Assembly: GCA_030830205.1 (NCBI GenBank) | Contig: JAURNL010000002.1 | Location: 1 to 34,200, forward strand | From: Crocinitomicaceae bacterium | GTDB taxonomy: Bacteria; Bacteroidota; Bacteroidia; Flavobacteriales_D; Crocinitomicaceae | Length of the DNA stretch: 34,200 nt | Direction: 5' to 3' | Shown: piece after piece, positions 1-34,200 of the stretch | How the letters are laid out: the number at the start of each line of letters is the position of its first letter | How positions within the stretch are numbered: the stretch's first letter is position 1 | Notes under the pieces: generated by a model | Databases searched by the model: none | What the model saw: the letters and a program-made list of their open reading frames with translations, nothing else | Told to the model about the DNA's origin: nothing | Made by a program: the position numbers and the translations under genes

Positions 1-1
1 A

Positions 2-3000
2 CCTTCTTCCAAAGCCTTACGCATTTATGCCGCTTCTGCGGGTAGTGGCAAGACGCATCGTCTTGTTTTAGAGTATCTTAAGATCTTATTAACCGATGTA
101 AATTACCGTCAAAAATTTAGGCATATCGTAGCCATGACCTTCACCAATAAGGCGGCCAACGAAATGAAAGAGCGGATACTTCAAACCCTTAGCGGTTTGG
201 CTTACCCGGCAAGTGCAAATGCCAAAACTTCTGCACTTCAACAAGACTTATTAAATGAAACAGACCTGAGCAAAGAGCAACTACAGCGCAGGGCAGCAGG
301 AGCACTACAAGGAATTTTACACCACTACGAAGATTTCCACATCTCAACGATTGACAAATTTAATTTACGCCTCATTCGGTCTTTCAGCCGCGACCTTGAT
401 TTACCATCTGATTTTGAGGTGGTACTCAACGAAAAACTCGTACTTGATGAGGTTCTCGATTTGCTATTTGCACGATTGGGTCAGCCAGATTCTCAAGAAC
501 TAACGCGTTGGATGTTATCTTATGCGCGCACCAAAGTTGTCGAGGGCGAGTCTTGGGATTTTAAAAAATCACTCCTGCACTTTTCGGAAGTTTTGAGTAA
601 AGAACGCAACAACAAGGAAGTAGCTCAACTCCTTGCCAACACCTACACTCCTGAAGCCTACATAGATTTCCAAAACAAGGCAAGCCAAGTCAAGTCAGAT
701 TTTTTGGCTCAATGTGCTGCTGTCTATGAGTTAGCTGTTCCGTTTAGGGATACACATTTTAAAACCGCCACTGAACAAAAACGCATCGATGCACTCGCAA
801 ATGATCCTAATTGGGGGCTGGGCAAAAAGGAGGGGTCTTTTTATGCGCCAAAATTCAAAGAAAAGTTAGAAGTCAACTTTTACGCATTACCATTGTCGGT
901 AAATGACGCACTTTTGTCTTTAGACACTGCATACGAAGAAGCCTTGGGTCAATTTAAACTCCTTGAAACGCAGCGCAAAAATTTTTATGATATGGCTTTG
1001 CTTCAATACGTTGCGCAACAAACCAAAGCCCTCATGAGCGCTCAACAACAAATTCGGATCTCTGAATTTAATCAGCTAATTAGCCAGTTGGTTCAAGGTG
1101 AACAAGCTCCCTACATTTATGAACGCCTCGGCATACGTTATGAGCATTTTTTACTCGATGAGTTTCAAGATACTTCTAGATTGCAATGGGTCAATATGAT
1201 TCCATTGGTACTCGAAGCTATTTCATACGAGCGTGCCAATCTCATTGTTGGCGACGCAAAACAAAGTATTTATCGCTTCAATAATGGCCTGGCAGAGCAA
1301 TTTGTAGCGCTGCCACGGCTTTACAATCCTGAAAATGACCCCCAAATAGCACTCAGTAGTTTGCGCTTTGAAGCGAGCTCAGCACGTCAAAGTCTGCTTG
1401 ATAACTACCGTTCTGCTCCAGAAATTGTAGAATTTAACAATTTGCTTTTTGAACAAATGGCACTTGCACTGCCACCCCAGCACCGAGACTTTTATGCCTC
1501 ACTTCAACAGCATCCAAAGTCGGAAAAGGCGGGTTATGTGCAAATTGAAAGTTTAGAAAACGACCTTAACGAGGAGCTTCTGCATGAAAAACTCTGCCAT
1601 ACAATAGCTCAAGTCCTCAAAGATGGTTTTAGACCTTGTGACATTTGCATACTTACGGAAACCAACAAAAAAGGAAATGCAATTGCCTTAGCACTTACAG
1701 CAGCTAAGATGCAAGTTGTATCTCAAGATTCATTGTTGATCTACTCAAATCCATTGGTACAGCTTTTTATGCTATACCTCAAAAAGCGTGCTAAGCCTGC
1801 TAATTCTACCCTTGGCAAACGCCTAGCTGAAGCCTACCTGCGTGCAAAAGGGAAATTTGATGTAGCTATTTTTATGTCTTACTTCAAGACCTTTGAAAAG
1901 GAAGGGCGTACCATACGTTATTTTGATGAAAATGCATTTTACGAAGCTGAATTTGGATCTCAAGATGTCTTATTCATGCCCTATGAGCATTTATTTGACT
2001 TGTTACAAAAAGTAGCTAGTTGTTTTCAAATTAATGATGCTAATGAACCATACGTACATCATTTTTTTGATATCGCATTTCAATACCAACTTAACCGCAA
2101 CGCTGAGCTCATTCCTTTTATTGAATATATTGAACAAAACAAGGATAAACTTGCACTTCAAATGCCAGAATCCAGTGAGGCCATCCGAATTATGACCATT
2201 CATAAAGCAAAAGGTCTCGAATTCCCAGTAGTACTCATACCAAGTTTGGATTTCAGTATTAACATTTATGGGCTATCAAAATTTTTGATGCAAGTTGGAG
2301 ATGGTTTGGCTTATTCCTATCCAAGCGATGGCATTCCTGCCTTTAAAACTTTTAAAGAAAAAGAACTTGCTGCCATCTACCTAGATAAGCTGAATTTGTT
2401 ATATGTGGCACTTACCCGTCCAGAAAAACGACTTTATGTATGGAATCATCATAAGGCAAATGGTTTTGGCTCAAAAATTCATGCACAATTTGAGCGCCAC
2501 TCCAAATTAAATACACCCGAAGAGCACCTTTTCGTATCGGGAAATGAACTTCCCGAAGTCCAATCCGATGCACAAAGAGCCAAAATTCTAGCTTCAAGTA
2601 CCCAATTTTACCATCCTAAGGCACTTCCAGATCAATTGTGGTATCCATCATTAGTCTTTCGCACGCCAGATTTAGATCAAGTTCCAGATCAACTCTTTGG
2701 CTTGGCATTTCATCGCTTAATGGCTTTGTGTCCAAATGCTGATCAGTTAAACAATGCCATGCACATAGCCCTTCAAGAGGGGAGTGTAGCGCTAGATCAA
2801 GTAGATGAGCTTAGTGCAGCTGCAAACCGATTCTGGGCTCACGTTCAACAGCAACAACTACAAGTTGGAATGCAAGAAGAGTTCAATGAACAGCGTATTA
2901 TTGCTGCGGTAAATGAAATCAAACAGCCTGATAAAGTATGGCGTAAAGCAAATGAAGTAGTAGTTATTGACTTCAAGACAGGACTTAGAAAAGATCAGCA

Positions 3001-3106
3001 CATGAAACAAATAATTGCCTATGCTGCACTACTAACCGAGATTTTTCATTTACCTGTTCGTCCTTTTCTCTATTATACACAACTAGATTTATTCCTTGAG
3101 TTGTAA
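2..3106 (+). CDS. UvrD/RecB-like helicase-nuclease (AddA-type, exodeoxyribonuclease V beta-like), 5' truncated by window edge
   Basis: The frame stays open upstream of the listed ATG at 134 and encodes PSSKALRIYAASAGSGKTHRLVLEYLKIL (Walker A). Also present: MTFTNKAANEMKERI, LLDEFQDTSRLQW, VGDAKQSIYRF, IRIMTIHKAKGLEFPVV, LLYVALTRP and a C-terminal RecB-nuclease-like VVVIDFKTG...QIIAYAALL. Confidence 0.93.
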   Translation, partial: PSSKALRIYAASAGSGKTHRLVLEYLKILLTDVNYRQKFRHIVAMTFTNKAANEMKERILQTLSGLAYPASANAKTSALQQDLLNETDLSKEQLQRRAAGALQGILHHYEDFHISTIDKFNLRLIRSFSRDLDLPSDFEVVLNEKLVLDEVLDLLFARLGQPDSQELTRWMLSYARTKVVEGESWDFKKSLLHFSEVLSKERNNKEVAQLLANTYTPEAYIDFQNKASQVKSDFLAQCAAVYELAVPFRDTHFKTATEQKRIDALANDPNWGLGKKEGSFYAPKFKEKLEVNFYALPLSVNDALLSLDTAYEEALGQFKLLETQRKNFYDMALLQYVAQQTKALMSAQQQIRISEFNQLISQLVQGEQAPYIYERLGIRYEHFLLDEFQDTSRLQWVNMIPLVLEAISYERANLIVGDAKQSIYRFNNGLAEQFVALPRLYNPENDPQIALSSLRFEASSARQSLLDNYRSAPEIVEFNNLLFEQMALALPPQHRDFYASLQQHPKSEKAGYVQIESLENDLNEELLHEKLCHTIAQVLKDGFRPCDICILTETNKKGNAIALALTAAKMQVVSQDSLLIYSNPLVQLFMLYLKKRAKPANSTLGKRLAEAYLRAKGKFDVAIFMSYFKTFEKEGRTIRYFDENAFYEAEFGSQDVLFMPYEHLFDLLQKVASCFQINDANEPYVHHFFDIAFQYQLNRNAELIPFIEYIEQNKDKLALQMPESSEAIRIMTIHKAKGLEFPVVLIPSLDFSINIYGLSKFLMQVGDGLAYSYPSDGIPAFKTFKEKELAAIYLDKLNLLYVALTRPEKRLYVWNHHKANGFGSKIHAQFERHSKLNTPEEHLFVSGNELPEVQSDAQRAKILASSTQFYHPKALPDQLWYPSLVFRTPDLDQVPDQLFGLAFHRLMALCPNADQLNNAMHIALQEGSVALDQVDELSAAANRFWAHVQQQQLQVGMQEEFNEQRIIAAVNEIKQPDKVWRKANEVVVIDFKTGLRKDQHMKQIIAYAALLTEIFHLPVRPFLYYTQLDLFLEL

Positions 3107-3787
3107 ATCTAGGCCAGCAATTTCAGCTGACATCTTCAGAAAGGTATAAACCAAGGGATGTGGCAGATCTCGTGTGGAAGATATTTGTGGACAGAAGCTC
3201 GTAGATATGAAATAAGGATGTGCTTTGAGTGTAATGATTTCTGGATCATCAAACTGATTTACAGCTTCAATATCGATGAATGCACCGACGAGTTGCTCAA
3301 GTAATTGTGGGTACATGCTGTAACGTGTTGCACTCAACTCCACAGAACTGCAATTTTCATAGAGGCGCTCCATTACCATTGTTCTTGGTTGAACTTCTAT
3401 GCGTTCAAAATGATTGCTATTGACTAAGTTTTCCGAAATTAATTTCTCACCATAAGGATTCATGTTGTTAGCGGTGATGAGGTAATCAATGAAAATTTTA
3501 TAGCATTCACCTGTGGCAAAAACTGGAATTTGTAGCTCCGCTAAATGTTTAAAAACTCCGTTGAGAAAGAAGGGGTTAACGTAGGGGCCTGGTGCTACCC
3601 AAATTCCGTCGTATTGCTCAAAGATGTTTTTTTTGAATTGCAGTGCTTCATTGATTTTGATCCAGTAATAATTGATTTCTAATTCAAGAAACTCGGCAGC
3701 ATGGTCCAAGGAAAGGTTCGTCGCGTGATGCGAATTGTAGGTGAAATTGTAGTCGCCTATTATTGCTATTTTGAGTGCTTCACTCAT
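3089..3787 (-). CDS. Stand-alone class-I glutamine amidotransferase-like protein related to the CTP synthase C-terminal domain
   Basis: IAIIGDYNFTYNSHHATNLSLDHAA, DGIWVAPGPYVNP, FATGECYKIF (nucleophile-elbow position) and LKAHPYFISTSFCPQISSTRDLPHPLVYTFL resemble the PyrG GATase domain. No synthetase domain is present. Confidence 0.75.
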   Translation of the reverse strand: MSEALKIAIIGDYNFTYNSHHATNLSLDHAAEFLELEINYYWIKINEALQFKKNIFEQYDGIWVAPGPYVNPFFLNGVFKHLAELQIPVFATGECYKIFIDYLITANNMNPYGEKLISENLVNSNHFERIEVQPRTMVMERLYENCSSVELSATRYSMYPQLLEQLVGAFIDIEAVNQFDDPEIITLKAHPYFISTSFCPQISSTRDLPHPLVYTFLKMSAEIAGLDLQLKE

Positions 3788-3811
3788 TCAGGCGTTTTGG
3801 TTCGACTTAGG

Positions 3812-4462
3812 TTAGCGTTTAAACCAACCACGTAATTTTGCGTTGGTTATTTGAATAGATTCTTCCACGCTTGTTTGAGGATCAACGTACCATACTTTAC
3901 AACTGAATGTTGCTTCGTAAAGAGAGTAGTCTCCGGTTCCGTCCGAGGCTTGTTTCAGGATTGTAAAATTCGCTGTTTGACCTGGATCTGATTCGCGAGA
4001 AATCCATGATTTACCTGTATTGTCAGTGTAAACAACCTGAACACCATTCACATTATTGGTAGCTAAGGTAGTCATGTCTTTAAAAGGTACAGGATTACCT
4101 GAGTTGGTCATGTGAAAGTCATTGAACATTGGAAGCGTAGGTGTCGCACTTCCGGTTGCATCAAACTCAAGGGATCCAAAGGATAGCGTAATGCTTTGTG
4201 CATTTGACATAGAAGACATGCCAGAAACGTAAATAACCTTGGAGAGGATAGGTGCCGTATTCACTATTTGGCTATCTAAGGCAAACCCAAGGTAGTTATT
4301 GACATTTTGGGTAAGCTCAACTTGAGTGCCATTGACATATCCAACAAAACTTGAATTAAGATCAACCTTGTTGCTTGGCGGTGGAATTATTTCATGTTCG
4401 ATACAAGCCGAAGAAATCAATAAAATAAGTGTGGCTAAGAATGCAAAGCGCGTCAGTTTCAT
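3812..4462 (-). CDS. Predicted lipoprotein, function unknown
   Basis: 216 aa ORF with N-terminal signal and lipobox-like MKLTRFAFLATLILLISSAC; TAnnTTTG-type element upstream. Confidence 0.7.
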   Translation of the reverse strand: MKLTRFAFLATLILLISSACIEHEIIPPPSNKVDLNSSFVGYVNGTQVELTQNVNNYLGFALDSQIVNTAPILSKVIYVSGMSSMSNAQSITLSFGSLEFDATGSATPTLPMFNDFHMTNSGNPVPFKDMTTLATNNVNGVQVVYTDNTGKSWISRESDPGQTANFTILKQASDGTGDYSLYEATFSCKVWYVDPQTSVEESIQITNAKLRGWFKR

Positions 4463-4487
4463 GCTGTTGTGTTTAGGTTCAATAACT

Positions 4488-4495
4488 CAAATTTA
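4488..4495 (-). promoter_or_regulatory. Putative -7 element TAAATTTG for the 3812..4462 lipoprotein
   Basis: Reverse complement of CAAATTTA, 25 nt upstream of the ATG at 4462. Confidence 0.4.
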
Positions 4496-4550
4496 GTTCT
4501 ATAAACGGAATTGTCCAAAAAAAGATGCCTTAGCAACAAAAAAAGAACAG

Positions 4551-5030
4551 TCAAATTCCATTCAGAAGCTTCATAAAATCCTGAAGTTCATCTTTGTGTA
4601 GTGCATGAGCACCCTTACTTAAAAGGGTGTAAACTTCTTGGGCTTTGTGTGGAGAACTTTTTTTTGTTCCCTTCTTGAGTTGCAGTTGGGGCCATGAATT
4701 CCACAGAAAGGCAAGCCAGTTGGTCGCATCAATTTCTTTAAAGTCTTGTTTTGATTTCTTTTCAAAATGATAGAGTTGCCAATTTTCATGCTGAAAATCA
4801 AAAACGGTGAGGTAATCTTGTCCTATTTGTAGGAGTCCTGCGACCGAGGAGTAAACTTTTTCTAGTACAATATTGGAGAATAAGTCAATGAATTCTTGAG
4901 CTTTTTGAGGGTCCTCGCTCGCTAAAACTCGCCATTCGGCATCGTGAAGGTTATTGACAATCAAAAACTGTTTAAATTCAGTTTCTAATTCTTGGAGCTC
5001 TGCTGTTGTAAGTGCCCGATATTTCAGCAT
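4551..5030 (-). CDS. Conserved Bacteroidota protein (possibly the DUF6495 family)
   Basis: 159 aa ORF starting MLKYRALTTAELQELETEFKQFLIVNN; start codon touches the gldH stop, so operonic. Family assignment from memory only. Confidence 0.6.
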   Translation of the reverse strand: MLKYRALTTAELQELETEFKQFLIVNNLHDAEWRVLASEDPQKAQEFIDLFSNIVLEKVYSSVAGLLQIGQDYLTVFDFQHENWQLYHFEKKSKQDFKEIDATNWLAFLWNSWPQLQLKKGTKKSSPHKAQEVYTLLSKGAHALHKDELQDFMKLLNGI

Positions 5031-5497
5031 TATTCGGCGTCACTAAGTTTGACTTCAAGACTGATGTCTAAGACTTCATCAACAACTCTTTCAGTAATGG
5101 CTTGTTCAAGTTGAAAGGTGTATTTCCCTTTGAAAGGTACTTTACGTCGTTTAAAGATAAGTTGGTGCTCCACAATTGTTCCAGACTTCTTGCCCAGCCA
5201 ATTGCCATTTGCATCGGCGGTTTTGATTTCATAGGGTTCGCGTACACTTTTACCAAATGGTGGTGTGGTACTTAAAAACACCCATAAATTATTGTAGGCG
5301 TAGTCAGTGGTTGTGCGAAGGGTAAACACAAAGTCGTAGAGCTGATTGGTATCCGAGATATTTACATTAAACTGGGGTTTAACTGATTGTTTCCATTCTT
5401 CATTTTGAAAACGGAAAGCTTTGGTGTAAATAGCATCTGTGGAGCAACTAAATAGAAAGGCCCCCAACAATAAAACTAGACTAATTAGCTTTTTCAT
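5030..5497 (-). CDS. gldH: Gliding motility lipoprotein GldH
   Basis: Lipoprotein signal LLLGAFLFSCS, GldH-like body (NLWVFLSTTPPFGKS...DANGNWLGKKSG) and neighbourhood ricT-holB. Confidence 0.85.
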   Translation of the reverse strand: MKKLISLVLLLGAFLFSCSTDAIYTKAFRFQNEEWKQSVKPQFNVNISDTNQLYDFVFTLRTTTDYAYNNLWVFLSTTPPFGKSVREPYEIKTADANGNWLGKKSGTIVEHQLIFKRRKVPFKGKYTFQLEQAITERVVDEVLDISLEVKLSDAE

Positions 5498-6650
5498 TCT
5501 TAGGCCCTCCAGAATTGGGTTTGCGGGGTTTGCGATTGGGTCTTCTTTTCTTGTTATTGCTGAATGATTTTTCGAAACGAGTAAGGCTATCTTGGCCCAC
5601 TACATTTTGGTAACCAATTTCTTCTACTTTCTCTTTCACTTGTGCAAATTCGGCAAGGTCTTTTGGTTTGACACCATCCTTATTGAGCTTTTTAATTTCT
5701 GCTACTCTTTCTGGACTAAGTGCCACCATGCCAGTTTCACCTTTGTACGCATACCAAATAATGCGTTTGAAAACATCTGTTTTCATGTGTACGGCATCGC
5801 CTTTCTCTGTGAGAAGTTTGCCATCAACCTTCGGCATTGATTTAATAGCATCGAGATACATGTCTAGCTCATAGTTCAGACAGCACTTTAATTTGCCACA
5901 TTGGCCTGCTAATTTTTGAGGATTCAATGACAGTTGCTGGTAACGTGCAGCCGAAGTAGAAACAGATCTGAAATCTGTAAGCCAAGTGCTGCAACAGAGC
6001 TCTCTTCCGCATGAGCCAATTCCACCTAGTCGAGAAGCCTCTTGACGCGAACCAATTTGTCGCATTTCAACGCGAACCTTAAATCGCTCGGCCATGTCTT
6101 TGATGAGTTGCCTAAAATCGATGCGATTATCAGCGGTATAGTAAAAGGTAGCCTTACTGAGATCTGCTTGGTATTCGACATCTGAAATTTTCATGTCGAG
6201 TTTAAGGTTTTGAGCTAAAGTTCTCGATTGGGTAAGTAAGTCTCTTTCGAGTGAGCGACCTTTAATCCATTTATCTATTTCTTCTTGATTGGATATATGC
6301 AATATTTTTTTGCACTCCATTATTTTGAGATTTGGAGCTTTTTTCTGCACTTGAATACGGGCGAGTTCACCTAGTGCTGAAACTACTCCGATATCCCAAC
6401 CTGGACTGGTGTCAACGGTAACAACATCTCCAGTTTGTAATGCAATTTGATCCGCATTTCTGTAAAATGCTTTTCGGGCATTTTTAAAACGCACCTCAAC
6501 GAGTTCATAGGTACTCTGACCTTCTGGAAGACTGATATTAGCTAACCAATCAAAAACTTCTAGTTTGTTGCATCCGCCGCTGCTGCATGTTCCGTTGTTT
6601 TTACAACCTTTTGGTGTTCCTCCACCGCTACTACATGACGCACAACCCAT
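5481..6650 (-). CDS. ricT: PSP1-domain protein, RicT-like regulatory Fe-S complex subunit
   Basis: Cys-rich N-terminus MGCASCSSGGGTPKGCKNNGTCSSGGCN and PSP1 motifs GGIGSCGRELCCSTWL and AGQCGKLKCCLNYELDMY. Confidence 0.9.
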   Translation of the reverse strand: MGCASCSSGGGTPKGCKNNGTCSSGGCNKLEVFDWLANISLPEGQSTYELVEVRFKNARKAFYRNADQIALQTGDVVTVDTSPGWDIGVVSALGELARIQVQKKAPNLKIMECKKILHISNQEEIDKWIKGRSLERDLLTQSRTLAQNLKLDMKISDVEYQADLSKATFYYTADNRIDFRQLIKDMAERFKVRVEMRQIGSRQEASRLGGIGSCGRELCCSTWLTDFRSVSTSAARYQQLSLNPQKLAGQCGKLKCCLNYELDMYLDAIKSMPKVDGKLLTEKGDAVHMKTDVFKRIIWYAYKGETGMVALSPERVAEIKKLNKDGVKPKDLAEFAQVKEKVEEIGYQNVVGQDSLTRFEKSFSNNKKRRPNRKPRKPNSGGPKNEKAN

Positions 6651-6694
6651 TTGATATTTTTTTAGGTAAAGTTAATAAATAAACTTGTTTTGAA

Positions 6695-7819
6695 CTAGGC
6701 CTGATGGATGTAGCGCATCGTTTGAAAGCAAAGTTGGGTAAATAAAATTCGAGCATTTGCATTACGGTCGATTTCATAGTAGGCCGAATCTAGGGTGCTT
6801 ATGAATTCACGGATATTATTTCCTGAAATAAAGGGCGCGAATTTTTCAAGAAACGCGGCCTCTTCTGCAGATACTTTCGTGAGTACAGAACCCATATAAT
6901 TGGTGAGGATACTTTGCCTTAACATGTGTAGGGCATATTGAAGAAAAAGTTTTTGTCGTTCCTTGCCAATTGCAGCAAGGTCATCTGCCCAATTCATCAT
7001 GGCTAAAACTTCTTTTTTGTAACAGACTCGCATCAGTTGTATAAACTGACTACGTTGTTGATCTTGATCTTCTGAGGTTTCTAGATAGGACAATGCAGCA
7101 ATCAATGAACCATCAGCAAATGCGGCGATGGCATCGGCGTTAGTTCTAGATTGATTTTTAGTTTTCTGTAGGTAAGTGCTGAGGTCTTCAGATTGAATTT
7201 TAGGAACGCGGATAAGCTGTGTACGAGATTGGATGGTAATCATGAGTTTGCTAGCATCCTCACTTACTAACAAAAAGAGGGTTTGAGCGGGAGGCTCTTC
7301 CAATATTTTGAGCAGTTTGTTGGCACAATCAGCGTTCATTTCTTCAGGCTGCCAGATGATCATAACTTTGTAGCCACCCTCATAGCCTTTGAGGCTGAGT
7401 TTGCGAATGATTTCCTTGCTTTCGTCAGTGCCAATGATAGGTTTACGCAGTTTGTTGTCTATGCGAGCGGTCCAATGGAAAAGATCAAAGTAGGGGGTTT
7501 CTTGGACTTGGCTACGCCAATCTGAAAGAAATAAATCAGCTGTTTTACCAATACTTAGCACAACGGGAAATACAAAATGTAAGTCCGGATGTTGGAGTTG
7601 TGTTACTTTTTGACATGAAGCACAACGCCCACAACTATCATTTGCTTGACGGTCAGTACAAAACAAATACTGACTAAATGCAAGTGCTAAGGGTAAACCG
7701 CCGTAACCTGCTGGGCCTTGAAGTAATTGTGCATGAGCGATTTTGCCAGAATTTATCTCTTTAATAAGTTCTTGCTTGAGCGTAGTTTGACCTATGATTT
7801 GCTGAAATTGCACCTCCAA
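6695..7819 (-). CDS. holB: DNA polymerase III subunit delta'
   Basis: FQQIIGQTTLKQELI, LLQGPAGYGGLPLALAFSQYLFC, zinc-site cysteines CGRCASCQKV, NKLLKILEEPP, SRTQ. The first codon at 7819 is TTG; GTG at 7813 is an alternative start. Confidence 0.9.
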   Translation of the reverse strand: MEVQFQQIIGQTTLKQELIKEINSGKIAHAQLLQGPAGYGGLPLALAFSQYLFCTDRQANDSCGRCASCQKVTQLQHPDLHFVFPVVLSIGKTADLFLSDWRSQVQETPYFDLFHWTARIDNKLRKPIIGTDESKEIIRKLSLKGYEGGYKVMIIWQPEEMNADCANKLLKILEEPPAQTLFLLVSEDASKLMITIQSRTQLIRVPKIQSEDLSTYLQKTKNQSRTNADAIAAFADGSLIAALSYLETSEDQDQQRSQFIQLMRVCYKKEVLAMMNWADDLAAIGKERQKLFLQYALHMLRQSILTNYMGSVLTKVSAEEAAFLEKFAPFISGNNIREFISTLDSAYYEIDRNANARILFTQLCFQTMRYIHQA

Positions 7820-7839
7820 AAATAGCTAAAAAGCTACAA

Positions 7840-8514
7840 TTATTCGGCGTTTCCCTTTAAGAGAAGTACGATTTCACCTTTTGCTTCGTGTTGGATGAAA
7901 TATTGGTGTAATTCAGCAAGGGATCCACGGTGGTAAGTTTCAAATTTTTTACTGATTTCTCTGACCACACAAGCTTCACGTGAGGGTTCAAGCCATTCGC
8001 ACATTTGTCCTAAGGTTTTAGCTATGCGATGCGGTGATTCATAAAGAATAACTGTTCTGTTCTCCTCGGCAAGTGCCTGGATGCGTGTTTGTCTACCTTT
8101 TTTGTGTGGCAAGAATCCTTCAAAAACAAATTTATCACAAGGAAAACCAGACGCGACCAAGGCGGGTACAAACGCAGTGGGGCCAGGAAGACACTCCACT
8201 TCAATTCCTGCCTGAACACATGCTCGTACTAAGAGAAATCCTGGGTCAGAAATACCAGGAGTGCCCGCATCAGATACCAACACACAAAACTCGTTCTGTT
8301 GGATTAGTTCGATTGTTTTCTCTAAAAATCGATGTTCATTGTGTGCATGAAAAGCAAGTACTTTCTTTTTGAGTTCAAAATGATTTAATAACTTGTTGGT
8401 TACTCGGGTATCCTCGGCAAAAATGAGGGGAGTCTCTTGTAAAATTCGCAAAGCGCGAAGTGTAATATCTTCGAGGTTGCCAATTGGTGTAGGTACGAGA
8501 ATGAGTCTAGGCAT
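7840..8514 (-). CDS. rsmI: 16S rRNA (cytidine(1402)-2'-O)-methyltransferase
   Basis: LILVPTPIGNLEDITLRALRIL, EDTRVTNKLLNH, VSDAGTPGISDPGFLLVRAC, LPGPTAFVPALVASGFP, YESPHRI. Confidence 0.96.
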   Translation of the reverse strand: MPRLILVPTPIGNLEDITLRALRILQETPLIFAEDTRVTNKLLNHFELKKKVLAFHAHNEHRFLEKTIELIQQNEFCVLVSDAGTPGISDPGFLLVRACVQAGIEVECLPGPTAFVPALVASGFPCDKFVFEGFLPHKKGRQTRIQALAEENRTVILYESPHRIAKTLGQMCEWLEPSREACVVREISKKFETYHRGSLAELHQYFIQHEAKGEIVLLLKGNAE

Positions 8515-8517
8515 AAT

Positions 8518-9876
8518 TTACGCAAATACAGCCCGCACTACTTCTTCTATTTTTGTGCAGGGAATGATTTCAATTTGGTGTTTGTGACCTTTGATTCCTT
8601 TGGAGTATTTGGATACTATAATTTTTTTGTAGCCAAGTTTTTCGAGTTCTCCTAAGCGCTGCTCCAGGCGATTAACTGGTCTTAGTTCTCCACTCAGACC
8701 AATTTCAGCTGCAAAAGAAATAGTTTTATCAATTGCAAGATCAGCGTTGGAGGAAAGAATAGCCATTGCTACGGCAAGGTCAATTGCTGGATCATCTACT
8801 TTGATGCCACCTGCAATGTTGAGGAATACATCTTTTGCAGCTAAACGAAAGCCACAGCGTTTTTCCAGTACAGCGAGCAGCATGTTGAGTCTTTTGACAT
8901 CAAAACCAGTAGAGGATCTTTGCGGCGTGCCGTAGGCTGCTGACGATACCAAGGCTTGAACCTCAATAAGCAAAGGACGAATACCATCTACCATAGATGC
9001 TACGGCTACTCCACTCAATGCTTCTGAGCCAATTGAGACAAGTACTTCAGATGGATTTGCTACCGGAAGTAAGCCATTGCCTTGCATGCTATAGATACCA
9101 AGTTCATTGGTAGATCCGAATCTGTTTTTAATACTGCGCAGCAATCGGTAAATATGGTGTCTGTCACCCTCGAACTGAAGTACAGAGTCTACCATATGCT
9201 CTAAAACTTTTGGGCCGGCGATAGTGCCATCTTTGGTAATATGACCGATTAGAAAAATAGGAATATCTGTTTGTTTGGCAAAGCGCAGTAAGTTAGCCGT
9301 ACATTCTCGTACTTGAACTACAGAGCCAGGAGAACTTTCCACACTTTCTGTGTAGAGCGTTTGAATAGAATCAATGATGAGTAGTTGGGGTTGTATTTGT
9401 TCTGCTTGTATTAAAACCTGTTGTAAGTTGGTCTCGGTTAAAAGGTAACAATGAGGATTATCAAGACCTAAGCGCTCAGCACGCATACGGATTTGCTGCT
9501 CGCTTTCTTCACCAGAAACATAGAGTACTTTGAGGTGCTCTTTTATGGCCATTTGTAGCAATAGCGTTGATTTACCAATCCCTGGATCTCCACCTAGGAG
9601 GTTAATAGAACCAGGTACAATTCCTCCACCAAGTACTCTATTGAGTTCAAAATCTTGAAGTGGAATACGGCTTTCTTCACTTTTTTGCACCTCTTGAATG
9701 AGCACGGCTTGTTGAGCCGAACTTGATTTAGAAAAGCTTACTACGTGCTTTGGTGTTTTTTCGGTGCGTTCCTCTATAAATGTGTTCCACTCTTTACAAC
9801 CAGGACATTTACCTAACCATTTTGGTGCTTCATGACCACAATTTTGACAGAAAAACGCGCTTTTTGATTTAGACAT
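8518..9876 (-). CDS. radA: DNA repair protein RadA/Sms (start moved from the listed TTG at 9897 to ATG at 9876)
   Basis: C4 zinc motif CQNCGHEAPKWLGKCPGCKEWNT, Walker A GGDPGIGKSTLL, KNRFGSTNELGIY (RadA motif), C-terminal Lon-like domain. The ATG at 9876 gives MSKSKSAFFCQNCG. Confidence 0.95.
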   Translation of the reverse strand: MSKSKSAFFCQNCGHEAPKWLGKCPGCKEWNTFIEERTEKTPKHVVSFSKSSSAQQAVLIQEVQKSEESRIPLQDFELNRVLGGGIVPGSINLLGGDPGIGKSTLLLQMAIKEHLKVLYVSGEESEQQIRMRAERLGLDNPHCYLLTETNLQQVLIQAEQIQPQLLIIDSIQTLYTESVESSPGSVVQVRECTANLLRFAKQTDIPIFLIGHITKDGTIAGPKVLEHMVDSVLQFEGDRHHIYRLLRSIKNRFGSTNELGIYSMQGNGLLPVANPSEVLVSIGSEALSGVAVASMVDGIRPLLIEVQALVSSAAYGTPQRSSTGFDVKRLNMLLAVLEKRCGFRLAAKDVFLNIAGGIKVDDPAIDLAVAMAILSSNADLAIDKTISFAAEIGLSGELRPVNRLEQRLGELEKLGYKKIIVSKYSKGIKGHKHQIEIIPCTKIEEVVRAVFA

Positions 9877-9894
9877 GGAAACATTTACTTTAGA

Positions 9895-9902
9895 CAAAGG
9901 TA
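9895..9902 (-). promoter_or_regulatory. Putative Bacteroidota -7 element TACCTTTG for radA
   Basis: Reverse complement of CAAAGGTA; matches TAnnTTTG; overlaps the listed TTG start, supporting the 9876 start. Confidence 0.5.
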
Positions 9903-10018
9903 TTTAAAAAAGCTTGTCTGAAGCTGGCTTTTAAGGACTTAATCCAAAAGAATACTGAAAAGAAAAAGTTTTTTTTGAAGATTTTTGAAGGAGTTGTTTG
10001 CCACTATATCAAAAAATA

Positions 10019-10026
10019 TAATTTTG
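10019..10026 (+). promoter_or_regulatory. Putative -7 element TAATTTTG upstream of the acidic-tail ORF
   Basis: TAnnTTTG match with TTG at 9998-10000, 18 nt upstream; start codon at 10050. Confidence 0.55.
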
Positions 10027-10049
10027 CCATGTAAATAGTTGTCAATCCT

Positions 10050-10397
10050 ATGTCAAAAAGAAGAGCAATCATCAGTTACGACAAGCTTACCATTGAGCAA
10101 AAAAAACAAATTCTTCGTGATTTCCCCGACGGGTATATCAATCACCTAACATCTATTAAAACACCTACTAGTGAGGTACTAGATGCGCTTGTTTGGGAAA
10201 CAGACGAAGTGATTTATTTAGTTAAAATCAACAAAGTACAGCCGAAAATCAAACCAGCTGTCGAAGATGATGACGATTTTGACGATGATTTTGACAAAGC
10301 TGACGACGATCTTGAATCAGACGACGACCTTGAATCAGACGATGATGATTCAGATGGTTTCGACGACGACGAATCTTCTGACGACGACGAAGATTAA
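10050..10397 (+). CDS. Small conserved-type protein with Asp/Glu/Ser-rich C-terminal tail
   Basis: 115 aa ORF: N-terminal KRRAIISYDKLTIEQKKQILRDFPDGY followed by a tail of about 45 mostly acidic residues; good start context and upstream -7 box. Confidence 0.75.
   Translation: MSKRRAIISYDKLTIEQKKQILRDFPDGYINHLTSIKTPTSEVLDALVWETDEVIYLVKINKVQPKIKPAVEDDDDFDDDFDKADDDLESDDDLESDDDDSDGFDDDESSDDDED
10305..10340 (+). repeat. Two tandem 18-bp units encoding DDLESD
   Basis: GACGATCTTGAATCAGAC (10305-10322) directly followed by GACGACCTTGAATCAGAC (10323-10340). Confidence 0.85.
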
Positions 10398-10405
10398 ACC
10401 TACGT

Positions 10406-10429
10406 ACCCAAGTTTTTTTAACTTTGGGT
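10406..10429 (+). promoter_or_regulatory. Inverted repeat/hairpin ending immediately before the deoC start codon
   Basis: ACCCAAGTT-TTTTT-AACTTTGGGT: arms pair with one bulged base; the deoC ATG is at 10431. Confidence 0.4.
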
Positions 10430-10430
10430 T

Positions 10431-11354
10431 ATGCTAACATCTTTTTCCTCTTCGGACATAGCCGCATCAATAGCCAAGTCACCAACTGTAGATCAAATCG
10501 GCATTTTGGAGCGTGTCGCTCGTATCCAAACCCGAAGCTTCAAAGGGGCATCTAAAATCCAGGGCTTGAAAATGGCCCTTTCCATGATTGACCTTACTAC
10601 CTTAGAGGGAAAGGATACACCTTCAAAAGTGCGTCAATTATGCTATAAAGCACAACATCTACACGATCAAGCACCGGGCTTACCAATGGTAGCCGCCGTT
10701 TGTGTTTATCCTACAATGGTAAAAGAGGCCAAAAAAGCATTAGGTAATTCGGGTATAAAAGTGGCAAGTGTTTCTACTGCATTTCCTTCCGGTCAAGCAC
10801 CTTTTGAAGTCAAAAAAATAGATACACTTTATGCCCTTGAAAATGGTGCTGACGAGATAGACATGGTCATTTCGAGAGGGCGTTTTTTAGCAGGTGATTA
10901 CCAATTTATTTATGATGAAATTGCTGCAATCAAGGAGTTATGCACCTCTGCTCGCTTGAAAGTGATTTTTGAGACAGGGGAACTGGACTCTCTTGATCAA
11001 GTCAGAAAGATTTCGGATTTAGCGATTGTTGCAGGAGCTGATTTCATCAAAACATCGACAGGAAAGATACAACCAGCTGCAACTTTTCCTGTTGTCCTAA
11101 CAATGCTAGGATCTATCAAGGATCATTTCGATAGAACAGGTCAGATGATTGGCATGAAACCCGCGGGTGGTATTTCTTCCTCGAAACTCGCACTCCAACA
11201 TTTATTATTAGTTAAAGAGGTATTAGGCGAAGCATGGCTCACAAACGAGTGGTACCGCTTTGGCGCGAGTAGTTTGGCCAACGACTTACTCATGCAATAC
11301 CAGAAACAACTTACCGGCAAATATCAGTCTGCTGCTTATTTTTCAATTGATTAA
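10431..11354 (+). CDS. deoC: Deoxyribose-phosphate aldolase
   Basis: AAVCVYPTMV, ENGADEIDMVISRG, VIFETGEL, Schiff-base Lys motif GADFIKTSTGK, GMKPAGGI. Confidence 0.95.
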   Translation: MLTSFSSSDIAASIAKSPTVDQIGILERVARIQTRSFKGASKIQGLKMALSMIDLTTLEGKDTPSKVRQLCYKAQHLHDQAPGLPMVAAVCVYPTMVKEAKKALGNSGIKVASVSTAFPSGQAPFEVKKIDTLYALENGADEIDMVISRGRFLAGDYQFIYDEIAAIKELCTSARLKVIFETGELDSLDQVRKISDLAIVAGADFIKTSTGKIQPAATFPVVLTMLGSIKDHFDRTGQMIGMKPAGGISSSKLALQHLLLVKEVLGEAWLTNEWYRFGASSLANDLLMQYQKQLTGKYQSAAYFSID

Positions 11355-11356
11355 TT

Positions 11357-12805
11357 ATGTCTCAAAAAAATTGGAATCTTGAACCATCCTTGGAATCGGC
11401 AGCACTGTTGAAGCTCCAAGATCAATATGAACTTTTTATTGATGGAAAATGGCAAGCGCCTTTGTCCAAAAAATATTTCGATTCGATTAATCCTTCCGAC
11501 GAAAGTAAGTTGGCAAAAATTGCTTGGGCAAATGAAGCTGATACAGATGTAGCGGTTAAAGCAGCCAGAACAGCTTATGAAAACGTATGGTCCAAGTTGA
11601 GTGGTGCTCAACGAGGTAAATATCTTTTTCGAATAGCTAGGCTTATGCAGGAGCAAGCTAAAGAATTGGCTATACTTGAAACACTTGATGGTGGGAAACC
11701 TATCCGAGAGTCTAGGGATGTCGATATTCCTTTGGCTTGTAACCATTTCTTTTATTATGCAGGCTGGGCCGATAAACTACAAGAGGCATTTGCAGGTCAA
11801 CAAATTTCATCTCTCGGTGTTGCCGCACAAATCACACCGTGGAATTTCCCACTTTTAATGCTTGCATGGAAAGTAGCGCCAGCCTTAGCCTGTGGTAATA
11901 CAGTGGTACTTAAGCCTGCCGAAACAACTTCACTCACAGCTTTAAAGTTTGCAGAAATTTGTCAACAAGCAGGGTTACCTGCCGGAGTTGTGAATATTGT
12001 AACGGGTTACGGAGATACGGGTGCAGCCCTTGTTGCACATACAGATATAGATAAAATTGCTTTTACAGGAAGTACAGCAGTTGGAAAGCAAATTCAAAAA
12101 GCCTGTTTGGGCACTTCCAAAAAACTTACACTTGAACTCGGGGGGAAATCTGCAAATATCATATTAGAAGATGCGCCAATAGATCAGGCTGTTGAGGGTG
12201 TCATCAATGCAATCTTCTTTAATCAAGGACACGTTTGCTGTGCGGGATCAAGATTATATGTTCAAGAATCAATAGCTGCCCAAGTACTCGCTAAATTGAA
12301 ATTTCGTTTGCAAAGCATTTACGTCGGAAACCCACTCGATAAAAATACCGATATAGGGGCCATTAATTCCAAAAAGCAACTCGAGACAATTGAACGCTAT
12401 ATTAAGCTTGGCATTGCAGAAGGGGGGCAGATCTATCAACCAACATGTGAACTGCCGTCCAAAGGATACTACTGTAAACCTACACTATTCACTGATGTAG
12501 CACAAAGCGCAACCATTGCTCAAGAAGAAATTTTTGGACCTGTACTGACCATACAAACTTTTCGAACCATGGAAGAGGTAATACAAAAAGCGAATAATTC
12601 ACCATATGGTCTAGCCGCGGGAGTTTGGACAGACAAAGGTTCAAGAATTTTTGGCTTGAGTCAGCAACTCCGAGCAGGTGTTGTTTGGGCGAATACTTAC
12701 AATAAGTTTGATCCTGCCTCACCATTCGGCGGATATAAAGAAAGTGGTTTTGGTCGAGAGGGTGGTCGACACGGCCTTAGTGCATACCTTAAATTCTCAA
12801 ATTAA
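11357..12805 (+). CDS. Aldehyde dehydrogenase family protein (catalytic)
   Basis: [54 protein letters not shown], catalytic Cys [36 protein letters not shown]. Confidence 0.96.
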
Positions 12806-13677
12806 TGGAAATCCTTAAAACCTATAAGCTATATATTGGCGGACAATTTCCGCGCACCGAAAGCGGTCGCTCTTATGCGGTAAAATCAGTGAACGGTGAG
12901 CATATCGCAAATGTTTGTTTGTCATCTAAAAAGGATGTTCGAAATGCGGTACAAGCTGCCAGAAAAGCGCAATTAGCGTGGGCAGGAAAGTCAGCTTTTA
13001 ACCGCAGTCAGATTGTGTACCGAATTGCCGAGATGTTAGAAGCAAGAAAGGCGCAGTTTATAGAGGAATTGCAAGCGTTAGGCCAGAGCAAGAAAAGTGC
13101 CGAATCCGAAGTTTCAATGAGTATTGATCGCTGTGTTTATTATGCAGGTTGGGCAGATAAATATCAGTCCATTATTGGAAGTGTTAATCCAGTTGCGAGT
13201 GCTCATTTTAATTTTTCTGTACCTGAGCCTACAGGAGTAGTTGGCATTGTCGCCTGTCAAGAAACAGCGCTTTTGGGTTTGATTTCTCAACTATTACCTG
13301 TAATAATAGGTGCAAATACAGCGGTAGTTTTGGCAAATGCAACAAAACCAACATGTGCCATTTCGTTTGCCGAAGTTTTGGCTACTGCAGATGTGCCCGG
13401 AGGAGTTGTGAATATACTTACCGGACAGCCTGCTGAATTGTTACCTACACTTTCAGCTCATATGGATGTCAATGCATTGAGCATAGCACCAATTGAATCA
13501 AAACTTCAAAAGGAGGCACAAGCAGAGGCAATTGACAACCTCAAGCGCGTGCATATTTTTGTAGAACCTTTATACGTAAAAAAAGCGCAGGGGTTACCTT
13601 ATATTGCTGATTTTCAAGAGATCAAAACCACTTGGCACCCTATAGAGCAAATTGCGGGTGGTGCTGGTGGGTATTAG
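12805..13677 (+). CDS. Truncated, catalytically incomplete ALDH-like protein (possible ALDH16 C-terminal-domain equivalent)
   Basis: ALDH N-terminal fold visible ([67 protein letters not shown]), but no GQxC catalytic Cys region or ELGG Glu. Start overlaps the upstream stop (TAATG). Confidence 0.85.
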   Translation: MEILKTYKLYIGGQFPRTESGRSYAVKSVNGEHIANVCLSSKKDVRNAVQAARKAQLAWAGKSAFNRSQIVYRIAEMLEARKAQFIEELQALGQSKKSAESEVSMSIDRCVYYAGWADKYQSIIGSVNPVASAHFNFSVPEPTGVVGIVACQETALLGLISQLLPVIIGANTAVVLANATKPTCAISFAEVLATADVPGGVVNILTGQPAELLPTLSAHMDVNALSIAPIESKLQKEAQAEAIDNLKRVHIFVEPLYVKKAQGLPYIADFQEIKTTWHPIEQIAGGAGGY

Positions 13678-13711
13678 GCCTGCAGTGCAGTCAGTGTATT
13701 TAACATTATTC

Positions 13712-14131
13712 TCAAATCAACTCCCCCAATAACTTGGTCGATGCTGATACAAAATGTCTGGATTCCGTTGGATCAAATTTAGCCAGTTCCCATTGCTCAT
13801 TTTCTTTTACCAACGTATTCATGCGTGCAAAAAAATCGATGCCGAGTTCGCTGCCCATTTGGCGCACCAAATGATTGATTTTATCCATGGAGCAGCCAGA
13901 GGCTTGAACACCTTCTTCATTGGCGACGATAACGAGTGCATGCTTTTCAAATACGAAACCCGTTGCATTCATGGCTTTTCCGTGTGTTTGCCAAGTAGCA
14001 GTAAAGGACGATAGCTGCTCATTTGCCCACTGGATTTCTGTGGCATCTAGTGGTCTAGCGCCAATGAAAACCCATACACGGCAGTTTGGCCCGAAATGAG
14101 CAGGGATGTTATAGGTCGGCTGCATTGGCAA
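13712..14131 (-). CDS. Conserved Bacteroidota protein of unknown function (a family I recall being labelled 'ABC transporter ATPase' in databases; no ATPase motifs here)
   Basis: 139 aa ORF: NCRVWVFIGARPLDATEIQWANEQLSSFTATWQTHG...ASGCSMDKINHLVRQMGSELGIDFFARM. No Walker motifs. Overlaps the upstream gene end. Confidence 0.7.
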   Translation of the reverse strand: MPMQPTYNIPAHFGPNCRVWVFIGARPLDATEIQWANEQLSSFTATWQTHGKAMNATGFVFEKHALVIVANEEGVQASGCSMDKINHLVRQMGSELGIDFFARMNTLVKENEQWELAKFDPTESRHFVSASTKLLGELI

Positions 14132-14897
14132 TGAGTTCTGCGATGTCCATTACTTTCACGTCTTCCTCTTTCTCGAAATGTTTCACACCATCGGTCATCA
14201 TTGTGTTGCAGAAAGGGCAACCCGTTGCGATGATGTTGGCGCTTGTTTCAATAGCGTCTTCGGTGCGTTCAACATTGATTTCTTTGTTGCCTTTTTCGGC
14301 TTCCTTGAACATTTGAGCACCACCGGCACCGCAGCATAAACCATTTGTTTTGCAACGCTTCATTTCGACAAGCGCGGCGTCTAATTTTTCAATTAGATCA
14401 CGAGGAGCCTCATAGACGTCATTGGCTCGGCCTAAGTAGCATGGGTCGTGGAAGGTGATTTTTTTACCTTTAAAAGTGCCATTATCGGCGAGTGCTAATT
14501 TCCCGGTATTGATTAGGTCTTGAATGAGTTGAGTGTGATGAATCACTTCATAGTTACCGCCTAGTTCAGGGTATTCGTTTTTGAGTGTATTGAAACAATG
14601 GGGACATGCAGTAACAATTTTTTTAACCTCATACCCATTGAGTAATTCAATATTCATGAGTGCCTGCATCTGAAAAGTGAATTCATTACCTGCTCTTTTA
14701 GCCGGGTCGCCAGTGCAGCTTTCTTCAGTTCCTAATACCGCAAAGTTGACCTTACAATGGTTTAAAATCTTGACCAATGCTTTGGTGATTTTTTTGGCGC
14801 GGTCGTCGAAAGATCCGGCGCAACCAACCCAAAATAAGATGTCTGGGCTTTCTCCTGAGGCCATCATGTCGGCCATTGTGCGTACTTGTATACTCAT
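14109..14897 (-). CDS. (Fe-S)-binding protein, HdrB-like with CCG domains
   Basis: FWVGCAGSFDDRAKKI, EESCTGDPAKRAGNE, CPHCFNTLKNEYPE, HDPCYLGRANDVYEAPR, CCGAGGAQMF, TGCPFCNTMMTDG. Confidence 0.9.
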   Translation of the reverse strand: MSIQVRTMADMMASGESPDILFWVGCAGSFDDRAKKITKALVKILNHCKVNFAVLGTEESCTGDPAKRAGNEFTFQMQALMNIELLNGYEVKKIVTACPHCFNTLKNEYPELGGNYEVIHHTQLIQDLINTGKLALADNGTFKGKKITFHDPCYLGRANDVYEAPRDLIEKLDAALVEMKRCKTNGLCCGAGGAQMFKEAEKGNKEINVERTEDAIETSANIIATGCPFCNTMMTDGVKHFEKEEDVKVMDIAELIANAADL

Positions 14898-14913
14898 TGC
14901 TAGGTCTTTTTGA

Positions 14914-16224
14914 CTATTCTTCGTTGGCCCAATTCATGCGTTCGGTTGGTGCAAATTGCCAAGGCGCTCCGTTGTTTTCAATATTGGTAAGCATGCCAGT
15001 TAATTCAGAAGGAACTTTAGATTCCTCCATTACAAGGAAGCGGCGTAAATCGATGATGATAGATAGTGGATCAATATTTACTGGACATTCTTGAACACAT
15101 GCATTGCAGCTCGTGCATGCCCATAATTCTTCCTCCGTGATATAGTTCCCTAATAAACTTTTACCGTCTTCTGAATCTGAGCCATTTTTCCGTTTAAAGT
15201 CGCCAAGTTCAACCATTCGGTCTCGGGTATCCATCATGATTTTACGTGGAGAAAGCAATTTGCCTGTAGCATTAGCTGGGCAAGCAGATGTACAACGCCC
15301 GCATTCAGTACAGCTGTATGCATCCATGAGATTTTTCCAAGTGAGATCAGTCACATCTTTGGCGCCAAAACGCGACGGTACTGCATCTGCAGCTGGCGCA
15401 GCATATGGATCAGCATTTGGATCCAACATAAGCTTGACTTCATTGGTCACACTGGCCATATTCGTAAATTGCCCTTTAGGTTCAAGTTTAGAATAAAAGG
15501 TGTTTGGAAATGCCATAAAAATATGAAGGTGCTTGGAGTATGGCAAGTAGTTCATGAAGGTATAAACCATAATGATGTGTCCCCACCAACCTACTTGTTC
15601 AAGCAGGTGTAAAGTATGTAAATCTTGGATAGAGCCGAAAAATAAAGGACCAACAAATGAACTGATCAGAAATCCATGCCCAAACTTGCTTTTCAATTGA
15701 AGCGCTGCTTCATCGGCGCCATTCATGGTGAAAATACAAGCGATAAGAACGATTTCCATGATGAGGATGAGGTTGGCATCTTGCTTGGGCCATCCTGCCA
15801 ATTCTTTCATGTTAAGGCGAGGTAATTTGAGCATATTGCGACGGGCTAAAAATGCCAAAGTCCCTATGAATGCAAGTACAGATAAAATTTCGATGAAACT
15901 GATCATGAAGGTGTAAAAACCACCCAACCCCATTTGAAAAAAACGATGGGAACCCGAAAGCCCATCTACTAAGATTTCGATTAGTTCAATTTGGGTTATA
16001 ACAAAAGCAGCATATAAGGCAAGGTGTAAAAGAGCAGGAATTGGTCTAGAAAACATTTTCTTTTGCCCAAGTGCCACAAGAAGCATAGTTCTCCAACGTT
16101 CAGCTTTTCTGTCAGTACGATTGATGGGGAGCCCCATGTGAATGTTTTGTGCAATTTTGCGCAGATTGAATGCAAAAAAACCAAAACTAGTCAGCGTTAA
16201 AACGCCAAAAATGAGTTGTTGCAT
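14914..16224 (-). CDS. Membrane (Fe-S)-binding protein, HdrC/NarI-like fusion with two 4Fe-4S motifs
   Basis: N-terminal multi-TM region, then CTECGRCTSACPANATGK and CTSCNACVQECPVNIDP. Confidence 0.9.
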   Translation of the reverse strand: MQQLIFGVLTLTSFGFFAFNLRKIAQNIHMGLPINRTDRKAERWRTMLLVALGQKKMFSRPIPALLHLALYAAFVITQIELIEILVDGLSGSHRFFQMGLGGFYTFMISFIEILSVLAFIGTLAFLARRNMLKLPRLNMKELAGWPKQDANLILIMEIVLIACIFTMNGADEAALQLKSKFGHGFLISSFVGPLFFGSIQDLHTLHLLEQVGWWGHIIMVYTFMNYLPYSKHLHIFMAFPNTFYSKLEPKGQFTNMASVTNEVKLMLDPNADPYAAPAADAVPSRFGAKDVTDLTWKNLMDAYSCTECGRCTSACPANATGKLLSPRKIMMDTRDRMVELGDFKRKNGSDSEDGKSLLGNYITEEELWACTSCNACVQECPVNIDPLSIIIDLRRFLVMEESKVPSELTGMLTNIENNGAPWQFAPTERMNWANEE

Positions 16225-16233
16225 AAGTTCAAA

Positions 16234-17271
16234 TTATTCTGGCAAGCTGTCTAAAATTTTTAGAAGCTTATCTTCGTTTGTCTTAGTGAGTTGCATGCCT
16301 TTGGTCTTGCCACCAAATACGGATAAATGAACATAGCGCTCTGGATGTGCTTCGAGGTCTTTTACAAGGCTTTGTAATTCATCATTTGTGGCCACGAGTT
16401 CTGTATAGAGTTTGTCATCATGTATAAGCTTACTCAGTGTGCCATGTCCACTCTCTACCTCGCTCAAAATCATATTGACTTTTTTCAAGGTAGTTTGAGC
16501 TTCTAAAATGGTCCCTTTAAAATCAGCAGTTACAAGGTCATCAGTGATTTTACGAGTATTGCCAATGATATCGGTAATTTGGTCGTTGCTCTTACGCAAA
16601 TTGAGCGTAATGGCTTCTACGTGAGCCATGATTTTAGAAAATTGCGCGCGTTCAGCAGCTACAAATCCTTGTAATTCGTCAGCAACATTGCCTAATTTCT
16701 TGATAGTTAATTTGACTTGTTTGAGACTTCCTTCCAATTCTGAAGTTGCAGTAGTATCCCAAAAAGTAGAAAGAGAACTAACCATTTTGTCCACAGACAA
16801 CATCATGGTTTGTAGCTTTTGTGAGATAGGGTCAGCATATGCCTTAACTTGGCTCACAACATCTACAGAAACACGGCCTGGTATTGTTGCACCGGACTTG
16901 TAGAAAGTTCCGTCTCCTGACGATGGAAGTTGTATGACAAGTGCTTTGGTAAAGAAATCAAGGGAACCAATCTCTACAATGGTTCCTTTAGGTAATTGAA
17001 TATCTGGATTGTGAATATTAAAAGTCATTTTAACTTTGTGCAGTGAATCTCCCTTTGGATTTGATTTAATGCTGAGTACTTTTCCAATTTCAACACCATC
17101 AAGGGTTACATTGGATGATACCATCAATTGACCAGAATTCGGAAAATAGGCTGTAAAGACATGATCACCTCCGAAAAAGCTGTTGCCCTTCAAAAAGTTA
17201 ATACCTGCGATAAGTATTAGAATTGCCAGGATCGCTATAAGCGCGGCTTTGATTTCTTTTGAGAATTTCAA
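16234..17271 (-). CDS. MlaD/MCE family protein
   Basis: Single N-terminal TM (IKAALIAILAILILIAGINFLKG) and MCE motif YFPNSGQLMVSSNVTLDGVEIGKVLSI, followed by a long helical region. Confidence 0.88.
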   Translation of the reverse strand: MKFSKEIKAALIAILAILILIAGINFLKGNSFFGGDHVFTAYFPNSGQLMVSSNVTLDGVEIGKVLSIKSNPKGDSLHKVKMTFNIHNPDIQLPKGTIVEIGSLDFFTKALVIQLPSSGDGTFYKSGATIPGRVSVDVVSQVKAYADPISQKLQTMMLSVDKMVSSLSTFWDTTATSELEGSLKQVKLTIKKLGNVADELQGFVAAERAQFSKIMAHVEAITLNLRKSNDQITDIIGNTRKITDDLVTADFKGTILEAQTTLKKVNMILSEVESGHGTLSKLIHDDKLYTELVATNDELQSLVKDLEAHPERYVHLSVFGGKTKGMQLTKTNEDKLLKILDSLPE

Positions 17272-17272
17272 G

Positions 17273-18439
17273 CTAGTTTTTTTCTGCTAATTTAAGGGCT
17301 TTTTCTATACTGATGCGTTCTCCGTCTAGGAAAGCTACCACAAAAGCATGTGTAAATCCCATTTGAATGAGTTCATTTTTGTATTTTTTCGCACCTGGAA
17401 GGTCATTTGGGAAAGATCCCGCACAATATTTATAAAGAGAATTATCTTGATATTCAAATATTTCTAATCCTTTGAATAAACTTGATCCTTTTGGGATGCG
17501 CTTGTTGGACGTCTCTACCTGCACTTTGAATATGAGCCCTTTTTCTTGAGGAGCATCATTAGGTAGATTATTTTGAGTTTGAGGAGTATTGCTTTGATCA
17601 GGTTTTTGTTGTGTGGTGCCGCTTACTACAGTTTTCCCTTCTGTTGCATTTTTATAATTGATAAATGCCTGGAACATCGCTTGAGCCATTTTCTGTTGAC
17701 CCTCTGGCGTGCCGATGAGTTTTTCTTCGGTCGGATTCGGTAAAAAAGCCGTCTCAATTAATACGCTTGGCATGGTAGTCTTGTAAAGCACTAAAAAACC
17801 TGCTTGCTTGACGCCACGGTCATATCGGCCAATCCGCTTGAATTCCTTTTGAATCATCTCTGCAAATAGAATAGATTGCCGATGAAATACAGCTAATTGG
17901 AATTGAAGAGCGATGATGCCGTCTGGAGTAAGGTCATAAGAGCGATATTTGGCTCCTTTGTCATCCTCTAAGGCAATACTGGCATTTTCGCGTTCTGCAA
18001 CTTTTTGTTGAGCATCGGTTCGATGAAGTCCAAGTACATATGTTTCAGATCCATAGGCTGTCGTACTTCCAGCATTAGCATGTATACATATGAAGAGGTC
18101 AGCATTGTTGCGGTTGGCAATATTGGCACGCTCAGCAAGTTCAACAAAAACATCAGTACTGCGTGTGTAAATAATTTTTATGTCCGGATACCTTTCTTTA
18201 ATGAGCGCTCCAAGTTTTAGTGCCATGGATAAACATACCTCTTTTTCATTATTTTGGGCTCCATGACATCCTGGATCGTGTCCGCCATGTCCGGCATCTA
18301 TTACAATGGTTTTGAGTTTATTTGTTTGCGCCCAATTATTTGTATTCGAAAATATCACTAATAGAGCCAATAAAAAGAAGCTAACTGCGTTTTTTTGCAA
18401 GCCATTGAAAATTGGTAGCTTTGTACGTTTTTCCTGCAT
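17273..18439 (-). CDS. N-acetylmuramoyl-L-alanine amidase (Amidase_3, AmiC-like)
   Basis: TIVIDAGHGGHDPGCHG, CIHANAG, VLIETAFLPNPTEE; C-terminal SPOR-like region. Confidence 0.93.
   Translation of the reverse strand: MQEKRTKLPIFNGLQKNAVSFFLLALLVIFSNTNNWAQTNKLKTIVIDAGHGGHDPGCHGAQNNEKEVCLSMALKLGALIKERYPDIKIIYTRSTDVFVELAERANIANRNNADLFICIHANAGSTTAYGSETYVLGLHRTDAQQKVAERENASIALEDDKGAKYRSYDLTPDGIIALQFQLAVFHRQSILFAEMIQKEFKRIGRYDRGVKQAGFLVLYKTTMPSVLIETAFLPNPTEEKLIGTPEGQQKMAQAMFQAFINYKNATEGKTVVSGTTQQKPDQSNTPQTQNNLPNDAPQEKGLIFKVQVETSNKRIPKGSSLFKGLEIFEYQDNSLYKYCAGSFPNDLPGAKKYKNELIQMGFTHAFVVAFLDGERISIEKALKLAEKN
18416..18423 (+). promoter_or_regulatory. Putative -7 element TAGCTTTG for lptD
   Basis: TAnnTTTG match with TTG at 18395-18397, 18 nt upstream; lies inside the 5' end of the divergent amidase CDS. 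Confidence 0.5.
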
Positions 18440-18443
18440 AATA

Positions 18444-18451
18444 CAAATCTA
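18444..18451 (-). promoter_or_regulatory. Putative -7 element TAGATTTG for the amidase operon
   Basis: Reverse complement of CAAATCTA; ends 4 nt before the amidase ATG (18439). Confidence 0.45.
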
Positions 18452-18461
18452 AGTAAGCATC

Positions 18462-20987
18462 TTGAGTCAGCGCCAGCGCTTTTTACAACTTTTCTTCGTC
18501 ACATTGTTAATAATGTGTCATTGTGTATTGGTTACAGCCCAAGACACCCTATATGTCAATGGAGAAAGTTTAAATGAGATTGTTACCTACAAAGCAAGTC
18601 AACAAATCAGACACGATATCCAAAACAGGAAGATCCATCTTTATGGAAATGCCGAAGTACAAAGTGAAGGTTTTTCGCTCAAAGCAGGTTACATACTCAT
18701 TGACCTCGATTCAAATCAAGTACAGGCTAGTTATCGGATCGATAGTATTGGTTCAAAAGTAGAATTTCCCGAACTCACCGAGGGAAGTGAAACAATCCGT
18801 TGTGAAACGCTTAAATTAAATTATCAAACACAAAAGGCATACATAAAAGCACTTGCGATCAAACAGGATGAATTCTATTTTAGAATGGGGACTGCCAAGC
18901 GTCAAGCAAACGAAGAAATACATTTGCGTCAGGGCATTCTTACAACCTGTGATCTGGACGAACCGCATTATCATTTTCAGTTGAGTAAAGGGGTACTTGT
19001 TCCGGATGAGCGCATCGTTACTGGCCCCATGAATTTGTGGGTAGCAGGCATACCAACTCCTTTGGGTCTGCCATTTGCTTTTATTCCAACCAATCAAAAA
19101 GAAAGGACTTCGGGTTTGTTATTTCCAGAGTTTATTCCACTTTCTGCTTATGGTTTTGGCTTCCAAAATTTAGGTTGGTATTTTCCAATTAATGATCGAT
19201 TTCAAACTTCCCTATATGCTAATTTGTATAGCCGAGGCTCGTGGGGTTTGCGAAATGACCTAGATTATGCCAAACGATATGGATATAACGGTCGATTTTC
19301 TTTAGGATTTCAGCAATTTAATAGTGGATTTCCTACAAATGTCAAGCGCAATAAATTAACGGTCAATTGGACCCATCGCAAAGCTCCCAAATCAAATCCA
19401 TTTTGGGATTTTTCTTCCAATGTCAATTTTATTTCAGACAACCAATCAAAAAATTCCTTAGATCCTATTAATCCAGAATACTTCTCAAATTCCTTCAATT
19501 CAGATATCAATTTAGCACGTAATTTTCCAGGTAAACCAGTGAATACCGGACTTAAAATGTCAATGCGTCAAAATTCCATTGCCAAGAATATATCCCTAAC
19601 AAGCCCTGTTTTGAACGTTAATGTAACAAGAGTTTTTCCATTTAAAGAGCTTTTTGAAACAGCCGACAAAAATTGGAAGAAGACCATTCAACGAATTGGG
19701 ATAACTTACAATCTTGAAGCCCAAAATAGATCTCAATTTAGCGATTCGCTTCTGACTACAGGAGACTTCAACGCAATCAGTCAAAGACTGATGAATGGGA
19801 TAAGCCAAGGTATCAGCATTCAAACCAATACTGGCTTATTTCAAAATGCAGTTAAAATCAATCCAAGTCTTAATTATGGAAATAAAATCAATTTTCAGCA
19901 AATTGTTAAGTCTTACGACCCCCTCTCTAATTCTACAAGCATAGACACAATCAGGCAAATGGCGATTCGTCACGAATTAAATTTCAATTTGACAGCAACT
20001 ACTGTCCTGTATGGTTATTATCGATTTGTGGGCACTAAACAAGCTAGGCTACGTCACCTCATGACACCCAATATTGGATACAGATATACTCCAGGTTGGA
20101 ATCCGCTGATTACTGCTAATGTTGGCCCAAACCAAACTGCACTCTCTTATTCCCCATTTGAGAGAAGTATTTATTCTGTGGGTTCAGTCAGAGAGGCTTC
20201 GCTTCTTACTTTTGGTATTAATAATACTGCTGAATTAAAGTTCAAGTCAGAACAGGACACGATTACTGGGTACAAAAAAGTAAGGCTCATAGACCAATTT
20301 TCAATTACGGGCTTTTATGATTTTACTAAAGATAGCATGAGGCTCTCAGATTTGGCGCTTAACTTACGTGTAAGCCCAGCTAGTTGGATTAATTTTGTTT
20401 CTAATGCCAACTGGAGCCCATATGCATGGACCAACACAGGAGCAATTGTCGGAACTTATGCATGGCAAAATGCCCAAAAGTTGGGCAGACTTACCACAAC
20501 CAATTTGACGACAACACTTGTCATTGCTCCTAAAAAGGATCGAAAGAAATTACAAGATCACGCTGCTCTTTTCAATGAGCAGGATTGGAATGCTGACTTG
20601 AATTATTATGCATTGCACCCAGAAAGGGCTGTTTTTTATGATATACCTTGGAAGATGAATGTATCTCATGTTTATGGTATCATTGCTAATCAACAAATGA
20701 CTGTCGATTATCCATCTCCTTGGCTCTTCATTCAAACATTAGTTTTAAGTGGTGACCTCAGCTTTACAAAGCGCTGGAATTTATCGGGAAATCTCAATTT
20801 CAATGTTCAAGATGGTCGATTAACAAATGCTTATTTTGCTTTGAATCGAAATATGCATTGTTGGGCGCTCTCCTTTTATTATGTGCCTATCGGAGGCAAC
20901 AAAAGCTTCTTACTGACAATTCGCAATACTTCGAGTATTTTTAGAGATGCTAAAATTGAATTCAGGAAACCTCCTTCGTTTCTTTGA
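18462..20987 (+). CDS. lptD: LPS-assembly protein LptD (OstA-like N-domain plus beta-barrel)
   Basis: Signal peptide; OstA-like repeats (NRKIHLYGNAEVQSEGFSLKAGYILIDLDSNQVQA); GIPTPLGLPFAFIPTNQKERTSGLLFPEF; long beta-barrel. Start codon is TTG. Confidence 0.85.
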   Translation: MSQRQRFLQLFFVTLLIMCHCVLVTAQDTLYVNGESLNEIVTYKASQQIRHDIQNRKIHLYGNAEVQSEGFSLKAGYILIDLDSNQVQASYRIDSIGSKVEFPELTEGSETIRCETLKLNYQTQKAYIKALAIKQDEFYFRMGTAKRQANEEIHLRQGILTTCDLDEPHYHFQLSKGVLVPDERIVTGPMNLWVAGIPTPLGLPFAFIPTNQKERTSGLLFPEFIPLSAYGFGFQNLGWYFPINDRFQTSLYANLYSRGSWGLRNDLDYAKRYGYNGRFSLGFQQFNSGFPTNVKRNKLTVNWTHRKAPKSNPFWDFSSNVNFISDNQSKNSLDPINPEYFSNSFNSDINLARNFPGKPVNTGLKMSMRQNSIAKNISLTSPVLNVNVTRVFPFKELFETADKNWKKTIQRIGITYNLEAQNRSQFSDSLLTTGDFNAISQRLMNGISQGISIQTNTGLFQNAVKINPSLNYGNKINFQQIVKSYDPLSNSTSIDTIRQMAIRHELNFNLTATTVLYGYYRFVGTKQARLRHLMTPNIGYRYTPGWNPLITANVGPNQTALSYSPFERSIYSVGSVREASLLTFGINNTAELKFKSEQDTITGYKKVRLIDQFSITGFYDFTKDSMRLSDLALNLRVSPASWINFVSNANWSPYAWTNTGAIVGTYAWQNAQKLGRLTTTNLTTTLVIAPKKDRKKLQDHAALFNEQDWNADLNYYALHPERAVFYDIPWKMNVSHVYGIIANQQMTVDYPSPWLFIQTLVLSGDLSFTKRWNLSGNLNFNVQDGRLTNAYFALNRNMHCWALSFYYVPIGGNKSFLLTIRNTSSIFRDAKIEFRKPPSFL

Positions 20988-21876
20988 TATTTGATAAGAT
21001 GCGATCTTGAAGAACTTTGCTAATTTGAAAAGTAAATTGGGCGCCAAAAAATACAATTTGTGCGGAGTAATGTACCCAAGCCAGCATGATGAAAATGGAA
21101 TTTGCTACACCAAGCGTGCCCATAATAAAATAGTGTTGAAGATAGTAGCCTATGACCCATTGACTTAAATACAATAATATTGCAGTGACGACTGCGCCAT
21201 CTCGTGCAATTCGCCAACTAACCTTGGCGTTGTGCATGTATTTGAAAATTAATGTAAAAATCAGGATATTGGATAGTAGTGTAAGCAGGATTTGAAGCAG
21301 TTGCAAGGAGATATCAACAAAGCCATTGTTCCAATGTAACCAACCCGTAATTGCCGAAAAGATGAATATCTGTAAAAAATAAAAAAGGATAATCACCATT
21401 GCAAAAACAGCTAACAGCAGCACACCTAAAAAACGAAAACCAATGATTTCCATGAATAAATTGGAGTCTTCACGACTTTTTTTACTGACTTGAAAGAATT
21501 CATTTAGGCTTCTTTTCAAAGAAATCATGAACGCGGAGCAGGTATATAGTAAAACGCCAATACTGACTAGTTCGAGAAAGAAATTTGGCTTCTCAATAGA
21601 CATACTATCAACAAGTTGAAGTACAGATCCGCTGTCTTGTAAACCAAGACCTGATTTGAGTAGCGTCGTTATTATTTCACGCATGTTTTGTTGTCCAATG
21701 ACTCTTCCATAAATGGAGGTGGTGAGGTAAATGATTGGAATCAATGCAAATAAGGTGTAATATGCTAATGCTGCACCATGATGAAAGGCGCCTTTTTGAA
21801 CATATGTTTTCAGCGCAATCCAAAATGCCTCTAGCATGAGGCGCATTTTTCTGTCTTTATTTTTTTTGGATTTCAA
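20962..21876 (-). CDS. YihY/BrkB family integral membrane protein
   Basis: GAALAYYTLFALIPIIYL and several TM segments; ends 26 nt inside the 3' end of convergent lptD. Confidence 0.9.
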   Translation of the reverse strand: MKSKKNKDRKMRLMLEAFWIALKTYVQKGAFHHGAALAYYTLFALIPIIYLTTSIYGRVIGQQNMREIITTLLKSGLGLQDSGSVLQLVDSMSIEKPNFFLELVSIGVLLYTCSAFMISLKRSLNEFFQVSKKSREDSNLFMEIIGFRFLGVLLLAVFAMVIILFYFLQIFIFSAITGWLHWNNGFVDISLQLLQILLTLLSNILIFTLIFKYMHNAKVSWRIARDGAVVTAILLYLSQWVIGYYLQHYFIMGTLGVANSIFIMLAWVHYSAQIVFFGAQFTFQISKVLQDRILSNIKETKEVS

Positions 21877-22774
21877 GGGCTGTGATAAATGTTAATTTCT
21901 CAAAAGCATATAACAAAATACGTTCATTATTGTTACTGCGCACATAATTGTGATAAAGGCCGCCTACAAACATTGCCTTTTCAAATCGAACAGGGATTCC
22001 ATTTACACTTAACCTATACTCATCAGGTCTAAAGTGAAAAATGTTGTCTTCTATTTTTATGGTATTTAATGGGCCAAATAAGCGAGCTCGTTCCGGGGCT
22101 TTGTAGTGGTAATAAATTGCTTCTGGATGTTGTTTCTTGGATAATTTCCCGTTTTGCAAGATGGAGATATGGTCACATAATCCGAGCACGTCCTGGCCTT
22201 CATGAGAAACTAAAATGATGCCAGTTTGCTCCTCATCGCGAAGGTCAATGAGATGAGCACTTAATTTTTGTCGCAAATGAGCATCGAGATGACCAAAAGG
22301 CTCGTCGAGTAGGAGGTAGGCGGGCTGATCAGCTATAGCTCGTGCAATGGCTACTCGTTGTTGTTCACCACCAGAAATGAGATGAGCTTTGGTGGAACTT
22401 ATTTCTCTGAGTCCAAAAAGGCGCAAAAGTTTTTGAACGCGTTTATCCCTTTTCTCATAAGGCCAATGCAGGATTGCTTCACGGATGTTTTCTTCGACAC
22501 TGTGAAAGGGATCTAGCTTGAAATCTTGGTTTACAATCGCTATTCCATCAAATCCGGGCACTAACTTATTGCGCACGCGCGGCTGAATGATGCCATCAAT
22601 AAGTACTTGCCCGTTGTCTGGATCTAAGAGCCCTGCACATATTTTAAGTAAAGAGGATTTTCCTGCTCCGCTCTTACCAACGAGCCCGAGTATTTCTCCA
22701 CGCTTAACTATTAAATTCAAGCACTTCAAAATGGGTTTTTGAAAGTTGAGCTCAATTTGCCTTAGTTCAATCAT
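21857..22774 (-). CDS. ABC transporter ATP-binding protein (no permease nearby)
   Basis: Walker A GLVGKSGAGKSSLL, signature ISGGEQQRVAIARAI, Walker B YLLLDEPFGHLD, H-loop VSHEGQD; TOBE-like C-terminus. Confidence 0.92.
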   Translation of the reverse strand: MIELRQIELNFQKPILKCLNLIVKRGEILGLVGKSGAGKSSLLKICAGLLDPDNGQVLIDGIIQPRVRNKLVPGFDGIAIVNQDFKLDPFHSVEENIREAILHWPYEKRDKRVQKLLRLFGLREISSTKAHLISGGEQQRVAIARAIADQPAYLLLDEPFGHLDAHLRQKLSAHLIDLRDEEQTGIILVSHEGQDVLGLCDHISILQNGKLSKKQHPEAIYYHYKAPERARLFGPLNTIKIEDNIFHFRPDEYRLSVNGIPVRFEKAMFVGGLYHNYVRSNNNERILLYAFEKLTFITALEIQKK

Positions 22775-23199
22775 CGAATAAGTGCTTTAGGAAAGGATTT
22801 AGACGCAATGAAAATGCCTGGCACGGGATTAGCCATGGGCTCGTAGTCTTTTAGAAAAATACGAATGGTGTGGCTATTGTCCTCAAATGTGTGAGAACAA
22901 TGGTCTAAAATGCTTTTTGAAGCGCCAACATATGTAACAGGATTCCCTTCTGAATGAATTTCAAAAAGATGCATCTCGGGAATATCATATGAAAATAAGT
23001 TGTCATTTTCGTCATAACCTGCCAACGTGTAGGAGGTATTGCCATTTTCTTCTACAGACTGCACTGTAGTGGTGATTTCAAGTTCGTCTTCCCACTCATA
23101 GCGTAAATTATCAGCTGATTCTTTACCGTTATATGTTGAATCCGCAAGCTCTTGAGAAAAGAGTTCATTGAGTAAATGGATATGTATTTTACACTTCAT
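22771..23199 (-). CDS. Hypothetical protein
   Basis: 142 aa ORF overlapping the next gene by ATGA; no recognisable family. Confidence 0.65.
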   Translation of the reverse strand: MKCKIHIHLLNELFSQELADSTYNGKESADNLRYEWEDELEITTTVQSVEENGNTSYTLAGYDENDNLFSYDIPEMHLFEIHSEGNPVTYVGASKSILDHCSHTFEDNSHTIRIFLKDYEPMANPVPGIFIASKSFPKALIR

Positions 23200-24478
23200 C
23201 TTCGTTTGTTTTTTTCTCTACTTCGTTAACTTTAAAAGCAGAGGGTATAAGTTCCGGCACGAGTTTCATGACGATAGGGAGTAATAAAGTACCTCCAGGT
23301 AAGAGAAATAGGGCAAGTGAGGGCATTGATTTGAGTATATCGTAGAACTGCTCTTTGACTTGTTCTTTTTCCTCAGCGCTAAGCTCTTCTTTGGTTGATT
23401 TCTGTAATAGAGCCATTAGCTCTTTGCTTTCGCGAATTTCCGTAAGCAATCGGTCTCGATTTCGCCCAATAATTCTTAACCATCTTTTACTTGTCTCTTT
23501 AAATGCAAAACTTGCTTCTATGGATTGTTTGTAAACCAATAACTCATTTGTACCGCTATGGGCAATAAAAGCCATACACATTTCTTCTGATAACAGCATT
23601 TGTGAAGGATTCAACTGTAAGGCTTGACCCAATGACTCGAGTTTTAATCTTTCCTCTGTAGTAATCATGTGTGAACTCCGAATCAATAAATGACCAAATT
23701 CGTAAGTGATTTGGGACAAGAGTTTATCATGAATAAGTTCTTGTTGGAGTAATTTAAAAGGAATTCCAATTTGAATACGCTCTTTGTATCTTTGCTTAAG
23801 ATTTTGAGATAATGCGGCCGAAGCAATAAAATGCATCAGTATCTTGCGTTCCTTTTCTTCGACCCTACCATCAATAAGTGCTACATAAATGAGGCCATTC
23901 AGAACAGAGGAAGTATAGCGCTCATGCATTGTTAAAAAAGGTGCGCGATTGCCTTCAAGGAAAGCCCTAAACAAGATGACATCTAAAAAAATAAATGCAT
24001 TAGATAAATGATGTAACCAAAAATTTGCACCTAAAAATGAACTTTTGATACCTACCCTAGATGCTAATAAAATTTCAAGTTGTGAGGAAGGTTGTCTAGC
24101 CATTTTATAACGCAACCTTTCGATAAGTCCAGCACCGTTGAACCCTTTATAAAATTCAAGTAGGGTTGAGGTGAATTCTTTGGCATTAGGTGGTTTTTGT
24201 TGTTTTCGAATATAAGTGAAAAGTAAGGTTTCAAAAAGTAAGAGCTGCAATTGTTCGTCCGTATTAAAGCGCTTTTTATCTAAGTTATTTGAAAAAATAA
24301 AGGAGTTAGCAGTTCCGTATATGAGCCCAGTTTGGTGAGAAATAAAGTGAGTGAGGTTACTTTCGTTTTGGTGGATGAGGTCGTTATCGATGCTCAATAC
24401 ACCAAGATCAAGAAGCTCGAAGAATTTAGCAATCCAATTTTTGGATCCTGGAGAAAAATCAATATTAGTGGAGGACAT
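23189..24478 (-). CDS. LETM1-like protein (resembles Bacteroidota 'LETM1-related biofilm-associated protein')
   Basis: C-terminal KELMALLQKSTKEELSAEEKEQVKEQFYDILKSMPSLALFLLPGGTLLLPIVMKLVPELIPSAF matches the LETM1 ribosome-binding-like region. Confidence 0.75.
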   Translation of the reverse strand: MSSTNIDFSPGSKNWIAKFFELLDLGVLSIDNDLIHQNESNLTHFISHQTGLIYGTANSFIFSNNLDKKRFNTDEQLQLLLFETLLFTYIRKQQKPPNAKEFTSTLLEFYKGFNGAGLIERLRYKMARQPSSQLEILLASRVGIKSSFLGANFWLHHLSNAFIFLDVILFRAFLEGNRAPFLTMHERYTSSVLNGLIYVALIDGRVEEKERKILMHFIASAALSQNLKQRYKERIQIGIPFKLLQQELIHDKLLSQITYEFGHLLIRSSHMITTEERLKLESLGQALQLNPSQMLLSEEMCMAFIAHSGTNELLVYKQSIEASFAFKETSKRWLRIIGRNRDRLLTEIRESKELMALLQKSTKEELSAEEKEQVKEQFYDILKSMPSLALFLLPGGTLLLPIVMKLVPELIPSAFKVNEVEKKTNEDEV

Positions 24479-24917
24479 ACCGCACGCTTAAGGCCCATGC
24501 AAAGCCTAGTTGAAAACGAGGAAGAACATAAATGCCGGGACCTAGGTCTAGTGAGACGTTTAATGGGAAGTCTTCAAGTTTATGCTCCAAGCCAATTACA
24601 GCACTAGCCCCAAGGCCGAGTCCACTCGTATTGGCATCAAATTGATTCATTTTACCAAGGCCAATATTGGCACCAATCCCATAATAATAATCGAGAAAAT
24701 GATTGAGTTCAGTTTGATAATAAGCATTACCATGTACCCAAATAGCACCGGCATTACCACCTAATCCCAATTCATATGCTTGTTGATTCAGGCGATATTT
24801 TGCATTTAGATACAAAACATTAGGACTTCCCGAGCGAAGACCGATGGCACTAGTATAACGTTGTGCCGAAGTACAAAAGGAAATAAGTATTGCAAATACA
24901 AAAAGAAGTGCTTTCAT
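24465..24917 (-). CDS. Small predicted outer-membrane beta-barrel protein
   Basis: Signal peptide MKALLFVFAILISFCTSAQ followed by alternating aromatic/glycine strands ending SVRYVLH. Confidence 0.65.
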   Translation of the reverse strand: MKALLFVFAILISFCTSAQRYTSAIGLRSGSPNVLYLNAKYRLNQQAYELGLGGNAGAIWVHGNAYYQTELNHFLDYYYGIGANIGLGKMNQFDANTSGLGLGASAVIGLEHKLEDFPLNVSLDLGPGIYVLPRFQLGFAWALSVRYVLH

Positions 24918-24932
24918 AGTTTATTATTTGAT

Positions 24933-24940
24933 CAAAATTA
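24933..24940 (-). promoter_or_regulatory. Putative -7 element TAATTTTG overlapping the stop codon of the upstream gene
   Basis: Reverse complement of CAAAATTA; its TAA at 24940-24938 is also the stop of the lamin-tail gene; ATG at 24917 downstream. Confidence 0.45.
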
Positions 24941-27211
24941 GTGTTTAATACAGCGCGCAAAACTCAAACGCCTATTAAAAAATACACTTGGGTCTGTTGA
25001 AAAGGCTTTAAATTCTAATATATAAATTCCATTACTAGCAATAGTGCCATATTCTGTACTTCCATCCCAAATAATAAAGCCTGATGTACCGAATAACTCA
25101 TTATCAATGAGTTTTTTAACAAGATTTCCTCCAAGAGAATAAATGTAGGCTTGAACCAACATATTTGGGGCGGGCAAATCATATTGTATTTCCAAAAAAT
25201 CATGATAGCCATCTTGATCTGGACTAAATTCAGGTTGTGTGAGGTAGAGCATGCCATTTTGTTTGGTTCCGCTTTGTTGCGAATTCAAACGTCCTGGACT
25301 TGCGTAGCCAACTATCTGGGCAGCAGAAAACCAGTTATTATTGTCTTGTGTAATCGAAAAGGGGTCAAGTCGTTCTAAACTTACACCTTCATGATCAATT
25401 AATAGTCTAGAGTGCCATGAATCATTGTACTGCAATTTGTCTAGAACTGCCAAATTACAAGATAAAATACAGGTTCCACTGTCGTTGTAAAAAAGAGGGA
25501 GTTGCTGCATACAAGTATTTTCTGGTGATGTAAATGGATAATATGCGTTTAAGAAGTTAGTATCTGTACAAAATGCCAGATAAGTCTTTGGAGGAAGATG
25601 ATTTTTTTGGATGGGAAATGTAGATTGACCATTACTTATATTGCAATGAGATAGATTAAGATATTTATTGCTTTTATTGTAGACTTCAACAAAGTCCGAA
25701 CCATTGCTCGGAGGGTCAAATAAAATTTCGTTGATGATAAGGTCTCCAGGCTGAGGTTCTTCTAATCTGAGCACTGTAAAATTTTGGTTATTTTGATTAG
25801 ACCAACAATCATTAAATGCGTTTAATGAAAGGACAATTGGTTCGCTTTTAGGAATTTGGTTGTCAAATGTTAAAATCAATTGAGCATTATCTTGTAACTG
25901 GGTATGATGAAGCGCCAATCGATCATAAGAACCTAAATTGGGGATAGAGGTAATGCTGCACTGCGTTAAACTAAAACTGTCTATAGGTTCAGAAAAAATG
26001 AGGGCTATTGTGATTGAATCTCGGACTTCTGCAGCACTAATAATTGGAACTAGCGTATCTGGTGTGGTCTGCAAGACGGAATTGGCCTGACCAGGTGTTC
26101 CGCCTTGCTGTGCCTGAGAAGATCGCCAATTATCACTTGCAGAACAAGGATCAACAAGGGAGCAGCGTTCGAGACTAAAGCCTCCTAACCTATGAATGGA
26201 ATCTTGATGCCAATTTACGTCATAAGTAATTTGATCTAGTATGATGCCATTCGTATGCTCAAGTTGAAGTTGCTCCCCCGTATTATTGAGACTTGGGAAT
26301 GAACTTACCTCAATGGTATTCAATGGATTAAAACCTGCGCTTTGATTGTTGGCTACAAGTGTTGCATAAGTGCCTGCTGTCAGCCAGAAAGAGGGCAGCG
26401 TACAGGTGCCATTGGCATCGCTTAACAAGTACCCATTGAGTTGTGCAATGTTTGAACCGGCATTATATACCTCAATATATTCAACAGGTGGAAGCGCTTG
26501 TTGTGGTTCAGGATCAGACATGATTTCCGTAAAAATCAATTGCGTATTGTCAATTTGTACAACAGGCCCCATGTACAAATCATCAAGGTAAACCCCTTTA
26601 CTATTTGCTTGCGTATAACTACAGCTGAGGCCAGCATATGGGCCCGATGGTAGCCAGGGAAGGATTCCTGAAAGCCAAGTAGCACTCGCTGTATTAGGGC
26701 TGGACTTTGATTCCAAAATAAAAGTACCATTGTCGTAGATAAACTTAAAAAAGAACTGAAAAGCAGCTGCGATGCTACCTGCAGGACCCAATCCAACTAG
26801 GCTGTCGATTCCATTATGTCTACAATATAATCTTGGGGCATCTTGGCTCCCCACTTCTCCAAACTCAAGGTATAATGCTTGATTAGCCGTTGTGAAATCG
26901 CTTTGGTTAGCGATGAGGTAAAAACGACTGAAATTAAGACTGGAAGGATTGAAATTCATTCTCATCCAAAACTGACATTCCCAAGTTGTATTTAAGTTCA
27001 ACTCATGTTCAACGAAAATTGATGCGGTTCCAGCTCCATTTGCATCTAATTGTAATTGTCTGTTGGAATTCGTTGAAAATGAATCTATATCGCCACCCCA
27101 TACTAATCCTTCAATAAGGTTTTGATCATGAAAATCATCAAAAACCTGAGCATTTAAAGTTTTAATTATGCAACAAATGGCAAGGAAAATGAAAATGACT
27201 ATCGGTCTCAT
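24938..27211 (-). CDS. Secreted lamin-tail-domain protein with FlgD-like/T9SS-type C-terminus (listed start 27220 is TTG; ATG at 27211 preferred)
   Basis: Signal peptide MRPIVIFIFLAICCIIKTLNAQ; two LTD-like modules (IFTEIMSDPEP...VEYIEVYNAGSN and IINEILFDPPSNGSDFVEVYNKSNKYLNLS); C-terminal EFSPDQDGYHDFLEIQYDL...WDGSTEYGTIASNGIYILEF. Confidence 0.88.
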   Translation of the reverse strand: MRPIVIFIFLAICCIIKTLNAQVFDDFHDQNLIEGLVWGGDIDSFSTNSNRQLQLDANGAGTASIFVEHELNLNTTWECQFWMRMNFNPSSLNFSRFYLIANQSDFTTANQALYLEFGEVGSQDAPRLYCRHNGIDSLVGLGPAGSIAAAFQFFFKFIYDNGTFILESKSSPNTASATWLSGILPWLPSGPYAGLSCSYTQANSKGVYLDDLYMGPVVQIDNTQLIFTEIMSDPEPQQALPPVEYIEVYNAGSNIAQLNGYLLSDANGTCTLPSFWLTAGTYATLVANNQSAGFNPLNTIEVSSFPSLNNTGEQLQLEHTNGIILDQITYDVNWHQDSIHRLGGFSLERCSLVDPCSASDNWRSSQAQQGGTPGQANSVLQTTPDTLVPIISAAEVRDSITIALIFSEPIDSFSLTQCSITSIPNLGSYDRLALHHTQLQDNAQLILTFDNQIPKSEPIVLSLNAFNDCWSNQNNQNFTVLRLEEPQPGDLIINEILFDPPSNGSDFVEVYNKSNKYLNLSHCNISNGQSTFPIQKNHLPPKTYLAFCTDTNFLNAYYPFTSPENTCMQQLPLFYNDSGTCILSCNLAVLDKLQYNDSWHSRLLIDHEGVSLERLDPFSITQDNNNWFSAAQIVGYASPGRLNSQQSGTKQNGMLYLTQPEFSPDQDGYHDFLEIQYDLPAPNMLVQAYIYSLGGNLVKKLIDNELFGTSGFIIWDGSTEYGTIASNGIYILEFKAFSTDPSVFFNRRLSFARCIKH

Positions 27212-27224
27212 GGCAAACAAAGTT

Positions 27225-27232
27225 TAATTTTG
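27225..27232 (+). promoter_or_regulatory. Putative -7 element TAATTTTG for asd
   Basis: TAnnTTTG match 14 nt upstream of the asd ATG (27247). Confidence 0.45.
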
Positions 27233-27246
27233 TAAAAAAATATCAA

Positions 27247-28230
27247 ATGAAAGTAGCTGTAGTAGGAGCCACCGGCATGGTCGGTTCAGTAATGTTAAAA
27301 GTGTTAGCTGAGCAACAATTTGCTTTAACTGAATTACTTCTAGTAGCCTCCGAAAACAGCGTAGGTAAAAAAATAACGCACCAAGGCAAGGAATATGCTG
27401 TAATAGGTTTGGCGGACGCAGTAGCAGCGGCTCCCGAAATTGCGATTTTTTCTGCGGGTGGAGAAACCTCATTGGAGTGGGCGCCTCGCTTTGCGGAGAA
27501 AGGAACAGTTGTTATTGACAACAGTTCGGCATGGCGAATGGATCCAACAAAGAAGCTCATTGTTCCGGAAATCAACGGACAGCTCCTTACCAAACAAGAC
27601 CTCATCATTGCCAATCCAAATTGCAGTACTATTCAGTTGGTAATGGTTTTGGCACCACTGCACCGCAAATATGGCGTCAAGCGTGTGGTAGTTTCTACTT
27701 ATCAATCGATAACAGGTACGGGGGTCAAAGCTGTTCAGCAATTGGAAAATGAACGAGCTGGCATTCAGGGAGATATGGCTTACAATTATCCAATAGATAA
27801 AAACTGTATTCCACAATGCGATGCCTTCTTAGAAAATGGTTATACCAAAGAGGAGATGAAACTCACTAATGAGACAAAAAAAATATTGGACCCAAGTATC
27901 AATGTAACTGCAACAGCAGTGCGTGTTCCTGTGGTTGGCGGGCATTCTGAGGCCGTCAATATTTCATTTGAAAATGACTTTGATCTTCAAGAGGTCCGTT
28001 CGTTGCTCTCTCAAACACCTGGCATTTCGCTTCAAGACAACCCAGCAAACTATGAGTACCCAATGCCTAGAATGGCAGAAGCTAAAGATGATGTTTTTGT
28101 GGGCAGAATTCGCCGCGACGAAAGCCAAGCGAATACCTTAAATCTTTGGATTGTTGCAGATAATCTTCGTAAAGGAGCAGCAACTAATGCAGTTCAGATT
28201 GCCAACCTTGTTAAAGAATTAATCGCTTAG
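27247..28230 (+). CDS. asd: Aspartate-semialdehyde dehydrogenase
   Basis: VAVVGATGMVGSVMLKVL, SAGGETS, VIDNSSAWRMD, catalytic Cys IANPNCSTIQLV, RVPVVGGHSEAVNISFE. Confidence 0.97.
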   Translation: MKVAVVGATGMVGSVMLKVLAEQQFALTELLLVASENSVGKKITHQGKEYAVIGLADAVAAAPEIAIFSAGGETSLEWAPRFAEKGTVVIDNSSAWRMDPTKKLIVPEINGQLLTKQDLIIANPNCSTIQLVMVLAPLHRKYGVKRVVVSTYQSITGTGVKAVQQLENERAGIQGDMAYNYPIDKNCIPQCDAFLENGYTKEEMKLTNETKKILDPSINVTATAVRVPVVGGHSEAVNISFENDFDLQEVRSLLSQTPGISLQDNPANYEYPMPRMAEAKDDVFVGRIRRDESQANTLNLWIVADNLRKGAATNAVQIANLVKELIA

Positions 28231-29081
28231 TTATTGACTTTGTGGAGTATATAATTTGGTAGCTGATTTGTTGCTCCACTTTGGGATGCCACTATGGCTC
28301 CAACTTCACAGGCAAGTGTCAAACTTTTTTGCCAACTTAGTTTGTTACGTACACAAGTGATTAAACAAGCAAAAAAAGCGTCTCCCGCACCTACAGTGTC
28401 TGCAACTCTGACCTGAGGTGCTGCTGCTTGATAAAGTTCTGAATCGGCAATTAAAAGAGCCCCTTCAGACCCTTTAGTGACACACAATATCATATTTAGA
28501 TGCCATTTTTGGAATGCTTCGAGTCCTGATGAAAGTTCACTGATTCCCCATTTTTGTTGACAAAACCAACAAAACTCTTCTTCATTGAATTTAACAAGTT
28601 GTGCTTGTTCAAGATAATGAAGTATTAAATTAAATTCAAAATAGGGTTGTCTGAGATTTACATCGAAATAATTAAATGTACTTTTTTTTAGAAGTCCATT
28701 AAGTGTATTCCTATTGGCTGGGTTGCGCAAAGCTAATGATCCAAATACAACTTCACCTTGCCAATTTTCAGGTGCTTGAATTTCGTCCCATGCTGCAGGG
28801 TTTGCAATAACATATGAAGCATGCTTATTTTGGTCTAGGGTTACATTGACAACACCAGTTTGCAGGGAATCACTGATCTTTAATAGATGAGGTAAATGCA
28901 TCTTTTTTATAATTTCGGCAATTTCCCCACCGAGGGAATCATCTCCAATTCCTGAGCAAAAAAGCACGTCTTGATTGAATTCATGCAGTCTTAATGCAAC
29001 ATTGAATGGGGCACCTCCAAGCACTTTTCCACTCGGGAATAAATCCCAGAGAATTTCTCCAAAAGCTAAAATAGGGGTCAT
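28227..29081 (-). CDS. PfkB-family carbohydrate kinase (fructokinase-like)
   Basis: LAFGEILWDLFPSGKVLGGAPFNVALRL, DDSLGGEI, C-terminal PfkB signature VADTVGAGDAFFACLI. Confidence 0.92.
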   Translation of the reverse strand: MTPILAFGEILWDLFPSGKVLGGAPFNVALRLHEFNQDVLFCSGIGDDSLGGEIAEIIKKMHLPHLLKISDSLQTGVVNVTLDQNKHASYVIANPAAWDEIQAPENWQGEVVFGSLALRNPANRNTLNGLLKKSTFNYFDVNLRQPYFEFNLILHYLEQAQLVKFNEEEFCWFCQQKWGISELSSGLEAFQKWHLNMILCVTKGSEGALLIADSELYQAAAPQVRVADTVGAGDAFFACLITCVRNKLSWQKSLTLACEVGAIVASQSGATNQLPNYILHKVNN

Positions 29082-29819
29082 TTGTCGAGAAGTTCATTAT
29101 TTAATTCTTCTAAGCTCTTTCCTTTAGTTTCGGGAACATGCCAATTTATCCAGAATAACTGAATCACCATCATGAACATAAAAAAAAGGAAGACATAGGC
29201 AGCACCCAAGCGTTCTGTTGAGCCAATATTTTGAAATAGCCATGGCATAAAAGCCGGAATGAGAGCTGCAAGTATCCAATGTGTTGCCGAACCAAAGGCT
29301 TGTCCTTTTGCTCTAAGATGATCAGGGAATATTTCTGAAATAAAAACCCAAATAACAGCTCCTTGGCCAATCGCATGAGAGGCGATAAACAGAAAGAAGA
29401 AAATACTCTCAAAAAAAATACTTGTCTCCTTTTGAAGGAGCAATTTCAGAAATATATGCCGGTGCAGCTATGGTAGATGCGCCTATGCCGATCCCCCCTA
29501 AAAACCGAGCAAATGCAAAGAAATATGGATCGCTAGCAAACGCAGAACCAAGTGCTGATAATGCAAAAAGGATTCCTACAATGAGCAGTGTGGGTTTAAT
29601 ACCCCATTTATTCGTTGGTAAATGGCCATAGATAGATCCCAAAACTGTACCCCAAAGTGCTGTCGCCATAATTACCATTCCATGAAATAAATTGGAACTT
29701 TTCCAAAGCGCTTGAAGCGTTTGATCAGCTCCAGAAATTACAACCATGTCAAAGCCGAATAGGAACCCTGAGAAGGCAGCGATAATAGCAAAAATGTTCA
29801 CCATGCGAATTTTACTCAT
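29078..29819 (-). pseudogene. MFS sugar-porter transporter remnant: N- and C-terminal fragments in different frames, central part missing
   Basis: 29409..29819 encodes the N-terminus (FSGFLFGFDMVVISGADQTLQ...GIGIGASTIAAPAYISEIAPSKGDKYFF stop). 29078..29443 encodes the C-terminus (FIASHAIGQGAVIWVFISEIFPDHLRAKGQAFGSATHW...HVPETKGKSLEELN). The total span is about 247 codons, against a typical length near 450. Confidence 0.85.
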
Positions 29820-29884
29820 TTGTTCAAATTTTAAAGCTTAAAAATAAATAGAGTCTTTTAAGCCTTAATATGCAGTCATTATAT

Positions 29885-29892
29885 TATTTTTG
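29885..29892 (+). promoter_or_regulatory. Putative -7 element TATTTTTG immediately upstream of the TPP aptamer
   Basis: TAnnTTTG match at the 5' edge of the riboswitch. Confidence 0.5.
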
Positions 29893-29977
29893 CTCCGTCT
29901 CTAAGGGGTGCCGCAAGGCTGAGATTACACCCATTGAACCTGATTTGGATAATGCCAACGAAGGGAAGATGACGAGC
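29892..29977 (+). ncRNA. TPP (THI-box) riboswitch
   Basis: AAGGGGTGCCGCAAGGCTGAGATTACACCC ATTGAACCTGATTTGGATAATGCCAACGAAGGGAA contains the THI-box conserved blocks (GGGGTGCC, CTGAGAT, ACACCC, GAACCTGAT, GGATAATGCC, CGAAGGGAA). Outer P1 arms GCTC.GTCTCT / AGA.GACGAGC can pair. Confidence 0.97.
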
Positions 29978-30034
29978 TTAACTTACATAACTGTCAAGAA
30001 GAGCCCCTTATTCTTGTTTACTTTTTATAAAAAA

Positions 30035-32287
30035 ATGAAAACAAGATTTCTAATTTCAACATGGTTATTCCATGTGACAACAGCAATTGCTCAAAGTACC
30101 GATATTTCACCAATAGATACCATCAAGCGTATTCAAAACATGGAAGAAATAGTTGTTTCGGGCTTACGTGCTAAAGATGCTCCTAACAACATAACAGTTA
30201 GCAAAAAAGAATTGCAAGTCAAGAATTTTGGTCAAGACATGCCAACGCTTTTGGAGTTTACTCCTTCGGTTGTAACCACTAGTGATGCAGGAGCTGGCAT
30301 TGGATACAGTAGCTTGCGTATACGCGGGGTTGACGCTAGTCGGATAAATGTTACCATTAATGGGATTCCGGTCAATGATCCAGAGTCTCATGATGTGTAT
30401 TGGGTCAACATGCCGGATTTAGTTGGTTCAATTGAAAACATGCAAGTGCAGCGTGGGGTGGGGTCTTCTACCAATGGGGCCGCAGCTTTTGGAGCAAGTG
30501 TGAATATCAAAACTAATGAACTCAAAGCACAGCCATTTGCGCGCATGGATCTTTCGGGAGGTTCTTTTGGCACACTCAGAGGAACGCTTCAGGCGGGTAC
30601 AGGCTTGCTCGATAATCGTTTTTGTTTAGAAGCGCGCCTTTCGGAAATACGCTCTGATGGCTACCTTGATCGCGCCACATCTGACTTGCGTTCAATGGGC
30701 CTCACCGCCACGTACCTTTCCAAAAAGTCAGTTTGGAAAGCGGTAGTCTTAACGGGCGCTGAGCGCACATATCAGGCTTGGTATGGCACGCCAGAAAGTC
30801 GTTATCGTGGCGATTCCCTTGGTATGCTCGACTACGCCACGCGCAATGGCCTGAGCGCTGCCGAAACCCAAAACTTATTGGAGTCGGGGCGTACCTATAA
30901 CTTTTACAGCTATGCCAATCAGGTTGATAACTACCAACAAGACAATTACCAACTCCATTTCATACATCGATTTTCCTCAAAACTTGAGCTTAATTTGGCG
31001 GGTCATTATACCTATGGAAGAGGTTACTATGAAGAATTGAGAAACCAAGATGCACTTTCTGATTACGGACTCGCGCCTGTAGTACTTGGTTCAGATACCC
31101 TTGTTACTTCTGACCTAATCAGAAGAAGATGGCTAGACAATCATTTTGTTGGATTGGTTTATGGTCTTAATTACCAATTGAAACCCCATTTGAAATTGAC
31201 CCTTGGAGGTGCAGCAAACCGCTATAAGGGTTTGCATTTTGGTGAATTGATCTGGGCGGAATATGCCTCGAATAGTCAGATCTACGATCGCTATTATCAA
31301 AACGATGCACTCAAAACAGAACTCAGTACCTATCTCAAGTCCAATTATTCGCGCAACGGCTTGGATCTTATACTAGACCTCCAATACCGTGGTATTGCGT
31401 ATCAATTTTTAGGTGTGGATCAGGTTAGTGGCAATTTGACGGACGTTACCCAACATGTTAACTATCATTTCTTTAATCCAAAAGTAGCATTCGCTAAGCT
31501 AATAGGGTCTCATCAATTTTTTGGATCCTTTGGGATTGCCAATCGCGAGCCTGTCCGAAGAGATTTTCGAGAAAGCACCTCTGAAAATAGACCAAGTCCA
31601 GAACGCATGTTCGATACGGAATTGGCGTATCGTTTGCAGTTCAAAAAATTCAATGCGCAGGCCAATATTTTTTGGATGTATTACCATAATCAATTGGTGC
31701 TTACAGGGCAAATTAATGATGTTGGGGGCTACACCCGAACCAATGTTGATCGTAGCTATCGTGCGGGTCTTGAACTAGAAATGGGTTATCAACTGAATAA
31801 AAAACTGAGCATTCAAAGCGCCACAACACTCAGTCAAAACGAGATCATCAATTTTGTGGAATATGTAGACGTTTATCTTGATGTTGATCCCTACTATACA
31901 CAAATTCAAATTCAGCATGGCACAACCGATCTTGCTTTTTCACCTAGCTTTATTCAAACATTGGGCCTGCAATATAGTCCAGTAGAGGGCCTCGCTTTTG
32001 GAATCCAGAGTAAGTATGTATCGCGCCAATTTTTAGATAACACCACTAATGTAGGCAGAAGTCTAGACCCGTTTACTTTTACCAACTTCATTTGTAATTA
32101 CAAGGTCAAGCAAACATTTGCCAAAGAGGTCGAAATAGGTTTAGCGGTCAATAACTTATTCAACGCAATGTATGCGAATAACGGCTACACGTTTAGTTAC
32201 CAATATGCTGGTCAGATAACCACTGAAAATTTCTATTATCCACAAGCAGGCCGACATTTCTTACTGAAAATGAGCATCCAATTTTAA
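30035..32287 (+). CDS. TonB-dependent outer-membrane receptor under TPP riboswitch control (putative thiamin or precursor uptake)
   Basis: ATG at 30035 gives signal peptide MKTRFLISTWLFHVTTAIAQ; TonB-box-like MEEIVVSG; plug motifs LRIRGVDASRINVTINGIPVNDPESHDVYWVNMPDLVGSIENMQVQRGVGSSTNGAAAFGASVNI; C-terminal beta-barrel ending QF. The 55 codons before it contain the riboswitch. Confidence 0.93.
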   Translation: MKTRFLISTWLFHVTTAIAQSTDISPIDTIKRIQNMEEIVVSGLRAKDAPNNITVSKKELQVKNFGQDMPTLLEFTPSVVTTSDAGAGIGYSSLRIRGVDASRINVTINGIPVNDPESHDVYWVNMPDLVGSIENMQVQRGVGSSTNGAAAFGASVNIKTNELKAQPFARMDLSGGSFGTLRGTLQAGTGLLDNRFCLEARLSEIRSDGYLDRATSDLRSMGLTATYLSKKSVWKAVVLTGAERTYQAWYGTPESRYRGDSLGMLDYATRNGLSAAETQNLLESGRTYNFYSYANQVDNYQQDNYQLHFIHRFSSKLELNLAGHYTYGRGYYEELRNQDALSDYGLAPVVLGSDTLVTSDLIRRRWLDNHFVGLVYGLNYQLKPHLKLTLGGAANRYKGLHFGELIWAEYASNSQIYDRYYQNDALKTELSTYLKSNYSRNGLDLILDLQYRGIAYQFLGVDQVSGNLTDVTQHVNYHFFNPKVAFAKLIGSHQFFGSFGIANREPVRRDFRESTSENRPSPERMFDTELAYRLQFKKFNAQANIFWMYYHNQLVLTGQINDVGGYTRTNVDRSYRAGLELEMGYQLNKKLSIQSATTLSQNEIINFVEYVDVYLDVDPYYTQIQIQHGTTDLAFSPSFIQTLGLQYSPVEGLAFGIQSKYVSRQFLDNTTNVGRSLDPFTFTNFICNYKVKQTFAKEVEIGLAVNNLFNAMYANNGYTFSYQYAGQITTENFYYPQAGRHFLLKMSIQF

Positions 32288-32292
32288 TTATC

Positions 32293-32300
32293 TATCTTTG
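32293..32300 (+). promoter_or_regulatory. Putative -7 element TATCTTTG before the TonB_C/beta-barrel gene
   Basis: TAnnTTTG match, 14 nt before the ATG at 32315. Confidence 0.4.
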
Positions 32301-32314
32301 AAAAAATTCTCCTC

Positions 32315-33481
32315 ATGAAAAATATCTTCGCCACATTTATTACGCTTATTGGATTAACTGCTCAAGCACAAGTTTTAGAAAAGCCACAATTAGTGGAGAA
32401 AATTGATACCAGTGCCATACTCATTCAAGATATCAACGAGCCGCAGGTAGCCACAGAAATATGGGTGGCACCAGATGTAGCAGAAAGCCGCAATACGCCA
32501 TCATTTCCTGGAGGTCAAGAAGCTTTAAACGCATACGTCAAGGAGGAAGTTGAAAATTTTATTTTTGCAGATACTAATGAAACTTTTCCTTGGGGAGAAT
32601 CGGTCTATGTAGTATTTGAAATTGCCACTGATGGCAAAATAACCAATCCCACAATTGAAATGGGCTTCAATGCACTATTAGACAGCGCAGCTCTGGATAT
32701 CGTTCGCAATATGCCGAATTGGACCCCTGCTAGTGATGAAAATGGCATGCCAATAGTTGCTAACTACCGGCTTCAAATTCTCTTCGATCTGGATTTAGAC
32801 CTAGAGGAAGACTTTGATTTTGATGAAGAATCAAAAAGTGCCAAAGCACATTGGGCAGGTTTTGAATTTGGTTTTCAAGTTAATACGATTGGTTTTCTTG
32901 AGCCCTCAAGCTCTTTTGCTTCTACTCCTTATTGGGAGAATAATATTTCAAAAAGCATGTTATTCAATTTGAATACTTTCCAACACAAATTCAGATTATT
33001 GAATGATAATTTGGGACTTATAACAGGCTATGGCTTTAATTTTGGCGCTACAGAACTTACCTCTTCTTATGTACTTGAGCACAACGCAGACAGCGTTTAT
33101 GCCATCATAGACAATAACCAAGTGTACAAGCGCAATACCTTGTATTCAGCTTACCTCACCGTTCCTTTACTGTTGGAACTTACCGCAGGCCAAGATCAAC
33201 CTTACAAAAAGATATTTTATCTAGACGCGGGTGTAATTGGTGGCGTGCGCTTATACAGTCACCAACGCTTTACAGGTACTTATGCCAACGGCAACGAGTT
33301 TGAAAATACAACAAAATCAAAATTCAATCTAAATACTTGGATGCTCGACGCTACAGTACGTATAGGCTATGGCCATTTCGGACTTTTTGCAAATTATGCG
33401 ATACTCAATATGTTTAAGGAAGGCACTACGGTGGGGGTTTACCCAATGCGCTTTGGGGTATCTTTTAACATTCCTCAGTAG
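32315..33481 (+). CDS. Fusion of a TonB C-terminal-like domain with an outer-membrane beta-barrel domain
   Basis: Signal peptide MKNIFATFITLIGLTAQAQ; TonB_C-like SFPGGQEALNAYVKEEV...VYVVFEIATDGKITNPTIEMGFNALLDSAALDIVRNMPNWTPASDENGMPIVANYRLQILF; acidic linker DLDLDLEEDFDFDEES; barrel-like AHWAGFEFGFQVNTIGF...MRFGVSFNIPQ. Confidence 0.8.
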   Translation: MKNIFATFITLIGLTAQAQVLEKPQLVEKIDTSAILIQDINEPQVATEIWVAPDVAESRNTPSFPGGQEALNAYVKEEVENFIFADTNETFPWGESVYVVFEIATDGKITNPTIEMGFNALLDSAALDIVRNMPNWTPASDENGMPIVANYRLQILFDLDLDLEEDFDFDEESKSAKAHWAGFEFGFQVNTIGFLEPSSSFASTPYWENNISKSMLFNLNTFQHKFRLLNDNLGLITGYGFNFGATELTSSYVLEHNADSVYAIIDNNQVYKRNTLYSAYLTVPLLLELTAGQDQPYKKIFYLDAGVIGGVRLYSHQRFTGTYANGNEFENTTKSKFNLNTWMLDATVRIGYGHFGLFANYAILNMFKEGTTVGVYPMRFGVSFNIPQ

Positions 33482-34200
33482 CGGAATTGCAGGAGGTCAT
33501 TGCCCGCCATAAATGCTTTGGCATCCATACGCTTTTTACCCTCCATCTGAATTTCTTTCACGAGTAAAGTAGTTTGTTGGCCACAAGGAAACAATATGCC
33601 TTCTTTACTCGCCTTAGGGCCATCCGTTCTATAACAACCTTGCGCACTAATTTCAGAACTAAAAATTTTAAATTGAACCAGCGCTTGTTTTTGTACCGAC
33701 CAAAGTTGGCACCATGCGGCGGGGTATGGGTCTAGGCCCCTTACAAGATTGTGAATTTCTAGAGCTGTCTGCGACCAATCAATTTTTGTGTTTTCCTTGA
33801 AAAGTTTCGGCGCTAAAGCTCGTTTTCCCGTGAGTGCATTTTGAGCTTGTGGAACTACCGTTCCATCGGCTAAGGCGTTACAAGTTGCAAGTGTAAGATG
33901 AGCGCCTTTATCTTGCAAAAGATCGTGTAATTCCCCAACATTCATGGTGTCAGAAATGGCAACTGTTTCTTGCATCAAAATACTGCCGGCATCAATTTCT
34001 TCGTTGATTAAAAATGTAGTTACACCCGTTTCTTGCTCGCCATTGATGAGCGCCCAATTGATAGGTGCAGCTCCGCGATAAGCGGGAAGGAGCGAGGCAT
34101 GCAAATTAAAGGTGCCAAGTCTTGGTAACTTCCAGACAACATCAGGCAACATACGGAATGCAACAACAACAAATACGTCGGCTCGTAGAGCGCTCAGGTC
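33475..34200 (-). CDS. fmt: Methionyl-tRNA formyltransferase, 5' part outside window
   Basis: Frame stays open to 34200 (DLSALRADVFVVVAFRMLPDVVWKLP); GTFNLHASLLPAYRGAAPINWALINGEQETGVTTFLI, LLQDKGA, APKLFKENTKIDWSQTA, LVRGLDPYPAAW. Confidence 0.96.
   Translation of the reverse strand, partial: DLSALRADVFVVVAFRMLPDVVWKLPRLGTFNLHASLLPAYRGAAPINWALINGEQETGVTTFLINEEIDAGSILMQETVAISDTMNVGELHDLLQDKGAHLTLATCNALADGTVVPQAQNALTGKRALAPKLFKENTKIDWSQTALEIHNLVRGLDPYPAAWCQLWSVQKQALVQFKIFSSEISAQGCYRTDGPKASKEGILFPCGQQTTLLVKEIQMEGKKRMDAKAFMAGNDLLQFRY

Follow-up and report, generated by a model that had tools for sequence, protein, structure and literature searches.

Which compound is imported by a TonB-dependent receptor whose gene lies directly behind a TPP riboswitch aptamer, and how could that compound be turned into TPP in a bacterium that seems, from its gene content, to have lost TPK, the usual vitamin B1-activating enzyme? 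These questions are raised by a 34,200-nucleotide stretch of DNA from a Crocinitomicaceae bacterium (hereafter the window), which is the entire contig C118 of its assembly. The main features of the locus are the following:

29894–29983, + strand: TPP riboswitch aptamer (RF00059), from cmscan and covariance model R1
30035–32287, + strand: TonB-dependent receptor predicted to take up thiamin (OMthi/omr1 type), from its Plug domain, tree position and structural model
32315–33481, + strand: secreted protein with TonB C-terminal-like and outer-membrane beta-barrel domains, from Pfam

The first-pass annotation, made from the letters alone, had read a THI-box aptamer upstream of a receptor on the same strand. 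The Infernal check that it proposed gave a complete match to RF00059 (model positions 1–105) at 29894–29983 of the forward strand, with 59.7 bits (E 1.8e-9) for a gathering cut-off of 54.3 bits, and only the bounds of the earlier reading, 29892–29977, had to be shifted by 2–6 bases. An independent Bacteroidota covariance model, R1, built without the window from 28 TPP aptamers in other genomes of this phylum, placed the aptamer at 29893–29983 (57.9 bits). RF00059 was the sole Rfam family matched within the window, and the whole assembly (2.02 Mb, 122 contigs, 93% complete) contains a single TPP aptamer.

The receptor gene (30035–32287, forward strand) encodes 750 aa. We set its start at the ATG at 30035 because the homologous proteins begin with ATGAAAACAAG at the matching place after the leader; the longer open reading frame 29870–32287 reads through the aptamer, upstream of the point at which the homologues start, and was rejected as the gene. 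Pfam recognized the Plug domain (PF07715, 49.3 bits for a cut-off of 23.9), and its barrel model PF00593 gave no score on this protein. A beta-barrel is present in the AlphaFold model (pTM 0.82), which the fold search matched to TonB-dependent transporters, first to PqqU, the PQQ receptor, and then to siderophore receptors; such matches of a predicted structure would give nothing firm on the substrate. Receptors of the subclade to which the window receptor belongs lack the N-terminal CarboxypepD_reg-like domain (PF13715) of most homologues and retain the leader, and the domain has been lost in this subclade.

We ran model R1 over 80 named Bacteroidota loci encoding receptor homologues and recovered the aptamer in 77 of them, directly upstream of the receptor in 76. 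The three loci without an aptamer (L060, L066, and L109) all begin at or inside the receptor, and the match in L067 lies elsewhere in the locus, the receptor starting at the contig edge. All 76 named homologues with upstream sequence therefore have a TPP aptamer before the receptor, and the same arrangement was found in the receptor loci of the genus with enough upstream sequence. The gene following the aptamer in 30 sampled TPP loci of the phylum was either thiS with its operon or the receptor, with one thiM-like exception. The linkage between aptamer and receptor is not due to chance and is kept across the phylum. In four loci (L092, L101, L104, and L108), the receptor start codon lies only about 2–12 bases past the aptamer; there the aptamer alone could mask the start codon, as a second control mode.

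The full-length receptors from TPP loci formed one clade (SH-aLRT 84) that included the receptors of two operons composed of aptamer, receptor, PnuC, and TPK (L295 and L296). The window receptor shares 38% identity with these two over the full length, and 22–24% with the other TonB receptors of its own genome. In the tree, L295 and L296 stand in for BT2390 by their equal operon layout. This layout of receptor, PnuC, and TPK is that of OMthi-pnuT-tnr3 in gut Bacteroidetes; once OMthi was deleted from a biosynthesis mutant of B. thetaiotaomicron, its thiamin EC50 went up from 2.8 to 15.8 nM (PMC5613172). In marine work such a receptor is called omr1, and Flavobacteriales have it with a TPP riboswitch nearby (PMC10881298). 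The phylogenetic placement, which the first-pass annotation had named as a possible refutation, grouped the receptor with those of TPP-aptamer operons carrying PnuC and TPK. Together with the aptamer present at every homologue with upstream sequence, it upholds the thiamin-receptor reading. The relation to siderophore receptors is weak, with family matches below threshold. Naming the protein after thiamin rather than as a generic receptor is sound. It is not new: the annotation itself gave as established that TPP-regulated outer-membrane receptors are known in Bacteroidota, where they are published as OMthi and omr1 (PMC5613172; PMC10881298), and the idea of a TPP-switched thiamin receptor is already established for the phylum.

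The window resembles the OMthi (BT2390) and omr1 systems in its aptamer just upstream of a TonB-dependent receptor and in the clade of that receptor (via L295 and L296). Unlike them, its receptor lies apart from the inner-membrane carrier, lacks the N-terminal CarboxypepD_reg domain and neighbours a TonB_C/barrel protein, and its genome has neither biosynthesis genes nor TPK. A related TonB receptor shares its operon with PnuC and a NadR of full length in L160 (642–4295, genome G303) and in L289; that of L160 is 29% identical to the window receptor and falls outside the thiamin-receptor clade, and receptors of this type are candidate nicotinamide riboside receptors.

The first-pass annotation had seen no thiamin biosynthesis genes in the window, and we indeed found no thiamin gene there besides the aptamer-linked receptor. 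At the scale of the genome (G000, assembly 93% complete), ThiC, ThiE, and TPK gave no match. Among the 31 genomes of the genus, ThiC was found in none, ThiE above the cut-off in one (G317), and TPK (PF04263/TIGR01378) in one (G302), itself without a close receptor homologue. Weak TPK-like matches in several genus genomes (E 0.03–0.3) were discarded, those that we read being LipB octanoyltransferase genes. ThiL scored above the cut-off in 28 of the 31 genomes, including the window genome (G000:C93:166-1161), and a PnuC-like carrier was likewise present in 28 (own copy G000:C74:34124-34675). G317 also carries a TPP-aptamer operon (L161, 4708–7767) with ThiE and genes reading like thiM, thiD, and tenA, a salvage set that is missing, judged by ThiE, from the other genus genomes searched.

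Since neither HMP nor thiazole would be usable without ThiE, we infer that the receptor imports intact thiamin or its phosphates rather than a precursor. Of the cargo proposed earlier, "thiamin or a moiety", the intact vitamin (or its phosphates) thus stands and the moiety is unlikely. ThiL makes TPP from thiamin monophosphate (TMP), and something must therefore supply TMP; the discovery of ThiL also weakened direct import of TPP as the sole reason for the absence of TPK, an explanation that we had considered. In the route that we propose for this thiamin-scavenging Flavobacteriales bacterium, intact thiamin or thiamin phosphate would enter through the outer-membrane receptor, whose expression would be lowered by the leader aptamer when TPP is plentiful. 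Thiamin would cross the inner membrane, most likely via the PnuC-like carrier, a short NadR-like kinase would convert it to TMP, and ThiL would convert TMP to TPP. We consider this explanation as a whole, from TPP-repressed thiamin receptor through PnuC-like carrier and kinase to ThiL, to be quite likely, and its kinase step by itself less so.

The PnuC-like gene of the window genome overlaps the gene of a 168-aa P-loop kinase (PF13521, 80.0 bits), both members of the pair being confirmed by Pfam. This kinase gene occupies G000:C74:33633-34133, and another copy of the short kinase lies at 4708–5220 of L064. The pair lies on a different contig from the receptor and has no aptamer there; NCBIfam labels it as nicotinamide riboside (NR) transporter PnuC and NadR domain. 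The short kinase is homologous to the C-terminal kinase half of NadR, a protein of about 330 aa when full-length elsewhere, and the NMN adenylyltransferase half is absent. It retains the full set of catalytic motifs found in the NadR kinase domain, and its closest solved relatives in the PDB are NadR ribosylnicotinamide kinase domains. A branch of the kinase tree (support 98/84) parts the short kinases from full NadR, and 85 of the 88 short kinases carry Trp at position 81, vs. Tyr in all five NadR. The TPP-linked short kinases are scattered over the tree (17 changes), the copies of the genus being inside.

We then considered what surrounds the kinase at 86 additional loci from the class. It has a TPP aptamer and a high-scoring receptor beside it in 6 of the 30 loci with 1.5-kb flanks and in 23 of the 56 with flanks of about 4.5 kb; a kinase beside a TPP-aptamer receptor occurs in about 15 families, for well under 1 expected by chance. 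Starting from the receptors, the kinase adjoins in 5 of the 80 named loci (L064, L090, L093, L099, and L100). In two loci of one genus (L269 and L273), a TPP aptamer directly precedes PnuC, followed by the kinase, and a second aptamer precedes the receptor; in L225 and L228, it is TPK that occupies the slot beside PnuC. None of the five PnuC-NadR loci with full NadR has a TPP aptamer. Of 247 genomes from the class, 124 had the kinase and 46 had TPK, and the two occurred together in only 5 vs. about 23 expected (Fisher p 9e-10, phylogeny ignored). Four of these five belong to one genus in which the kinase domain sits in a long ORF (fusions), and the fifth case is a full NadR. Family f4 has the kinase in three genera and TPK in a fourth. 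The mutual exclusion is partly phylogenetic.

These patterns suggest that the short NadR-like kinase is a thiamin kinase replacing TPK, which we regard as likely. Loci of relatives would then resemble pnuT-tnr3: next to a TPP-aptamer receptor, they have the gene of a PnuC-like carrier and, after it, that of a cytoplasmic kinase. They would differ in that the kinase is a NadR-like P-loop protein (PF13521) and not TPK (PF04263), and in that its product would be TMP, so that ThiL is needed. From NadR, with whose C-terminal kinase domain it is homologous, the short kinase differs by the missing NMNAT, its separate branch, a Trp at position 81 where NadR has Tyr, and its TPP-linked neighbourhoods. 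We found no description of a NadR-like thiamin kinase in a search of papers outside subscription journals; if the reading is right, the new part of this work would be the intracellular route, in which a NadR-like kinase takes over from TPK. Several fusions were also observed. In a Flavobacterium-type locus with PnuC beside a TPP-aptamer receptor (L268, 4269–6389), DUF4301 (PF14134) is fused to the NadR-like kinase, and a similar locus (L111, 3349–5250) has DUF4301 without it; thiamin salvage may involve DUF4301. In L215 (1468–2454), in the same family, a NadR-like kinase with PnuC adjoining is fused to a GNAT acetyltransferase domain.

Other readings of the receptor and of the carrier–kinase pair have to be weighed against this route. 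It is very improbable that the riboswitch is incidental and that the receptor carries something unrelated (for example a siderophore, heme, or cobalamin). Siderophore and hemoglobin receptor family models do match the receptor, partially and far below threshold, and its fold is common to siderophore receptors, but the linkage to the TPP aptamer extends over the phylum, and the best fold match, PqqU, is a cofactor receptor, so that iron is not indicated by the fold. A precursor (HMP, thiazole) or TPP itself as cargo instead of thiamin appears quite improbable: precursors are useless without ThiE, which is absent here and in 30 of the 31 genus genomes, and genomes represented in the receptor clade include some with the PnuC/TPK route, for which free thiamin is the substrate, even though the regulon alone cannot tell vitamers apart and TPK is missing from the genome.

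The receptor could also import thiamin while PnuC and the short kinase serve NR salvage, TMP or TPP entering directly and ThiL finishing the TMP. The NCBIfam labels, the conserved catalytic motifs, the nearest solved structures, and the presence of ThiL all agree with this possibility. We nevertheless find it somewhat unlikely. NMNAT, the domain that converts NMN to NAD, is missing from the short kinase, whose gene is repeatedly a neighbour of TPP-aptamer receptors (in one genus, the PnuC–kinase operon directly follows a TPP aptamer) and is nearly exclusive with TPK; genuine PnuC-NadR operons are devoid of TPP aptamers (5/5 loci).

The preferred route, with thiamin taken up under TPP repression, leads to the question of how the leader would act. 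The elements recognized between aptamer and coding sequence are:

29902–29909, + strand: aptamer segment UAAGGGGU, one side of a proposed anti-aptamer pairing A, complementary to 30003–30010
30003–30010, + strand: GCCCCUUA, the other side of pairing A by complementarity to UAAGGGGU, in the loop of hairpin B
29995–30016, + strand: hairpin B, stem CAAGAA x UUCUUG, loop holding GCCCCUU, full sequence CAAGAAGAGCCCCUUAUUCUUG, from leader comparison
30012–30046, + strand: possible start-codon hairpin C, UCUUGUUU (30012–30019) x AAACAAGA (30039–30046), from the predicted fold

A U-rich stretch (30017–30028) directly follows hairpin B. Hairpin C encloses the AUG at 30035, which it would hide, and is mutually exclusive with hairpin B. 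Across 30 leaders of the family, every pair of pairing A is standard, save one alignment gap, the stem of hairpin B shows compatible changes only (it is altered in L068), and codons 2–4 (AAAACAAG) are nearly invariant at the nucleotide level. Spirosoma, Siphonobacter, and others have a different stem sequence with CCCC again in the loop. Over 36 lineages, CCCC occurs in the leader of 26 (10.2 expected) and within a hairpin loop in 22, for 2.2 expected and a maximum of 7 in 200 shuffles; the distance from this C4 to the AUG is similar in several lineages (27–31 bases). The energy of the aptamer–leader duplex was significant against shuffles (p <= 0.05) in 24 of 73 single leaders, a modest signal because the shuffles keep the C content, and the loop-context test is the stronger of the two. 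A further helix D (GCUAAUU x AAUUAGC), from the aptamer to hairpin B, is alignable in many relatives and broken in the subclade of the window, and was rejected.

In the likeliest reading, UAAGGGGU would pair with GCCCCUUA in the TPP-free RNA, opening the aptamer and keeping hairpin B from forming; TPP binding would free hairpin B to form and to act against expression. We judge it improbable that the CCCC-loop hairpin is due to chance or purely structural, with occlusion of ribosome entry by the aptamer alone as the regulator: the four loci with a start codon directly after the aptamer and the failure of folding alone to separate the states speak for it, and against it stand the 22 lineages with unrelated stem sequences and the similar spacing to the AUG in several lineages. 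Predicted start-codon accessibility showed no consistent difference (0.41 aptamer-closed, 0.44 C4-captured) and folding thus leaves the ON/OFF logic unsettled.

In the window, hairpin B could be a weak terminator: the U-rich tail is present, the stem has 2 G-C pairs, and the consensus terminator scan did not list it; the U run is missing in several lineages. Transcriptional and translational control are about equally likely. In B. thetaiotaomicron, the two TPP-linked transport operons, OMthi included, showed no significant RNA change with thiamin, which suggests that control may be translational or weak, and the action of TPP riboswitches in the phylum has been stated as uncertain (PMC5613172). 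Structure near the start codon tunes translation in Bacteroidota (PMC6847099). Leaders of Bacteroidota thiS operons (L017 and L025, compared by eye) likewise have a pairing between the 5' strand of the aptamer and the leader, in competition with a hairpin at the start codon. In those leaders, the partner of the P1 strand is CCUAAAGU and the hairpin containing the start codon is CCAUUCC x GGAAUGG, whereas in the window GCCCCUUA, in a hairpin loop, targets the GGGG of P2.

Taken jointly, we somewhat favour the view that short NadR-like kinases with PnuC form an undescribed thiamin-kinase family standing in for TPK in much of the Bacteroidia, in a route running from receptor to PnuT, thiamin kinase, and ThiL, and that this comes with a TPP-switch platform based on capture of the aptamer GGGG by a C-loop hairpin. 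Under the automatic names, NR transporter PnuC and NadR, such genomes would be scored as incapable of thiamin activation. Should the kinase indeed act on thiamin, many Bacteroidota of water and soil would need a new assessment of their vitamin B1 status, and the literature gap formed by Bacteroidota without any known B1 route (PMC10881298) would receive a testable answer. The leader hairpin offers a concrete hypothesis for TPP riboswitch action in a phylum without Shine-Dalgarno sites.

The gene at 32315–33481 starts 27 bases past the receptor and is probably co-transcribed with it. Its TonB C-terminal-like domain scored 27.4 bits (cut-off 24.6) and its barrel 26.1 bits, just below the cut-off of 27. 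The TonB C-terminal-like domain is thus joined to a barrel instead of an inner-membrane anchor, and marine relatives keep the barrel only. The gene is kept beside the receptor in the genus and family, the barrel part most widely, and its product is a possible receptor accessory. On the other side, asd directly precedes the aptamer in all close relatives; in the window, a PfkB sugar kinase gene (28227–29081) and a truncated sugar-porter MFS gene (29078–29819, reverse strand) are inserted in this interval. The latter consists of N-terminal (29409–29819) and C-terminal (29078–29443) parts and lacks about 230 aa between them; either the inserted DNA has since decayed or the assembly is at fault. 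Elsewhere in the window, at 11357–13677 on the forward strand, a complete aldehyde dehydrogenase gene is followed immediately by a partial second one, a 290-aa ORF covering positions 11–213 of the 461 of PF00171.
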